Assembly: GCF_001421515.1 (NCBI RefSeq)
Contig: NZ_LMKM01000038.1
Span: 62,312 to 126,311, forward strand
DNA: 64,000 bases
Reading direction: 5' to 3'
Origin: Pedobacter sp. Leaf216
GTDB taxonomy: Bacteria > Bacteroidota > Bacteroidia > Sphingobacteriales > Sphingobacteriaceae
The translations under genes and the position numbers were made by a program. Under the pieces are notes generated by a model, which worked only from the letters and a program-made list of their open reading frames with translations, was not told where the DNA came from and searched no databases. Below, in pieces: positions 1 to 64,000 of the stretch; positions within the stretch are counted from its first letter, which is position 1, and every line of letters starts with the position of its first letter.

Positions 1-2021
1 TCATTACCGCCCTCAAGAATTTCGTTGGTCCAGAAGTTATACCAGGTTCCTTTTGGAAGATAAACTTTTCTTGATATGGCACCTTGCTCCAAAACCGGGC
101 AAATTAACAGTTTATCACCATAACAGAATTCATCCTGACGGAAGCTATTGCTGATATTTTCCTGCTCAAGCATTACCAAGGGCCTTAAAATTGGAAAACC
201 ATAACGGTGATGTTCCCAGAAAACCGAATACAGATAAGGCATTAAACGATACCTTAATTCGATAAATTTACGGTTAATGTCTTCAAAAAATTCGCCAAAG
301 CTCCATGGTTCGCGTTCGGCGGTATCACCAGCGGAGTGCGCGCGCATAAAGGGTGAGAATGTACCCAATTGAATCCAACGGGTAAATAATTCACCATCCG
401 GCTCGCCACTAAAACCACCTATATCTGTTCCACAAAAAGGAACTCCTGAAACGGATAGGCGCTGGCATTGGATATTTCCGATTTTTAAATGTTCCCAGGT
501 GGCAATGTTATCACCTGTCCATACACTGGCATAACGTTGCATACCTGCATATCCTGCGCGCGTGATGGTAAACGGACGTTTATTGCGCATCAGTTTTTTA
601 AGGCCTTCATAGGTAGAACGTACCATCTGCATACCATAAACATTATGTGCTTTACGGTGCGAGCCACGGTAACCGTCATAATTATGGCGTACATCATTAG
701 GGAAAGTGCCTGAACCAAAAACTGCTGGTTCGTTCATATCATTCCAGAAGCCCGCAACGCCCATATCTACCAGTTCTTTGTAGAGATTGCCCCACCAGGT
801 GCGTACTTTCGGGTTGGTAAAATCAGGGAATTGGCAGCGGCCAGGCCAAACATGCCCTTCCATATAATAATCGTCGCTGCGGCGACAGAAAAATCTTTTC
901 TCTTTACCTTCTTTAAAAACCCAGTAATCATCATCAACTTTAATTCCCGGATCAATCATCACCACGGTTTTAAAACCATCATCAGAAAGTTCTTTGATCA
1001 TTCTGCGGGGATCGGGAAAGTATTTTTTGTTCCAGGTAAAACAGCGGTAACCATCCATATAATCGATATCAAGATAAATGGCATCGCATGGAATTTTACG
1101 TTCGCGGAACTGTTTGGCTATTTCTTTAACCTTTGTTTCAGGATAATAACTCCAGCGGCATTGCTGATACCCTAAAGTCCATTTTGGAGGCATTGGGTGC
1201 GTACCTGTAAGGGTTGCATAACGCTTAACCACATCCATAATGTGCGGGCCATGGATATAATAGTATTGCAATTCGCCACCATCGGCCCAGAAACTTGTTT
1301 TATTTACATCTTCTGCACCAAAATCGAAATAAGATTTAAAGGTGTTATCAAAGAAAATGCCATAAGCAGCCTGGTTATGCAAGCCGATATAGAAAGGTAT
1401 TGTACGGTAAAGCGGATCCTGGTTCCAGCCGAATGAATAGGCATCGGTGTTCCAGTTTTCGAACCGACGGCCACGGAGGTTAAAATTGCCCGACTTATCT
1501 CCCAGACCGAAAAAGTTCTCTTCGGGGTGACATTTTTTGGTTGCATAAATGTAATAGCCTCCAAAATCCACATTTTCTTCCCAGTGCATGGAGTTGGCTT
1601 CATCTACCATTACCACATTTGTAATGTTATCAGAAAAGGAGACATGAAAGTTTGCTTTTTCTATTTTACAGGTTACTGCGTGGGTAGAAATGGTATAGTG
1701 ATCTTCATGCTCCTGCATTTTAAAAACAGAAACTTTTTGATCTACTTCTGGCACTGCATATGAAAAATCATCGAGGAAAACACCATGCGGTGCAAGGCGG
1801 ACACGTATTATATCGTCGCTTACGACCCTTACCTCTACCCTGGCATCGCCATCGGAAAAATAAAAGCGGTTACCTTCTTTTTTTACTTTTTTAACTGCCC
1901 CAAGGTATTGTTTAACTATAGGTTTTACCGATATATCAACCGGGTTGTTTAAATGCTGTATTTCTTGTTCCTTTTCGATCAGATCACTGGTTTCGATAGG
2001 TTTGTCGTTTTGCGCTTCCAT
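1..2021 (-). CDS. Glycoside hydrolase family 31 alpha-glucosidase, 3' end outside the window
   Basis: The reading frame is open from an ATG at 2021 to the window edge (673 codons seen), so the C-terminus is missing. GH31 enzymes hydrolyse alpha-linked glucosides or xylosides with retention. The N-terminal ~200 residues look like the beta-sandwich domains that precede the GH31 barrel. The catalytic nucleophile motif WNDMNE gives Asp428 and the acid/base motif WTGDN gives Asp504, both in the expected order and spacing. No signal peptide is visible (start MEAQNDKP), so a cytoplasmic location is likely, which suits maltodextrin or trehalose-type oligosaccharide use. It is transcribed away from the AbiEi gene. 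Alpha-xylosidase or another GH31 specificity cannot be excluded without the missing part. The family assignment is firm, the substrate is not. Confidence 0.93.
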   Translation of the reverse strand, partial: MEAQNDKPIETSDLIEKEQEIQHLNNPVDISVKPIVKQYLGAVKKVKKEGNRFYFSDGDARVEVRVVSDDIIRVRLAPHGVFLDDFSYAVPEVDQKVSVFKMQEHEDHYTISTHAVTCKIEKANFHVSFSDNITNVVMVDEANSMHWEENVDFGGYYIYATKKCHPEENFFGLGDKSGNFNLRGRRFENWNTDAYSFGWNQDPLYRTIPFYIGLHNQAAYGIFFDNTFKSYFDFGAEDVNKTSFWADGGELQYYYIHGPHIMDVVKRYATLTGTHPMPPKWTLGYQQCRWSYYPETKVKEIAKQFRERKIPCDAIYLDIDYMDGYRCFTWNKKYFPDPRRMIKELSDDGFKTVVMIDPGIKVDDDYWVFKEGKEKRFFCRRSDDYYMEGHVWPGRCQFPDFTNPKVRTWWGNLYKELVDMGVAGFWNDMNEPAVFGSGTFPNDVRHNYDGYRGSHRKAHNVYGMQMVRSTYEGLKKLMRNKRPFTITRAGYAGMQRYASVWTGDNIATWEHLKIGNIQCQRLSVSGVPFCGTDIGGFSGEPDGELFTRWIQLGTFSPFMRAHSAGDTAEREPWSFGEFFEDINRKFIELRYRLMPYLYSVFWEHHRYGFPILRPLVMLEQENISNSFRQDEFCYGDKLLICPVLEQGAISRKVYLPKGTWYNFWTNEILEGGN

Positions 2022-2272
2022 CCTTATTTATTCAAAATTTAAAATTCGTTACTCTTAAACTGGGATGTGCTTAAGAAAGTACTATAATACAAATATTTTA
2101 TAAAAGGGCTGTAGCTTTTTTTGAAAAGATGCATTTAATAGTGTAAGTTTTACACTAACTATCATTTTAATGCTTTTTTTGATGAATGAAATTAGGCTGA
2201 AATCTGATGAAGTTGTAATTTTAAAACAGGATAAACGGCAAATAACCGTTTATCTTATTAAATTTTTACAAT

Positions 2273-2911
2273 ATGAATCTTCAATCAGTTCTAGTATCCC
2301 AATCCAAGCAGCCATTAACTCATCAACTTTTGGTGGCTTTGCTAAAGGGTTATAAAAGGCCTAATGATAAAATATTGTCGTTAAAAAATGAAGGGCTAAT
2401 TGAACCTATAAAGAAAGGGCTGTACATTGTAGGCAAATCTATCGGAGCGGAGAGACCTGAAAACCCGCTATTGGCCAATCATATCCTTGGGCCAAGCTAT
2501 CTTTCAATGGAAAGTGCACTTTCTCACTATGGATTAATCCCGGAAAAAGTTTTTGCGATTACATCAATGACCACAAAAGCTTCAAGAAAATTTGAAACCA
2601 ACATTGGATTATTTACTTATACCAATCTCCCTTTACCTTACTATTCATTTGGCATAACAATGCTGAATTTATCTGAAAATCAGATTGCAATGGTCGCCAG
2701 CCCGGAAAAAGCTTTATGCGATAAAATCGTCACAACTGCTGGTATAAATCTGCGTAGCGTAGCGGCAGCAAGGGATTATACATTAAATAATCTTCGGATG
2801 GAAGAAAGTGACCTTGCAGCATTAGATGTACAGGCTATCAAAAACTGGGTTGAAAATGCACCTAAAAGAAATAGTTTAAAAATGCTAATCAAAATGATCG
2901 AAACGATATGA
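2273..2911 (+). CDS. AbiEi-family type IV antitoxin-like protein
   Basis: A 212-aa protein that resembles the AbiEi/COG5340-type antitoxins and transcriptional regulators of AbiE systems. The N-terminal part (residues ~10-55) looks like a small winged helix ending in a basic GLIEPIKKGLY turn. It is followed by the family-typical region with LSMESALSHYGLIPE (residues ~80-95) and the conserved segment ASPEKALCDKI. In known AbiE systems this protein represses the operon and counteracts the AbiEii nucleotidyltransferase-like toxin encoded directly downstream. Here its stop overlaps the next start (ATGA at 2908-2911), the classic AbiEi-AbiEii coupling, but the toxin frame is a deletion remnant. 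The antitoxin itself has no visible damage. I assign the family from motif recall; a general transcriptional regulator role is the alternative. Confidence 0.75.
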   Translation: MNLQSVLVSQSKQPLTHQLLVALLKGYKRPNDKILSLKNEGLIEPIKKGLYIVGKSIGAERPENPLLANHILGPSYLSMESALSHYGLIPEKVFAITSMTTKASRKFETNIGLFTYTNLPLPYYSFGITMLNLSENQIAMVASPEKALCDKIVTTAGINLRSVAAARDYTLNNLRMEESDLAALDVQAIKNWVENAPKRNSLKMLIKMIETI

Positions 2912-3089
2912 TAAAAAATTGGTTGGATACTTATCATCCTACTGATGCACGTTATTGGCCGCCAAGATCGATATCCTCAAGCCGGACTTTGTTAAGGCAG
3001 ACATATCACGCTTCATCAGAGATACGAAAGCTCTTGAGATCTGGTCGCCACGCTATTTTCATGATTTAACAGCAAATCTAAAATTGTAA
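2908..3089 (+). pseudogene. Remnant of an AbiEii-type toxin gene, internally deleted and frameshifted
   Basis: The frame begins with ATG inside the antitoxin stop and encodes MIKNWLDTYHPTD, very like the N-terminus of AbiEii/COG2253 nucleotidyltransferase-like toxins. After about 13-16 codons the similarity ends. In the +1 frame from about 2961 to the TAA at 3087-3089 the sequence reads like the C-terminus of the same family (ISRFIRDTKALEIWSPRYF, then HDLTANLKL). The starting frame itself stops at 3067-3069 after 53 codons. Head and tail are therefore joined by a large out-of-frame deletion that removed the whole catalytic centre. No toxin activity is expected. The head and tail recognition is mine from family memory; an alignment to an intact AbiEii would settle it. 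Confidence 0.72.
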
Positions 3090-3110
3090 AACAAACTGGC
3101 TAAAAAAATA

Positions 3111-3147
3111 AAAAGCCCTCTCTATCTGTTATGAAAGTAGAGAGGGC
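3111..3147 (-). terminator. Rho-independent terminator after the TonB-dependent receptor gene
   Basis: A perfect 10-bp stem (GCCCTCTCTA at 3115-3124 with TAGAGAGGGC at 3138-3147) lies just past the receptor stop codon. Read on the minus strand it is followed by a T-rich run (TTTTTATTTTTTT). It also separates the receptor from the toxin remnant. Confidence 0.85.
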
Positions 3148-3169
3148 CTGTAGCAGTGTATAAAAACTG

Positions 3170-6094
3170 TTATGGATTAAAGGCAATTCCCAAATAATAA
3201 ATAGCCCCCGCCATAGGGTTGCCGTACGAGGTGAGGTAATATTTATTCAACACATTGGAACCACCCAGTTTAATTACCGATTGAACGGAAGGAATTCTTA
3301 AACTTACCTGAGCATCTAAAGAAGAGTAGGCTGGTACCTGACCGGAGGTGAAAGAAGAATTCCAGTAAAATTGATCCTGCCAACGGTAGGAAATGTTGAA
3401 ACCAAAATTTTTGATAATTTCCTTGTTTCCCAATCCCAAATTATAACGGATTTTTGGGGTGTTGAAATCGTTGATGTAATTTACCGGAAGATCGCCGATT
3501 TCGTTATAAGAAACGTTACCGCTAATGGTATACTTGCCCATGATATAATCTAAACCCAACGCTGCACCATAAGAGGTTACTTTACCCGCAGCATTAACCG
3601 GCACACCAAATTTAACAAAGCTACCACCCACATTCTGATATACATCCACGGCGGTGATGAAATCTTTATAAATGTTGTAATAACCATAGGCATCTACCAA
3701 TAAATTAGGAAGAAGCAGGCCTTTATAACCTAACTCGTAGGATTGTACGCTTTCGGGACGGACACCCTTTGCATCAAAATTATACTGTTGCAACAACGCT
3801 GGATTCGGGGTACCTGTTGCAGCTGCCGAAGCTAAAAATGCCCGGTAACTTACATCAGTATAGGGTTTGTTGGTATCAAAATGGTATTTATCGAATATAA
3901 TTTCAGGCAAACCTCCGATCAGCCTTTGTGAACCGCCACCAACAGATAAATCTATATATTGGTTTTGTGTGGTTGGATTACGGTAACCTGTTTGGTAAGA
4001 AACCCTGATATTGTTATTTTTAGCTACCGTAAAAACTCCGGTTATCCTTGGCGTAAACCTGCCTTCAAAATTCTGGCTTTTATCATAGCGGCCTGCAAAT
4101 GTTAATTTAACCTTACCGTTAAAGAATTTTTTCCCGATCTGGCCGAATGCACCATATTCTTTAATATCAATGGAATTTGTTAAATCGTTAAAAATTGTTC
4201 CTGCTGAATTCAAATCATATAAACGGTAAGATGCGCCAACTTGAAATTCGACCACTTTATCAAATAAATTGGTAAAGTTGTACATGCCTTCGTAATGATA
4301 AAGATTTGATTTGTCGTCAAATTTAGCTCCATAAACACTTTTCGAGGGATCGGTAGAATTGATACTGGTTGCACTGATGGTTGTGTGCATTACTTTATCT
4401 TTTGCCACCTCAAATTGCGGACTTCCAGGCACAAAACGTCCCTGATCGGCAACACTTCTGGCAAATGCCTGTGCAGCAGCATCATTTTGTCCGGCTGCTC
4501 TAGCGCCCACATAATTTCCAATATATTGCGGAAACCAGGTTGTTGATGGCTTAGATATCTCATTGACATAACTACCCAGGATAGAAGAAATGTAAGAATC
4601 ACCCGATCTTTCCTGTGTGGTATAGGCTTTCACAAAAAAATCCTCCCCTTTTACCTCAAGTTTATACTGGCCAATATTAAAATTCCGCAAAGAATAACGG
4701 TCAGACCCGGTATAAACAGAGGTTCCGGTGCCCCAGTTAGCCTGTGCTACGGCCTGCACGGTATTACTTATGTTATAATAAAGAGCACCCGATGCTTTCA
4801 ATGATTTGGTATTGTAATCAACTAGGTTTTCTTCATTATAACCTGTTCTCGAAATATTCTGATCGGGAATAAGTCCGGCTTTTAAACCCACATAAAAAGG
4901 GAGGTAATTCTGCACTGCCGGACGTAATCCGGCTGGCAAACCTGCCAAAAATCCGGCCTGTTGGGCCGCATTGGGGATGGCGGCCCCAAAAGTACCGTCG
5001 AGTGTTGATTTGATATTCGGTATTAAACCGCCAGAACCTGTATTGATGCCTGCAATGGTTGCGTTTTGAACGCTTAAGGCCACGTTGCGCATATTCTGAC
5101 TTACTTCATCTCCATAAACGTTAACCCCATCGTAATTTGGATCGCTGCTTCTATCGCCACCTTTCACGCTTCTCGATATGCGATCGAAATTTGAATAATT
5201 ATTTCCGAACCAATCTTTGGCCTGCAAAAATGAAAACGCAGCTTTTACGCCAAATTTATTGTTCCATGATTTTGCCATACGCACATCTAACTGATTAAAT
5301 GGCTCTACCGCACTATTATCATCATTAACATGATTTACACCGGTTTTATACTGAAAACTTGCCCCGGGATATTTGAAGGGATCTTTTGAAGTCATTAACA
5401 ATGTACCATTGATACCACCTGCACCATAAAGTGCTGATGAAGCTCCAGGTAAAAGTTCAACATTATCTACATCAAGTTCGGTAATCCCAACAATATTGCC
5501 TACAGAGAAGTTTAATCCAGGAGCCTGGTTATCCATCCCATCGATATATTGATTAAAACGGGTATTGCCATTTGAATTAAAACCGCGGGTATTGATTGAT
5601 TTAAAAGTTAAACTCTGCATGCTGCTTTCCACACCTTTCATATTGTTTAAGGCATCGTAAAAAGATGGTGCTGCGATTTCTCTGATTGAAGCTGCGCTCA
5701 TCCGTTCGATAGAAACCGGTGATTCTAAAATACGCTCAGGCGTACGCGAAGCCGATACAACCACATCTCCACCCAATACAACTGCTGTTTCCAGCTCCAG
5801 GCTGATACCAGACGTACTTCCATTCACCTGCTGTTCTACAGAACCATAACCTACGTAAGAGGCCACCAAAGTGAAGGGCACCTTGGCCGTAGTTGTAAAT
5901 GTGAAACTCCCATTTGCTGTAGAGGCGGTTCCGCCAGATTGGCCTTTGATCGTCAAACTTACGCCTGCTAATCCCTCTTTCGATTGCTTATCTTTCACGG
6001 TTCCGCTCACCGTAATGCTTTGTGCCTGCGCAGCAATATTAATTGTGCACATCAGCAACAACACAAAGAAGATCTGTGTTAAAATTCTGCTCAT
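3170..6094 (-). CDS. TonB-dependent outer-membrane receptor with carboxypeptidase-regulatory-like N-domain
   Basis: A 974-aa outer-membrane receptor. It has a signal peptide (cleavage probably after AQA, residue ~24), then a CarboxypepD-regulatory-like beta-sandwich (residues ~27-105), a TonB plug domain (~110-225, with INTRGF and YIDGMDNQ) and a long beta-barrel rich in aromatic residues, ending in an aromatic strand (IYYLGIAFNP). Such receptors import siderophores, vitamins, metals or glycans using TonB energy. No SusD-like lipoprotein gene flanks it, so it is not a standard SusCD glycan pair, and the length is close to CirA/FepA-like receptors with the extra N-domain. It stands alone, with a terminator behind it. 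The ligand cannot be told from the sequence. Confidence 0.93.
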   Translation of the reverse strand: MSRILTQIFFVLLLMCTINIAAQAQSITVSGTVKDKQSKEGLAGVSLTIKGQSGGTASTANGSFTFTTTAKVPFTLVASYVGYGSVEQQVNGSTSGISLELETAVVLGGDVVVSASRTPERILESPVSIERMSAASIREIAAPSFYDALNNMKGVESSMQSLTFKSINTRGFNSNGNTRFNQYIDGMDNQAPGLNFSVGNIVGITELDVDNVELLPGASSALYGAGGINGTLLMTSKDPFKYPGASFQYKTGVNHVNDDNSAVEPFNQLDVRMAKSWNNKFGVKAAFSFLQAKDWFGNNYSNFDRISRSVKGGDRSSDPNYDGVNVYGDEVSQNMRNVALSVQNATIAGINTGSGGLIPNIKSTLDGTFGAAIPNAAQQAGFLAGLPAGLRPAVQNYLPFYVGLKAGLIPDQNISRTGYNEENLVDYNTKSLKASGALYYNISNTVQAVAQANWGTGTSVYTGSDRYSLRNFNIGQYKLEVKGEDFFVKAYTTQERSGDSYISSILGSYVNEISKPSTTWFPQYIGNYVGARAAGQNDAAAQAFARSVADQGRFVPGSPQFEVAKDKVMHTTISATSINSTDPSKSVYGAKFDDKSNLYHYEGMYNFTNLFDKVVEFQVGASYRLYDLNSAGTIFNDLTNSIDIKEYGAFGQIGKKFFNGKVKLTFAGRYDKSQNFEGRFTPRITGVFTVAKNNNIRVSYQTGYRNPTTQNQYIDLSVGGGSQRLIGGLPEIIFDKYHFDTNKPYTDVSYRAFLASAAATGTPNPALLQQYNFDAKGVRPESVQSYELGYKGLLLPNLLVDAYGYYNIYKDFITAVDVYQNVGGSFVKFGVPVNAAGKVTSYGAALGLDYIMGKYTISGNVSYNEIGDLPVNYINDFNTPKIRYNLGLGNKEIIKNFGFNISYRWQDQFYWNSSFTSGQVPAYSSLDAQVSLRIPSVQSVIKLGGSNVLNKYYLTSYGNPMAGAIYYLGIAFNP

Positions 6095-6314
6095 AAACGA
6101 ATGTTAATTTTGGTTAGGGATGATTGGTTAATTCGGTTGTTTGTATTATTAGTTATATAAACTTAAATTCTTTTTTTGAATAATACAAATTATGTCAGCA
6201 TAATAATTTTCTGTTCAAATTATAATTTTGGATTGATATACAGTTTGTTGTATTTTGCATCAAACATAAACCGTCATTTTGCCCTATCTTAGTAAACTGA
6301 CTTGTTAGCTAACC

Positions 6315-8747
6315 ATGATGAATAAAATTAAAGCCCTGTTCTGCGTCATTATTCCGATAGCATTAGCTTTTTTATTTAATACCAAATTAGGTAGTACGCC
6401 TCCACTGTTAAAATTCCTAAATCCTTTTATGGGTTTTTGGCAAAATGCAGAGAATAATCATTTTATGTTTAACCATAAAGCGAAAATAACCGGGGCCATA
6501 GATAAAATTGAAATCGTTTTCGATGACAGAATGATTCCGCATATTTTTGCACAGAATGATCACGATCTATACCTGGCGCAAGGTTATGTTACGGCCATGC
6601 ACCGGCTTTGGCAGATGGATTTCCAGACCCGTTTTGCAGCAGGAAGAATTAGCGAGGTGGTTGGCGATAAGGCTATTGAGGTTGACCGTTACCAGCGCAG
6701 GATGGGCATGGTTTACGGCGCAGAAAACTCGTTGAAGGGTATGATGGCCGATCCAAAGGCAAAAGAAATGATACTGGCCTATACCGAAGGGATTAACGCC
6801 TATATTAAAACCCTATCGAAAGCCAACTATCCACTGGAATATAAAATACTCGATTTTAAGCCTGAAGATTGGACGCCGGTGAAATGCGCTTTGTTGCTTA
6901 AACAGATGTCGGCTGTATTGGCAATGGGCTCAGATGAATTTTACATGACCAATATCCTGAAGAAATTCGGCCCGGAAGTGACCAAAGATCTTTTTCCAGA
7001 TTACCCCTTCCGTGAAGACCCTATTATCCCGGTAGGCACAAAATGGAATTTCTCGCCTTTGCCAATACCTAAAACACCGCAAAGTTTTACAGCGGCACAA
7101 ACCGGCGAGGTAAAAACCAAAGAAAAAGTTGAAGGTATCGGGAGTAACAACTGGGCTTTATCAGGATCAAAAACTGCGTCTGGTTATCCGATTTTAGCAA
7201 ACGACCCGCATTTGGATTTAACACTTCCTTCCATCTGGTACCAGATCCAGCTACATGCACCTGGCGTAAATACGTATGGCGTTTCCTTGCCCGGCGCACC
7301 TGGCGTAATTATTGGCTTTAACCAAAAAATAGCCTGGGGCGTAACCAACGTTGCTGCCGATGTATTAGATTTTTACCAAATTAAGTTCAAAGATTCTTCG
7401 CATAACCAATACTGGTACAATAACCAATGGAAAGCAACTACAAAACGGTTGGAAACCATTAAAATCCGCGGTGGAAAGGATGAGATAGATACGGTTTATT
7501 ATACCCATCATGGTCCGGTGGTTTATTTCCAGAAACCAAAATATGGCAGGGCAGATAATGTTCCTGTTGGTGATGCCTTAAGGTGGATCGCTCATGAAGA
7601 ATCAAACGAATTGATGACTTTCTACTACCTTAACCGTGGGAAAAATTACAACGATTACCGCAAGGCTTTAACTTTTTACACTGCACCTGCGCAGAACTTT
7701 GTTTTTGCAAGTGTAGACAATGATATCGCCATTACGCCAAATGGCAAGTTTCCGCTGAAATGGAAAGATCAGGGTAAATTTATTCTAGATGGCACAGATC
7801 CGGCATATGATTGGCATGGATGGATTCCGAATGCGCAGAACCCAACGGTCAAAAATCCACCTCGTGGTTTTGTCAGCTCAGCCAACCAATCGTCCACTGA
7901 TACCACCTATCCTTATTACATTAATTGGGAGTTTTCTCCTTATGAACGTGGTAAGCGGATCAACGACCGCCTATCGGCCATGAACAAGGCTACCTTAGAC
8001 AGTATCCGCCTGATGCAGACCGATAACTATAGCATCATGGCACAAAATCTTGTGCCTGCTTTAATACCGCTATTAAACAACGAGCAATTAAATGCCACCC
8101 AAAAGGAAGCTCTGGCTTACCTGAACAAGTGGAACAAACGTTACAATGCAAATGAAATTGCAGCCAGCGTGTTCGAGATATGGACCAAAAGGCTGACATA
8201 TGACATTTGGGCTGATGAATTTGTGGTTAAGGGAATCCCGATGCGTTATCCATCCCGCGACCGTACCGTTGAAATGATTTTAAAAGAACCCAATGCATCC
8301 TGGTACGATAACATCAATACTCCTAAAAAAGAAACATTGACTGACCTGGTAAATGAAGCTTTTAAATATAGCTGCGACAGTTTGGAAAAGCGTTTTGGAC
8401 CGATAAACAAAGATTGGGACTGGGCAAACGTAAAACAGAGCAATGTACCACACCTGGCTAAAATTCCCGGTTTTGGATCAAAAGTATTGCAAATTGGCGG
8501 TGCTAAATCCACTATAAATGCCTTAAGCGAAACCAATGGCCCATCATGGCGAATGGTAATCGAACTTGGTAAAACACCAAAGGGGCATGGCGTTTATCCT
8601 GGAGGCCAATCTGGTAATCCGGGAAGTAAATTTTATGACAATATGATCGATACCTGGGCCAATGGCAAACTTTACGACCTGTTTTACATGCAGAGTGCTG
8701 ATGATAAATCGGGCACAATTATTTCTCGTTTAAAAATATCTAAATAA
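6315..8747 (+). CDS. Penicillin acylase family protein (Ntn-hydrolase, acylase precursor)
   Basis: An 810-aa precursor of the penicillin G acylase / acyl-homoserine-lactone acylase family. These enzymes self-cleave into alpha and beta chains, and the beta chain's N-terminal Ser is the nucleophile. Here the cleavage site is the GIG/SNNWAL boundary, giving Ser277. The following ANDPHL and the later HHGPV segments are family-typical. An N-terminal hydrophobic segment (residues ~5-22) suggests export or membrane anchoring. Length fits family members of about 780-850 residues. It starts ATGATG at 6315, and a small membrane-protein gene follows after 6 bp, so the two are probably cotranscribed. The substrate (a beta-lactam side chain, an AHL or another N-acyl compound) is not predictable from sequence alone. 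Confidence 0.93.
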   Translation: MMNKIKALFCVIIPIALAFLFNTKLGSTPPLLKFLNPFMGFWQNAENNHFMFNHKAKITGAIDKIEIVFDDRMIPHIFAQNDHDLYLAQGYVTAMHRLWQMDFQTRFAAGRISEVVGDKAIEVDRYQRRMGMVYGAENSLKGMMADPKAKEMILAYTEGINAYIKTLSKANYPLEYKILDFKPEDWTPVKCALLLKQMSAVLAMGSDEFYMTNILKKFGPEVTKDLFPDYPFREDPIIPVGTKWNFSPLPIPKTPQSFTAAQTGEVKTKEKVEGIGSNNWALSGSKTASGYPILANDPHLDLTLPSIWYQIQLHAPGVNTYGVSLPGAPGVIIGFNQKIAWGVTNVAADVLDFYQIKFKDSSHNQYWYNNQWKATTKRLETIKIRGGKDEIDTVYYTHHGPVVYFQKPKYGRADNVPVGDALRWIAHEESNELMTFYYLNRGKNYNDYRKALTFYTAPAQNFVFASVDNDIAITPNGKFPLKWKDQGKFILDGTDPAYDWHGWIPNAQNPTVKNPPRGFVSSANQSSTDTTYPYYINWEFSPYERGKRINDRLSAMNKATLDSIRLMQTDNYSIMAQNLVPALIPLLNNEQLNATQKEALAYLNKWNKRYNANEIAASVFEIWTKRLTYDIWADEFVVKGIPMRYPSRDRTVEMILKEPNASWYDNINTPKKETLTDLVNEAFKYSCDSLEKRFGPINKDWDWANVKQSNVPHLAKIPGFGSKVLQIGGAKSTINALSETNGPSWRMVIELGKTPKGHGVYPGGQSGNPGSKFYDNMIDTWANGKLYDLFYMQSADDKSGTIISRLKISK

Positions 8748-8753
8748 GCAAAA

Positions 8754-9113
8754 ATGGTTTTCATTGTTATAGCAGTAATCTGTTTTCTCCTGCAAATGAT
8801 CGCCCCCTGGTGGATCATCATTGTAATTTCCTTTGCTACCTGTGGCATCATTGGTAAAACAGGCAAAATAGCTTTCTGGCAATCATTTCTTGCAATTTTT
8901 TTGCTGTGGATCGGTTATGCCTTATTTAAAAGTTTACCTAACGATAATGTTTTAGCAGGCCGCGTAGCGGTAATGACGGGCATAAAAATATGGTGGTTGC
9001 TTTTACTGGTTACCGGGTTTTTAAGTGGTTTGGTTGCCGGAATAAGTGGCTATTGTGGTTACCATTTCCGTATGGCTATGCTGGCAAAAAAAACTGACGA
9101 AAAAATAGCATAA
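8754..9113 (+). CDS. Small hypothetical membrane protein
   Basis: A 119-aa protein with about four hydrophobic segments (residues ~1-22, 23-50, 45-62, 78-105) and a short basic C-terminus (MAMLAKKTDEKIA). No signal peptide distinct from the first membrane helix and no catalytic motif is visible. It begins 6 bp behind the penicillin-acylase gene and ends just before the LuxE-like gene, so it sits in a compact three-gene arrangement. I do not recognise a named family; function unknown. Confidence 0.72.
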   Translation: MVFIVIAVICFLLQMIAPWWIIIVISFATCGIIGKTGKIAFWQSFLAIFLLWIGYALFKSLPNDNVLAGRVAVMTGIKIWWLLLLVTGFLSGLVAGISGYCGYHFRMAMLAKKTDEKIA

Positions 9114-9117
9114 TGCT

Positions 9118-10116
9118 TTGTACTTTTGCAGCGTGAATATAACAGCTGAAGAAATATTTTCGATAAATGACCAGGATGAGTTTAATACACTGGCTTTAAA
9201 AATTTTTAACTTACAGGCGCAAAACTGTAATGTATACCGCGAATATATTTTTCATCTGGGAATTGATGCTGAAGAAATAACCAAAGTTGAGCAAATTCCG
9301 TTTTTGCCAATAAGCTTTTTTAAAAGTCACCAGGTTTTAAGCAATACCAATCCAATTGAAGTCACTTTCAGCAGTTCGGGTACAACCGGCATGGTACAAA
9401 GCAGTCACCACGTTACCGATGTACGCTTGTATGAGCAAAGTTATTTGCAGGCATTTACTACGTTTTATGGGCCTGTAACCGAATATTGCTTTCTGGCACT
9501 GCTGCCATCCTACCAGCAACGTTCGGGCTCATCGTTGATTTACATGGTGAATGATCTCATCGAAAAGAGTAACCATCCACAAAGCGGTTATTTTTTGTAT
9601 AACCATGATGATCTGCTGCAAACCCTGCTCAAACTCAAATCCCAAAACCAAAAAACAGTATTGATAGGAGTTACTTATGCTTTACTTGATTTTATAGCGC
9701 AATACGATATCGATTTCCCCGGGCTGATTGTAATGGAAACCGGAGGAATGAAGGGAAAACGTAAAGAAATGGTACGCGAAGAGTTGCATCAGCAATTGAC
9801 TAATGGATTCGGCGTGAACGCCATTCACAGCGAATATGGGATGACTGAACTGCTTTCTCAAGCTTATTCTTTGGGTGAAGGAGTTTTCAACTGCCCATCG
9901 TGGATGAAAATTCTGATACGTGATACCAATGATCCTTTAAGCTTAATCAATCTAGGGAGAACCGGAGGAATCAACGTGATAGACCTTGCCAACGTTAATT
10001 CATGCTCTTTTATTGCTGCGCAGGATTTGGGGCGGATAAACCCTGATCAAAGCTTTGAAGTATTGGGCAGATTTGATAATGCCGATATCAGGGGATGCAA
10101 CCTGTTGGTACAGTAA
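9118..10116 (+). CDS. LuxE/PaaK-like acyl-protein synthetase family protein
   Basis: A ~330-aa member of the adenylate-forming superfamily that resembles LuxE acyl-protein synthetases and PaaK-like ligases. It carries the phosphate-binding loop SSSGTTG (residues ~85-91) and the HSEYGMTEL segment (~235) that acts as the A5-type motif. It is shorter than full acyl-CoA ligases, as is usual for LuxE-like proteins. Such enzymes activate an acyl acid as AMP ester and pass it to a protein or CoA. The annotated start at 9118 is TTG; a GTG at 9133 is the better candidate because a -7 promoter-like element (TACTTTTG, 9121-9128) covers the upstream codons. No fatty-acid reductase or luciferase genes are nearby, so the pathway is unknown. 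Confidence 0.8.
   Translation: MYFCSVNITAEEIFSINDQDEFNTLALKIFNLQAQNCNVYREYIFHLGIDAEEITKVEQIPFLPISFFKSHQVLSNTNPIEVTFSSSGTTGMVQSSHHVTDVRLYEQSYLQAFTTFYGPVTEYCFLALLPSYQQRSGSSLIYMVNDLIEKSNHPQSGYFLYNHDDLLQTLLKLKSQNQKTVLIGVTYALLDFIAQYDIDFPGLIVMETGGMKGKRKEMVREELHQQLTNGFGVNAIHSEYGMTELLSQAYSLGEGVFNCPSWMKILIRDTNDPLSLINLGRTGGINVIDLANVNSCSFIAAQDLGRINPDQSFEVLGRFDNADIRGCNLLVQ
9121..9128 (+). promoter_or_regulatory. Candidate -7 promoter element directly before the LuxE-like gene
   Basis: TACTTTTG matches the Bacteroidota -7 consensus TAnnTTTG. Transcription would begin about at the GTG codon at 9133, giving a leaderless or nearly leaderless mRNA. No clear -33 TTG was found at the expected distance, so support is moderate. 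Confidence 0.35.
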
Positions 10117-10120
10117 GTAT

Positions 10121-10564
10121 TTAGTTTACCTTATCAGCGCAACTGGCGCAAATACCGGTAGCAATAAGGTTTAAATGTTCTACTTTAAAGCCCGAAGGAA
10201 CTTTTAAAGCAGGGATTTTTACGGTATCGAGGCAATAAATTTTATGGCAGTTATCACAGTTAAAGTGAACATGTTCATCATGGTGCTCATGCGCACTGCA
10301 ACCATCAGAGCAGATGGCATAATTGGCAGTTCCCTGCTGATCCAAAACTTTATGGATTATGCCCTTTTCTTCAAAAGCCTGTAAAACACGGTACAAAGTA
10401 ACACGGTCTGCATCTTTGCCCATCACCTGCTCCAAATAAGGTTGAGAGGTTGCAGAGTCTCTTCCGCTCAAGATCTCCAGTACCTGTAAACGGGGAGTGG
10501 TTCTTTTGAGTCCGTTTTTAACCAAAAGTTTTTCGAAACGCTCTGTATTATTTTCCATAGCCAT
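10121..10564 (-). CDS. Fur-family metal-dependent repressor (Zur/Fur-like)
   Basis: A 147-aa Fur-superfamily regulator: winged helix in residues ~8-85 (RTTPRLQVLEIL and the recognition helix region DRVTLYRVLQAFEEKG), then a His-rich segment at 92-100 (HEHHDEHVH) that would form a metal site. Two CxxC pairs (Cys103/106 and Cys139/142) would hold the structural zinc. Fur-family proteins repress metal genes when loaded with Fe, Zn, Mn or, for PerR, sense peroxide. It is the last gene of the operon starting at 14313, 14 bp after the preceding gene, so it probably controls that operon through the palindromes at 14342-14393. The neighbourhood suggests Zur-like zinc sensing, but this is inference; the protein alone does not fix the metal. 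Confidence 0.9.
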   Translation of the reverse strand: MAMENNTERFEKLLVKNGLKRTTPRLQVLEILSGRDSATSQPYLEQVMGKDADRVTLYRVLQAFEEKGIIHKVLDQQGTANYAICSDGCSAHEHHDEHVHFNCDNCHKIYCLDTVKIPALKVPSGFKVEHLNLIATGICASCADKVN

Positions 10565-10578
10565 ACAAAAATAAACAA

Positions 10579-11028
10579 TTAATTAATGATTTTGGCATTT
10601 TTGATGCTTATCGGCGGGGCATAACCCGCATCTTTTTGTTCCAATTTCAAAATTCCTTTTACATGGATCGGTTTTTCGTTATAGGGTATAGCATTTTCCA
10701 TCTCGATCATGATCATTACCGGAATGCCGTTCTGTCCACAAAAATAACATTGATTAACCGGCAAAGTGGCCAGCAGGAATTTCTGTTGTTTCTGTCCGCT
10801 CTTAATTGGAATGAGATAACCTGTGAGCTCAAATTCTCTGTTTTCAAAACGTTTAATGGATTCAGAAAATAAAGGCAAAAGTTCATTCCTGGCAGTAAGT
10901 TCAAACTTAACCGAACCGATTACATCCCAGTTCAAAGATCGCAACTGATCGCTGGGATTATGTTTTTGCATTTGTGACAGCACTACATTGCTCCATAGCA
11001 TAAAGAAAATAACAAGCAAATTTTTCAT
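10579..11028 (-). CDS. DUF3299-like secreted protein, divergent third copy
   Basis: A 149-aa exported protein (signal peptide to about residue 19, ...VVLSQ). It shares with its two upstream neighbours the core: a tryptophan-containing N-terminal block (LNWDVIGSV), FELTGYLIPIK, FLLATLPVNQCYFCG and a final beta-rich segment with VKGIL. This pattern looks like DUF3299 proteins, small periplasmic OB-fold-like proteins often encoded next to MacB-type ABC transporters. The Cys pair is CYFCG rather than CPYCG. The ATG overlaps the previous stop by 4 bp (ATGA). It is the most diverged of the three tandem copies, so perhaps it has a separate role. A metal-chaperone role is inferred only from context. 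Confidence 0.7.
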   Translation of the reverse strand: MKNLLVIFFMLWSNVVLSQMQKHNPSDQLRSLNWDVIGSVKFELTARNELLPLFSESIKRFENREFELTGYLIPIKSGQKQQKFLLATLPVNQCYFCGQNGIPVMIMIEMENAIPYNEKPIHVKGILKLEQKDAGYAPPISIKNAKIIN

Positions 11029-11459
11029 TTTTTAGCAGCATCTAATAAAAAAAAGACCGATCGGCTATCTCCAGAATCGTTTATGATAAATTTCCCCTTT
11101 AGGATAACCGGATCTTCCGTCCAGGCAAGCGGCTTTAATGTTTTAACCTCTATCATGGAGGGAATATCGCCTGAACCACAGTATGGGCAGGAGGCAACGG
11201 GAACAATAGAAAACAGAAATTCGTTAAAACTACTGCCAACTTTAGTGGGAATGATGTATCCTGGAAGCTCAATGATTTTATTGTTGATCGCTTTTAGTGC
11301 AGGTGGGAAAACCGGTTGCCAAACCAGGGGTTTTACCTGTTTATCGTATTTTAATCCGATCAGGTTCCAGGTTGGTGTACGCATGTCGGTATGAACGTTT
11401 ACCTGCGCAACTGCTTTATAAGAGGCTAAACAAAATAAAAATAAAATAATTTTTCTCAT
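11025..11459 (-). CDS. DUF3299-like secreted protein with CPYCG motif, second copy
   Basis: A 144-aa exported protein: signal peptide MRKIILFLFCLASYKAVAQ, then HTDMRTPTWNLIGLKY, the GYIIPTKVG block and SIVPVASCPYCGSGDIP, ending in a beta-rich LKGKFIINDSGDSRS segment. It is closely similar along its whole length to the product of the next upstream gene, so the two are a recent tandem duplication. The CxxC pair could bind a metal or act in redox; the protein is too small and lacks a thioredoxin fold pattern. Its start overlaps the previous stop by one base (TAATG). Family recognition (DUF3299-like) is from memory. Confidence 0.75.
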   Translation of the reverse strand: MRKIILFLFCLASYKAVAQVNVHTDMRTPTWNLIGLKYDKQVKPLVWQPVFPPALKAINNKIIELPGYIIPTKVGSSFNEFLFSIVPVASCPYCGSGDIPSMIEVKTLKPLAWTEDPVILKGKFIINDSGDSRSVFFLLDAAKK

Positions 11460-11896
11460 TATAACTGCTTCGCATCTAGCAAAAAAAATTCACTTCTGTC
11501 ATCACCAGAATCATTAATCACAAACTTTCCTTTGAGCTTAACCGGTTTTTCGGTAATCGGAATTGCAGACAACATTTTTACCTGTACCATTGATGGTATG
11601 TCGCCTGCGCCGCAGTACGGGCAAGATGCAACAGGCACAATAGAAAACATAAACTCCTTAAACTTTGCGCCCACCTTTACAGGAATGATGTAGCCTGGCA
11701 GTTCAATCACTTTGTTGTTTAGCGCTTTTAATGCCGGCGGAAAAACACTTCCCCATTTCCCGGGTGAAATCTCTGCATCATACCGTAACCCGATTATATT
11801 CCAGGTAGGCGTGCGCATATCGGTATGCACCTTAACCTGCGCTGCCACTACGTTTACACTTAGATATAAAGCAGTTGATAAAGCTAATGTCTTCAT
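11459..11896 (-). CDS. DUF3299-like secreted protein with CPYCG motif, first copy
   Basis: A 145-aa exported protein with signal peptide (to ...VVAAQ), then the same order of blocks as the following gene: HTDMRTPTWNIIGLRY, FPPALKALNNKVIELPGY, SIVPVASCPYCGAGDIP and KLKGKFVINDSGDDRS. It lies 4 bp behind the ABC permease gene. DUF3299 proteins are repeatedly found beside FtsX-type permeases, for example in the zinc-regulated zrg locus of Vibrio cholerae (recalled, not checked). In that light it may be a periplasmic partner of the transporter. Catalysis is not evident. Confidence 0.75.
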   Translation of the reverse strand: MKTLALSTALYLSVNVVAAQVKVHTDMRTPTWNIIGLRYDAEISPGKWGSVFPPALKALNNKVIELPGYIIPVKVGAKFKEFMFSIVPVASCPYCGAGDIPSMVQVKMLSAIPITEKPVKLKGKFVINDSGDDRSEFFLLDAKQL

Positions 11897-11900
11897 TGTA

Positions 11901-13115
11901 TTAACGGTCTTTTGTTAAAGTTTCGGCAATATCAACCTTATAAATTTGCATGGCGGGTATAAGCGATGCCACTGCACCGATAAGCAAACCGATCCAAATT
12001 AAATACCCTTCCTGCCGAATTATGGTAAGCCCGGTTAATTTTGCCTGTGATGATTCCTGGAATGTTCCGATTACCTCCAACGCCAAGTGTCCTGCCAGTA
12101 AGCCAAAACAAGCTCCAATAAAGGTTATTAAAATACCTTCGAACAGCACCAGGAAAAACAGCTTTACCTTTGATGCTCCCAAACAGCGCATGATTGCCAA
12201 ATCGTATTTTCTTTCTTTCATTGCATTATATAAACTGATGAAAATACTCAATGCTGCAATGCCCATTATCAATATGGCGAACCATTTTAGGGTGTCAATT
12301 CCAACTCCGATAAGTGAAAATAACCTTGCACTTTCCATCGCCGGTGATGCTGCCTGCATATTGGTGCTTTGATTAACCATGCGGGGAAAGAGGACAACAG
12401 ACATCGGGGATTTATACTGGATCAAAAGTGCCGTAATCTGTTTATCATTTATCTCTTTTTTATCCGGCAGGTTTGGATGAAGATCGATTTCACCATGTTT
12501 TTCTTCATGCATTTTATACACGCTGCCAATATTGGTCAGTATCAGGTTATCGGTTAAGTTTCCCTGCGGTTTCAATATGCCTTTTACCAGGTAAGCATGT
12601 TGTTTGTGGATATCGCCGTTGCCCGTTAAACCATGTGCGCCGAAAAAAGTATCTCCAATTTTTAAATTCGAAGTTGAAGCGACTGTACTTCCTATGGTTA
12701 CCTCCAGATCTTTTTGCCAAAAAACTCCTTTTTGCACTGACAAACCGTAAAGATTGACAAAAGCGCTATCTGTGCCTACAATCCTAAACCCGTTAAAGTT
12801 ATCACCCAAAGCCAACGGAACGGCCCGTTTAACCATCGGGTGATGTGCTAATCTGTAAGCATCTTTTGCCGGAATATTTCCTGTAGGATAATCGATATGG
12901 TAAATACTGCTCAGGATTAATTGTAAAGGACTGCCCTTTGCGCCTACAACAAGATCAATATCTTTGGCATTTTTTTCCAGTTTATTGCTGATCTGATCAG
13001 AAGCTAAAAAAAGAATGGAGAGAATGGCCACACCAAAGGCCACCAGAACAATGTTAAGTATGGTAGTCAGTTTATTCCTTGCGAGATTTTTGTAGCTGAT
13101 TTTAAAAATATTCAT
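11901..13115 (-). CDS. ABC transporter permease, FtsX/MacB type
   Basis: A 404-aa permease with one N-terminal membrane helix (residues ~17-40), a large periplasmic MacB-like core (~45-265) and three C-terminal helices (~275-305, 325-355, 370-395), the layout of FtsX/LolC/MacB permeases. Such permeases usually do mechanotransmission or lipoprotein/peptide export rather than classic import. The start overlaps the stop of the ATPase gene by one base, and the DUF3299-like genes follow at 4 bp. Two permease copies would dimerise with two copies of the adjacent ATPase. Substrate unknown; context suggests metal-related envelope function. Confidence 0.88.
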   Translation of the reverse strand: MNIFKISYKNLARNKLTTILNIVLVAFGVAILSILFLASDQISNKLEKNAKDIDLVVGAKGSPLQLILSSIYHIDYPTGNIPAKDAYRLAHHPMVKRAVPLALGDNFNGFRIVGTDSAFVNLYGLSVQKGVFWQKDLEVTIGSTVASTSNLKIGDTFFGAHGLTGNGDIHKQHAYLVKGILKPQGNLTDNLILTNIGSVYKMHEEKHGEIDLHPNLPDKKEINDKQITALLIQYKSPMSVVLFPRMVNQSTNMQAASPAMESARLFSLIGVGIDTLKWFAILIMGIAALSIFISLYNAMKERKYDLAIMRCLGASKVKLFFLVLFEGILITFIGACFGLLAGHLALEVIGTFQESSQAKLTGLTIIRQEGYLIWIGLLIGAVASLIPAMQIYKVDIAETLTKDR

Positions 13116-13741
13116 TAGAGCAGATAGGTTTTAGTAAAGTGTTCACTAACCCTTTGATCGTGCGTGGCAATAATTAATGCAGCTCCGTTTTCTTTTGCCT
13201 GTGAGGTGAGCATCTGAATTACCTGAGCAGCATTTTCATCGTCCAAACTTGATGTTGGTTCGTCGGCAACCAACAGATCCGGTCTGTTTACCAATGCCCG
13301 GGCTACTGAAACCCTCTGTAATTGCCCCTGACTTAGTTGATCGGGATATTTTCTGGCCAGATCGGCGATACCAAGATCATTTAAAACTGCAAGATTACGT
13401 TCATGATCGATTTTTAAACCGGCCATCACTGCGGCAAGCTCAAGGTTATCGAGCACATCAAGAGATCGGATGAGGTGCGGCCGCTGAAAGACAATTCCAA
13501 TATGCTTTCCCCTAAAACGGTCCATCCTTTTTGCAGATAACTCATATAATTCGGTATTGTTAATCAAAATTTGGCCTTCCGTAGGTTTCAACAGGCCAGA
13601 AATTATGTTCAATAAAGTACTTTTCCCACTGCCCGATGCACCAAGTAAAAGCCATTGCTCCATATCTGCAACCTCCCAATCAGGAAAATTTATCTTCCTC
13701 CCCTTTTCATATACATGCGTTAATGATTGGATATTAATCAT
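13115..13741 (-). CDS. ABC transporter ATP-binding protein, LolD/MacB type
   Basis: A ~208-aa nucleotide-binding protein: Walker A GASGSGKST (residues ~34-42), signature LSQGQLQRV, Walker B LLVADEPTSSLD and a switch His in IATHDQRV. I chose the ATG at 13741 (MINIQSLTHVYEKG) because family members begin just before the first beta strand. The frame extends to 13813, but that extension overlaps the lipoprotein gene. The chosen start overlaps the lipoprotein stop by 8 bases, suggesting translational coupling. It powers the FtsX/MacB-type permease encoded immediately downstream. Confidence 0.9.
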   Translation of the reverse strand: MINIQSLTHVYEKGRKINFPDWEVADMEQWLLLGASGSGKSTLLNIISGLLKPTEGQILINNTELYELSAKRMDRFRGKHIGIVFQRPHLIRSLDVLDNLELAAVMAGLKIDHERNLAVLNDLGIADLARKYPDQLSQGQLQRVSVARALVNRPDLLVADEPTSSLDDENAAQVIQMLTSQAKENGAALIIATHDQRVSEHFTKTYLL

Positions 13742-13898
13742 GGTGTGCTGCTTTTTTAATTTTCTTACTAATGATGTTTTTAATCGCATAACGCCGATAA
13801 AGTTCAATCCCATCGTTGGTGCCGTGTTTACAAGCGGGATTTAACATTGTGATGAACAGCAGTGCAGGAATAAAAAAGATTTTATAATTCTTGATCAT
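13734..13898 (-). CDS. Small predicted lipoprotein (54 aa) in the metal operon
   Basis: A short gene between the MerC-like and ABC ATPase genes. It starts ATG at 13898, 19 bp after the MerC-like stop, and ends with TAA at 13734-13736 within the ATPase start. The product has a basic start (MIKNYK), a hydrophobic stretch and a plausible lipobox LNPAC with Cys23, leaving a mature peptide of about 32 residues. That peptide is basic and ends in AAHHD. Frame, signal and packing between neighbours make it a real gene in my view. I know no family for it; a membrane-anchored accessory peptide of the transporter is a guess. Confidence 0.6.
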   Translation of the reverse strand: MIKNYKIFFIPALLFITMLNPACKHGTNDGIELYRRYAIKNIISKKIKKAAHHD

Positions 13899-13917
13899 GT
13901 TGATGGTTAAGGATGAT

Positions 13918-14313
13918 TTAAAATTGATGGTTTATCGGGCAGGATTTAAGCATCCGCAGATTGATGAAATGAGCGATTGCAATTGTAAAACCTCCAAGTG
14001 GGATCATTATTGGCTCGAGCAGTTCAACCCCTGATAAATGGCCGAAAGCAATACAGGCAAAACCTAAAACAAGTACTACAAGCGGCGCAATGCGGTGGTG
14101 CTGCTTTCGATATGCACCGCTCAAGCTCCATATGCCCAGGATTAACGAAACCGCAATCATAGTAACTTCTACAGCCTCGTTGGCCAAAAATCCTATGCCC
14201 CACATGGGCAAAACGGTGATTAAAAATGGTAATGCAGCGCAATGTATGGCGCAAAGTGTTGAGGCAGTGATGCCAATCCGATCCAGGTTGATCTTGTAAC
14301 TCCGTAATTTCAT
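13918..14313 (-). CDS. MerC-domain membrane protein
   Basis: A 131-aa membrane protein with about four helices. The N-terminal DRIGITASTLCAIHC motif (Cys21, His24, Cys25) is the hallmark of the MerC family, whose founder carries mercuric ion across the inner membrane. Chromosomal MerC-like proteins of Bacteroidota sit in zinc- or iron-type regulons rather than mer operons (recalled). No merA, merP or merR is in the window, so mercury resistance is unlikely. It is the first gene of the eight-gene operon and lies 28 bp below the nearest palindromic operator. Probable role: membrane transport or sensing of a metal cation. Confidence 0.82.
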   Translation of the reverse strand: MKLRSYKINLDRIGITASTLCAIHCAALPFLITVLPMWGIGFLANEAVEVTMIAVSLILGIWSLSGAYRKQHHRIAPLVVLVLGFACIAFGHLSGVELLEPIMIPLGGFTIAIAHFINLRMLKSCPINHQF

Positions 14314-14330
14314 TGAATAATTTTAGCAAT

Positions 14331-14338
14331 CAAATATA
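14331..14338 (-). promoter_or_regulatory. Candidate -7 element of the metal operon promoter
   Basis: On the minus strand the sequence TATATTTG fits the Bacteroidota -7 consensus TAnnTTTG, 17 bases upstream of the MerC-like start. A convincing -33 TTG is not present at the standard spacing. The first palindrome (14342-14354) falls in the spacer just upstream, a good position for repression. Confidence 0.4.
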
Positions 14339-14341
14339 AAA

Positions 14342-14393
14342 GCAATATAGTTGCATTTAAAATATTTAACGCTTTATTTGCAACATAATTGCA
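14342..14393. promoter_or_regulatory. Two palindromic candidate operators for the Fur/Zur-like repressor
   Basis: Two inverted repeats with the same half-sites and spacer: GCAATATAGTTGC (14342-14354) and TGCAACATAATTGCA (14379-14393), both containing GCAA-N5-TTGC. Their centres are 38 bp apart. They lie directly upstream of the operon that ends with a Fur-family gene. Fur-family dimers bind palindromes of about 15-21 bp, so autoregulation by the product of 10121-10564 is the simplest reading. This is inference from position and symmetry. Confidence 0.5.
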
Positions 14394-14822
14394 TTAATAT
14401 GATGAAGAATTTAATAGCAATCGTTTTGAGCGGATTTTCAGGCTTTGTAAAACCACCTTAATAACGCTATGCTAAATGAGATAATCAGCCTGGAGTTTCC
14501 ACAAAATATATGCTCACTCTCAAGAAACAAGATGGAAATTACTTGTTGGCAGGGATCAGGATTTTAGTGCCTGCAAAAAGAGCTTGTTTTTGCAATAAGG
14601 GGAATGCTTAGAAAAAGTGCTCAAATTGCGTCTGTTAATTCTTACAGAATGAATAAATTATAAAAACGGCACGTTGCTTAAAACCCTTTTAAGAATATTT
14701 ATAGTTAAAATCAGCAATTTTGGGGAAATTAGTAGATTAAATAAACAAAAAGGTAGTTTTTTGATAATAAACTTAGCTGTTATTTTATGTAAATTTGATT
14801 TCCCTACAAACTAAGGCTTAAT
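14394..14822. other. Gene-poor stretch with possible decayed coding traces
   Basis: No supportable gene. A 20-codon frame at 14399-14461 begins like an exported protein (MMKNLIAIVLSGFSGF) right beside the operator and stops at once. A second short frame starts at 14510 (MLTLKKQDGNYLLAG, 33 codons). They could be leftovers of a divergent gene or chance. The rest is AT-rich and featureless to my eye. Confidence 0.4.
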
Positions 14823-14999
14823 ATGACATCTCCTAAGGACTTAACAATGGCTAAAACCTGTCCACCCTGTCCAAAATGCAAAAATTTTGAGACTTATCGG
14901 GTGCCGAGAGGTTTTATCTTTAAAACACTTATGCCCTGGGTATCAATTAAACGATACAAATGCTACAAGTGTTTTAACAAGTTTTACCTATTCAAGTAG
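14823..14999 (+). CDS. Small zinc-ribbon-like protein (58 aa)
   Basis: An ATG at 14823 opens a 58-codon frame ending in TAG. The product has a CPPCPKC cluster (Cys13, Cys16 and Cys19) and, about 28 residues later, CYKC, with many Lys and aromatic residues between them (GFIFKTL, SIKRYK). The paired cysteines look like a zinc ribbon. A good terminator follows at 15027. No signal peptide is seen, so it is probably cytoplasmic. I do not recognise a named family; nucleic-acid binding would fit its size and charge but is not shown. Confidence 0.6.
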   Translation: MTSPKDLTMAKTCPPCPKCKNFETYRVPRGFIFKTLMPWVSIKRYKCYKCFNKFYLFK

Positions 15000-15026
15000 T
15001 GCCGTATTTATTAACTCCCTCATCTT

Positions 15027-15050
15027 AGCCACCTTAAAGTGGCTTTTTTA
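15027..15050 (+). terminator. Terminator after the small zinc-ribbon gene
   Basis: Stem AGCCAC (15027-15032) with GTGGCT (15039-15044), loop CTTAAA, followed by TTTTTATTT. It lies 28 bp past the small gene's stop. Confidence 0.7.
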
Positions 15051-15064
15051 TTTAAAGTAATTTT

Positions 15065-15106
15065 CAAGCCCGATAAACAGATATTAATCCTTAATTATCG
15101 GGTTTG
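15065..15106 (-). terminator. Hairpin after tyrS, probable terminator
   Basis: CAAGCCCGATAA (15065-15076) pairs with TTATCGGGTTTG (15095-15106), one G-T pair. On the minus strand it follows the tyrS stop by a few bases. The trailing T-run is weak, so efficiency is uncertain. Confidence 0.55.
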
Positions 15107-15112
15107 AGAATT

Positions 15113-16399
15113 TTATTCAGCGATGAGAAGAAAATAGTTTTTCTTGCCTTTTTGTACCACTATGAATTTATCGTTAATGAGGTGATCTGCAGTAAAAACC
15201 TGTGCCATTTCAGCAACCTTTTCTTTATTTACAGAAACACCGCCACCCTGAATGGTTTTTTTCGCCTCTCCTTTTGATGGGAAAATAGCAGATTTTTCGG
15301 CAAGCAAGGTTGCGGCATCAATACCGGCACCAAGTTCTTCAATTAAAATTCTGTACTGTGGTATGCCATCAAAAATATCGAGTACTTCTTTATCAGGTAA
15401 GCCTGTTAAAAACTCCAGTGATCCGTTTCCGAACAAAAATTCAGAAGTTTTAATGGCAGTTACCAAAGCTTCTGCTGAGTGTGTTTTAACGGTAATATCT
15501 TCAGCCAAAGCTTTTTGAAGAATGCGCAGGTGCGGGGCCGCATCATGTTCTTTTTCCAAGGCCTCTATTTCTTGCTTATTTTTCAACGTAAAAATACGGA
15601 TCCATTTTTTCACGTCGTCATCTGATGCGTTTAACCAAAACTGGTAAAATTTATAGGGAGATGTTTTCTCCGGATCTAACCAAACTGCGCCGCTTTCGGT
15701 TTTACCGAATTTGGTTCCATCGGCTTTTTTAATTAACTGTGTAGTAATGGCATAAGCGGTTCCTGCATCTTTTCTTCTGATCAATTCTGTTCCGGTAACA
15801 ATGTTCCCCCATTGATCGGATCCACCCATTTGTACCAAACAGTTTTCATTTTTCCATAAATGATAAAAATCATACCCTTGAATTAACTGGTAGCAGAATT
15901 CGGTAAAGGAAAGTCCGGAATCGCCTTCCAAACGTCTTTTAACACTATCTTTCGCCATCATGTAATTAACGGTAATGTGTTTACCTACATCCCTGATAAA
16001 GGTAAAAAGATTCATATCCTTAAACCAATCGGCATTGTTCACCATTACCGCGCCATTACCACCTTCTTCAAATTTTAAGAATTTGGCCAGTTGCTTTTTC
16101 ATCCCTTTCAGGTTATGCTCAATCATTTCCGGTGTTTGCAGATTACGCTCATCAGATTTTCCAGATGGATCGCCTACCATACCTGTAGCACCACCAACCA
16201 AAGCAAACGGTTTGTGCCCGGCATTTTGAAAATGAATCAGGGTCATGATCTGAGTTAAGTGCCCAACGTGCAACGAATCTGCTGTAGGGTCGAAACCGAT
16301 ATAACCAGAAGTCATACCTTCGTTTAACTTTTCTTCAGTATTCGGCATAATATCATGCAGCATGCCACGCCATCTTAACTCTTCAACAAAATTCGTCAT
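15113..16399 (-). CDS. tyrS: Tyrosyl-tRNA synthetase
   Basis: A 428-aa class I aminoacyl-tRNA synthetase that charges tRNA-Tyr in the cytoplasm. The HIGH-type signature is HVGH (residues 44-47) in DSLHVGHLTQ. The tyrosine/tRNA pocket is visible in QLIQGYDFYHL and QMGGSDQWGNI, and the KMSKS-type loop is KFGKT. The last ~65 residues form an S4 RNA-binding domain (KKTIQGGGVSVN). Length fits bacterial TyrRS (about 420). No T-box or tRNA-like leader is visible, and a candidate promoter lies at 16427-16459. Confidence 0.97.
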   Translation of the reverse strand: MTNFVEELRWRGMLHDIMPNTEEKLNEGMTSGYIGFDPTADSLHVGHLTQIMTLIHFQNAGHKPFALVGGATGMVGDPSGKSDERNLQTPEMIEHNLKGMKKQLAKFLKFEEGGNGAVMVNNADWFKDMNLFTFIRDVGKHITVNYMMAKDSVKRRLEGDSGLSFTEFCYQLIQGYDFYHLWKNENCLVQMGGSDQWGNIVTGTELIRRKDAGTAYAITTQLIKKADGTKFGKTESGAVWLDPEKTSPYKFYQFWLNASDDDVKKWIRIFTLKNKQEIEALEKEHDAAPHLRILQKALAEDITVKTHSAEALVTAIKTSEFLFGNGSLEFLTGLPDKEVLDIFDGIPQYRILIEELGAGIDAATLLAEKSAIFPSKGEAKKTIQGGGVSVNKEKVAEMAQVFTADHLINDKFIVVQKGKKNYFLLIAE

Positions 16400-16426
16400 T
16401 GTACAAACACTTTAATAATGTGCGTG

Positions 16427-16459
16427 CAAAGATAAAATTTTAGCTTAGTTTAAAGCAAA
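16427..16459 (-). promoter_or_regulatory. Candidate tyrS promoter (-33/-7, Bacteroidota type)
   Basis: On the minus strand TTTG (complement of 16456-16459) is followed after 21 bases by TATCTTTG (complement of 16427-16434), matching TAnnTTTG. The -33 box falls inside the last codons of the upstream patatin gene. The leader to the tyrS ATG would be about 20-25 bases. Confidence 0.45.
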
Positions 16460-17751
16460 TTTGTTGGTTTTGTAAACCAGTTCTTAAAATCCGTATTGGC
16501 TGTTTCAAAATCGGCATGCCCAATGAGGCAATTTAAGCTGGCATTACTCCTGATAGATTGATTCGGAACCCCGCCACCGTTTAACCAGTTATCACATAGT
16601 TTTTTGATCAGTGAAACTTCACCGTCTTCCACCGCATCCATATCCATCGAATTTAGTGTTACATAATCATCTTTGTCTATCCCTGCAGGAAGATCCCAGT
16701 ATTTACCGCCGGCATCATCTTTTAAAATCGGTCGTAGCGCCGGGTTCATGCGGATAAAATCAACAGGTTTTGCCGGCATATCGGGATTAAGAATCATGTA
16801 AGCTACAAAAGCCGCGGTATCGGGTGGGTCGTTTAATATACTTGTTCCCATTTTCTGAATATCTTTAATCAAACCTGGCGCTTCGTGTTTGGCCTTAAGT
16901 TCTTCATATTTTACGGGGATTTCTTCGTCATATTGCAACTGTGAAACAGTTCCTGTACCGATGGAAAGCACCTGTACATTTTCGATTCCATATTGCACCC
17001 TGTTGCAGATTGCTTCGGTAACGGCAACAAGAACAGGATTATTATTACCGGTAACTCCCCCATCCCAATAATATTTGGGCTTATTGTTTACTAAAAAGGT
17101 AGCCGGCTCGTTAAAATAATTCACCGGGGCAGTGCTGGAAGCATGTATTGCATCAACCAGACTTACCAAACAATCTGACGGTGTTGAAGCCTTTGGCTCC
17201 AGGTTCTGAAGTTTTCTTTCAATCACGGATGTGGAAGCCATACTACTGCAATCAGACCTGAACAGCTCGGCCCTGTTGCGGTAATAATCATATCCGATGA
17301 TCAGAAACTGGGTTTTCACCGCACCGTTTATAGCCACATGTGCCGGAATATCCATCATGTCTATTTGGGCAATTCCCGGCAAAATCTCCTTTAGGGCAGC
17401 ATGTTTCCTTTTGGTGGCGTATTTTGCACCAATTTTAAAAATCCGCGCGACGCTCGCCAGTAAACTTTTTTCAAAAAAACTTAATCTTGAGAATACTTTG
17501 CTCCTTAGTTTTTCATCATCAAATATCTTTTCTATTTCAGAAAGCTTAAGGTTTTCGGCCATGGCGGCTGCAACCAGACTGCCACCACTGTTTGCCGATA
17601 CCAGATCGAACTGCGCCAGCACTTCATGACCGGTTGGATCGGGATTGTTAAAAGTTTCGGCGAAGAGTTTACGCAGGCATTTTACCTGGATAAGTGCCCA
17701 GGAGCCTCCTCCATCGAGCGATAATATCCTGTAAGTTTTAGCATTAGGCAT
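16450..17751 (-). CDS. Patatin-like phospholipase
   Basis: A 433-aa patatin-domain lipid acyl hydrolase. The oxyanion glycine-rich loop is LDGGGSWAL near the N-terminus (residues 12-20), the nucleophile elbow is SANSGGS with Ser55, and the catalytic Asp is in WDGGVTGNN (~residue 230). The Ser-Asp dyad is complete. There is no signal peptide, so it acts in the cytoplasm or is released by another route. Bacterial patatins cleave phospholipids in signalling, virulence or antiphage systems; no CD-NTase or other defence gene is adjacent here, so a housekeeping or unknown role is more likely. It is a stand-alone gene. Confidence 0.9.
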   Translation of the reverse strand: MPNAKTYRILSLDGGGSWALIQVKCLRKLFAETFNNPDPTGHEVLAQFDLVSANSGGSLVAAAMAENLKLSEIEKIFDDEKLRSKVFSRLSFFEKSLLASVARIFKIGAKYATKRKHAALKEILPGIAQIDMMDIPAHVAINGAVKTQFLIIGYDYYRNRAELFRSDCSSMASTSVIERKLQNLEPKASTPSDCLVSLVDAIHASSTAPVNYFNEPATFLVNNKPKYYWDGGVTGNNNPVLVAVTEAICNRVQYGIENVQVLSIGTGTVSQLQYDEEIPVKYEELKAKHEAPGLIKDIQKMGTSILNDPPDTAAFVAYMILNPDMPAKPVDFIRMNPALRPILKDDAGGKYWDLPAGIDKDDYVTLNSMDMDAVEDGEVSLIKKLCDNWLNGGGVPNQSIRSNASLNCLIGHADFETANTDFKNWFTKPTNLL

Positions 17752-17870
17752 GATGCATCAGATTAGGTACAATTAAAGCTATACATTATTCGCCTGCAAA
17801 ACAATATTGATTTATGTACAATATTTCCACTTCGGGTTTTACAACCTGACAGAAAACATTAACTTGCAGC

Positions 17871-18545
17871 ATGAACTTTTTATCCCATTATTACTTCGAC
17901 CGGGCAAACAGTAATGCCAATGTGGTAATGGGAACGGTTTTGCCTGATCTGATTAAAAATGCCGCGAAAGAGGCCAATCTGTATCCTCAAAAAAATGAAT
18001 TTTTATTTAAGGGCAATCCAGATGAAGAGCATTTACTTCTTGGCTGGAAAAGGCACCTTGCAGTTGATCTTTTTTTCCATTCTTCTGATTTCTTCCTCGA
18101 AAAAACCTCAGTGCTTAAACAGCTCATTAAACCTATAGTGGAAAATACACCGGTACGTCCATCTTTTCTTGCACATATCGGTTTGGAACTTTTACTGGAT
18201 CATTTACTTGTAGAACGCAACCTGATCCAGGTAAACGATTTTTATGAGAAGTTAAATGCGGTTAAAAAGGAATCGTTAAGTGATTTCCTCGAGCATTGCA
18301 ATTTAAAAAACCCTGAGATTTTTTTCAATTTCCTCGAAAAGTTTATTGGCAGCAAATATCTTTTAAGCTATCAAAAGCTCGAAAACATCAGCTACGCTTT
18401 AAACCGGATCTGTATGCGTTTGTGGCCTGAAACGCTCAACGAAAAACAGCTCGAGGTACTCACTTTTGAACTTGCGATATTTAAAACAGCATTGGAAAAA
18501 GATTTTATGGACATTTTTAAAGATATTGAAGAAAAACTAAGATAA
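17871..18545 (+). CDS. AcpH-like (ACP phosphodiesterase family) protein
   Basis: A 224-aa, mostly helical protein starting MNFLSHYYFDR, which matches the start of acyl-carrier-protein phosphodiesterase (AcpH, DUF479) proteins, followed by MGTVLPDLIKN and a metal-site-like H/D pattern (HLAVDLFFHSSDFF; HIGLELLLDHLL). This is the layout of an HD-like metal-dependent helical fold. AcpH removes the phosphopantetheine arm from ACP. Sequence around the central region is diverged from the E. coli enzyme as I recall it, so the reaction is tentative. It is a single gene between the patatin (divergent) and ligA. Confidence 0.65.
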   Translation: MNFLSHYYFDRANSNANVVMGTVLPDLIKNAAKEANLYPQKNEFLFKGNPDEEHLLLGWKRHLAVDLFFHSSDFFLEKTSVLKQLIKPIVENTPVRPSFLAHIGLELLLDHLLVERNLIQVNDFYEKLNAVKKESLSDFLEHCNLKNPEIFFNFLEKFIGSKYLLSYQKLENISYALNRICMRLWPETLNEKQLEVLTFELAIFKTALEKDFMDIFKDIEEKLR

Positions 18546-18615
18546 TATTCTTGATCATTATCAGTTAAGTGTATTCAACCATTCTTTTATTAAATACAGC
18601 CTTTAACAGCTATAA

Positions 18616-20709
<2,094 letters not shown>

Positions 20710-20788
20710 AGTGAGAGAATGACTGAGTTGTTGAATGTTCCAGAATCCTATCATTCAATAATTCAGATTCAATAATTATAAATTAAAA

Positions 20789-21676
20789 ATGAACAAATTT
20801 CAGGGTACTGGTGTAGCATTGGTTACGCCTTTCAACAAAGATGGATCAGTTGATTACAATGGCTTAAAAAACCTGATCAATCACATGGTAGACGGAGGGA
20901 TAGATTACCTCGTTTCTTTAGGTACAACCGGCGAAACCGCCACAATGACCAAAGACGAGAAGAAGAAGGTGTGGGCCTATACTGCTGAAATTAACAATAA
21001 CAGATTACCTTTGGTTGCCGGAATCGGTGGCAATAATACTTTGGCGGTTGCCGAAGATATCAAATCATTCGATGGAGCTGGTTACAGTGCCATTTTATCG
21101 GTTAGCCCTTATTATAATAAACCTACGCAGGAAGGAATTTATCAGCACTACAAATATCTGGCTGAAATTTCTCCTTTAGATTTGATTTTATATAACGTAC
21201 CTGGCCGTACAGGCAGTAACATGAGTCCGGAGACCACGTGCAGGCTGGCACATGATTTCAAAAACATCATTGCTACAAAAGAAGCTTCGGGTAGTTTTGA
21301 TCAGTTTAACCAGATTATGAGAGATAAGCCTCAGGATTTTCTTTTAATCTCTGGCGACGATCCGATTACTTTACCAATGGTTGCTTTAGGTGCATCAGGG
21401 CTGATATCGGTGATCGGTAACGCATTACCGAAACAACTGTCCGATATGGTTAAACAGTGTTTAGCCGGCGATTTCAAAAGTGCAGTTCCGGCGCATTTAA
21501 GTTTAATCGAGTTTACGCGTTTGGCCTTTGCAGAAGGTAACCCGGCCGGTATTAAAGCAGCATTAAAACATTTGGGAATTTGTGGAGACACAGTAAGATT
21601 GCCATTGGTTAAAGCTTCGTCATCATTGGAGAAATCGATTATCGCAGAAATGGAAAAACTGAGTGTAGTGGCTTAA
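20789..21676 (+). CDS. dapA: 4-hydroxy-tetrahydrodipicolinate synthase
   Basis: A 295-aa class I aldolase condensing pyruvate with aspartate semialdehyde, the first committed step of lysine and meso-diaminopimelate synthesis. The Schiff-base lysine is Lys164 in IIATKEASG, and the catalytic Tyr is Tyr135 in ILYNVPGRTG. The GTTGE substrate motif lies at residues ~45-49. It supplies diaminopimelate for the peptidoglycan precursors made by the dcw cluster further on. It starts 79 bp after ligA with no terminator seen between them, so cotranscription is possible. Confidence 0.97.
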   Translation: MNKFQGTGVALVTPFNKDGSVDYNGLKNLINHMVDGGIDYLVSLGTTGETATMTKDEKKKVWAYTAEINNNRLPLVAGIGGNNTLAVAEDIKSFDGAGYSAILSVSPYYNKPTQEGIYQHYKYLAEISPLDLILYNVPGRTGSNMSPETTCRLAHDFKNIIATKEASGSFDQFNQIMRDKPQDFLLISGDDPITLPMVALGASGLISVIGNALPKQLSDMVKQCLAGDFKSAVPAHLSLIEFTRLAFAEGNPAGIKAALKHLGICGDTVRLPLVKASSSLEKSIIAEMEKLSVVA

Positions 21677-21703
21677 ATCACTTCATATATTTAAATTCTT
21701 CGA

Positions 21704-21754
21704 ACAGATTGTTTGATTTTGCTGAAAAGCGAATGATGGCAATCTGTTTTTTTT
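21704..21754 (+). terminator. Strong terminator after dapA
   Basis: ACAGATTG (21704-21711) pairs with CAATCTGT (21740-21747), an inner stem TTTGCT/AGCGAA closes a GAAA loop, and a T-run follows to 21754. Confidence 0.8.
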
Positions 21755-21898
21755 GTGTAAATAAAAAATTACGGAAATAAAAATACTGATAATCAGTAGA
21801 TTATAGATCACCTCTAAAATCCCTAATCTTTACAATTTTTAGGAATATTAAAGGCATCATTATTGAATTGGCATTCATACACACAAATAAACACACAT

Positions 21899-22171
21899 AT
21901 GAAAAAATTATTGTTAATCGGCCTGGCATTGGTTATGCTGAGCTGTAGGGCCTTTGTTGGCTTCGAACCTACTTTTACGATGGGGATGTCGGAATCTGAT
22001 TTTAAAAAGAAAAACAAGCCCGAATTGGTGGCTGCTAATGAAGATGGAACCAGAATTTACAGCACTTATCATGCCTCTACTGATTTCAAATTTTTCTTCT
22101 TCCGCAATGAAAAACTTGTACGGTTCGAAAAAGGGAAAAATGCAGATGATTATCAGCTATTGAGATACTAG
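21899..22171 (+). CDS. Small predicted lipoprotein (90 aa)
   Basis: The start at 21899 gives MKKLLLIGLALVMLSC, a clear signal with lipobox and Cys16; the longer frame from 21863 lacks this logic. The mature part (~74 residues) is charged and contains FTMGMSESDFKKKN, a block seen in small Bacteroidota lipoproteins with an SmpA/OmlA-like beginning, but similarity is too short to claim. The sequence then runs FFFFRNEKLVRFEKG. It stands alone between dapA and a convergent GNAT gene, with a bidirectional terminator behind it. Function unknown. Confidence 0.75.
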   Translation: MKKLLLIGLALVMLSCRAFVGFEPTFTMGMSESDFKKKNKPELVAANEDGTRIYSTYHASTDFKFFFFRNEKLVRFEKGKNADDYQLLRY

Positions 22172-22172
22172 C

Positions 22173-22210
22173 AAAAAGGGGCTTCCAATACATTTCGAAG
22201 CCCTTTTTTT
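22173..22210. terminator. Bidirectional terminator between convergent genes
   Basis: GGGCTTC (22179-22185) pairs with GAAGCCC (22197-22203), flanked by an A-run on the left and T-run on the right. It serves the lipoprotein gene (+) and the GNAT gene (-). Confidence 0.8.
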
Positions 22211-22212
22211 TA

Positions 22213-22713
22213 TCATGCAATCAATTTATTTCTTCTTTCAACCAACAGGTTATCCTGCCATACGCCATTGGCCTTACCTATTTTCTCTCTATAGCCTACG
22301 ACCCTAAAGCCAGCTTTCTCATAAATTTTCAATAGCGCAGAATTCTGCAGGAATATTCCTGCCTGGAGCATCCACATTCCGTTTTTTTCACTTTCATTCA
22401 CTAATGCACCCAATAATAATGAACCGATCCCCCGGCCTTTGTAACCTTGCTTAACATATACCTCGATTTCTCCCACTCCATCCATATCATAATTGGCAGA
22501 CACAGGCAAAAGTGCGCTCCAACCTACAATTTGCTCATCCTGATAAGCTACAAACCTGCATTTTTTAAGGTGCGATGAATCCCAGTCCTTCCACGAAATT
22601 TCCGGTATTCTAAAGCTTGCTGTTCCTGTATCGATTCCTTCCTGATAGATTGCCCTTACCGCTTCCCAATCTGCTGAACGCATCATTTTTATATCTTCAA
22701 TCAATTCAACCAT
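22213..22713 (-). CDS. GNAT N-acetyltransferase, phosphinothricin-acetyltransferase-like
   Basis: A 166-aa acetyltransferase. The acetyl-CoA loop is visible as QGYKGRGIGSLLL (residues ~95-107), and the segments GTASFRIPEISWKDW, ARFVAY-like KCRFVAY and FLQNSALLKIYEKAGFRVVG are like the Pat/Bar/YncA branch, which acetylates phosphinothricin, methionine sulfoximine or related amino acids. The chosen start (22713) leaves a short extension; Met10 or Met11 are alternatives. The true substrate is not fixed by sequence. It converges with the small lipoprotein gene. Confidence 0.85.
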   Translation of the reverse strand: MVELIEDIKMMRSADWEAVRAIYQEGIDTGTASFRIPEISWKDWDSSHLKKCRFVAYQDEQIVGWSALLPVSANYDMDGVGEIEVYVKQGYKGRGIGSLLLGALVNESEKNGMWMLQAGIFLQNSALLKIYEKAGFRVVGYREKIGKANGVWQDNLLVERRNKLIA

Positions 22714-22864
22714 TTGAGCGCGTTTTAAATCACAGTTATGTTTAACATCTTAAATTAACTAAACATACCTTATATAAGATGGAATCAGAAAATAAATTTG
22801 TCCTGTATTATAAATCAATACAATTATACGATCTAAAACATCTTTCTGATGTTGTTTCGTAACA

Positions 22865-22885
22865 AAAACGTTAAGGTAACGTTTT
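22865..22885 (-). terminator. Inverted repeat spanning the stop of the CRP/AraC gene
   Basis: AAAACGTTA (22865-22873) and TAACGTTTT (22877-22885) form a perfect 9-bp repeat with a 3-base loop. The stop codon lies within it. On the minus strand the second arm ends in a short T-run. It may be a weak terminator or simply symmetric sequence. Confidence 0.35.
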
Positions 22886-23860
22886 AACAGACCGAAGCTT
22901 TTTCGCATATTCCAGCGGACTCATTCCGACAATTTTTTTAAAAGAATTATAAAAGGCACTACGGGAAGAAAAGCCTGCACTGTAGGCAAGAGCCTCAAGT
23001 GTAAAACTCTGTATAATGTCTTGATTCCGGAGACTATCTTTGATCCAATTCACACGCTGCTGATTGATGTAATCAATAAAACTTTGGTTAAAATAACAGT
23101 TTAAAACTGTGGAGAGTTTATGGCTGCTTAACCCCAGGTCTTCAGCGAGCGTATTCAGCCTGATCCCCTTATTTCTGAAAGATTGATTGTTGACCACATA
23201 GTTTTCGAACTGCTTACCGTATTTTTCAAGCTCAAGGCTCTGCTTTTTCGGGACAGCATAGTTCTTTTTTATGGCTGATAATGTCGAGGGTTTAATGTTA
23301 AGCAATGACGCTACTATTTCGGCAGGAAGCCGGTCTAGATAGTTTGGATTGGTTTGCGCGAAATATAAATACCTTTCTTTAGCATTCCCCACCCTGATAA
23401 TGTGCGCCCGCTGCTGAGCATCTTTATAGTATTTCTCCAATACTACCCTGAAAATGTAATTAAGTTCGAAGTGATGTTTAAAAAGACGGTTGAGTTCGCC
23501 GTTGTGCATGGCCAATAGTTCGGAATCTTCCACAGCTACAGCATATTCCTGAGAGTGCGCCGATCCGTGCAGGCCGGATATGGAACTTACAAAATCATTT
23601 TCTACAGAGATATAAGTGGTAATTTTTTGCTTGTTATGGGTAGTGCAGCCCATCAATGCACCTTTTACAATGTAGTACATGTATTGGCATACCTCATTCT
23701 CTTTAAAAAGAATCTGATCTTTTTTGATTTTCAGCTTTAAAAGATGTTTTTTAAATTCTCCGGCCAATTCATTGTCAATCGGATGCACCGTATTCATAAC
23801 ATTGAGCACGTGCTCAATATCCTGGCTGTCTGCATTAATGTATTCCAGATTTTCCAACAC
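22871..23860 (-). CDS. Regulator fusing a CRP-type cyclic-nucleotide-binding module to an AraC-type DNA-binding domain
   Basis: A 329-aa regulator. Residues ~38-125 read as a cNMP-binding beta-roll of the Bacteroidota Crp type (DQILFKENEVCQYMYYIVKG). Residues ~160-200 keep the usual Crp tail (KERYLYFAQTNP) and a helix-turn-helix-like VASLLNIKPSTLSAIKKNY. Residues ~230-325 are a complete AraC-type double HTH (LAEDLGLSSHKLSTVLN; SFTLEALAYSAGFSSRSAF; GMSPLEYAKKL). Ordinary Crp regulators end after the first HTH, so this protein has two potential DNA-binding modules. The effector-binding arginine of true CRP is not evident, so cAMP response is uncertain. It is a single gene. Confidence 0.85.
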   Translation of the reverse strand: MLENLEYINADSQDIEHVLNVMNTVHPIDNELAGEFKKHLLKLKIKKDQILFKENEVCQYMYYIVKGALMGCTTHNKQKITTYISVENDFVSSISGLHGSAHSQEYAVAVEDSELLAMHNGELNRLFKHHFELNYIFRVVLEKYYKDAQQRAHIIRVGNAKERYLYFAQTNPNYLDRLPAEIVASLLNIKPSTLSAIKKNYAVPKKQSLELEKYGKQFENYVVNNQSFRNKGIRLNTLAEDLGLSSHKLSTVLNCYFNQSFIDYINQQRVNWIKDSLRNQDIIQSFTLEALAYSAGFSSRSAFYNSFKKIVGMSPLEYAKKLRSVKTLP

Positions 23861-24035
23861 GTTGCACCTTTTAATCTTGTAAACCTTAACTAATCTTTGA
23901 TCAGTCGAAAAATGTCAACAGCAGATTTATCGTATAAATGCTGTAACAGTAGAAGCTAGCAAATTTACGTAATGAATGGTAATTTGTGCTATATATTTTA
24001 CGTATTACAATTTGTGAAACAGTAATTATAACCGC

Positions 24036-24064
24036 AAAAAAAGCCCCAGAAATATCCTGAGGCT
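24036..24064 (-). terminator. Terminator after the histone-H1-like gene
   Basis: AGCCCCAG (24042-24049) pairs with CTGAGGCT (24057-24064), one G-T pair. On the minus strand a TTTTTT run follows. Confidence 0.75.
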
Positions 24065-24088
24065 CCGTATTGTTAATATCTTTATTGT

Positions 24089-24265
24089 TTAAGCTTTGTT
24101 TTTAGTTTCCTGAACTTCTAAACGGATGGCCTGAGCTAAATTTTTCAAATCCTGCATACCTTTACGTATACGGGTTCCAGCTGCGCTGTTACCTTTGTTA
24201 TAAAATTTGTCTGCATCAGCTTCCAAAGCTGTCACTAAACTTTTTACTTCTTCGAATTTTTTCAT
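24089..24265 (-). CDS. Small histone-H1-like protein (58 aa)
   Basis: ATG at 24265 to TAA at 24089, 58 residues, starting MKKFEEVKSLVTALEADADKF and containing SAAGTRIRKGMQDLK. It is Lys-rich, amphipathic and helical, without cysteine. This matches the small proteins annotated as histone H1 in Bacteroidota (memory of the family), presumed to be nucleoid-associated. A good terminator lies just downstream and no neighbour is close, so it is a monocistronic gene. DNA binding is inferred from the family name, not shown by any motif. Confidence 0.78.
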   Translation of the reverse strand: MKKFEEVKSLVTALEADADKFYNKGNSAAGTRIRKGMQDLKNLAQAIRLEVQETKNKA

Positions 24266-24480
24266 TTTTAATTACTCCTATGGTTCTTTAAGGTTTTAGT
24301 TTTTTAATTATCTACTCTAATTTAAAGTGTTTGAGGAAATAAAAAAATTTTTAAGGGAATAAAAAGCTACCTGCTAAATCGTTTTTTTCCACAATTGATG
24401 TACTTATAAACATACTTTAACTGAAAAAACATACATAACAGACTGAAATAAAGCATTATACCAAAAAAACGTAAATAAAA

Positions 24481-24508
24481 AAGCCCTTTAAACTGATTTA
24501 AAGGGCTT
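24481..24508 (-). terminator. Terminator after the alpha-oxoamine synthase gene
   Basis: AAGCCCTTTAAA (24481-24492) pairs perfectly with TTTAAAGGGCTT (24497-24508), loop CTGA. On the minus strand TTTTATTTACG follows. Confidence 0.85.
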
Positions 24509-24527
24509 TGTAAAATTTTAATTGATC

Positions 24528-25769
24528 TTAAACGGTTGCGAAAAGATTCTCTTTATAATAGCCGTTTCCCAATTTTTCTGCTACTTCACTAAAAGCATCC
24601 AACGTACGTTGAACATCTTCCAAAGTATGGACAGCTGTAGGAATTAAACGCAATTCGATCATTCCTTTGGGAATTACAGGATAAACCACGATTGAACAGA
24701 AAATACTATAATTTTCACGCAGATCGTAAGTAATTGCTGTGGCATCAGAAAGTTCTCCTTTTAAGAAAACCGGTGTTACTACAGAATCTGTTACCCCTAA
24801 ATCGAAACCACGTTCGCGAAGGCCTTTTTGCAAGGTCATCGCAATTTCCCAAAGTTTATCTTTTAACTCAGGTTGGCTTTTCAGCAGTTCCAAACGTTTT
24901 AATAAACCGATTACCATTGGCATAGGTAATGCTTTGGCGAAGGTTTGAGAACGCATGTTATACCTTAAGAAATTGGTAATTTGTTCGGTTGATGCTACAA
25001 ATGCACCAATACCTGCCATAGATTTTGCAAAGGTTCCGAAATAAACATCAATTCCTTCAATGCAATCCTGAGCTTCGTGTGTACCTGCACCAGTTTTACC
25101 CATTGTACCGAAACCGTGGGCATCATCAACCAAAATACGGAAATTGAAATCTTTTTTAAGCTCAACAATCTCTTTTAGTTTACCTTGTGCACCGCTCATG
25201 CCGAAAACACCTTCGGTAATTAATAAAATGCCTCCGCCGGTTTCTTCTACCAGTTTGGTTGCACGCTCTAACTGTTTGCGGGCACTTTCTATATCGTTAT
25301 GTTTGTAAACAAAGCGTTTACCCATATGCAAACGTAATCCATCCACAATACAGGCATGAGATTCTGCATCATAGACCACTACATCGTTTCTATCAACCAA
25401 AGTATCGATAATTGATACCATGCCCTGATAGCCATAGTTTAATAAAAATGCATCAGGTTTACCTACAAATTCTGCAAGTTCCTGTTCCAACTGCTCGTGA
25501 TAATTGGAGTTACCGCTCATCATACGGGCACCCATTGGGTAGGCCATACCGAAACGTGCAGCAGCTTCTTCGTCTGCTTTTCTAACTTCCGGGTGATTGG
25601 CTAAACCTAAATAGTTGTTTAAACTCCAAACCAAATGCTCTTTTCCACGAAACTGCATGTGAGGTGCAATTTCTCCCTCTAATTTTGGAAATGAGAAATA
25701 CCCATGAGACCATTTCTGGTGTTGCCCAAGTGGCCCCATGTGCTTTGCTATCTTATCAAATATATCCAA
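24528..25769 (-). CDS. Alpha-oxoamine synthase family PLP enzyme (serine palmitoyltransferase / KBL-like)
   Basis: A 413-aa fold-type I PLP enzyme joining an amino acid and an acyl-CoA with decarboxylation. The PLP lysine is Lys249 in GTFAKSMAG. Family residues are His138 (ESHAC, ring stacking), Asp215 and His218 (VDDAHG), and the SLNNYLGL start. Serine palmitoyltransferase, 2-amino-3-ketobutyrate CoA ligase and AONS share this plan. Sphingobacteriaceae make sphingolipids, so SPT is plausible, but this protein is not close to the Sphingobacterium SPT sequence I remember; KBL-type or an alternative acyl specificity remains open. It follows ftsZ on the same strand, separated by a strong terminator. 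Confidence 0.85.
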   Translation of the reverse strand: MDIFDKIAKHMGPLGQHQKWSHGYFSFPKLEGEIAPHMQFRGKEHLVWSLNNYLGLANHPEVRKADEEAAARFGMAYPMGARMMSGNSNYHEQLEQELAEFVGKPDAFLLNYGYQGMVSIIDTLVDRNDVVVYDAESHACIVDGLRLHMGKRFVYKHNDIESARKQLERATKLVEETGGGILLITEGVFGMSGAQGKLKEIVELKKDFNFRILVDDAHGFGTMGKTGAGTHEAQDCIEGIDVYFGTFAKSMAGIGAFVASTEQITNFLRYNMRSQTFAKALPMPMVIGLLKRLELLKSQPELKDKLWEIAMTLQKGLRERGFDLGVTDSVVTPVFLKGELSDATAITYDLRENYSIFCSIVVYPVIPKGMIELRLIPTAVHTLEDVQRTLDAFSEVAEKLGNGYYKENLFATV

Positions 25770-25887
25770 TGTAATATGTGTTTTTTATAATAAAAATTTT
25801 GCGAATTTAAGCTTTATTCGTCTTAAAATCAACCTATTCGTCTACAGGTGTTAATTATGGCTTTTAACGTGCTAATTTTATGCCAAA

Positions 25888-25914
25888 AAAGCCCCGATTT
25901 GGTATCGGGGCTTT
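25888..25914 (-). terminator. Terminator at the end of the dcw cluster (after ftsZ)
   Basis: AAAGCCCCGAT (25888-25898) pairs with ATCGGGGCTTT (25904-25914). On the minus strand a T-run follows. It marks the end of the dcw transcription unit. Confidence 0.88.
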
Positions 25915-25934
25915 AAAATTATATTTGGTTTACT

Positions 25935-27617
25935 TTAGTCAACATTATCGTGCAGGAAAGAATTGTTCGGTCTGATTTCTGTACCGCCGTCCTGATCGTT
26001 GCTTAAAGTAAAGCGGCTAACCTGGGATTCAGAAGAATGCTGAACTTGTTGCAACTGCATTTGTTTACGTTTGTAAGCCGGCTCGTTCTCCAGTTCCTGT
26101 AAACCATTGGTAGTACGCAATTTCATGCTTAAATCCTTTAGACGCAAAATACGTTCTTTGGATTTTTTCAATTGCTCTTCCATTGATTCATCGCTTTTGT
26201 CATCATCCAAACCAGCAACCGGCATTTCGATTTCTGGCTCAGGCTCTGGCATTGGCGGCATTTGAGCGGCAGGTGTTTCGAAAACAAAATTCGTTTCAGC
26301 TAATTTCACTTCAAATTCAAATCCTGTTTCCGGTGCCTGTTCTACCTGAGGCTCTTCCTCCATCAAGGTATGGCGAACCACGTTGTTATCTGGCTCCTGA
26401 ACTTTTTGCGGTTCAGATTTATTGAACATACCACCAAAAAGATCTGCCTGAGAAACTTCTTCTTTTGTTTTTAAAACAGGCTCGTAAGACGGTACTGCTT
26501 TAGGTTGAATAAAAGAGTTTACTGGTTCAACGGGACGAACTAGCGGCGCTTCCTCTGGTGTTAAAAGTGATATTTTCTTTTTATTTTTTTCTTCGTGTAC
26601 GCGCTCTTCTGATGTTTGGAAACCTGTAGCGATAATGGTTACTGATAATTTATCGCTTAACGATTCATCTGTACAGTTACCCCAGATCAGATCAGCAGAT
26701 AAACCTGCCTTTTCCTGAATGTAATCTGTAATGATTGATACTTCATCCATGGTTACTTCACGTAAACCCGAACTGATATTCAATAAAATATAACGTGCGC
26801 CTTCAATTTCGTTATCTTTCAATAACGGTGAAGCCAAAGCACCTTCTACGGCCTGCAATGCACGATCTTCGCCCTCAGCGGCAAAGCTACCCATTATTGC
26901 AACGCCGCTATCTTTCATTACGGTACGCACATCTTTAAAATCCACGTTGATATAACCTGGTACTGTTATGATCTCTGCAATACCTTTTGCAGCAGTAGTT
27001 AAAATATCATCTGCCTGACCGAATGCTGAACCAAGGGTTAGGTTTCCGAATATTTCACGCAGGCGATCATTGGAGATTACCAGGTAAGAATCTACATATT
27101 TTTTTAACTCCTCCATACCTTCGTCGGCCTGCAGCTTACGCCTCTTCCCTTCGAAAGAAAATGGGGTTGTAATAATGGCAACAGTTAAAATATCAAGCTC
27201 TTTAGCGGCTTTCGCAATGATGGGAGAAGCACCTGTTCCGGTTCCACCACCCATACCTGCTGTAATAAAGAGCATTTTGGTTGTGCTGCCTAACATTGCT
27301 TTAATATCATCTATATTTTCTATAGCTGAGTTTTTACCAACCTCAGGAATAGAACCTGCACCCATTCCTTCGGTTAAACTCGCACCCAATTGTACCTTGT
27401 TGGGTATCGGGCTAGATTCCAAAGCTTGGGCATCTGTATTACAAATAATAAAATCCACACCAGTAATACCAGAAAGGTACATATGGTTCACTGCGTTGCC
27501 GCCACCGCCTCCAACACCAATTACCTTGATGATTGAAGACTTATCTTTTAACATTTCGAACTGCATATCTTTATGAATCAGTTGTTTAATAATTCTTAAA
27601 TTCTGTTCATTACTCAA
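25935..27617 (-). CDS. ftsZ: Cell division GTPase FtsZ
   Basis: A 560-aa tubulin-like GTPase that forms the Z ring. The nucleotide-binding GGGTGTG motif is in AGMGGGTGTGASP, and the N-terminal glycine loop is VIGVGGGGGNAVNHM. After the conserved ~330-residue core comes a long acidic linker (residues ~345-490, many Glu and Pro) and a C-terminal peptide ending SFLHDNVD, typical of Bacteroidota rather than the proteobacterial CTP. The start is ambiguous: ATG at 27617 adds MSNEQNLRIIKQLIHKD, whereas Met18 (27566) is the more usual FtsZ beginning. It lies 79 bp after ftsA, the gap holding three DnaA-box-like sites. Confidence 0.97.
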   Translation of the reverse strand: MSNEQNLRIIKQLIHKDMQFEMLKDKSSIIKVIGVGGGGGNAVNHMYLSGITGVDFIICNTDAQALESSPIPNKVQLGASLTEGMGAGSIPEVGKNSAIENIDDIKAMLGSTTKMLFITAGMGGGTGTGASPIIAKAAKELDILTVAIITTPFSFEGKRRKLQADEGMEELKKYVDSYLVISNDRLREIFGNLTLGSAFGQADDILTTAAKGIAEIITVPGYINVDFKDVRTVMKDSGVAIMGSFAAEGEDRALQAVEGALASPLLKDNEIEGARYILLNISSGLREVTMDEVSIITDYIQEKAGLSADLIWGNCTDESLSDKLSVTIIATGFQTSEERVHEEKNKKKISLLTPEEAPLVRPVEPVNSFIQPKAVPSYEPVLKTKEEVSQADLFGGMFNKSEPQKVQEPDNNVVRHTLMEEEPQVEQAPETGFEFEVKLAETNFVFETPAAQMPPMPEPEPEIEMPVAGLDDDKSDESMEEQLKKSKERILRLKDLSMKLRTTNGLQELENEPAYKRKQMQLQQVQHSSESQVSRFTLSNDQDGGTEIRPNNSFLHDNVD

Positions 27618-27644
27618 TGTAATATTAACACTTTTTCAACAGAC

Positions 27645-27692
27645 GTTTTCCACAACTGTTGATAATGTGGAAAACTCTTCTTTTGTGGAAAA
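27645..27692. promoter_or_regulatory. Cluster of three DnaA-box-like sites upstream of ftsZ
   Basis: TTTTCCACA occurs once on the plus strand (27646-27654) and its complement TGTGGAAAA twice (27666-27674 and 27684-27692). The first two form a perfect inverted repeat of 10 bases. They fit the DnaA consensus TTWTNCACA. A fourth copy precedes mraZ. Function as DnaA or other regulatory sites is inferred. Confidence 0.45.
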
Positions 27693-27696
27693 ATAG

Positions 27697-29055
27697 TTAG
27701 CTTTTCAAGTAATCCTCATCACTTACATTCATATCATCCTGAATGAAAGTTCTTGTCTTTGCAAGTAATTTATCGAACAAACCTGGTCCGCGTTTTTCTT
27801 TTTCTTTAGCTGTTTTTGGTTTTTCTACAAAAACGCCTGGTTGTTTCATTTCTTCAATCAGCTCTTCAGCTTTTTGAATTCCTTTAATCAATAAGCCAAC
27901 ACTGGTTGCGTACATCGGACTTTTAAGATCATCGTAAATGGTTTTAGGCATATCTTCGTATTTAGATAAATGCTCATTGGGATAACCGATACGGCAATCT
28001 AAACCGGTTACATATTCTACCGCCTGAGATAAGTGTTTCAATAAAGCACCACCACCGGTAATTACAATACCACCGATCAGTTTTTTCTCATAGCCCGATG
28101 ATTTGATTTCGTAATACACATGCTCAATAATTTCTTCCATACGGGCCTGGATTACATAGGCAAGGTTTTTAACTGAAATCTCTTTCGGTTCGCGGCCACG
28201 AAGACCTGGAACGCAAATGATTTCGTTTTCTTTATTCTCCTCAGCAAGTGCAGAACCGAAACGCGTTTTCAATAACTCTGCCTGGTTGCGCATCACTGAA
28301 CAACCTTCTCTGATATCTTCGGTAACACTGTTGCCACCAAAAGGAATTACTGCTGTATGTCGGATAATGCCTTCGTGGAAAATGGCAATATCTGTAGTAC
28401 CACCACCAATATCAACCAATGCAATACCAGCTTCTTTTTCTTCCTCGCTCAACACCGATTCGGAAGAAGCCAATGGCTCAAGTATTAAATCCTGAGTTTG
28501 TAAACCTGCATTGTTTACACATTTGATGATATTTTTTACTGCGGTAACCTGACCGGAGATGATATGAAAGTTGGCTTCAAGGCGTACTCCTGCCATACCA
28601 ATCGGATCTTTGATTCCCGGCTCGTTATCGATGGTAAATTCCTGTGGCAATACATGGATGATTTCCTCACCCGGTGGCATTACCAGTTTAAACATATCAT
28701 CAATCAACTTATCGATATCTTTTTTGCCGATTTCGTTGTTTAATTCTCTTCTTGTTAAAATTCCTCTGTGCTGTAAGCTTTTGATGTGCTGACCAGCAAT
28801 ACCCACATTTACCACCTGTATTTCTACATTGGATTGTCCGCTTGCTACTTCAACTGCTTGAGCAATACCCTGCACGGTTTTTTGAATGTTAGAAACCACT
28901 CCACGTGTTACCCCCGCTGATTCTGCCTTGCCTATTCCTAAGATTTCTATCTTACCGTGTTGTGTTCTACGACCAACGATAACACAAATTTTTGTAGTAC
29001 CGATATCCAATCCTACTACAATGGGCGACTGACTGGTAAATTTTGCCTTGTCCAT
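27697..29055 (-). CDS. ftsA: Cell division protein FtsA
   Basis: A 452-aa actin-like ATPase that tethers FtsZ to the membrane and starts divisome maturation. Actin-family motifs are GLDIGTTKICVIVG (phosphate 1), DIGGGTTDIAIF (phosphate 2) and GIVITGGGALL (adenosine loop). The 1C subdomain is in the usual place (SNVEIQVVNVGIAGQHI). The C-terminus ends in a short helix of the membrane-targeting type (LFDKLLAKTRTFIQDD) though followed by extra residues. It lies 5 bp behind ftsQ. Confidence 0.97.
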   Translation of the reverse strand: MDKAKFTSQSPIVVGLDIGTTKICVIVGRRTQHGKIEILGIGKAESAGVTRGVVSNIQKTVQGIAQAVEVASGQSNVEIQVVNVGIAGQHIKSLQHRGILTRRELNNEIGKKDIDKLIDDMFKLVMPPGEEIIHVLPQEFTIDNEPGIKDPIGMAGVRLEANFHIISGQVTAVKNIIKCVNNAGLQTQDLILEPLASSESVLSEEEKEAGIALVDIGGGTTDIAIFHEGIIRHTAVIPFGGNSVTEDIREGCSVMRNQAELLKTRFGSALAEENKENEIICVPGLRGREPKEISVKNLAYVIQARMEEIIEHVYYEIKSSGYEKKLIGGIVITGGGALLKHLSQAVEYVTGLDCRIGYPNEHLSKYEDMPKTIYDDLKSPMYATSVGLLIKGIQKAEELIEEMKQPGVFVEKPKTAKEKEKRGPGLFDKLLAKTRTFIQDDMNVSDEDYLKS

Positions 29056-29060
29056 ATTCG

Positions 29061-30296
29061 TTAATTTTGCTGAGTTTTATACTGTTTTTCCAGGGCTTTG
29101 ATCTCTTTCTCTCTTGCTTCCTTCTCTTTTTTCAATTGAGCCTGGGATTTTGCCGTCTTTGGCTGTGTTGCTACCGTTTGCTTCGGTTTTTCTTTTTTAT
29201 CCGCAGGCTTTGTTTCCTTTGGTTTGGTTGCTGGTGTTGTTGCAGGTTTTTTTATTTCTGTTTTAACTGCTACAGTTTTTTTAGGCTCTACCTTTTTAGG
29301 TTCGGCTTTTTTTGGTTCTACTTTTTTGACTTCTACTTTTTTTGGCGCAGCCTTTGGTGCCTCAACCTTTTTTGGTTCTTCTTTTACTGCCGGATCTGCT
29401 TCGGGCCTGTCGTCCATAGCAGCAACTATTGTGCTATTGATTAATGAATCGGCAACACTTCGCTGTATCCTCAAACTATCAGCGGCAGAAAATGTTTTTG
29501 CTTTTTTTGCTAAAGCTGAAGAATCTCTTTTTTCGCAGACAATCTGGTTGGTGTATTTAATATTTATGGTTTTATAAGTATCCCAACCTACCTGCGGCAT
29601 TGCTTTTTTATAAAACAGCAACAGGTTTTTCATTTTCTTTTCGAGCGAATCGGCATTACCCAAAACAATACGTTGGTTACCCACTCTTGGAATGAGTTCT
29701 ATATCGCTTTTCTGATCTACCACAATCTGTTCTATCTGTGCATCCCAAAGGGTATCTTTTTTAATGTATTGTGCCGTTTTATATAAATCCCTTGCAAGCT
29801 GAGTGTGTAGAGTATCTACTCTACTGCCAAAAACTTCGGCAATGTTTCCTGTTGCTACGAGCACATTCGCAGTGAAATTTGATGAAATGGGCATTTTTAA
29901 TCCATCATTATCAATGTAAAAATCCTGTCCGTTATCATTTAGGATACGCAGAATGGGCTGCCTTTGCTTTACTTCAATATGCAGTACGCCATCCATATCG
30001 ACATAAACTTTTGCGAAACCGATGTAAGGGTTTGACTGAAGTTTCTTCTCAATTTTATGAATATTGATATTTTCGAGATTCCGGCCTAAAAGTATCCCTT
30101 GATCTTCTTTTAAAATGGCATCTATTTCTTCGCGCTCTATAAAGTTATCGGCACCGGGAATTAAGATTTTAACATCAGTGCATTTAACGGTCTGCTTCTT
30201 AACGTTGATGAAACTTAAAAGCACCACCACTCCTGCCAGGCTGATCAGCCAGGCAAAGCCGGTAAAAATTGCGCTCCAGTTTATCCGTTTAAGCAT
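29061..30296 (-). CDS. ftsQ: Cell division protein FtsQ/DivIB-like with long Lys/Pro-rich tail
   Basis: A 411-aa bitopic membrane protein: one N-terminal transmembrane helix (residues ~10-30), a POTRA domain (~35-110, NFIEREEIDAIL, GLLLGRNLENI) and the FtsQ beta domain (~115-270). FtsQ links early and late divisome proteins in the periplasm. Family members have about 250-290 residues; here about 140 extra residues form a low-complexity tail with repeated PKKVE/KKVEP units, rich in Lys, Pro and Ala. That tail would be extracytoplasmic and strongly positive. The gene overlaps the end of murC by 8 bp and sits 5 bp before ftsA. Confidence 0.88.
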   Translation of the reverse strand: MLKRINWSAIFTGFAWLISLAGVVVLLSFINVKKQTVKCTDVKILIPGADNFIEREEIDAILKEDQGILLGRNLENINIHKIEKKLQSNPYIGFAKVYVDMDGVLHIEVKQRQPILRILNDNGQDFYIDNDGLKMPISSNFTANVLVATGNIAEVFGSRVDTLHTQLARDLYKTAQYIKKDTLWDAQIEQIVVDQKSDIELIPRVGNQRIVLGNADSLEKKMKNLLLFYKKAMPQVGWDTYKTINIKYTNQIVCEKRDSSALAKKAKTFSAADSLRIQRSVADSLINSTIVAAMDDRPEADPAVKEEPKKVEAPKAAPKKVEVKKVEPKKAEPKKVEPKKTVAVKTEIKKPATTPATKPKETKPADKKEKPKQTVATQPKTAKSQAQLKKEKEAREKEIKALEKQYKTQQN

Positions 30297-31644
30297 TATT
30301 CAATATATTTTTAAGTGGCTCAATAATCGTATCGATATCTCCGGCACCAACAGTTAAAATTAATTCAGGTTTTGTCTCCTTAACATGCTGAACCACAAAA
30401 TCTTTTCCACATATTTTTTTTTCCGAAAGGGTAATCTTATCCAACAAAAACTGCGAATTAATACCTTCCAGCGGCAATTCCCTGGCAGGATAAATCTCCA
30501 AAAGCATCAGTTCATCAGCTGTGCTTAAAACTTTTGCGAATTCATCGGCAAAATCCCTAGTCCGCGTAAAGAGGTGCGGCTGAAAAATGACAGTCAGTTT
30601 CTTACCAGGATATAAAGTTCTAACCGCGTTGAAACAGGCCTTTAATTCTTCAGGGTGATGTGCATAATCATCAATATAAATCTGATTACCATTGTTAACA
30701 ACGTACTCAAATCGGCGTTTAACACCCTTAAAATTTGCTATAGCCTGCTTTATTTTATCAGCATCTATCCCCAGCTGCAAAGCAATGGCAATGGCAACTG
30801 TTGTGTTTTCTACATTGTGCTTACCTGGAAGCATTAAACTGATATCGTTTATCTGATGTGAGCCATCAGCATAATCAAAAACAAATTTAGATCCTTCCAC
30901 TCTCAGGTTCTCAGACCTTGCTGTGGCCGTTGAACTTGCCGCGTAACTTATACTGTTTTCAAGTGGCAAGCCTTCGTGGGCATATAGCGTACCTTCTGCC
31001 TTAAGTTGACCTGCAAATAACCTGAACGATTCTTCGAGATGGCTTTTATCACCATAAATATCCAAATGATCGGCATCCATTGAGGTTACCACAGCTACAT
31101 CAGGGTGAAGCGTCAGGAAGGATCGGTCGTACTCATCGGCTTCCACTACCACCAAATTATTATCTCCAAAAAGCACATTGCTGTTGTAGTTACTGGTGAT
31201 GCCCCCAAGAAAAGCTGTGCAATCGTAGCCGGTATCCTTTAAAATATGGGCAACGATTGATGAGGTTGTTGTTTTGCCATGTGTACCCGCAATAGCAATA
31301 CATAACATCCCTTTACTGATGATGCCCAGCACTTCTGAGCGTTTTTTAAGTGTGAAGGATTTATCTATAAAATGATTTAAAATTTTTGAATCTTTCGGAA
31401 TGGCAGGAGTGTAAACAATCAGTGTTTCTTCATGATTATCCAGAAATGCAGCTGGCAGTGAATCGGTTTCATCAAGATAGGTAATCACAATACCCTCACC
31501 TTCCAAATTCTCAGTTAGCTTAGTCCTGGTTTTATCGTAACCACACACCACCTGACCTCGTTTAGCAAAATAACGGGCAATAGCACTCATGCCGATACCA
31601 CCGATACCTACAAAGAAAACCCTATTTATTTTACTTAATTCCAT
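30289..31644 (-). CDS. murC: UDP-N-acetylmuramate-L-alanine ligase
   Basis: A 451-aa Mur ligase adding L-Ala to UDP-MurNAc. The Rossmann start is FFVGIGGIGMSAIARY, the ATP loop is GTHGKTTTSS (residues ~115-124), and the central VVEADEYDRSF plus DYAHHPEEL motifs are MurC-typical. Length is normal. It is transcribed after murG, separated by 165 bp that contain a duplicated 48-base sequence, and overlaps ftsQ. Confidence 0.97.
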   Translation of the reverse strand: MELSKINRVFFVGIGGIGMSAIARYFAKRGQVVCGYDKTRTKLTENLEGEGIVITYLDETDSLPAAFLDNHEETLIVYTPAIPKDSKILNHFIDKSFTLKKRSEVLGIISKGMLCIAIAGTHGKTTTSSIVAHILKDTGYDCTAFLGGITSNYNSNVLFGDNNLVVVEADEYDRSFLTLHPDVAVVTSMDADHLDIYGDKSHLEESFRLFAGQLKAEGTLYAHEGLPLENSISYAASSTATARSENLRVEGSKFVFDYADGSHQINDISLMLPGKHNVENTTVAIAIALQLGIDADKIKQAIANFKGVKRRFEYVVNNGNQIYIDDYAHHPEELKACFNAVRTLYPGKKLTVIFQPHLFTRTRDFADEFAKVLSTADELMLLEIYPARELPLEGINSQFLLDKITLSEKKICGKDFVVQHVKETKPELILTVGAGDIDTIIEPLKNILNNA

Positions 31645-31646
31645 TT

Positions 31647-31744
31647 TTTTTAAGCTAAAAGTAAAAAGACCAAAGCTTAAAGCTGCCTTTCTACCGTTTT
31701 AAGCTGAAAGTTGAAAGACTAAAGCTTAAAGCTTCCTTTCTATA
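31647..31744. repeat. Two direct copies of a ~48-bp A-rich sequence between murG and murC
   Basis: Copy one begins at 31647, copy two at 31697 (period 50). Both contain TTTTAAGCT, AAAGCTTAAAGCT and CCTTTCTA, with scattered differences. A further partial complement (CAGACTTTGGTCTTTTTAC) lies at 31788 near the murG stop. Such AAGCTTAAAGC units are common Bacteroidota intergenic repeats in my memory. No coding sense is seen. Confidence 0.65.
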
Positions 31745-31809
31745 CTCCAGTTATGTTATTTATTTTTATTCTTTATCTATTTTTGCCTTCAGACTTTGGT
31801 CTTTTTACT

Positions 31810-32922
31810 TTAGTCTTTCCGCTTTATTAATTTCAACACTTCGCCGGCAATAATCTCGTCTGCTTTTGGAAGTGCCATTTTTCCTATATTTTCAACAAGC
31901 TTTGCGCTTTGTTCTTTATTATTTAACAATGATAATGCTTCTTTAACAAGCGTATCTTCTGCAGAACGGTCGTTAATTAAGATCGCAGCTCCATTTTTGA
32001 CTAAGGCCATCGCGTTTTTGGTTTGATGATCTTCTGCCACATTTGGAGAAGGAACCAGAATTACCGGCTTTTTAATCAAGCAAAGTTCTGCTATCGTTCC
32101 TGCCCCTGCCCTGCTGATAATTACATCTGCAGCGGCATAAGCCAGGTCCATTTTATTTAAAAATTCAAGTATCCTCACATTGGGATGGTATTCCAGGCCC
32201 AATCTTTCAATTATTCCCTTATAGTAATATTTACCCGTCTGCCAGATGACCTGTACATCCTGCGCTAAAATTTCGGGCAGGTGTTTTTCTATTGCCTTGT
32301 TCAGTGTGCCAGCGCCCAAACTTCCTCCTGTAACCATAATGGTCTTTTTTAACGGATCGAGCTTTAAAAGTTCTGCGCCCTGGTAGTGTTTACCTTTAAT
32401 ATCAATTACTTCCTGACGGACTGGATTTCCTGTTTTTAAAATCCGGTCAGCTGGAAAAAACTGATCCATATGATCAAAAGCCACACATATTTTAGAAGCT
32501 TTTCTACCCAGCCATTTATTGGTAACCCCTGCGTAAGAATTCTGTTCCTGAATGAGGTATGGAATTCCTTTTAGAGAGGCAGCATACAATAATGGCCCTG
32601 ACGCATAACCACCTACTCCCACAACTGCATCTGGTTTAAAGTCACTGATGATCTGCATGGCCCTGCGCACACTTCCGATCACCTTGAACGGTAGCGCTAG
32701 GTTTTTAACAATTGAACCACGCTGCATTCCACTGATATTCAAACCTATTATTTTATATCCGGCCGCCGGAACTTTTTCCATCTCCATACGGCCTGTAGCA
32801 CCCACAAACAAAATTTCACAGGCCGGCACCAAGCGCTTAAGCGCATTGGCTATGGCTACGGCGGGAAAAATGTGCCCGCCGGTGCCACCACCTGATATGA
32901 TAATTTTTGGGGAATTATTCAT
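31810..32922 (-). CDS. murG: UDP-N-acetylglucosamine-N-acetylmuramyl-(pentapeptide) pyrophosphoryl-undecaprenol GlcNAc transferase
   Basis: A 370-aa GT28 enzyme that turns lipid I into lipid II on the inner face of the membrane. The phosphate-binding loop SGGGTGGHIFPA (residues 10-21) is present, and the C-terminal donor site is visible as VTGGSLGAGTLN and SRAGAGTIAELCLIKKP. Length is standard (about 360). It lies 50 bp after ftsW in the dcw cluster. Confidence 0.97.
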   Translation of the reverse strand: MNNSPKIIISGGGTGGHIFPAVAIANALKRLVPACEILFVGATGRMEMEKVPAAGYKIIGLNISGMQRGSIVKNLALPFKVIGSVRRAMQIISDFKPDAVVGVGGYASGPLLYAASLKGIPYLIQEQNSYAGVTNKWLGRKASKICVAFDHMDQFFPADRILKTGNPVRQEVIDIKGKHYQGAELLKLDPLKKTIMVTGGSLGAGTLNKAIEKHLPEILAQDVQVIWQTGKYYYKGIIERLGLEYHPNVRILEFLNKMDLAYAAADVIISRAGAGTIAELCLIKKPVILVPSPNVAEDHQTKNAMALVKNGAAILINDRSAEDTLVKEALSLLNNKEQSAKLVENIGKMALPKADEIIAGEVLKLIKRKD

Positions 32923-32972
32923 TTTAATCCTTTTATATCTTCCACCCGCTTTTAAGAAGGCTGAGTTTTTGT

Positions 32973-34166
32973 TTACGCTATTGCCGGGATTTCTCCGACG
33001 ATAACTTTATTTTTTACTTTTTCTTTTTCTTCTTTTATTGATGCGCTTGCATTCTCTTCAACATCGCGGCTTACGCTTAAAATAATACCGAAGGCAACGC
33101 TGGTAAAAATCATTGATGTACCACCCATGCTTACCAATGGAAGCGGAACCCCTGTTACAGGCCCCAAACCAACTGCTACGGCCATATTGGCAAAAGCCTG
33201 TATCGTTAAACTAAAACTTAGTCCGGCAGCCAATAGCGCGCCGAAGGCCTTGGGCGCCCGGGTTACGATCTTGATACATCGGTATAAAAGCACCAGGTAA
33301 AGCACCATAATTACAATTCCTCCCAGGGTTCCCCATTCTTCAATAATAATGGCGAAAATAAAATCGGAATAAGGGTGTGGCAGGAAGTTGCGCTGCGTAC
33401 TATTACCTGGTCCTTTACCAAAAACACCACCAGTGGCCAGGGCAATTTTTGCCTGGTCGGCCTGGAAAGTTTTATCTGAATGCTGCATCTCCGGATGCAT
33501 AAAGGTATTGATACGTGACATGTAAGTTTTTCTCCGCGGTCCCAAAAAGAACACGAACAGCAACAGGACGAATCCACCTGCACAAACAATGGCAATCTGT
33601 TTAATACTGATCCTACCTATGATCAACAGCAATATACTCACACCAAAAAGCATTAAAGCTGTAGATAGGTTGGCGAGTGCAATTAAAACAAACACCACGC
33701 AAACCGAACCCATAATCGGTATAAATGACTCTTTAACATTTTTAATGTTTTCCTGCTTTTTAGTGAGCATACGTGCTAAAAAGGTAATCAATGCCAGTTT
33801 TGCCAAATCGGAAGTCTGGAAAGTAAGTCCGATCACCGGTATTTTTACCCACCTGGAAGCATCGTTCAAATTGGTACCGAATATTAGCGTGTAAAACAGC
33901 AGCGGAATAGTCACAATCATCAGCACTTTGGAAATTCCGGCATAATATCGGTAATCAAGTAAGTGTGCGATATAAATCATCCCGATACCCATCAGCACAA
34001 AAATCAAATGCTTGGTGAGCAAAAGTTTTTCTACCGCCTCACCTTTTTTATATGCCAAGGTACCTGTCGCACTGTACACTGCCATTACCGATATAAGCGA
34101 AAGCAGGATGATGATCAACCAGATCCATCTATCGCCTTTTGTTTTATTAAGTAGTGCTTGGAACAT
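32973..34166 (-). CDS. ftsW: Lipid II polymerase FtsW (SEDS family)
   Basis: A 397-aa SEDS-family membrane glycosyltransferase with about ten helices. It polymerises lipid II at the septum with its partner PBP (encoded at 38378). The conserved FFVAIIIEEWG-type motif appears as DFIFAIIIEEWGTLGG, and the late GLGPVTGVPLPLVSMGGTS loop is the SEDS hallmark. The C-terminal tail is Lys/Glu rich (KEEKEKVKNK). It lies between murD and murG in the standard order. Confidence 0.95.
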   Translation of the reverse strand: MFQALLNKTKGDRWIWLIIILLSLISVMAVYSATGTLAYKKGEAVEKLLLTKHLIFVLMGIGMIYIAHLLDYRYYAGISKVLMIVTIPLLFYTLIFGTNLNDASRWVKIPVIGLTFQTSDLAKLALITFLARMLTKKQENIKNVKESFIPIMGSVCVVFVLIALANLSTALMLFGVSILLLIIGRISIKQIAIVCAGGFVLLLFVFFLGPRRKTYMSRINTFMHPEMQHSDKTFQADQAKIALATGGVFGKGPGNSTQRNFLPHPYSDFIFAIIIEEWGTLGGIVIMVLYLVLLYRCIKIVTRAPKAFGALLAAGLSFSLTIQAFANMAVAVGLGPVTGVPLPLVSMGGTSMIFTSVAFGIILSVSRDVEENASASIKEEKEKVKNKVIVGEIPAIA

Positions 34167-34181
34167 ATATTCAGCCTCCTT

Positions 34182-35570
34182 TTATAATTCTCTAACTGCC
34201 GCCTTAAACTGATTGCCGCGGTCCTCGTAATTTTTAAACAGATCGAAACTTGCACATGCAGGAGAAAGCAGTACCGCATCTCCACGCTTGGCCAGATGGA
34301 AAGCAATCTGCGCGGCCTCATCTGCTGAAAAAGTGTTTACAATTACCTCAACATCATCTTCGAATGCATCATGGATGCGCTTATTGTCTTTACCTAGACA
34401 AACAATGGCTTTCACCTTACTTTTTACAAGGTCTTTAAGCATATTATAATCGTTCCCTTTATCTACACCGCCCATGATGAGTACCACATCGCTTGTCATG
34501 CTCTCCAAAGCATACCATGTGGAGTTTACGTTTGTGGCCTTGCTGTCGTTTATGAAATCAATGCCTGAAATTTTGGCCACATGCTCTAACCTATGCTCAA
34601 TATTTTTGAAATTGCCCATGCTTTCGCGAATGGTCTCATTTCTCAACTCTAAAACTTTAGCTACAATGCCTGACGCCATAGAATTGTAAATGTTGTGCTT
34701 GCCTTGTAGGGCTAAATCTGAAATCGTCATGGTTAGTGGGTTATTAGGTTCTGTAAGGATATGGATAGTAGTTTCTTCTAAATACGCGCCCAGTTCAACT
34801 TTTTTTACAATTGAAAAAGGATAGGTTTTGGCCGATGGCCTGGCAATTGCCATGGCCTTCAGGCTCTCTTGGTCATCTGCGCAGTAAATAAAAATATCAT
34901 CTGCGGTCTGGTTTTGAACAATGCGCATTTTTGATGCCGCATAATTCTCCAGCTTGTATTCGTACCGGTCTAAATGATCGGGTGTAATGTTTAATAAAAC
35001 AGCGATATCTGCCTTAAATTCGAACATGTCATCAAGCATAAAGCTCGAAATCTCAAGTACATAATATTCATAATCTTCTGTAGCTACCTGAGCAGCAAAA
35101 CTCTGGCCGATGTTACCGGCCAGGCCTACGTTTAAACCTGCATTTTTAAGAATGTGATAGGTTAATAAGCTGGTGGTCGATTTACCGTTTGAACCCGTAA
35201 TGCAGATGGTTTTAGCAGCAGTATATCTTTTGGCAAATTCTATTTCGGATACAACAGGAATTCCTTTTGCAACCAGTTTTTTAATAATTGGCGCTGTAGG
35301 TGGAATGCCAGGACTTTTGATCACTTCATCAGCATTTAAAATCAGTGCTTCGGTATGCTGCTCAGATTCGAATGTGATAACAAGTTTTTCTAAAGCCGCT
35401 TTATATTTATCGGCAATGATTCCGAAATCGGACACAAAAACATCAAAACCTTTGGCCTGAGCCAGTTTTGCTGCACCAACCCCACTTTCGCCGGCCCCCA
35501 AAATTACCACACGGCGCTGCCCGGTCATCGCTGACTTAGTATTGCTTGATGTGATATTATTTGTGCTCAT
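34182..35570 (-). CDS. murD: UDP-N-acetylmuramoyl-L-alanine-D-glutamate ligase
   Basis: A 462-aa Mur ligase adding D-Glu. It has the N-terminal Rossmann motif RRVVILGAGESGVGAA, the ATP loop GSNGKSTTSLL, NITPDHLDRYE, and a C-terminal FSADEAAQIA region. The N-terminal ~18 residues before RRVVILG are a Ser/Asn-rich extension not needed by the fold; an internal Met (Met16) is an alternative start. It lies 34 bp after mraY and 15 bp before ftsW. Confidence 0.97.
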   Translation of the reverse strand: MSTNNITSSNTKSAMTGQRRVVILGAGESGVGAAKLAQAKGFDVFVSDFGIIADKYKAALEKLVITFESEQHTEALILNADEVIKSPGIPPTAPIIKKLVAKGIPVVSEIEFAKRYTAAKTICITGSNGKSTTSLLTYHILKNAGLNVGLAGNIGQSFAAQVATEDYEYYVLEISSFMLDDMFEFKADIAVLLNITPDHLDRYEYKLENYAASKMRIVQNQTADDIFIYCADDQESLKAMAIARPSAKTYPFSIVKKVELGAYLEETTIHILTEPNNPLTMTISDLALQGKHNIYNSMASGIVAKVLELRNETIRESMGNFKNIEHRLEHVAKISGIDFINDSKATNVNSTWYALESMTSDVVLIMGGVDKGNDYNMLKDLVKSKVKAIVCLGKDNKRIHDAFEDDVEVIVNTFSADEAAQIAFHLAKRGDAVLLSPACASFDLFKNYEDRGNQFKAAVREL

Positions 35571-35604
35571 TATTTTTAATTTATTTTTTACGCTATATTT
35601 TCGG

Positions 35605-36852
35605 CTATCTTAGTTTCAATGTTACAATGGTCATAATTGCAAGCATAATCCCGATAATCCAGAACCGTGTTACAATTTTGGCCTCATGGTATCCTTTTTT
35701 CTGGTAATGGTGGTGTAATGGTGACATTAGAAAAATCCTTCGCCCTTCGCCAAACTTCTTTTTGGTATACTTAAAATACGATACCTGCATAATTACCGAA
35801 ACGAGTTCTACCAGAAATATTCCGCATAAAATCGGGATTATCAATTCTTTGCGGATCATAATAGCAAATGAAGCGATGATCCCGCCAATGGCCAAACTTC
35901 CGGTATCGCCCATAAAAATCTGTGCAGGATATGAATTGTACCAGAGGAAACCAACACAAGACCCTACAAATGCACCTGCAAAAATCATCAGCTCTGCGGA
36001 GTTGGGTATGTACATGATGTTGAGGTAATCGGCCATAATGGTATTACCAGATACATAAGCCAAAATACCAAGCGTAATCCCGATCACCGCAGATGTACCT
36101 GTAGCCAAACCATCGATACCATCGGTGATATTTGCACCGTTTGATACGGCGGTAATAATAAATACCGTTACGATAAGAAAGATGAAAAAGGCATATTTTT
36201 GATAATCGCCACCCAAAAACTTAAGCACCTTTGCATAATCGAACTCATTGTTCTTATAAAAAGGCATGTTGGTTTTGGTTGATTTTACATCCTGCGTATA
36301 ATAAAAAGTTTCACCCTTCTGCCGTAACACCATCGGTGCGGAGGAAGTATTTTTTACATCATCCTGCACGGTTTCTCTTACCACAATATTTGGGTGAAAA
36401 TACATCGTACAGCCTACAATCAGGCCCAAACCTACCTGGCCAACCACTTTAAAACGGCCTGCTAAACCTTCTTTGTTCTTTTTGAAAACTTTAATGTAAT
36501 CATCCAGGAAACCAACAGCACCCATCCATACTGTGGTGATGATCATTAAAATCACATATATATTGGAAATATTGGCAAATAGTAATGTTGGAATAAGGAT
36601 GCCCAGCAGAATAATAATACCACCCATTGTAGGTGTGCCTTGCTTTTGCATTTGCCCCTCTAAACCTAAATTTCTTACAATTTCACCAACTTGTTTTTTA
36701 TGCAGATAATCAATCAATCTACGGCCGTAAACAGTGGTAATTACCAATGATAAAATAATGGAAATAGATGCGCGGAAGGTGATGTACTGAAACAACCTTA
36801 AACCAGGTATATCGTAATGCTTATGCAGGTATTCGAATAATAAATATAACAT
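35605..36852 (-). CDS. mraY: Phospho-N-acetylmuramoyl-pentapeptide transferase
   Basis: A 415-aa polytopic enzyme that makes lipid I from UDP-MurNAc-pentapeptide and undecaprenyl phosphate. Catalytic and metal residues appear in [18 protein letters not shown] (DD pair), [12 protein letters not shown], and [12 protein letters not shown]. It has about ten helices. The segment at residues ~170-225 is an insertion typical of Bacteroidota MraY (cytoplasmic loop). Its start overlaps the murE stop by one base. Confidence 0.97.
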
Positions 36853-38309
36853 TAGCTGATTGGTTTTAATTGTTCAAGTAAAATTTCCTTATCATCGAAA
36901 TGGTTCCTTACCCCATTAATTTCCTGGTATTTCTCGTGTCCTTTGCCGGCAATTAAAATAATGTCACCTGGTTTTGCCAAATGGCAGGCCGTTTTTATTG
37001 CTTCTTTTCTATCTAAAATGGAGAGGGTTTTGCGTTTGTTCGTTGGTGAAACGCCTTCTTCCATTTCATTAATAATCGTTTGCGGATCTTCGGTACGTGG
37101 ATTATCAGAGGTAAGAATTACTTTATCGCTCCAATCGCAAGCCACCTGAGCCATTATCGGGCGTTTGGTTTTATCCCTGTCTCCGCCACACCCAATTACC
37201 GTAATTACCTGTTCAGTGCCTTTTCGGATGTTGGCAATAGTGCTCAAAACATTCTGAACAGCATCAGGAGTATGCGCATAATCTACAATACCTATAATTT
37301 TATCTGCTGAGGTGATATAATCAAATCTTCCTTCGGCACCTGATAAACGGCTTAACAATGTCAATACCTTTAGCTTGTCCTGTTCCAGTAAAACTGCTGT
37401 TCCATAAACTGCCAAAAGGTTATAGGCGTTAAAAGAACCCACCAGTTTGAAGTATACGTCTTCGTTATCAATATCCAAATGCAATCCGCTGAACTGGTTT
37501 TCGATAATTTTCGCTTTAAAATCTGCCAGTTGTTTAAGTGCATAGGTTTTTTTATACGCTTTTGTGTTCTGCAACATCACCATACCATTTTTATCATCGA
37601 TATTGGTGAGTGCGAAGGCAGATTTAGGCAAACCATCAAAAAATGCCTTTTTAGCTTTTAAATAGGCATCAAAGGTTTTATGGAAATCCAAATGATCATG
37701 CGTCAGATTCGAAAATACGCCGCCTGCAAAAGTCAGCCCTTCAATTCTGTGTTGAGAAACCGCATGCGAACTTACTTCCATAAAACAATAATCGCAGCCT
37801 GCATCAACCATTTCTCTTAAAAGCTGGTTTAAGGCAATTGGATTTGGTGTAGTATGTGTAGCGGCAACAACAGTATCATTGATGTAATTTTCTACCGTTG
37901 ATAAAAGGCCTGTTTTATAACCTAAATCCTTAAACAGTTTGAAAAGAATTGTTGCAATAGTTGTTTTGCCATTTGTTCCGGTTATACCGATCAGCTTTAA
38001 ATCAGCAGATGGATTTCCAAAATAATTTCCGGCCATGATACCCAAAGCCACCGCAGTATTTTCTACTTTAATATAGGTAATTGTAAAATCATGACCCTCT
38101 GGTAAATTTTCGCAAACAATCACTGCCGCGCCCTGTGCAATGGTCTGTTCGATGAACAGGTGCCCATCGACTGCAGTGCCTACTATCGCAAAAAAAACAT
38201 CATCCTTACCTACTTTACGCGAATCGAAATTAAGCGCATTGATTTCCCTATCGGTTTTTCCAACCAATTCTTTAATCGTTATGCCGTAAAGTAAATCCTG
38301 TAATTGCAT
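36852..38309 (-). CDS. murE: UDP-N-acetylmuramoyl-L-alanyl-D-glutamate-2,6-diaminopimelate ligase
   Basis: A 485-aa Mur ligase adding the third stem residue. ATP loop [32 protein letters not shown] holds the carbamoyl-lysine region; the specificity motif [10 protein letters not shown] marks meso-diaminopimelate (DNPR) enzymes, as expected for Gram-negatives, so DapA in this window supplies its substrate. It follows the PBP gene by 68 bp and overlaps mraY by one base. Confidence 0.97.
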
Positions 38310-38377
38310 TTTTTATTCCTTTATTAGCTTGTAGTAATTATCGGGTACTAAACCTTTAAACTTTACTACCTTCTGCC

Positions 38378-40480
38378 TTAATTCAACTCTATTTGTACGC
38401 CCAAACCTTTACCCACCTTTGTTCCGGCAATTATGGATTGACTGATTACTTTTCCAGAACCCAGAACTTTGGTTTTTAATCCTGCATTGCCCAGAAGGTA
38501 TAACGCATCTTTAAGTCCCATGCCGGCTACGTTTGGCATTACTCCTTTACGCTCGTTGTTCTCCTGAAAAATTGTACCTGCACTGGTATCTATAATATTG
38601 TAATACTCAGATTTCGAAGCAAAAAGCGGTTTAAAACCAAATGCCTTATACACTTTCTGAGTGGCTTTACTTTGCCCTGCTTTTGTAGGCGGATTACCTG
38701 TATTGCCTACCAAACGGGTTGGCATATCGTTATACATCTGCATATCGCTTGCGTAAATGCGGTCGGCAATTTCTCTAAAAACCGGACCGGACACCGTAGC
38801 ACCATAATAAGCCCCTTTTGGATCGTTGATTACCACGATCAAAGAATATTTAGGCTTATTTGCAGGAAAATAGCCCACAAAAGATGCCTGATATTGTTTA
38901 TTGGCTTTATATCCTTTGTTTGCATCAGCTACCTGCGCAGTTCCGGTTTTACCAGCAATTGGATATAAGGGATTGTAAACCACCTGCTTTCCACTTCCTT
39001 CAGTTACCACTCCTTCAAGCATTTTTTTGATTTTGCTTAAAGTAACATCTGAACAGATTTTATCATTGATCACCCTGGCTTTAAACTGTTCAATTGGGTT
39101 ACCCAGTCTTCTGATCTCTTTTACAAAAATTGGCGCTACCATTTTTCCGTTATTTGCAACCGCGTTGTACATGGTAAGCATCTTTAATGGTGTTAACTGC
39201 ATTTCATAACCATAAGCCATTTGCGGCAGGGTCATGTTTTTATTCCAGCTTCTGTTGGTTTTAGGATTTTTTACCACCGGCATTGCCTCTCCAGGAATCT
39301 GTAAATCCATTTTCTGGTTCAAATGCCAATCATACAGGTGATCGGTAAATTTTATCGGATCGTTGCCATAATGCATATTGATCAGCTTTGCAATTGCAGC
39401 ATTTGAAGAAGTTTCAAAGGCTTTTTTCGCCGTAACGGTTTCAATTTTCGGGTGAGAATCTGTAATCAGCTTTCCAGGGATCTGGTAGTAACCCGTTCCG
39501 ATCATCGTATTGGTATCGATAAGCTTATCTTCTAAAAGTGCCATGTAAGAGGCAAGTTTAAAAGTTGATCCAGGATCCTGGTTACCGGCAATAGCATAAT
39601 TAAACTTCTCTTTATATACGCCTTCTTCCACTTTAGAGAAATTGGCTACCGCGCGGATCTCTCCGGTTGCCACTTCCATCAATATTACCGTGCCATGATC
39701 GGCCTGTGATTTGATCAGCTGTTTTTCCAATGCACTCTGTGCCAGATCCTGCATGTTCACATCAATGGTCGAAATAATATCTGCCCCATCTTTTGGTGCC
39801 ACCTCGGCCTCTTCGTTCACCGGAATATAAACACCCCCGGCAATACGCTGCATTAATCTCTTTCCGGTTTCACCGTTAATGTATTCTTTATACGCACCTT
39901 CTAAACCTACACCGTTTTTAACATTTTCGTTTTTGTAACCGATGGTACGGGCGGCCAAAGCCTGAAAAGGAAGAATCCGTTTGTTCTGTTGAACCGCGAT
40001 TAAACCACCACTGAACTTACCGATGTTATATAAAGGAAAACTCCTGATGGTTTTAAGATCAGCATAGCCCACTTTACGGTGGATCAATAAATAACGGGCA
40101 CTATCCTGACGGCCTTTACGCAGATAACGGGCATATTCTTTAGCTGTTTTATCCTGGAATAGCTGCGAAAGTTTAAAACCCAGCGAGTCTACTTTTTCGT
40201 TGAATACTTTATCCTCAGCAATACCACCAGCAAACATATCCATACGAAGTTCATATTCCGGTATAGAGGTAGCCAATAAACTCCCGTCGTTAGAATAAAT
40301 ATTCCCACGGGTGGCCTCTACGTTCACATAGCGTGTAGAAAGGCTATCGGCCATTGCCTTCCATTTTTTTCCTTGCACAAACTGCACCTGACCGAGGCGT
40401 AAAAACACCGCGAAAGCAAAAAGCACAATTAAGCCAAATGCCAGATATACACGAAGCAAGATGTTTGCTCTAATATTCAT
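38378..40480 (-). CDS. ftsI: Septal penicillin-binding protein (FtsI-type transpeptidase) with PASTA domain
   Basis: A ~700-aa class B PBP: one N-terminal helix (residues ~10-32), PBP dimerisation domain, then a transpeptidase with SxxK Ser309-Lys312 (PGSTFK), SSN (ETSSNAAIAKL) and KTG (GKTGTAQVAD) motifs, numbering from the longer start at 40492. The C-terminal ~60 residues form one PASTA domain (MPNVAGMGLKDALYLLGNAG). It cross-links septal peptidoglycan with FtsW. I prefer Met5 (40480, MNIRANILL) as start since it reduces the overlap with ftsL, whose stop is at 40470. Proteobacterial FtsI lacks PASTA; its presence here is usual for Bacteroidota. Confidence 0.95.
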   Translation of the reverse strand: MNIRANILLRVYLAFGLIVLFAFAVFLRLGQVQFVQGKKWKAMADSLSTRYVNVEATRGNIYSNDGSLLATSIPEYELRMDMFAGGIAEDKVFNEKVDSLGFKLSQLFQDKTAKEYARYLRKGRQDSARYLLIHRKVGYADLKTIRSFPLYNIGKFSGGLIAVQQNKRILPFQALAARTIGYKNENVKNGVGLEGAYKEYINGETGKRLMQRIAGGVYIPVNEEAEVAPKDGADIISTIDVNMQDLAQSALEKQLIKSQADHGTVILMEVATGEIRAVANFSKVEEGVYKEKFNYAIAGNQDPGSTFKLASYMALLEDKLIDTNTMIGTGYYQIPGKLITDSHPKIETVTAKKAFETSSNAAIAKLINMHYGNDPIKFTDHLYDWHLNQKMDLQIPGEAMPVVKNPKTNRSWNKNMTLPQMAYGYEMQLTPLKMLTMYNAVANNGKMVAPIFVKEIRRLGNPIEQFKARVINDKICSDVTLSKIKKMLEGVVTEGSGKQVVYNPLYPIAGKTGTAQVADANKGYKANKQYQASFVGYFPANKPKYSLIVVINDPKGAYYGATVSGPVFREIADRIYASDMQMYNDMPTRLVGNTGNPPTKAGQSKATQKVYKAFGFKPLFASKSEYYNIIDTSAGTIFQENNERKGVMPNVAGMGLKDALYLLGNAGLKTKVLGSGKVISQSIIAGTKVGKGLGVQIELN

Positions 40481-40892
40481 CGCTTTTAACAATTATTTTT
40501 TTTGGTGGTTCAATCAGTTCTTTTATTCCAAGGGTATCTACCTTTTTGGCAACCTCTGTCAATTTGCTTTTAAACATCAGGTCGGCCTTTAGCGATTTAT
40601 ACTCCCATCTTAATTCTTTTACTTCTTTATTTAATTTATCAATACGGCGAACATTGTTTACCGCAAAGTGGCTGTTGGCAATGTAAACCATGCCTAATAG
40701 GGCCAAAAAACACAAATAAGGCAAAGCATCAGTTGCCGCCTCCTTACTTACCAATCCATCATTAAAAAGCTTGCTGATAAAGGAATTACTATCCATTTTT
40801 TCTTCAGCAGTTTTTGGCCTTTTGGGCGCCGCCTTTAGCTCCGGTTCAGGCCCTATCTCCTCTTCTTCTATCTCTTCCCTGAACCTGTTCAT
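40470..40892 (-). CDS. ftsL: Cell division protein FtsL-like
   Basis: A 140-aa bitopic protein: an acidic/basic cytoplasmic N-tail (EEIEEEEIGPEPEL), one helix (residues ~68-88, ALPYLCFLALLGMVYIA), then a leucine-rich periplasmic coiled coil (NNVRRIDKLNKEVKELRWEYKSLKADL). FtsL pairs with FtsB and FtsQ and activates FtsWI. Position between rsmH and the PBP gene is diagnostic. Its start overlaps the rsmH stop by 4 bases. The family has little sequence conservation, so placement rests on topology and context. Confidence 0.9.
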   Translation of the reverse strand: MNRFREEIEEEEIGPEPELKAAPKRPKTAEEKMDSNSFISKLFNDGLVSKEAATDALPYLCFLALLGMVYIANSHFAVNNVRRIDKLNKEVKELRWEYKSLKADLMFKSKLTEVAKKVDTLGIKELIEPPKKIIVKSDEY

Positions 40893-41794
40893 ATCTTTTC
40901 GGCAATTCTTAGTTTCGCACTACGTGCCCTGTTGTTTTGGGCAATTTCCTCATCAGTGGCAATAATCGCTTTGCGTGTAATTACATTAAAGGGCTTTTGT
41001 TGATTTCCGAAGAAGTCTTTTTCTACCTCGCCCTGAAATTTGCCTTTTGCCATAAAGTTTTTTACCGGTCTATCTTCCAACGAGTGGTAAGACATCACCA
41101 CCAAATGACCTCCGGGCTTTAAAACATCGGCAGCCTGCAGTAAAAAATCTTCAAGCACCTGAATTTCAGCATTCACTTCTATACGCAAGGCCTGAAAAAC
41201 CTGCGCTAAATATTTATTTTCTTTTCCTTTTGGGATGTAACCGGCAATAGCAGTTTTTAAACTATTGATATCGGTAAATGGCTGCTCCAAACGTGCGGTA
41301 ACAATGGCACGCGCTAAAGACTTTGCATTTTTCACCTCTCCATAAATTCCGAAAATTTTATGCAGCTTATCTTCAGTATAGGTATTTAGAATTTCGGCAG
41401 CGGTTAAATTGCGGTGCTGATCCATACGCATATCCAGATCGGCATTATGGCGGATGGAAAAACCACGCTGTGGCACATCAAACTGATGAGAGGAAACGCC
41501 AAGATCGGCAAGAATTCCATCAACTTGTTTGAAACCTTTTAAACGGAGGTTATTTTTAAGAAAACCAAAGTTCTGATCGATAAAAATGAAACGTTCATCA
41601 GCAGGGATATTCGCCTGTGCATCAGGATCCTGATCAAAAGCAATTAACCGGCCTTTCGGGCCTAAATGTTTCAAAATCTCTCTGGAGTGCCCGCCACCAC
41701 CAAAGGTAACATCAACATACACGCCTTCAGGGTCAATATTTAAACCATCGATACAAGGCTGCAACATTACCGGCACGTGGTAATTATTCTCCAT
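40889..41794 (-). CDS. rsmH: 16S rRNA (cytosine1402-N4)-methyltransferase
   Basis: A 301-aa SAM-dependent methyltransferase (formerly MraW) modifying C1402 in the ribosomal P site. Motifs: YHVPVMLQPCIDGL at the start, VDVTFGGGGHSREIL (SAM loop), ILADLGVSSHQFD, MRMDQ, and late VMSYHSLEDRPVK. Normal length. It overlaps the end of mraZ by 11 bp, which suggests coupling, and precedes ftsL. Confidence 0.97.
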   Translation of the reverse strand: MENNYHVPVMLQPCIDGLNIDPEGVYVDVTFGGGGHSREILKHLGPKGRLIAFDQDPDAQANIPADERFIFIDQNFGFLKNNLRLKGFKQVDGILADLGVSSHQFDVPQRGFSIRHNADLDMRMDQHRNLTAAEILNTYTEDKLHKIFGIYGEVKNAKSLARAIVTARLEQPFTDINSLKTAIAGYIPKGKENKYLAQVFQALRIEVNAEIQVLEDFLLQAADVLKPGGHLVVMSYHSLEDRPVKNFMAKGKFQGEVEKDFFGNQQKPFNVITRKAIIATDEEIAQNNRARSAKLRIAEKI

Positions 41795-42251
41795 CTGCGC
41801 CTCCCTTCTTATCGCCCATTACTTTTTGGGCCAGGTTTGCAAAATTTGCAGGTACATCATCAAAAATATCTTCGTAAGATTTTTTGTCCCACACTTCTAT
41901 ACGGTCCAGCTGACAAGCCAAAACAAGATCACTTCCGATGCCTGCGTATTCTACCAATGATTTCGGCAAAAGCACACGACCGGCAGCATCAAGGGAAAGT
42001 TCGGTTGCGCCGCGGGTAAATGCCCTTACAAATGCACGGTTTTCCTGATCGTAGATATTAAGTTTGGCAAGATCGGCCACAACCGCATCCCAAACATTTT
42101 TAGGATAGATAACCAGGTTTTTCTCAAAACCACGGTTAATAATGAGCCCATCATTCTCAGCATTAGGCAATTGTTTCTTAAGCGCAGCAGGTACCATAAG
42201 GCGGCCCTTTGCGTCAAGTTTACAATCGAATTCTCCTAAAAGTTGGGTCAT
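41784..42251 (-). CDS. mraZ: Transcriptional regulator MraZ
   Basis: A 155-aa protein of two SpoVT-AbrB-like MraZ repeats: GEFDCKLDAKGRLMVPAALK (residues ~5-24) and RGATELSLDAAGRVLLPKSL (~85-104). MraZ forms a ring that binds repeats upstream of its own promoter and represses or tunes the dcw operon. Suitable repeats lie at 42295-42320. It is the first gene of the cluster and overlaps rsmH. Confidence 0.96.
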   Translation of the reverse strand: MTQLLGEFDCKLDAKGRLMVPAALKKQLPNAENDGLIINRGFEKNLVIYPKNVWDAVVADLAKLNIYDQENRAFVRAFTRGATELSLDAAGRVLLPKSLVEYAGIGSDLVLACQLDRIEVWDKKSYEDIFDDVPANFANLAQKVMGDKKGGADGE

Positions 42252-42294
42252 AGTGGTATCTACACTTTTTATCTAGTGTAAAAGTAAATAGTTC

Positions 42295-42336
42295 TACCAC
42301 TTTTTACCACTTTTTACCACAAAAAAGTTTTCCACA
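42295..42336 (-). promoter_or_regulatory. MraZ-type operator repeats plus a DnaA-box-like site upstream of mraZ
   Basis: Minus strand: three tandem GTGG units in GTGGTAAAAA-type 10-base steps (complements ending at 42300, 42310 and 42320). Known MraZ operators are short direct repeats spaced by one helical turn, and AAAGTGG-type in Mycoplasma. Next to them is TTTTCCACA (42328-42336), a DnaA-box-like sequence. The distance to the mraZ ATG is about 45 bases. Confidence 0.65.
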
Positions 42337-42905
42337 TCCTTTTTGTTACATTTTGGGTGAGGTAAGATAGATAGAATATCCCATTCAGCATACATAGAAA
42401 CACATTAATCACTGATAATTAACGGATTAAAAATATTTCGGATTAAAGTGTCAGGCTGTCCCATTTTTCTTCGAAATTCTATATTTTAACTAAAAATTGC
42501 TGATTTACAGTGATTAATCGGTGAGAAATCTGCCCAGTTTTTATTCAGAAAACTGGTTGAAAATTAAAAATGAAGCAAGGGAAGAATTGTCCTTTCCGAA
42601 ATCGAATTCAATTGGAATCCTTCATTTATATTGTCTTTTTTGTTAGCCACTATTGCTGCTTTTAGTTTTTAATACACAGAATTGCCTTATGCTGAATAAC
42701 TTCAACAATACAAACGAAGCATATAGTGTGATGAATTAAAAACGGAGGAAGAAACTTTCATTAATCTTTATACCGGGATCGCGGGTGGTATAAGAATCCG
42801 CACCATTTCTTTTGTTCATGTGGTTACCGATCATAGGGATAAAAGTGTAAGCATTGGATTTTAATTATTGGTAAATTTTATTACTTTAGGTTAATCCCAT
42901 AAATT
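42337..42905. other. Intergenic stretch without a supportable gene
   Basis: AT-rich, between the divergent mraZ and mechanosensitive-channel genes. An open 44-codon frame without a start (42734-42862, TFINLYTGIAGGIRIR) could be a fragment of a lost gene, but nothing upstream supports it. No RNA gene or repeat is recognised. Promoters of both genes must lie here. Confidence 0.5.
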
Positions 42906-44786
42906 ATGTCCAGAATTTTCATCTTCCTTGTTTCGCTATTTTGCATCCAATCTTTTACTTCTTCCGCACAACAGGACAGCGCTCGAACAAAGCCTGACAG
43001 TTCAGCCATAAAAAGACTGGATAATGATTTGGATAGGGTGAGTCAATTATCTGCCGAACGCCTTTCTGATTCGTTAAAACGGTCTGAACTTGAAAGACGC
43101 GTGAATACTTTGGGTGCTTCTGAAAAATCTGAGCGGGCCGCATTGCTTTCGGAACTTTCTTTATTGAAGAAAAAGGATTCGGTACACCGTTCACGCCAGC
43201 AACATCAAATAGATTCGCTCCGGGCTATTATTAAAGGTGTTCCGGTTATTTTTCATTCAGATACGCTTTATTACGTTTATGCCAAACTTGGAAGTTTCAG
43301 TGCTCTCGACCGCGCGCGGGCTGTTGTGGAAAGGCTGGAACGTATTGGAGATGCCCCGGAGTTTTCGATGGATTCGCTCAGATTAAGTTCTGCCGAACAA
43401 TCTACCGATTTACTTTATGGCCGCAACCTCTTATTATCCATTACCGAGCAGGATGCGTTATGGGCAAGAACCGATCTTACCATTTACGCGAACGGGATTA
43501 GAAAAAAAGTATCATCAGCAGTACAACAATATAGAAAAGACAATAGCTGGCGGGTTATTCTTGAAGAAATTTTACTCACCATATTGGTTATTGTTGTGGT
43601 GATTACACTCATTTACCTGATTAACAAACTCTTTAAAAAGCTGTCAAAAAAAATTCTTTCCATAGAAAGATTTTCAGGGAAAGGGATCAGGATTAAAAAT
43701 TACGAGCTATTGGATGCTGCGCATCAGCAACATGTTATTACATTGATTTTAAAGATTGTCCGGTTTGCTGTCATCCTGATTGTCATTTATTTAGCTTTTC
43801 CTGTTTTGTTCGGTATTTTTCCCTTCACCCGCGATCTTTCCGTGAATCTACTGGGTTACATTCTCAGTCCGCTAAAGAAAATCGGAATTTCCGTATGGAA
43901 TTATATCCCCGATCTGATGACGATACTGGTGCTGTTGGTGGTTTTTCGCTATGTGATCCGTTTTGTACACTTTATCAAAGTAGAAATTGAGCGTGGAAAA
44001 CTCACTATTCCAGGCTTTTATAAGGATTGGGCAAATCCGACCTACCAGATCATCAGGGTGTTGATTTTAGCTTTTATGCTTATTGTTATTTTCCCGTATT
44101 TGCCAGGCTCTGATTCAGGTGTTTTCAAAGGAGTATCAGTATTTATGGGCGTACTTTTTACTTTTGGATCGGCAGGTGCACTGGGGAATGTGGTTGCGGG
44201 GCTTGTGCTCACTTATATGCGGGCATTCAAAATCGGCGATCGTGTAAAAATTGGTGATGTTACGGGTGATATTACTGAAAAAACATTATTGGTGACCCGT
44301 GTACGTACCATTCAGAACGAAATCGTATCAATACCGAACTCCACCGTAATGAGTAACCATACCGTAAATTTTAGCATAGAAGCTGCCGACAAGGGACTTA
44401 TTGTAAATACTACAGTTACCATTGGTTATGATGTTCCCTGGAGACAGGTACATCAACTGCTAATAGATGCGGCGCTTGCCACTCCGCTTATTGAAGCTGA
44501 ACCGTTGCCTTATGTACTCCAAACCAGCCTTGACGATTATTATGTTAGCTACCGTTTAAATGCCTATACAAAATCACCAAATAAACAGGCGGTAATTTAT
44601 TCAGGGCTTCATGCCAATATTCAGGATAAATTTAATGAGGCCAGGGTGGAAATCATGTCGCCACATTATAAAGCACTCAGAGACGGAAATGCAACGACGA
44701 TACCGCAGGATTATTTGCCTAACAATTATCAGGCTCCGCCCTTTCGCACTGAAACCAAAAAAGGTAAAGACGTTGATATTGAATGA
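42906..44786 (+). CDS. MscS-family mechanosensitive ion channel
   Basis: A 626-aa channel. It has a signal peptide (to ~residue 21, TSSAQQ), a periplasmic helical region with coiled-coil character (~30-190, EKSERAALLSELSLLKKKD), then about five membrane helices (~215-245, 290-320, 345-365, 385-410, 415-445) and an MscS domain with pore-lining helix AGALGNVVAGLVLTYMRAF, followed by the beta domain FKIGDRVKIGDVTGDI. Such channels release osmolytes at hypo-osmotic shock. Larger than E. coli MscS (286 aa), of the extended MscS-like class. Single gene. Confidence 0.93.
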   Translation: MSRIFIFLVSLFCIQSFTSSAQQDSARTKPDSSAIKRLDNDLDRVSQLSAERLSDSLKRSELERRVNTLGASEKSERAALLSELSLLKKKDSVHRSRQQHQIDSLRAIIKGVPVIFHSDTLYYVYAKLGSFSALDRARAVVERLERIGDAPEFSMDSLRLSSAEQSTDLLYGRNLLLSITEQDALWARTDLTIYANGIRKKVSSAVQQYRKDNSWRVILEEILLTILVIVVVITLIYLINKLFKKLSKKILSIERFSGKGIRIKNYELLDAAHQQHVITLILKIVRFAVILIVIYLAFPVLFGIFPFTRDLSVNLLGYILSPLKKIGISVWNYIPDLMTILVLLVVFRYVIRFVHFIKVEIERGKLTIPGFYKDWANPTYQIIRVLILAFMLIVIFPYLPGSDSGVFKGVSVFMGVLFTFGSAGALGNVVAGLVLTYMRAFKIGDRVKIGDVTGDITEKTLLVTRVRTIQNEIVSIPNSTVMSNHTVNFSIEAADKGLIVNTTVTIGYDVPWRQVHQLLIDAALATPLIEAEPLPYVLQTSLDDYYVSYRLNAYTKSPNKQAVIYSGLHANIQDKFNEARVEIMSPHYKALRDGNATTIPQDYLPNNYQAPPFRTETKKGKDVDIE

Positions 44787-44942
44787 GTTGATGGATAGTT
44801 TTTAATGTATGAAAGGGATATTCATCACATCAAAATCTCGCTTTATAGTCGAGCCTGTAGATGTGTTGTTTAATATCTGCAACACTTCCCCACAAGCTCG
44901 AAATAACAAATTAAGTTCTTCTTCGCTAATCAATACAACTAA

Positions 44943-45911
44943 TTATTTTGCAGGCGTAATTACGATTTTACGGTATTCGATCGGGGTATGATCCCCCTGA
45001 AGATAAATAGGCCCGGCTTCTGCTTCATTGCTATCCAAGGCACCTCCAGTAATACCTGGGATTTCCTGATTACTGATGATTGTTTTGCCATTGGCAACTA
45101 CGGTTACCAGGCGGCCAACAAGGGTAATATCGTAACTTTGCCATTGATCGGGACCGAGCGTGGCCATTTCGTTAGGGGCTAGAAATCCATAAACACCGCC
45201 GAACAATACGTTATTGGGATGGGCATCCTTCTTACTGTCTTCAATTTGTACCTCATACCGCCCCCTTAAATAGATGCCACTGTTTCCCCCCTCAGCGTAC
45301 TTAAATTCGACATGAAGTTTAAAATCATTGTATTTCTGCTCTGTGATGAGATTTGATCCTGCTTTTGGACTGGTTAAAATACCATTTTTTATTACCCATT
45401 GGTTTGGTCCATTGGTTTTCCAACCAGATAGGTCTTTACCATTAAATAAGGTGATTGCTTTGCCCCATGCAGGCGGAGTCGTTCTTTTCAGGTACGGTGC
45501 TTTTACGCCTTTCCAGTTGTATTGTTTACCATTGCAATCGAGCATAATGCCTTCTATACCGTTATTGGTCAATGATCCATTGATGACAAGATTTGAGTTA
45601 CCTCCCTCCCATTGTGGTGGGATTTCGAATTTAAACTTTCCATCCATAAATTTCACTTCAGCTACCGGGCGCGCACTTCCTGCTGTTGATACGAAATAAC
45701 CTACCAATGTTTTCACACCGGAAAGTTTAACTTCTAACCAGGCCGGAGCCGGTTTTCCGTTGATGTCAACAGTAATATCCCAACGGCCGATCAGTTCTTT
45801 GGGTGCTGCAGGCAGATGAACGCGATCTGCTTTTATTGCAGCAAAGGTTTTTGTGGGGATGACTGCAACGAGCAGACAACCTAAACCAGCTAAAAATATT
45901 TTTTTTCTCAT
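44943..45911 (-). CDS. DUF1080 / 3-keto-disaccharide hydrolase family secreted protein
   Basis: A 322-aa exported protein (signal peptide to ~residue 24, TFAAIKA). Residues ~30-130 form an N-terminal beta domain; residues ~140-320 are the DUF1080 jelly-roll with hallmark LFNGKDLSGWKTNG, FKLHVEFKYAEGGNSGIYLRGRYEVQIEDS and GPIYLQGDHTPIEYRKI. The domain resembles lectin/glucanase folds, and some members hydrolyse 3-keto-glycosides (recalled). Periplasmic or outer-membrane location. It stands alone. Confidence 0.9.
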   Translation of the reverse strand: MRKKIFLAGLGCLLVAVIPTKTFAAIKADRVHLPAAPKELIGRWDITVDINGKPAPAWLEVKLSGVKTLVGYFVSTAGSARPVAEVKFMDGKFKFEIPPQWEGGNSNLVINGSLTNNGIEGIMLDCNGKQYNWKGVKAPYLKRTTPPAWGKAITLFNGKDLSGWKTNGPNQWVIKNGILTSPKAGSNLITEQKYNDFKLHVEFKYAEGGNSGIYLRGRYEVQIEDSKKDAHPNNVLFGGVYGFLAPNEMATLGPDQWQSYDITLVGRLVTVVANGKTIISNQEIPGITGGALDSNEAEAGPIYLQGDHTPIEYRKIVITPAK

Positions 45912-46045
45912 AGGTGAATCAGGATTGTAATGATTTAATTTTCATATTAGAAATAACTCAGCTTAAAATTAACGCCTTAAGTTAGAACTAATTTCCCTTA
46001 GCAACAAATCTGTAATCAAGAGATTAATTTGTAGATGGTATATAA

Positions 46046-46080
46046 AAATGGCCTTGCAGAGTTAATCTGCAAAGCCATTT
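46046..46080 (-). terminator. Terminator after pgk
   Basis: AAATGGCCTTGCAG (46046-46059) pairs with CTGCAAAGCCATTT (46067-46080), one mismatch. On the minus strand a T-rich stretch follows. Confidence 0.8.
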
Positions 46081-46099
46081 AAATTTGAAATTTTATTTA

Positions 46100-47293
46100 C
46101 TATCCATTAATGGCTTTTACGCCTGGCAACTCTTTACCTTCCATATATTCGAGTAAAGCACCACCGCCTGTTGATACATAACTTACCTCATCTTCCATGC
46201 CGAATTTTGCGATGGCCGCGGCAGAATCACCACCGCCAATTAATGAGAATGCACCATTGTTTTTAGTAGCGGCTACCACTGCTTCTGCAACTGCTTTGGT
46301 ACCTACCTGAAAACTTTCCATTTCAAACACACCCATTGGGCCGTTCCATAATAATGTTTTTGAGTTTTTGATCACATCCTGGAACAGTTCAACTGATTTT
46401 GGACCGATATCCAATCCCATCCAATCTGCAGGGATCTGGCCTGAGGTTACATCTTTTTTATCAGCATCGTTTGCAAATTTATCTGCAATTACGGTATCAA
46501 CTGGCAAAATAAGGTTAACGCCTTTTGCTCTTGCTTTTTCAATCAGTTCTAAAGAAAGTTCCTGCTTATCAGCTTCTAATAATGAGGTACCTATTTCGCC
46601 GCCCTGTGCTTTGGCAAAGGTATATGCCATACCGCCACCGATAATCAGGTTGTCTACCTTGTCCAATAATTTCTCAATCAAAAGAATTTTATCCGATACT
46701 TTGGCACCACCCATAATCGCTGTGAAAGGCCTTTCTGCGTGGTTCAGTATCTTTTCTGCATTTTCCACTTCTGAAGCCATTAGGTAACCGAAGTATTTGG
46801 CATCAGGGAAGAACCGAGCGATAATTGAAGTAGAAGCATGTGCACGGTGCGCAGTACCAAAGGCATCGTTTACATAAACATCGCCCAATTTTGATAATTT
46901 CTCTGCAAATGCAACATCGCCTTTTTCTTCTTCTTTATAAAAACGAAGATTTTCCAATAATAAAACTTCACCTGCTTTTAAATCTGCGGCTTGTTTTACT
47001 GCACTTTCACCTATACAATCGTCAGCAAATTTAACTTCAACACCAACAAGTGAGGATAAATCAGCCAAAATGTGTTTTAAAGAATATTTATCAGTTGGTC
47101 CATCTTTTGGGCGACCTAAGTGCGACATTAAAATCACTGCACCACCATCTTTTAAAATTTTAGAAATGGTAGGTAATGCCGCTCTGATCCTTTTATCATC
47201 TGTAATTTTAAATTCATTATCCAAAGGCACGTTGAAATCTACCCTGATTAATGCTTTTTTATCTTTAAAGTCAAACTGGTCAATAGTATTCAT
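46100..47293 (-). CDS. pgk: Phosphoglycerate kinase
   Basis: A 397-aa glycolytic kinase (1,3-bisphosphoglycerate + ADP to 3-phosphoglycerate + ATP). N-terminal RVDFNVPLD, substrate loop [11 protein letters not shown], the GGAKVSDKI motif, nucleotide region NGPMGVFE and [13 protein letters not shown] are all present. Normal length. The GNAT gene upstream lies 4 bp away, so the two may share a transcript. gap is encoded 7 kb away. Confidence 0.98.
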
Positions 47294-47297
47294 GTTA

Positions 47298-47735
47298 TTA
47301 TTTTTGATTTAAGTTTAATTTCATTTCATAGTGGAACCCGATTCCGGGGATATCGAATTCCGGGGATTCGGTGGTAAAACCGATTTTTTTATAAAAAGCT
47401 GCAGCTGTTGAGCGGGCATTGCACCATAAATAGTCGGTATTGTACTCTTTCAGGTATTCGATGGCAAAGGTTACCAATGCTGCTCCGTAGCCTTTTCCTC
47501 CCGCATCGGGATGTGTGGCCATTCCCCTAAGCTGATAGCCTTCTCCTTCTTCAGGAAAAAAATCGTTGCGCATAAAGGTGGCTATCGATTTTATTTCTCC
47601 ATCTTTTAAAAAGCCAAGATGAAAGGTGTCATAGGCAGTATCTCCTTCAAAAACACATTCCTTAAAGGGTTTGCCATTGCGCAAAACCAGGCTTCTTAAA
47701 GGGAGTACTTCTTCCGGAAGAATAAATTTGACCAT
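47298..47735 (-). CDS. GNAT N-acetyltransferase
   Basis: A ~145-aa GNAT protein with the core [28 protein letters not shown] region (residues ~65-92, acetyl-CoA loop GGKGYG) and a final [15 protein letters not shown] chose Met21 of the longer frame (47735, [10 protein letters not shown]) since this begins the first strand; 47795 is the farthest ATG. It ends 4 bp before pgk. The likely substrate is not evident. Confidence 0.85.
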
Positions 47736-48055
47736 ATTTTTAGTATCAATTGGCAAATGTATCAATGTAAGATACTGCAATAGCATGCACTGCAAACGTT
47801 TGCAAAGTTAATAAAGCAATTGAAACCCGATAATAATATCGCTCAAAAAGTGCTAACATTTTGGAGATAAATTGCCGATGATGAAAATTTAGAATGATAT
47901 ATGCGCTAGTGGGTTAAAACTGATTTTCACAGGTTTTGGTATGAAAAAGTGTGACCATAGTCAGAAAGATTCTACGCAATAAGTAAAATGCACTTTGCAA
48001 ATAGCTTTGAGCCCCATTTATGCAAAAAATTTAATAACCGATGACCTCTTAAGTT

Positions 48056-49393
48056 TTACTCGCAAGGGCCATTCTGTTCATCAATCCGCTTTAATATAAA
48101 AGAAAGTATGGTTGCATACACTACATAAGCCACGAACACAAAAAAACCAAGCTGCAGTGCCGAATTATTTGCGGTTACCGTTTTTAGGGTATCATTTTCC
48201 ATATTCAATCCGGATAACTGGCTCTTCAATATTCCGTTCAAACCTATATATGTCATGGCGATACCGACTACCATTACATCGGCCATGTCCCATTTACCAA
48301 GATCGAAAGCAAGAAACCGCAATACTTTTCTACTACCGAAGAGATGCCCGCATGATACATGCACGCCCCTGGCTATAATGCGGAGCAATGGCAGGATCAC
48401 TACAAAAAGAAGCAGCAAGGCACCAACCAACACGGCATCGGGTTTGGGTTGTTCGATCAGCGTTCCGATAATGCCCAATATGCTTTTGCTCTGGAAAAAC
48501 AGCACCTGGTTGGTAAAGGCTATTTTATCACCGAGCAGCGCAAACTCCAGTGTTTTGATCCGTGCATCTACCTCTATAATTGGTGAAGTAACACCCACAG
48601 TAAGCAAAATAATGGCAAATAGCAACGACATCACGAACAAGGGAACATGCAACTGCACGCGTTTTCTTAAAAACAACCACAGTACCAGCGCAATGGCAAC
48701 ACAGCCTAGCATACCTTCTGCGCACTCAAGGGTTTCTTTTTTGATTTCTGATAGTCTTGAATTAATCAATTTATCATATGCACTGGCACTGTTTACATGG
48801 TATTTACGATAAATATTACGCTCCACAGTAGTAATGGTGGTATCGGTGCTATCGTAAGTCTGCCCTTCCAATTCGTCTATTTTACTTGCGGCTACGCCTT
48901 TGAGCCTTTTTAAACTGGTAGGGCTGGTAATTTTAGCAACGATGGTTTTGGCAAAGGAAGGTACCTGGGCATGAAGCTCATCCACATCAACAAAACTGTT
49001 GAAAGCAAGTTTTTTCAATTTACCACCAAGGGTTTTCTGCGGTTTGGTAACTTCTGATACTGCTTTGTTTACCAAGCCGTGCAATTCTTTTTCTACCTCC
49101 TTGCGCATGTCTTTTTTCTGCCCGGCGGTTAAATTAAAGCCTTTAACCCTTCTGTCTACCACTGCAGAAATCTTATCACCCCATTTGTCAACCGAAAAAA
49201 TTCCGAATGTGATATTATTGGATAAGCTGTAATCTTCTTTTATCCGTTTCTGCTCGTAAGATAATTGGTGAAATCGGTAACCAAAATAGCCTTCTCCTAT
49301 CAAAAGGATACTTAAACCCACAATTAATGCAAGCGGGGCTAACCAGTTTTTTTTGGTATGGATATTTTGAGTGTTATTATTTGTAGTTTCCAT
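48056..49393 (-). CDS. PqiA-like (paraquat-inducible protein A family) membrane protein, copy 2
   Basis: A ~446-aa membrane protein. One N-terminal helix (residues ~18-36), a long extracytoplasmic helical/charged segment (~45-225) and a C-terminal set of four helices with KWDMADVMVVGI(A)MTY, the PqiA-domain signature, plus GKWDMADV as in PqiA/LetA. PqiA/LetA work with MCE proteins in lipid transport across the envelope; no MCE gene is adjacent here. Close paralog of the upstream gene (same order and motifs: FFQSKSI, SxxxEVDARI). Start chosen at METTNNN (49393); the farthest ATG is 49408. Confidence 0.85.
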   Translation of the reverse strand: METTNNNTQNIHTKKNWLAPLALIVGLSILLIGEGYFGYRFHQLSYEQKRIKEDYSLSNNITFGIFSVDKWGDKISAVVDRRVKGFNLTAGQKKDMRKEVEKELHGLVNKAVSEVTKPQKTLGGKLKKLAFNSFVDVDELHAQVPSFAKTIVAKITSPTSLKRLKGVAASKIDELEGQTYDSTDTTITTVERNIYRKYHVNSASAYDKLINSRLSEIKKETLECAEGMLGCVAIALVLWLFLRKRVQLHVPLFVMSLLFAIILLTVGVTSPIIEVDARIKTLEFALLGDKIAFTNQVLFFQSKSILGIIGTLIEQPKPDAVLVGALLLLFVVILPLLRIIARGVHVSCGHLFGSRKVLRFLAFDLGKWDMADVMVVGIAMTYIGLNGILKSQLSGLNMENDTLKTVTANNSALQLGFFVFVAYVVYATILSFILKRIDEQNGPCE

Positions 49394-49426
49394 AAATAAT
49401 TTAATCAATCAGCTGTAATAAATGGG

Positions 49427-50752
49427 TTAATGGGCATCATGTGGGGTAATAAACTTCAATATCGTAGAGAGAATGAGGCCATATAGCACAAAACTGATGA
49501 AGATAATGTAACCGGGTTGCAGTGCGGTATTGTTGGTGGTGAGGATGGTTAACGAGTCGTTTTTGATATTGAGTGCCTGCAATTGCCCTTCCAACAGGCC
49601 ATTTAAACCAATATAGGCCATTAAAATTGCAATAACAATTACATCGGCCATGCTCCACTTACCAGATTGAAACGCGAAATATTTAACGATTTTGTTTTCT
49701 GCAAGACGTTTGCTGCCCAAAAGATGCACTCCTGTAGAACTTAACTTTACAACGGGAAATAGAATGCTGAAAACCAATATCAATACGCCTACCAGAATCG
49801 AATCAATCCCGGGCTGACCGATGAGTACCCTCACTACATCCATAATACTTTTGCTTTGAAAAAACAGCACCTGATCTTTAAACCTAACATGCTCGCCCAG
49901 GAGCACAAAATCCAGCGAACGGATTCTGGCATCAACCTCGATCATTGATGCAGTTAGGCCTACCCCCAAAAGGATAAATGCAAACAGCAGCGACATTACA
50001 AAAAGCGTGGTATGGAGGTCTCTTCTTTTGCGCAAGCCCCACCAAAAACCTAGCACCAGCACCACACAAGCCAGCATGCCAAAAGAATAGCGGTATGTTT
50101 TGGTACGGATATCGGAAAGGATCTGAACCAGTTTTTCATTTAGTTCATCGGTTGTTGATACCTTATATTTACCATACATGGCCTTTACTGAAACTTCGTT
50201 TGCAACAAATGCGCTGTCGAGTTTTTCTTCCTTGGCCAGCTGATTAAATTCGCCCATCGCCATTTTGCTCAACTGCTTTTTGTTTTTGGGGTTATCTACT
50301 TCTGCAATGATTTTTTTGGCAAAACCTGGCACCTGTGCACGGATACTATCGGAGTTTACAAAATTACGGATTGCAAATTTCTGGATCTTTCCACTGATTG
50401 TTTTCTTGGGTTTATTTACCAGCGCCTCTGCCTTATCGATCAGGGCAAGCAATACCTGTTGCACCTCTGATTGCAATACCTTTTTTTGCTTTTTGGTCAT
50501 TTTCAGATTCCCGACCTGATGGTGCACAATCCGGGAAACATTATCTTTCCACCGCTGTACAGAAAACAGTCCGTAAGTGATGTTATTGATATCGGAATAG
50601 TCTTCTTTGATGCGTTCCTGCTGGTCTGAAAGTTCATGCAACCTCCACCCGAAGTATCCTTCTGTACAAAGAAGCACAGCCAAGGAGAGAATTAATAGCA
50701 GTTTTGGAAGAAAAGACTTCCTTTGTTTGATTTGTGTTTCTTGTGTTTCCAA
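49427..50752 (-). CDS. PqiA-like membrane protein, copy 1
   Basis: A 441-aa paralog of the following gene with the same architecture: N-terminal helix (~15-32), YSDINNITYGLFSVQ, a periplasmic helical region, then four C-terminal helices with GKWSMADVIVIAILMAYIG. The N-terminal 170-residue region is more diverged than the C-terminal membrane part. The two genes are 33 bp apart and were probably formed by tandem duplication. An envelope lipid-transport role is inferred from the PqiA/LetA family; direct evidence is lacking. Confidence 0.85.
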   Translation of the reverse strand: METQETQIKQRKSFLPKLLLILSLAVLLCTEGYFGWRLHELSDQQERIKEDYSDINNITYGLFSVQRWKDNVSRIVHHQVGNLKMTKKQKKVLQSEVQQVLLALIDKAEALVNKPKKTISGKIQKFAIRNFVNSDSIRAQVPGFAKKIIAEVDNPKNKKQLSKMAMGEFNQLAKEEKLDSAFVANEVSVKAMYGKYKVSTTDELNEKLVQILSDIRTKTYRYSFGMLACVVLVLGFWWGLRKRRDLHTTLFVMSLLFAFILLGVGLTASMIEVDARIRSLDFVLLGEHVRFKDQVLFFQSKSIMDVVRVLIGQPGIDSILVGVLILVFSILFPVVKLSSTGVHLLGSKRLAENKIVKYFAFQSGKWSMADVIVIAILMAYIGLNGLLEGQLQALNIKNDSLTILTTNNTALQPGYIIFISFVLYGLILSTILKFITPHDAH

Positions 50753-51024
50753 GCCAGTTCTGTTTACACGTTGAGTTCTTTTCTACTCCTGCCAGCAACT
50801 GAGAAAAACCTACAAAGAAAGGTTCAGCAATAGCAAAATCTGGTCAGGTATTGGCTGATAAAACCAACAAAACAGGAAAAGGTTTGGATCAGCAATCAAA
50901 ATCTCCGGCTTGCCGGTTGATTTGCAATTTATTATTTGCTCGCCTACACCAAAAAAAGCATGCTTAGTAGAAACTTATTTTGCAATCATAGTGGTTTTGA
51001 CGAGAAATTCATATCATTTTTTCT

Positions 51025-52425
51025 CTAGGGACCAGCGGGAGCTAGTTTTGGCAGGGATTCCCACCAGTTGAGCAACTTCTCTTTTAACTCCCTGGTAATC
51101 TTTGCCTGGCCCAAGGCAAGGTTAGTGGTTTCTTTTTTATCTTTAAGGATATTGTACAGTTGGATATCAGTTCCGTTGCTATTCATTAATAATTTCCATT
51201 CCTCAGACCGTATGGCAAGGTTCGGACTTTTATCTACCGGCTTTGGATATTTAAAGGCGATATCGTTGCGTCCATATTCCCAGAACATTTCTTTTCCTCT
51301 TGCTGAGGGTTTCCCTAAAAACACCCCGCTTCTGTCCACTCCATCTCCATTGTAACTTGCAGGTATGGAAACACTGGCCATTTTAGCGAGTGAAGGCAAA
51401 AGATCGAGTGAATTTACAGCCGAACTTTCATCTGTTTTACCTTTAGCGATATGACCGGGCCAACTGATGATGAATGGCATTCTGGTACCACCTTCATAAA
51501 GTGAGAGCTTTGATCCCCGCAGGCCTTCTGCCCTGCTGCCTTTAAAACTGGGTAACGGACCGTTATCACTGGTAAAAATCACGATGGTATTCTGATCTTC
51601 TCCCATCTGCTTTAGGCCATCTAACAGCCTGCCGATCTGCTTATCGTATTCTTTGAGCACCAACTTAAAGGCAGCCTCTTCCTGAGGGTTCATCGGATAC
51701 TGACCTGTGTATTCGGTTTCTTTTCTCGGTACCCAGGGGGTATGCACATCATCGGGCCAAAGGTTGATGAAACAGGGCTGATCTTTATGCTTCAAAAGGA
51801 AATCGAGGGTTTTATCTACAAAATACCTGGTGCGGTCCCAGCGTTTGATACTGTCTTTTTCAGACCAGATCCAATCTGTTGCGGTAAGCACGGGATCAGG
51901 ATCGGGGCTTTCGTAGGTACTGGCATGGGCATCAAAACCATATTGCTCAAAACCTGGTGCATTTTTAACATCTCTGCCGCCGCCCATGTGCCATTTGCCA
52001 AAGTGCCCTGTTGCGTAACCTGCATTTTTAAAAAATTTAGCTATTGTTGGGGCTTTAGGGTCGAGAAAATCGGCCTGTTCAGCCTCTCTGTTGTGTTTTT
52101 GGTTATCCAGATAGGTTGTAAAATTCCACCTCCCTGGATACATGCCTGTAATCATTCCAACTCTCGATGGCGAACAGATAGGTGCTGCGCTATAATATTG
52201 GGCTAGTTTGAGTCCGTTTTTTGCAATGCGGTCTATATTTGGTGTCGGAACAAATTTACCTCCGAATGCTCCCACATCACTAAAGCCCATGTCATCTGTA
52301 AGGATTACGATAACATTAGGCTTGCTCGATTTCTGTCCGTTCTTTTTTTGCTGACAAAAGCAAGAGAAGGCCGTTGTTAAAAGCATGATGGTTAATGCCG
52401 TTATAGGTATAATGAATTTCTTCAT
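51025..52425 (-). CDS. Lipoprotein arylsulfatase (sulfatase family)
   Basis: A ~466-aa sulfatase. From Met at 52425 it has a lipoprotein signal MKKFIIPITALTIMLLTTAF with Cys22 and then FCQQKKN. The catalytic core starts NVIVILTDDMGFSDVGAFGG (metal-binding Asp pair), the modification motif is CSPSR in PICSPSRVGMITG (Cys to formylglycine), and HFGKWHMGG and FTSDNGPLPS follow. It hydrolyses sulfate esters, probably from sulfated glycans. An anaerobic or aerobic formylglycine-generating enzyme must be encoded elsewhere. The longer frame to 52491 is less likely. Single gene. Confidence 0.92.
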   Translation of the reverse strand: MKKFIIPITALTIMLLTTAFSCFCQQKKNGQKSSKPNVIVILTDDMGFSDVGAFGGKFVPTPNIDRIAKNGLKLAQYYSAAPICSPSRVGMITGMYPGRWNFTTYLDNQKHNREAEQADFLDPKAPTIAKFFKNAGYATGHFGKWHMGGGRDVKNAPGFEQYGFDAHASTYESPDPDPVLTATDWIWSEKDSIKRWDRTRYFVDKTLDFLLKHKDQPCFINLWPDDVHTPWVPRKETEYTGQYPMNPQEEAAFKLVLKEYDKQIGRLLDGLKQMGEDQNTIVIFTSDNGPLPSFKGSRAEGLRGSKLSLYEGGTRMPFIISWPGHIAKGKTDESSAVNSLDLLPSLAKMASVSIPASYNGDGVDRSGVFLGKPSARGKEMFWEYGRNDIAFKYPKPVDKSPNLAIRSEEWKLLMNSNGTDIQLYNILKDKKETTNLALGQAKITRELKEKLLNWWESLPKLAPAGP

Positions 52426-52543
52426 GGTCGATAATTGTTTTTCGGCAAATGTTATGGTGGCTAAATTTAATGAACAGGATATAGACCACAAAATCTATAG
52501 TATTTATGTTACTATAACTATGGCATTGAGAATAAAATCGGGA

Positions 52544-53755
52544 TTATTTTTTAAGCGTTAGCAAAAATGCTGTGCCTTCGCCCGGGGTTGAAGTTAGCGA
52601 AATGTTTCCCTGTAATGCAGTGATGAGATCTTTTACAGTAGAAAGCCCTATACCTGTTCCTTTTTTCTCATACCGGTCGGCAAGCTCGAGGGTAAAATTG
52701 TTATCAAATATTTTGTGGTGGTACTCCCGGGCAATACCGATTCCATTGTCTTCTACGATAAGCTGATAACAATCCTGATGTTCACTGAGGATCACCTTTA
52801 CCCAGCCATTTGCCTTATCGTTATAACGGACGGCATTACTGATCAGGTTTAAGAGTATTTGCTCCAGAGCAATGCTGGAATAGTGAATCTCCTCGAGTTG
52901 GGAATGAAACTCTATAGCAAAATTTTCCGGTGCGCTAAGTAATATATGTATTCTTTCGAAAAGTGCTTTAAGCCTGATTTTCTGTTTCTTTGCAATGAGC
53001 TGCGAGGGTGATCTGGAATAATCGAGCATTTCATCTACCAATGATAGCAGGGCATTTGCTGATGATATATTTACTTCGATTAATTTAAGTGAACGCTGAT
53101 CTTCATTTTTTTCCATCCCTCTTTTTAACAGCTGCGAGGTGAGCAGCATATTGGTTAAAGGATTTTTAATGTCGTGCGCTGCCATCGATGCAAATTTTTG
53201 AATAAGCAAGTTGGAATTTGTTAATTCCTGGTTAGCTGCCTGAAGTTTGGTAATTGTCCGCTTAAGTTCGATTTTATCTACCACCTGCCGGCCGAGTGAT
53301 TTTAAGGCTGCAATCTGTTCAGCTGTTAATTTATGCTGTTTTTGGTCGAGTACGCAAATTGTACCCAGGGCATAACCTTCTTCATTTATAAGTGGTACGC
53401 CTGCATAATATACCAGCTTTGTTGGCCCTGTAACCATTGGGTTTTCAGCAAAACGTTCATCAAGCCGGGCGTCTTCAACAATCATAATCTCCTCTCCCGA
53501 GCCTATGGCATGGGTGCAGAAAGAAAGTTCGCGGAGGTTTTCAGTAAAATCTGTTCCAATGTGGGATTTAAACCATTGCCGCTTTTCATCAATAAAAGTG
53601 ATCAGCGAAATCGGGATGCCGCATATGGCTGAGGCAATTGTTGCAATTTCATCAAATTCTTTTTCCTCACCGCTATCCATAAGGTGGTATCCTGCAAGGG
53701 ATGCCAGTCTTTCTTTCTCATTTTTGGGATAGGGATATTGGAGCATTATCAACAA
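52544..53755 (-). CDS. GAF-domain sensor histidine kinase
   Basis: A 403-aa soluble kinase: GAF domain (residues ~35-160, SFCTHAI, VYYAGVPL, GTICVLDQ), a short coiled linker, HisKA with phospho-acceptor His194 (AAHDIKNPL), and HATPase with N box NLISNAVRYND, G1 VEDNGIGIA and G2 KGTGIGLS. No membrane helix is seen, so it senses a cytoplasmic signal. No response regulator gene is next to it (orphan kinase). A Met at residue 4 is an alternative start. The stop of the arylsulfatase gene's promoter region lies ~120 bp away and no shared operon is evident. Confidence 0.92.
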   Translation of the reverse strand: MLIMLQYPYPKNEKERLASLAGYHLMDSGEEKEFDEIATIASAICGIPISLITFIDEKRQWFKSHIGTDFTENLRELSFCTHAIGSGEEIMIVEDARLDERFAENPMVTGPTKLVYYAGVPLINEEGYALGTICVLDQKQHKLTAEQIAALKSLGRQVVDKIELKRTITKLQAANQELTNSNLLIQKFASMAAHDIKNPLTNMLLTSQLLKRGMEKNEDQRSLKLIEVNISSANALLSLVDEMLDYSRSPSQLIAKKQKIRLKALFERIHILLSAPENFAIEFHSQLEEIHYSSIALEQILLNLISNAVRYNDKANGWVKVILSEHQDCYQLIVEDNGIGIAREYHHKIFDNNFTLELADRYEKKGTGIGLSTVKDLITALQGNISLTSTPGEGTAFLLTLKK

Positions 53756-53940
53756 AGGTAATATTTTATTGCAAAAAAAAATCAGTATCCCCCTACAGGT
53801 TTTAAGAAATTTGTATTAGGAGTGATACAAGGGAAGGTTCTATGTTATAGTAAAAAAAAATGAGCGCGAATAAGGGGATGTTCAAAACAGATCAACACTG
53901 TGATATGTTGAAGAGAGAAGATTATTATTAATTTTTAAGT

Positions 53941-54327
53941 ATGAGAGAAGAAAATATAAAAACAGTTGCCAGACTTTTATTGGGTGCAGGTTTAATAACC
54001 GCCGGAATTGGGCATTTAACTTTTGCGCGTAAAGCTTTTCAGGCACAGGTACCGGATTGGGTTCCGTTAAAAAAAGATGATACCGTTGTTTATTCTGGTT
54101 TGGTAGAAATTGCATTGGGTACCGCACTTGTACTGGCACCGAAAAAACATGAACAAACCATCGGAAAAATTGCTGCAGGATTATTTGTTGGGGTATTTCC
54201 TGGTAATGTTTCACAATTTACCCATAAAAGAAGTGCTTTCGGGCTCAATACTAATAAAAAAAGGCTTATGCGCTTATTTTTTCAACCCGTTTTGGTGTAT
54301 TGGGCATTAAAGTCGACAAACAATTAA
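53941..54327 (+). CDS. DoxX-like small membrane protein
   Basis: A 128-aa membrane protein with about four hydrophobic segments (residues ~10-28, 48-66, 75-95, 110-125). The pattern ARLLLGAGLITAGIGHLTFAR and VYSGLVEIALGTALVLAP is typical of the DoxX/DUF4267-like family. Function in the family is poorly known, with proposed roles in redox or membrane stress. Single gene. Confidence 0.72.
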   Translation: MREENIKTVARLLLGAGLITAGIGHLTFARKAFQAQVPDWVPLKKDDTVVYSGLVEIALGTALVLAPKKHEQTIGKIAAGLFVGVFPGNVSQFTHKRSAFGLNTNKKRLMRLFFQPVLVYWALKSTNN

Positions 54328-54485
54328 ATCTTTCTTTAATTGCTTAACTATACTATAACTACGCTTTATCTACGCTTGGGCTATGCTTCAAGTATACTAA
54401 ATCAATACTTTTGATTAGGGTTAATATGGACAATGATAAAGCAAATGATAACCAGTTAGTATGATGGTATACGTTGGCTGATAGA

Positions 54486-55514
54486 TTATAATCCAGAAAA
54501 ATTTAACAATTTATCATTTTTTACTGCTGTAAGCTGCTCTATTTTTTTTACTACATCGATCAAGCGGCTACTGTACCCAAACTCATTGTCGTACCAGCCA
54601 ACTACTTTAACCAGATCGCCAACAATTGAAGTTAACAAAGAATCGAAGATACATGAATGTGGATTATCAATGATATCTACAGAAACGATAGGATCTTCTG
54701 TGTACTCGATGAGATTTTTCAATTCGTTTTCTGCCGCATATTTAAAGGCGGCGTTAATTTCTTCGATGGTGGTTTTTTTCTTTAGCAAACAGGTAAAATC
54801 TGTTAATGATCCGTTCAATACCGGAACTCTGATACCTGCTCCACCTAAGCGCCCATCTAATTCGGGGAAAATATGTGTAATGGCCTTTGCTGCTCCTGTT
54901 GTGGTTGGAATAATGGATGAAGAGGCTGCCCTTGCCCTACGCAGGTCTTTATGGTTGGCATCGTGCAGGCTCTGATCGCCCGTCATCGAGTGGATTGTTG
55001 TGATATATCCTTCTTCCACTCCCCAATTATCGTTCAGGATTTTGATCATTGGTGCAATGTTGTTGGTGGTGCAACTGGCATTTGATAGTATCTGGCTTTT
55101 CAGATCAATCTGATCATCGTTAACGCCCAGTACCACCATAGGTATATCATCAGCTGCAGGGGCAGATATGAGGACTTGTTTTGCACCGGCGGTAATGTGT
55201 TTTTGTGCTGCTTCGCTGGTGAGGTTTTTGCCCGTACAATCAATTACCACATCAACCCTTAAGGCCGACCACGGCAATTCATCAGCTGCTTTGATTGAAA
55301 ATACGGGGATGGAGAGTTCATCAATAACAAGCGAATCGGGTTTGGCAGAAACTTTTCCGGCAAAAACGCCATGCACCGTATCGTATTTAAATAAATGAGC
55401 CATCGTTTTTGCATCTGCCAGATCGTTAACCGCTACAACTTCGAATCCCTCAGCCAATGCCAAGCGTAAAAATGTTCTTCCTATTCTACCAAAACCATTT
55501 ATTGCCAGCCTCAT
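54486..55514 (-). CDS. gap: Glyceraldehyde-3-phosphate dehydrogenase, type I
   Basis: A 342-aa NAD-type GAPDH. N-terminal Rossmann motif INGFGRIGR, the catalytic SNASCTTN motif with Cys148, later VPVLNGSLTDF and the end WYDNEFGYSSRLIDVV. It catalyses the oxidative phosphorylation of glyceraldehyde-3-phosphate in glycolysis. Pgk, the next enzyme, is encoded 7 kb away. The cysteine lies in the order expected, and NAD-versus-NADP preference cannot be judged. Confidence 0.96.
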   Translation of the reverse strand: MRLAINGFGRIGRTFLRLALAEGFEVVAVNDLADAKTMAHLFKYDTVHGVFAGKVSAKPDSLVIDELSIPVFSIKAADELPWSALRVDVVIDCTGKNLTSEAAQKHITAGAKQVLISAPAADDIPMVVLGVNDDQIDLKSQILSNASCTTNNIAPMIKILNDNWGVEEGYITTIHSMTGDQSLHDANHKDLRRARAASSSIIPTTTGAAKAITHIFPELDGRLGGAGIRVPVLNGSLTDFTCLLKKKTTIEEINAAFKYAAENELKNLIEYTEDPIVSVDIIDNPHSCIFDSLLTSIVGDLVKVVGWYDNEFGYSSRLIDVVKKIEQLTAVKNDKLLNFSGL

Positions 55515-55652
55515 TACATATAAAATTTGAGCGCAAAATTAGTATTTATTTATGAAAGGGAAGAGATGAATCTATAAGATGGAAATGGGATGATTAAAAT
55601 GAAAAAACCAGCATGATTTGCCAAACCAAAGGCTTATTTTGAAATGGGAAGT

Positions 55653-56732
55653 TTATCCTTTTTTCTTTTTTAGCAAAGATAGGGTTACTAAACTGTTAAA
55701 GAGGATGCAAATGCCGATAATCATCAGGATGAGCACAAAATTACCAAGTTTTTGCAATGTAAGTGTTGCCGCAACAATAAGGATGTTGAAACCGAACGTG
55801 GCGAGCACAATCCAGTTGGGTTTTATACCCAGATTTTCCAAACGGTGATGGATGTGGTTACGGTCGCCTTTAAACGGAGATCTGCCTCTGAGGATTCTGA
55901 TGGTAAATACCCTTAATGAATCGAAGATGGGTACAATGAGTAGGGCTACTGCTATTGCGGGGGCTGAGTAGAAAGCTGGATCATTATTGCCTGTAAATTT
56001 ATTAAGCTCGATAAACTTAATGGCCAATGCGGCAGAAATGAGGCCGATAATTAACGCTCCGGTATCGCCCATAAATATTTTAGCGGGAAACCAGTTGTAT
56101 TTTAAAAATCCGCCAATTGCGCCTGCAAGTGCGAAACCGATAAATGCATAGGGTATCTGTCCCATCAGCAGGAATAAAATACCGAAAGCAAAGCTGGAAA
56201 AAATCCCTATTCCAGCCGCCAGACCATCTATGCCATCGATCAGGTTAAATGCATTATTAATGAAAATGATGAGCGCGATTGAAAACAGTCCGCCCCAAAG
56301 CGGCATCATATCCCAAATACCCAATACACCATATAGGCTGGTTAGCCTGAAAGCCCCAAAAACGACCAGTATAAAAGCGACTACAATCTGTAAAATAAAT
56401 TTGGTGCTGGTATTGGTGCCATATACATCGTCTTTTAAGCCAAGCGCTGAAAGTATAATGCATGATGCAATAAGAAAATTGGCTTCTTTAAAATTAATAA
56501 CAGCTGAAAAAAGTAAAATGCTTACGGTAAAGCTTCCTACAATGGCCAGTCCGCCCAAACGGGAAATGTTGCGTTTGTGGGTTTTACGGTAAAGATCGTT
56601 TTTATCAAAAAGGCGGTATTTAAGCGAGGTATAGATAATGCTTGGAACACTTATAACCACAATGGAAAAAGCCAATATAAAAATGGCAATACAGAAATAG
56701 CCGGAATAAGTATTCAGTATCGGTTCAAACAA
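55653..56732 (-). CDS. WecA/TagO/RfbF-type undecaprenyl-phosphate sugar-1-phosphate transferase
   Basis: A 359-aa membrane enzyme of the MraY/WecA family. It transfers a HexNAc-1-phosphate to undecaprenyl phosphate at the start of polysaccharide chains. Catalytic motifs are LKDDVYGTNTST, NNAFNLIDGIDGLAAG and KIFMGDTGALIIG, with about ten helices. It differs from MraY in the short cytoplasmic loops and HIHHRLENLGI near the C-terminus, typical of WecA. It lies 0.3 kb before the glycosyltransferase gene at the edge of the exopolysaccharide locus, so it is probably the initiating enzyme. Confidence 0.92.
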   Translation of the reverse strand: MFEPILNTYSGYFCIAIFILAFSIVVISVPSIIYTSLKYRLFDKNDLYRKTHKRNISRLGGLAIVGSFTVSILLFSAVINFKEANFLIASCIILSALGLKDDVYGTNTSTKFILQIVVAFILVVFGAFRLTSLYGVLGIWDMMPLWGGLFSIALIIFINNAFNLIDGIDGLAAGIGIFSSFAFGILFLLMGQIPYAFIGFALAGAIGGFLKYNWFPAKIFMGDTGALIIGLISAALAIKFIELNKFTGNNDPAFYSAPAIAVALLIVPIFDSLRVFTIRILRGRSPFKGDRNHIHHRLENLGIKPNWIVLATFGFNILIVAATLTLQKLGNFVLILMIIGICILFNSLVTLSLLKKKKG

Positions 56733-56873
56733 AATATCGGGGACTTGCCAGCAAATATAACTATTGTAATGATAACAAAATAGGCCTAAAAATTCTTTAC
56801 CATGATATAAATCAAATGGGGTACTTTTCTAAAATATTGAAATCAGGCGACAGGTGCAAAAGATGATTTTGTA

Positions 56874-57614
56874 CTAAAGCTGACTCAGCTTACTGAACTT
56901 TTTTTTAAGCACAACTAATAATGGATTGGGTACTTTATTTCTTTTTAAGGCTTTATAATCATCGATAAATGCAGCTATCCTGTTTTGTATTGATCGATTG
57001 CTGAGTCCGCCGGTACGCATGGAAACCATTAAAAGCGGCAAATGTAGTGCTTTGATTTTATGTTGGTAAAAGTAGCGCAAAATGAGGTCGTAATCTGCTG
57101 TTGTACGAAGATCTAAGGCGTAATTACCATAATTTTTAAACAACTCTTTTTTTAAGTACAAGGTGGGGTGTGCGGGCATCCAGCCTTCTTTTATATGCTG
57201 TTGACTGGCTTGTTTCGATCTCCACTTTCTAATGATCTGATTGGTATGCGGATGAACATAGTTAAGGTCTCCATATATTCCATCAATCCCCGGATTTTCG
57301 ATAAAAGCTTTGGCAACTGCGCTCAAGATTTCAGAGCTGGCCAATTTATCATCTGCATTTAAGATTCCAACGACATCTCCTGTTGCTTGTTCAATACCTT
57401 TATTAATGGCATCGTATAATCCTTTATCTTTCTCTGAAACAAAATAATTTATGTGTTTGCTGTTTTCTTGAATAATGTTTATCGTACTATCTGTAGATGC
57501 TCCATCTATCACCAAATATTCCAGATCGGGATAAGTTTGTGCTTTTACTGAATCAAAACAATCCTGCAAGAATGTTTCGCCATTATATACAACCGTGATG
57601 AGTGAAATTTTCAT
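56874..57614 (-). CDS. Glycosyltransferase family 2
   Basis: A ~246-aa GT2 enzyme. Start MKISLITVVYNGETFLQDC is the GT2 Rossmann entry, LEYLVIDGASTDST carries the nucleotide-diphosphate and metal binding region, and GILNADDKL is the DXD-like motif (ADD). ATTADYDLILRYF is a typical late motif. I chose Met4 of the frame at 57614. It adds a sugar to a lipid-linked oligosaccharide, in line with its neighbours in the EPS region. The donor sugar is not predictable. Confidence 0.9.
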   Translation of the reverse strand: MKISLITVVYNGETFLQDCFDSVKAQTYPDLEYLVIDGASTDSTINIIQENSKHINYFVSEKDKGLYDAINKGIEQATGDVVGILNADDKLASSEILSAVAKAFIENPGIDGIYGDLNYVHPHTNQIIRKWRSKQASQQHIKEGWMPAHPTLYLKKELFKNYGNYALDLRTTADYDLILRYFYQHKIKALHLPLLMVSMRTGGLSNRSIQNRIAAFIDDYKALKRNKVPNPLLVVLKKKFSKLSQL

Positions 57615-57708
57615 ATTTACCAAAGGGACAATCTGACTTTATTGTGTAAAGCAAACCTGGGTAAATATAGCAATACAATTAGTAGGTGTAAAGTAAATTG
57701 GAAGGGTG

Positions 57709-58134
57709 CTAAAATTTATTTCTTCTCCTTATGATGAATATGCCAAAAATACCTGCGGCAGTGGCGAGTGGCCATGAGTAATCGTCGAGGTTGCAATTTA
57801 CAAAGGTATAATCGACAAGGGTACCAGTTGGACAAGCTACACAAATCGCGATCTGGAGCCCCCCAAGGTTTGCACCCAAAGTTGGATTCCCATAAATACA
57901 AGAACCACCGCTACTATTAATATTTACCCAACCTGGGCAAGTGCCATACGCAGTTGAATATGGAGAAGTAATATAAAAAGTTTTTGTACCTAAAGAAAGG
58001 GGAATTAAATTAACAGTACTATAACCTGCAAAATTTGGGTAAACAGTATTTCCTACCAGACAGCCCTCTGCAGCAAAAGATGGCTTTGCGAAACAAATAA
58101 AGATGATAAGAAAGATTATCTGCAAGCATTTCAT
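57709..58134 (-). CDS. Small secreted Cys-rich protein with C-terminal sorting-like tail (copy 1)
   Basis: A 141-aa protein: signal peptide to ~residue 21 (FAKPSFA), mature N-terminus AEGCLVGNTVYPN, six cysteines, and a tail of NCNLDDYSWP, then hydrophobic LATAAGIFGIFII and RRRNKF. The arrangement (short acidic motif, membrane helix, arginine cluster at the very end) is that of exosortase-type sorting signals. Three nearby genes (58298, 59256, 59922) have the same plan with different sequence. No known family is recognised in the mature part. It would be exported and either anchored or processed at the outer surface. Confidence 0.7.
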   Translation of the reverse strand: MKCLQIIFLIIFICFAKPSFAAEGCLVGNTVYPNFAGYSTVNLIPLSLGTKTFYITSPYSTAYGTCPGWVNINSSGGSCIYGNPTLGANLGGLQIAICVACPTGTLVDYTFVNCNLDDYSWPLATAAGIFGIFIIRRRNKF

Positions 58135-58297
58135 GGTCGAATCCGGGGTGGTTCAACACAAACTTACGCATACTGGATACCCTATTTATTGTTCGTTTTG
58201 TTCAAAAAAAGAAGTAAATGTATAATGCGATACCCAGTAACTATCTATAAAATCGTACACTTGCCAAAACTATAAGGAATATTTTTTAATTATGATG

Positions 58298-58867
58298 TTA
58301 ATAAAGACTGCTTGCTCTTTTTCGAATAAACAAAAAACTACAGGCTCCTATTGGAAATAATAACAATGAAAGATAATCATCAATAGGTAGATTATTAAGC
58401 TGCGCTGAACATGGATAATTTGGATCCGCATCAGCATAATATGCGGGATCGTTGTACCTATAATCAATCTCAGTTCCTTCATTACCATTGCCGCTCGTAA
58501 AGTTTGCGGTATAAGAAGATGAAGTTGCGCACCTTGTATTGGAGGTTCCTGTAATTTCATTTGCTGCGTTATAGGAGACGTTGGAGTTTGTAGCAGATAC
58601 ATACCTGGTGCCTGCCGGATACACATTTATATAGCCGCATCTATAGCCGCTGTATCCGTTACCTGTAATTATGGGTACTAATGGACTAGATCTGTAAAGC
58701 CGAACACTTTGGGTAATGTCTCCATTGTAAGTGGCCGTGCCTAAAAATTGTGTTGCTACATTACTACCTAAATTACAGCCACGTCCGGTAACTTGACTAA
58801 ATGATGGTGATATAAACGAGAAAAATAAAACTGCTGACGAGACAGTTAAAGAGAGATATTTCGACAT
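58298..58867 (-). CDS. Small secreted protein with C-terminal sorting-like tail (copy 2)
   Basis: A 189-aa protein with signal peptide (to ~residue 25, SPSFSQ), then GRGCNLGSNVATQF, long Tyr/Asn/Thr/Ser-rich beta-like region, and the tail LPIDDYLSLLLFPIGACSFL ending in RKRASSLY. The PIDD motif before the helix is most like a PID-CTERM domain. It is the largest of the four, with cysteines at the start (GC), in YRCGY, CATSS and NYPCSAQ, and at the tail. Function unknown; surface attachment is inferred from the tail. Confidence 0.7.
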   Translation of the reverse strand: MSKYLSLTVSSAVLFFSFISPSFSQVTGRGCNLGSNVATQFLGTATYNGDITQSVRLYRSSPLVPIITGNGYSGYRCGYINVYPAGTRYVSATNSNVSYNAANEITGTSNTRCATSSSYTANFTSGNGNEGTEIDYRYNDPAYYADADPNYPCSAQLNNLPIDDYLSLLLFPIGACSFLFIRKRASSLY

Positions 58868-59255
58868 TATTGTTTGGTACTAATGGGTGCACATACGTAA
58901 CTCCCATGAATGGAGATGTTATGCGGCAATCTTTTTGTTTATGATAATAGACAACTAAATCCTGAAGCAGCGACAGTATAAAACCGAACACACACCCCAA
59001 ATAATCGTAAGATTAATATTACAAAACTAAGCAAAAAAGAAAAAAATAATAAATGAACGAAATGAATATGAGGCAGATATGACATATCTACCAAATCATA
59101 AAAATTATAAAAAAATACGCTGAAATGCAATAAAACCCAGAAAAGCGGGTAAAGGCAATGAACATTGGCGAGCAAAACGCTTGACAATTGTCATCGAGAA
59201 AATCGAATTGATAATTTTAATATTTAAGTATTGGCGCTATTATTGGAAACAATAT
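58868..59255. other. AT-rich intergenic stretch among the secreted-protein genes
   Basis: About 390 bases, very AT-rich. Hydrophobic reading frames can be drawn in it on the minus strand, but their composition (runs of Phe/Leu/Val from T-rich DNA) suggests they are not real. No RNA gene or repeat is recognised. It should contain the promoter of the gene ending at 58298. Confidence 0.5.
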
Positions 59256-59678
59256 TTAGTTACTGCTTAATTTTTCTTTATAGATAATAGATAAAGCAAC
59301 AGCCCCACTAGTAAGTAAAAGCAATAAAATATTTTCGTCTAGGGAACAGTATATCATTGTGAAAGTTCCTCTAATGCCCACCTGTGCACCATTGCAACTT
59401 GTAAAAACACAGTTATTACCAGAGGCATCACAAGTTTGCGTAATGCTAACAGTGCAAACTGTGCAAGTAGCAGGGCCAGAAGTTGGAGTCCAATAACAGT
59501 AACTCGGACTAAGGGAGACAGCGCCTGATACTGGCAGAAAATACGGCGGATATGGTTCTCTTGTATAAACCTTATTGGTGGAAGGTAAGTAGCAACCAGT
59601 ATATGTGCCTTGAGCTTTAGTGATACTACTTAAAAACACGCAAAATAATATACATAATAAGCAATTAACTGTTTTCAT
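59256..59678 (-). CDS. Small secreted Cys-rich protein with C-terminal tail (copy 3)
   Basis: The best start is Met at 59678 (MKTVNCLLCIL; the frame extends to 59690). Signal peptide ends near KAQ, then GTYTGCYLPSTNKVYT, a Pro-rich part (REPYPPYFLPV) and a Cys-rich centre (CYW, TCTVC, QTC, NNC). The tail is IYCSLDENILLLLLTSGAVA followed by LSIIYKEKL. It has the same tripartite plan as its neighbours, though the final basic cluster is weak (YKEKLSSN). At least eight cysteines in ~120 mature residues suggest disulfides. Function unknown. Confidence 0.68.
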   Translation of the reverse strand: MKTVNCLLCILFCVFLSSITKAQGTYTGCYLPSTNKVYTREPYPPYFLPVSGAVSLSPSYCYWTPTSGPATCTVCTVSITQTCDASGNNCVFTSCNGAQVGIRGTFTMIYCSLDENILLLLLTSGAVALSIIYKEKLSSN

Positions 59679-59709
59679 AAGCGGGACCAAGGGATAAACT
59701 ATTGTCGCA

Positions 59710-59740
59710 CAAAGTTAGCACACACTTGTAAGAATACCAA
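59710..59740 (-). promoter_or_regulatory. Bacteroidota-type promoter of the secreted-protein gene at 59256-59678
   Basis: On the minus strand TTG (complement of 59738-59740) is followed after 20 bases by TAACTTTG (complement of 59710-59717), matching -33 TTG and -7 TAnnTTTG with the right spacing. The leader to the ATG at 59678 is about 25-30 bases. Confidence 0.5.
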
Positions 59741-59921
59741 TAAATATGGTAAATCATACAAAAAATTTGATTTATGTACTTAACTATGAGTATAGTACAA
59801 ACCTGATTAAATGTTTATTAAACAAATAATATTCAGAAAGTAAAGACATCGTTATTAACAGGAGTTGCCGACAAAGATATTTTTAAGCTAAAATTCAATG
59901 TATCTCATATAGTCTATCTAT

Positions 59922-60260
59922 TTAGAGATGCTTGCGATTTCGCAGATTTAAAAATACTATAGTTCCCAAAATAATGTATAAGGGATTAACCAAGTCATCT
60001 AAAGGACATTCTGTAATAAACAGTTTTTCAGTGTACTCAAAGCCAAAGCAGCCGAATGGCGTTGGCACGCCAAAGCAGTTTTTTCTGCTGGTGCCAGTGT
60101 CTTTATATTTGCATTTAATATCTGTTTGACAACTGTTGGGCACCAGGTTTCCAAAAACATCATACAAGCAGTTTCCATCCGAACTTGCTGCCCATTGAGC
60201 AGAAGCAAACGATGAAAAAATAAGGAGAAAGAAAACAATGGCACAGAGCTGCTTTTTCAT
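59922..60260 (-). CDS. Small secreted protein with C-terminal tail (copy 4)
   Basis: The Met at 60260 gives a signal MKKQLCAIVFFLLIFSSFAS followed by AQWAASSDGNC; the longer frame to 60359 starts with a non-signal stretch. The mature part has NCLYDVFGNLVPNSC, KCKYKDTGTSRKNC and GVPTPFGCFG. The tail is FITECPLDDLVNPLYIILGT, then IVFLNLRNRKHL with a basic end. CPLDD matches the motif of the other three members. It is the nearest of the four to the exopolysaccharide export genes, which are divergent from it. Function unknown. Confidence 0.68.
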   Translation of the reverse strand: MKKQLCAIVFFLLIFSSFASAQWAASSDGNCLYDVFGNLVPNSCQTDIKCKYKDTGTSRKNCFGVPTPFGCFGFEYTEKLFITECPLDDLVNPLYIILGTIVFLNLRNRKHL

Positions 60261-60518
60261 TAGATAGTAATAAAAACTAATACTCTGCGAATACCGTATT
60301 ATAAATACGACAAAACAATTAATCTTGATAATTCGCAAGCGCATTATTTTTTTTAACAATACAAATCATACACCTGTTATCGATTTGATTATCAGATACA
60401 TCTTAAGAAAAATACAGCAGCATTAATATTCTATTCATAATCAATGTATTATAGCGGGACAGGTCTCTTATGGTAATAAGATAACAGATTATGCTTTTTT
60501 TTTAGCCAATAGAAAACG
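60261..60518. other. Divergent intergenic region before the exopolysaccharide export genes
   Basis: No gene is visible. It contains AT-rich sequence with the divergent promoters of the last secreted-protein gene and of the wza-like gene. No clear long repeat or regulatory RNA is seen. Confidence 0.5.
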
Positions 60519-60526
60519 TATTTTTG
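60519..60526 (+). promoter_or_regulatory. Candidate -7 element of the wza-wzc unit
   Basis: TATTTTTG fits TAnnTTTG and lies 46 bases before the start of the wza-like gene. A -33 box is not clear within the T-rich sequence upstream. Moderate support from position and consensus. Confidence 0.4.
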
Positions 60527-60572
60527 TAGCAGATATGTGGAAGTTTAATCGCATAAACGTATCTTTAAAATT

Positions 60573-61403
60573 ATGTCCCAAAAGAAATACTTACCTCTGC
60601 TACTACTATGCGTTGTTATTTTAAGTTCAATCTTATCGAGTTGTTCTGTACGCAAGCAACATAGCTTATTCAATGCGCCAACAGATATTGTTACAGATAC
60701 GATTAAGCAGGTTTATGTGGTAAATGATCAAGGGCTTAGTGATATTTATTATAAAATTAAAGTTAATGATCAACTGGCCATCCGGAATGTGCAGAATCCG
60801 GAATTTGGAGCAACAAATGGTAATAGCGCAGGAGTTTCAGGCTCAGCAAACTCCAACAGTAACCAAAGTGGCTCCGCTCAGAATGTATTGGCTTATGCGG
60901 TAGAGCCTGATGGTATGGTTAATTTACCAGCGGTAGGCAGAGTAGAAGTCATCGGCTTAACAAGAAGAGAAGCAGCCATCAAAATACAGAATATTTATAA
61001 AAGTAAATTGCTCAAAGATCCGATAATTGAATTAACTGTAGTGAATTTGAAGGTTACCTTACTGGGTGAATTTGGAAGACAAGGAAATTTTTACCTCGAA
61101 AAAGACAATACAGATCTCATTGAAATAATAGGAGAAGCTGGTGGGATTACCAAAACGGCAGACCCCAAAAGTTTAAAAATTATTAGGGGTGATCGCAGCC
61201 ATCCCGAAATTATCTATGTTAATTTAAACGATATCAATAGCCTGGCTAGTAAGAAACTGGTACTTCAAAATAACGATATTATTGTTATCCAGCAAACCAA
61301 AGGGCAAGCCTTAAGCGAACGTTTACAAAGCTATAATAATATTGTACAGCCTCTATTGGTGGTGATTAACCTTGCAACATTAATTTTCGCGCTAACACGT
61401 TAA
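60573..61403 (+). CDS. Polysaccharide export lipoprotein, Wza-like
   Basis: A 276-aa outer-membrane lipoprotein: signal with lipobox LSSC (Cys24), a poly-export domain (residues ~55-150, YYKIKVNDQLAIRNVQNPEF and VEPDGMVNLPAVGRVEVIGLTRREA), then an SLBB-type domain (~155-240, VTLLGEFGRQGNFYL, NNDIIVIQQ) and a C-terminal hydrophobic helix (PLLVVINLATLIFAL). Wza forms the octameric channel through which polysaccharide leaves. The segment GNSAGVSGSANSNSNQSG is a Ser/Gly/Asn-rich loop. Its stop overlaps the wzc start (TAATG). Confidence 0.93.
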   Translation: MSQKKYLPLLLLCVVILSSILSSCSVRKQHSLFNAPTDIVTDTIKQVYVVNDQGLSDIYYKIKVNDQLAIRNVQNPEFGATNGNSAGVSGSANSNSNQSGSAQNVLAYAVEPDGMVNLPAVGRVEVIGLTRREAAIKIQNIYKSKLLKDPIIELTVVNLKVTLLGEFGRQGNFYLEKDNTDLIEIIGEAGGITKTADPKSLKIIRGDRSHPEIIYVNLNDINSLASKKLVLQNNDIIVIQQTKGQALSERLQSYNNIVQPLLVVINLATLIFALTR

Positions 61404-63802
61404 TGGAAAAAGAACAGAATTTAGAAGCAAAGGCCGTTAGCCAGCAAATTGATTTTTATAAAATATTCCGTGTTTTTTGGAGTAGATGGTATTGGATTGC
61501 CGGCTGTATAGCTATTGCTTTGGTTATTGCTAAAATTAAGGTATTGTATACTATACCGGTATATCAAACCTATGCTTCATTGAAATTACAAGACAGCAAC
61601 CCGAGCGTAAGCACCAATAACCAGATGCCTACGCAGGTTTATAACTATACGGATAAAATTCAGGCAGAAAGTTTTGTCATCAGGAGTAACGAAGTAATGT
61701 TAAATGCCATTGCTAATCTTGATTATAAAATCTCTTATTACCTTAAAGGAAGAATCAGGACAACAGAACTTTACCCAAATATTCCATTTCAGATCGAGAT
61801 CATTAAACAGGATTCAGTCAATTTTAGTAAAGGATTATATGTTGTTGAGGCTTTAGATAAAAACACCTTCAAAATCGGTGACCCAAATAATCAAAAGGCT
61901 CAATTAGTTCCGCATAAATACGGAGAAGTAATAAACTTAGGGAATATGCAGTTCCGGATCCGATCGGAAATTCCAAACGGAAATTACAGCTTTAAATTTA
62001 ATACCAAGGAGGATTTTGTTGGCAGGGCCATGAGTGTAAATGTGGCGGAAGCAGCTCGTTTTACCAATGTAATGAGCTTAAGTTTAACGGATGGCAACCC
62101 AGTATTTGCTGCAGATATGCTTAATGCTATTATGAAGGAATATGTTCGTTACGACTTGATTCAACGGCAGCGATCTGCAAAGCAAACGGTTGAATTTATC
62201 GACAGTCAGTTGGGTTTTATTAATACCGAAGCAGGAAAATCAGGAAGTACCCTTGCAAATTACAAAACGCAGAACAAGATTGTGGATTTGGGTACTTCAA
62301 CTTCAATGACTGTAAGTAAACTTGCCGATTTCGAAAAACAAAAAACCGAACTTAACATTAAACTCCTTGGTATAAAACAACTGGAGGACCAGGTTAACAA
62401 CAACCGAACTAAGGTTGAAATTGGCCTTGACTTAGAGGGAGAACTGAATTCGGGCCTGGGTTCATTGGTGATGCAGTTAAATACCCTTTTGACTAACCGT
62501 GAAATTAAGCTTAGCCAATTTACATCAGATTCGCAACCAGTTAAACAAATTGAACAACAGATTTCGAATATCAAATCAGGAATTAGAAATAATATCCGGC
62601 TGATGCGGGAAGGCAATGAGCAAACGCTTCGTTACATTGACAACCAAATTTCAGGAGTAAACCAAAGCATTAGTACTATACCTTTAAAAGAACAAAACTT
62701 TGTTAAATTGAGTACTAATTTTGAAGTGAATAACAAAGTCCGTTCCTATTTATCGGAGAAGAAATTAGAGGCAGAGATGAATGCGGCAGCCATTGTTGCA
62801 GGAGCTGCTATTGTTAATTTTGCCTACCCTTCTTATTTTTCTATTGCATCCGATTCAAATAAGGTATATACATTCGCTATATTACTAGGTACGGGGGTAG
62901 GAATGGGCTTAATTTTATTAGTGCGCTTCTTAAATCCCTACATCTATGATAAAGAGGCCGTTGAGGGCTTGACAAAAACGCCAATCATTGGTGTTATACG
63001 TAAATTTCCTGATTTTATAGATCAGGACAATCGGCAAGCATTGTCGATTGCCAAGCCCAAATCAGTTTTTGCCGAATCTGTCCGTTCTGTAAGAACTAAC
63101 CTAAGCTTTTTGGCCAGTCATAAACAAAGTAAAATAATTTGCGTTACCTCAGAAATCTCAGGAGAAGGAAAATCATTTGTTACTCTGAACCTTGCCGGCA
63201 CTTTAGCGCTAATCGATAAGAAAGTAATATTAATTGCTGCGGATTTACGTAAATCCAGACTACACAAGGCTTTCGATGTTGATAATAAAAAAGGCTTAAG
63301 TTCGGTACTCTCCGGGCAGCATCAACTTGAAGATGTGTTGATCCACGATGAAATTCACCGTATAGACTTTATTCCCTCAGGACCTGTTCCACCTAATCCG
63401 TCTGAACTATTGCACACAGTTTTTATGCAAAATTTACTTCGAAATTTAGAAAAAGAATATGATTACGTACTGGTTGATACTGCACCCGTTGGTTTGGTAT
63501 CAGATGCTATTCCCCTCATCCGACAATCTGATGTGAATTTATTTGTGATCCGTTCAGGTGTGTCACAACAAAGGGCTGCAAGCATCCCTGAGAGGCTATC
63601 CAGGGAGTATGGCCTTAACAATCTAGCTATTGTACTTAATGCTTTTGGCGACGATGCGCTTTATTCGAATTATTATACTACTGATTACAGTCGTGGAGGT
63701 GGAAACAGCACTTACTATTATTCTGATTACTCTGGTTATTCTGGCTCTGGCTATTATGATGAGGAGAAACGAAAATGGTGGATGTTTTGGAAAAGGAAAT
63801 AA
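61403..63802 (+). CDS. Wzc-like chain-length determinant and tyrosine autokinase
   Basis: A 799-aa inner-membrane protein: Wzz domain with one N-terminal helix (~30-50), a periplasmic coiled-coil region (~150-450), a second helix (~490-515), and a cytoplasmic BY-kinase domain. The BY-kinase has Walker A SGEGKSFVTL (~585), Walker A' ILIAADLRKSRLHKAF (~612) and Walker B YDYVLVDTAPVGLVSDA (~685). The C-terminus is a Tyr cluster (YSNYY, STYYYSDYSGYSGSGYYDEE) for autophosphorylation. It sets polysaccharide length and works with Wza. Full length, no damage. Confidence 0.95.
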   Translation: MEKEQNLEAKAVSQQIDFYKIFRVFWSRWYWIAGCIAIALVIAKIKVLYTIPVYQTYASLKLQDSNPSVSTNNQMPTQVYNYTDKIQAESFVIRSNEVMLNAIANLDYKISYYLKGRIRTTELYPNIPFQIEIIKQDSVNFSKGLYVVEALDKNTFKIGDPNNQKAQLVPHKYGEVINLGNMQFRIRSEIPNGNYSFKFNTKEDFVGRAMSVNVAEAARFTNVMSLSLTDGNPVFAADMLNAIMKEYVRYDLIQRQRSAKQTVEFIDSQLGFINTEAGKSGSTLANYKTQNKIVDLGTSTSMTVSKLADFEKQKTELNIKLLGIKQLEDQVNNNRTKVEIGLDLEGELNSGLGSLVMQLNTLLTNREIKLSQFTSDSQPVKQIEQQISNIKSGIRNNIRLMREGNEQTLRYIDNQISGVNQSISTIPLKEQNFVKLSTNFEVNNKVRSYLSEKKLEAEMNAAAIVAGAAIVNFAYPSYFSIASDSNKVYTFAILLGTGVGMGLILLVRFLNPYIYDKEAVEGLTKTPIIGVIRKFPDFIDQDNRQALSIAKPKSVFAESVRSVRTNLSFLASHKQSKIICVTSEISGEGKSFVTLNLAGTLALIDKKVILIAADLRKSRLHKAFDVDNKKGLSSVLSGQHQLEDVLIHDEIHRIDFIPSGPVPPNPSELLHTVFMQNLLRNLEKEYDYVLVDTAPVGLVSDAIPLIRQSDVNLFVIRSGVSQQRAASIPERLSREYGLNNLAIVLNAFGDDALYSNYYTTDYSRGGGNSTYYYSDYSGYSGSGYYDEEKRKWWMFWKRK

Positions 63803-63942
63803 GATCAATTGGTTAAACAATGCCATTCATTGATCAATAGTTCATGGTTAATTGGTGTGGAAAAGGTTAATTGATATCTACCAATAGGGTGGTATGATTG
63901 AAATGTTGAAGTGAGCAAGGATTTTTATAAAGATTAAGCTTA

Positions 63943-64000
63943 ATGATTGATCAAAATTACAGGTGGTATCCGGTTTACACGCGTTCGAGAGCAGAAAAAA
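63943..64000 (+). CDS. UpxY/NusG-type transcription antiterminator, start only
   Basis: The frame opens with ATG at 63943 and codes MIDQNYRWYPVYTRSRAEKK up to the window edge (19 complete codons). WYPVYTRSRAEKK is the start of a NusG N-terminal domain, as in UpxY/RfaH-like antiterminators. These bind paused polymerase in the leader and let it read through long polysaccharide operons. It is the first gene of the unit to the right of wzc, so it would act on the distal EPS genes. Family call is from the N-terminal motif only. Confidence 0.72.
   Translation, partial: MIDQNYRWYPVYTRSRAEK

Follow-up and report, generated by a model that had tools for sequence, protein, structure and literature searches.

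To our knowledge, for many exosortase subfamilies both the substrates and the acceptor are not known. According to the part of the paper cited here, the proposal for the PEP-CTERM/EpsH system is that the tail holds the secreted protein, a cysteine cuts near the motif and the C-terminus is transferred to an acceptor (PMC1569441); this acceptor is described as not yet identified in the cited section of another report (PMC7468200). For archaeosortase A, processing and lipid attachment were demonstrated and the acceptor is a lipid, as stated in the portion cited (PMC7157517). The substrates of XrtF of Flavobacterium johnsoniae were left to future work in the cited part of that study (PMC10936215).

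Here, a stretch of 64,000 nt of the Pedobacter sp. Leaf216 genome (the window) was analyzed together with the rest of the genome and related genomes. Four of its genes, P1–P4, encode proteins with a common C-terminal tail, and very probably these proteins are substrates of the exosortase XrtY, the gene for which belongs to the same exopolysaccharide locus at a distance of about 36 kb. The analysis establishes the enzyme and the tail class, and shows that the two are co-distributed and syntenic and that tail type and XrtY branch match; the link between tail and enzyme is based on the distribution, the synteny and the branch matching.

Four Proteins with a Common C-Terminal Tail

The tail class was named LDDY in this work and is defined as C-P-[LI]-D-D-Y, a helix and a basic end in a fixed register. 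The window contains four tandem genes with such tails, separated by 163, 388 and 243 bases. For P3 and P4 an inner ATG was chosen as the start; their longest frames open with TTG.

57709..58134, minus strand: P1, open reading frame, secreted protein of 141 aa with an LDDY tail
57712-57816, minus strand: P1 tail, CNLDDYSW...IIRRRNKF (profile match)
58298..58867, minus strand: P2, open reading frame, secreted protein of 189 aa with an LDDY tail
58301-58411, minus strand: P2 tail, LPIDDY...FIRKRAS (profile match)
59256..59678, minus strand: P3, open reading frame, secreted protein of 140 aa with an LDDY tail
59259-59369, minus strand: P3 tail, CSLDEN...IYKEKL (profile match; weak basic end)
59922..60260, minus strand: P4, open reading frame, secreted protein of 112 aa with an LDDY tail
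59925-60026, minus strand: P4 tail, CPLDD...LRNRKHL (profile match)

All four proteins begin with a signal-peptide-like N-terminus (recognized by eye and by a hydrophobicity rule in place of a dedicated predictor), which is followed by a cysteine-containing body and the tail. Each tail consists of an acidic motif (CNLDD, LPIDD, CSLDE and CPLDD, respectively), one hydrophobic stretch and a basic end, and the common core of the tail alignment is [LI]-D-[DE]. The basic end, which the initial annotation had described as usual, was found in P1, P2 and P4 and is weak in P3 (IIYKEKLSSN).

A profile built from the four tails matched only P1–P4 in the 5.68 Mb genome (E-values of 2.0e-16 or lower; the next match was at 0.44). 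When the profile was built from the tails of other genomes only, P1–P4 were again at the top (9.5e-14, 7.7e-11, 3.8e-7 and 1.6e-4; next 0.09) among 2063 stop-to-stop stretches from about 127 kb around the locus, with an 8.3 kb overlap counted twice; since the relatives had been reached via the first profile, the second one is a check and not an independent proof. Comparison with shuffled sequences revealed that five of the six pairs of tails are related (z 4.4–7.0), P3 and P4 being the pair not above the shuffles (z 1.9), and that none of the six pairs of bodies is (z −0.7 to 1.3). The tripartite tail of motif, helix and basic end is thus common to otherwise unrelated proteins. The frames, the tail profile and the shuffle tests agree with the earlier description of four minus-strand genes with a signal-peptide-like start, unlike bodies and a common tail. 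The further members it had predicted were found in the genomes of relatives; in the Leaf216 genome only P1–P4 were detected.

The search against NCBIfam and Pfam showed no model that P1–P4 matched at its cut-off. The single NCBIfam match, Loki-CTERM (11 bits, cut-off 19.9), was rejected as the family of these proteins, and there was no Pfam match. PID-CTERM, to which the initial annotation had compared the tails, was also rejected: the curated model NF046080 did not match P1–P4, and its best match in the genome lies elsewhere (13.3 bits, cut-off 26). The broader suggestion of an exosortase-type sorting signal is supported by the co-distribution with XrtY described below. When 36 members of the class were compared with NCBIfam, five families appeared with one member each in a table without cut-offs, namely PFE_CTERM (E-value of 0.0036), SCO7613_CTERM (0.034), a toxin B-subunit model (0.051), Loki-CTERM (0.052) and JDVT-CTERM (0.074); Pfam likewise gave five families with one member each (0.06 or more), and all these matches were taken as chance.

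No solved structure related to the members by sequence was found. Modeling with AlphaFold led to poor models for P1 (pLDDT 53.0, pTM 0.28, 11 sequences) and P2 (pLDDT 58.8, pTM 0.53, 5 sequences). The P2 model contained strands in the body and, as a query of poor quality, gave one Foldseek match with an E-value of 8.9. Orthologs of P1 were found at nine loci out of 44 pattern matches, all from named Pedobacter (P. jeongneungensis, P. jejuensis, P. nototheniae and P. agri, among others), one of them with 74% identity; the sequence search revealed orthologs of P2 as well.

LDDY proteins were collected from the window and 33 stretches of relatives (L073–L105). Out of 100 candidate frames, seven from L107–L110 and L112 were left out and 17 more were dropped, including one true member that ends with CDLDDY (L079:2824), so that 76 were kept; these gave 72 non-redundant tails, and alignment A3 omits three of them. 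The 76 proteins are 112–189 aa long and all have at least four cysteines after residue 20; in 72 of them the mature part has Gly-Cys or Ala-Cys close to its start. Within the 72 tails, the register includes Cys at −2 (53 tails), Pro at −1 (60), Leu or Ile at 0 (69), Asp at +1 (72, selected for), Asp at +2 (45), Tyr at +3 (45), Gly at +12 (37) and +15 (44), and Arg or Lys at +20 (57) and +21 (50); as candidates were selected with a [PSNGTA][ILVM]D step, the Asp column carries no weight as evidence and the conservation of the motif is partly a product of the tail selection. An alignment of 36 proteins, encoded in the window and on named Pedobacter contigs, has three invariant columns, namely the tail Asp and two Cys, the first and an inner one.

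A TAnnTTTG box was found in 46 of the 76 stretches upstream of LDDY genes, whereas 50 mononucleotide shuffles gave 17.2 on average and 27 at most; for the full two-box pattern the figures were eight versus 1.4. The box was not found in the 220 bases upstream of P4, and no strong motif shared by the 76 upstream stretches was found. Many LDDY genes probably have separate promoters.

It could be assumed that the tails are ordinary C-terminal anchors of the inner membrane, which are alike only as parts of old gene duplicates. A simple anchor needs the same parts, a signal peptide and a single basic-ended helix at the C-terminus, and the genes are in tandem. However, the likeness is lost in the bodies and retained in the tails, and the motif, the two Gly and the Arg-Lys end stand in a fixed register; the distribution of the tails, given below, bears further on this assumption.

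Exosortase Y and the Exopolysaccharide Locus

The search of the genome for a nearby exosortase gene, suggested in the initial annotation, gave one match to the general model (TIGR04178) in the whole genome, namely XrtY. None was found within the window; the gene is located in the same locus, 32.3 kb to the right of the window end, as had been predicted (outside the window, probably to the right of position 64000), and 36.4 kb from the nearest tail (between match starts). The protein was attributed to exosortase Y by the model NF046083 (243 bits, cut-off 160), the second-best model being XrtX (66.5 bits versus 170). The putative catalytic Cys, Arg and His are present in it. In the alignment of 48 XrtY sequences, the putative catalytic Cys and Arg are kept in all 48 and the His-His pair in 47; the remaining sequence, that of G192, keeps the second His of the pair, which is therefore present in all 48.

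55653..56732, minus strand: WecA-like sugar-phosphate transferase gene (TIGR02380, 124.8 bits, below the cut-off of 326)
56874..57623, minus strand: glycosyltransferase-like gene lying downstream of P1–P4 (sub-threshold matches to glycosyltransferase models)
60573..61403, plus strand: wza-like polysaccharide export gene (sub-threshold matches to export models, the best with 46.8 bits)
61403..63802, plus strand: wzc-like polysaccharide tyrosine autokinase (TIGR01007, 150 bits, cut-off 108.05)
96297-96917 in window coordinates (G000:C38:158608-159228; L004:2608-3228), plus strand: XrtY, 206 aa (NF046083)

The tail genes are located at one end of the exopolysaccharide locus and XrtY at its far end. 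As had been described earlier, the tail cluster abuts the wza-like and wzc-like genes, which begin at 60573 and 61403; the wza-like gene is divergent from the tail genes and starts the locus that ends with XrtY. A UpxY antiterminator (153.7 bits, cut-off 100) is encoded early in the exopolysaccharide gene run, and XYAG1 (NF046085, 604.7 bits, cut-off 400) two genes upstream of XrtY. The genes between the tail cluster and XrtY were read as one exopolysaccharide locus, mostly glycosyltransferase-like, with the genes in L003 and most of L002 named by eye without a model scan. A frame similar to the glycosyltransferase-like gene at 56874..57623 adjoins the tail gene of the genome G182.

Distribution of the Tails and XrtY

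Among the 201 genomes of the family sample, LDDY was found in 42 (E-value cut-off 0.01), XrtY in 88 (0.001) and PID-CTERM in 39 (0.01). The genus set contained 145 Pedobacter genomes from the genus search (LDDY cut-off 1e-5), 98 of them with XrtY (86 over the cut-off), 68 with LDDY (283 matches, on average 4.2 per genome) and 32 with PID-CTERM. LDDY was present in 64 of the 98 genomes with XrtY versus four of the 47 without it, PID-CTERM in 30 versus two, and one or the other in 94 versus six; as the genomes share ancestry, these counts overstate independence and Fisher p-values were not leaned on. No genome out of 145 had both tails, 41 had none of LDDY, PID-CTERM and XrtY, and four (G140, G274, G291 and G303) had XrtY with neither tail.

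Six Pedobacter genomes have tails and no detected exosortase, which speaks for simple anchors: LDDY without XrtY was found in G182, G217, G267 and G289, and PID-CTERM without XrtY in G221 and G226. The general exosortase model did not match in these six genomes, nor in five further XrtY-less controls. In G182 there is a single tail gene, and the contig stops shortly upstream of it, at the point where Leaf216 has the start of the exopolysaccharide locus; the G267 assembly is 81% complete, and G217 and G289 have one LDDY match each. In G185, eight tails were found together with a broken XrtY frame. G176, with neither XrtY nor either tail, has another exosortase match, so that XrtY-less does not equal exosortase-less. 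Two small genomes of another genus (G123 and G133) have tail-like frames of 73–88 aa, and an exosortase was not found in them. Over the 145 genomes, however, the tails track XrtY and its branch, which makes the anchor explanation improbable.

In the first sample, XrtY and a tail gene were located on one contig in 24 of 25 Pedobacter genomes, the nearest tail being 0.7–48 kb from XrtY (median 34 kb); in the other genome, G188, they were on separate contigs. This linkage, mostly at about 34 kb, and the PID-CTERM matches 5 kb (G216) and 0.2 kb (G293) from an XrtY would also suit a co-inheritance of tails and XrtY as one exopolysaccharide block in which the enzyme does not act on the tails, but several genomes have further LDDY tails on other contigs (for example, G125, G013 and G188), and among the seven Pedobacter PID-CTERM genomes of the first sample PID-CTERM follows XrtY though on another contig (six) or more than 1 Mb away (one), so we give this explanation very little credit.

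XrtY Branches and Tail Types

The type of tail corresponded to the XrtY score when the genomes were divided at 205 bits, a cut chosen once the scores were known (the values closest to it are 209.7 and 200.8). Above it were 63 genomes, 62 with LDDY and one with PID-CTERM (G216, which carries a second exosortase match). Scores of 100–205 bits were found in 33 genomes: 29 with PID-CTERM, three with neither tail and one with LDDY, the latter being G185, whose broken XrtY was scored in pieces. Below 100 bits were two genomes, G278 with LDDY (21.9) and G303 with neither tail (50.7).

For the 98 genomes, the bit score served as a proxy for the branch; the branch itself was checked on a tree of 48 XrtY sequences, built without G185. 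The 24 Pedobacter rows with LDDY formed one branch (support 100/99), and the three tail labels required six changes on the tree versus a mean of 20.0 when shuffled. The other row labeled LDDY, G001 from a second genus, was placed among the PID-CTERM rows, and its tail G001:C55 matches both the LDDY and PID-CTERM profiles. In the rest of the tree support is uneven, and several long branches (G071, G048, G050 and others) are of unsure position. The rows with the label 'none' belong mostly to the genus g14 and showed weak matches to tiny proteins ending with CP[LI]D[ST]W, perhaps a third tail variety. As drawn, G173 splits off first in the LDDY branch. It encodes a tiny tail protein (PLDDN) 0.7 kb from a glycosyltransferase–XrtY fusion, and this protein resembles the tiny PID-CTERM protein of G167; the LDDY set may therefore have grown out of a PID-like ancestor.

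Glycosyltransferase Next to XrtY

A family 2 glycosyltransferase (PF00535, 47.8 bits, cut-off 23.3) is encoded directly upstream of XrtY. It was revealed that 47 of 49 XrtY loci have a glycosyltransferase next to or fused with XrtY: a homolog of this one is adjacent in 37 (two of them only 37–39% identical), overlaps XrtY through a long start call in two and is fused with it in a single frame in eight. No glycosyltransferase was found in reach of XrtY at the other two loci (G031 and G048). The fused proteins align over 277–301 columns with the glycosyltransferase and over 139–203 columns with XrtY, and the fusions occur with LDDY (G173), with PID-CTERM (G050, G120 and G167) and in the genus g14. 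This gene arrangement indicates that the glycosyltransferase and XrtY act together.

Proposed Function and Comparison with Known Systems

If P1–P4 are substrates of XrtY, the signal peptide would take each protein across the inner membrane, and the tail would keep it there with CP[LI]DDY exposed on the outer side of the membrane and its basic end on the inner side. By analogy with PEP-CTERM/EpsH and archaeosortase A, XrtY would recognize the motif, cut near it by means of its Cys and pass the new C-terminus to an acceptor, and the protein would end up at the surface or in the matrix together with the polysaccharide. A glycan or glycolipid acceptor is favored because of the glycosyltransferase next to or fused with XrtY; the fusions point toward a sugar in a testable way. 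A bolder idea, which we offer tentatively and consider rather unlikely, is that XrtY and the family 2 glycosyltransferase form a glyco-sortase that attaches the tail proteins by their C-termini to a sugar, either lipid-linked or exported. If so, diversified cysteine-containing proteins would be covalently part of the exopolysaccharide, and the PID-CTERM and LDDY branches would show how the substrate specificity of a single enzyme family has switched in nature. For substrates of XrtY in general, one branch of this little-studied family gains a defined set of substrates, in a genus of which strains are in culture, and the sister branch with another tail offers an opening for a specificity-swap test.

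The exosortase/CTERM kind of system and the curated XrtY family are already known. A description of the LDDY tail was not found in the openly licensed literature on exosortases and CTERM proteins. As far as the cited part of the paper goes, PEP-CTERM/EpsH (XrtA) proteins have a signal peptide, diverse bodies and a tail of motif, helix and basic end, and their exosortase is likewise encoded in an exopolysaccharide locus, with mostly single-gene units (PMC1569441); however, LDDY has another motif and XrtY is another exosortase subfamily. Archaeosortase A/PGF-CTERM belongs to the same superfamily by TIGR04178 and also has a tripartite tail, but it is archaeal, with a PGF motif and a lipid acceptor (PMC7157517, cited portion). 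XrtF of F. johnsoniae is also an exosortase of Bacteroidota, tied to surface colonization and biofilm in the section cited (PMC10936215), but of a different subfamily: with the XrtF model, XrtY of Leaf216 reached 53.1 bits against a cut-off of 90. PID-CTERM (NF046080) shares with LDDY a P-[IL]-D core, a helix, a basic end and co-occurrence with XrtY. However, the PID-CTERM protein L114 has about 65 aa from its ATG, in contrast to the larger, cysteine-containing LDDY proteins, and 30 of the 32 genomes with PID-CTERM have just one match, in contrast to the several of LDDY. Thus, we regard the LDDY tail class and the diversified substrate set for one XrtY branch as new.

Organization of XrtY genes

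A family 2 glycosyltransferase followed by exosortase Y (XrtY) is encoded in a single reading frame in the fetched stretches L037, L039, L040, L151, L155, L158, L162 and L164, and the two are separate neighbouring genes in most of the remaining XrtY loci. The XrtY frame is disrupted in genome G185 (L159:4471-4770), being split into two overlapping pieces in different frames, and in G220 (G220:C30:19591-20102), where the match contains internal stops. Eight LDDY tails lie beside the disrupted XrtY of G185. In Pedobacter sp. Leaf216, the right end of the contig beyond XrtY (L004:8238-13570) resembles a conjugative element on visual reading, with frames that look TraG-like and antirestriction-like.

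Additional exosortase-like matches

More than one exosortase-like match was found in each of the genomes G216 (G216:C2), G293, G151, G157 and G048; in G293, G157 and G048 a PID-CTERM match adjoins the lower-scoring one. An exosortase match inside a 481 aa open frame (G176:C24:25684-25965; L174) comes from a Pedobacter genome without XrtY, LDDY or PID tails.

Tail varieties

Tiny tail-like proteins were found in small genomes of genus g18 (L148:1483-1704 in G133; G123:C25:40900-40983), and neither genome has an exosortase match. The tiny tail proteins of genus g14 (66-76 aa) are encoded at the following positions:

L107:2080-2280, tiny tail protein
L109:2040-2270, tiny tail protein
L110:2259-2462, tiny tail protein

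Their C-terminus consists of CP[LI]D[ST]W, a helix and a basic end, and their genomes have XrtY. These tails are perhaps a third variety. In G173, a tiny protein with a PLDDN tail (L162:3242-3535) is located 0.7 kb from the glycosyltransferase-XrtY fusion and looks like an intermediate between PID and LDDY substrates.
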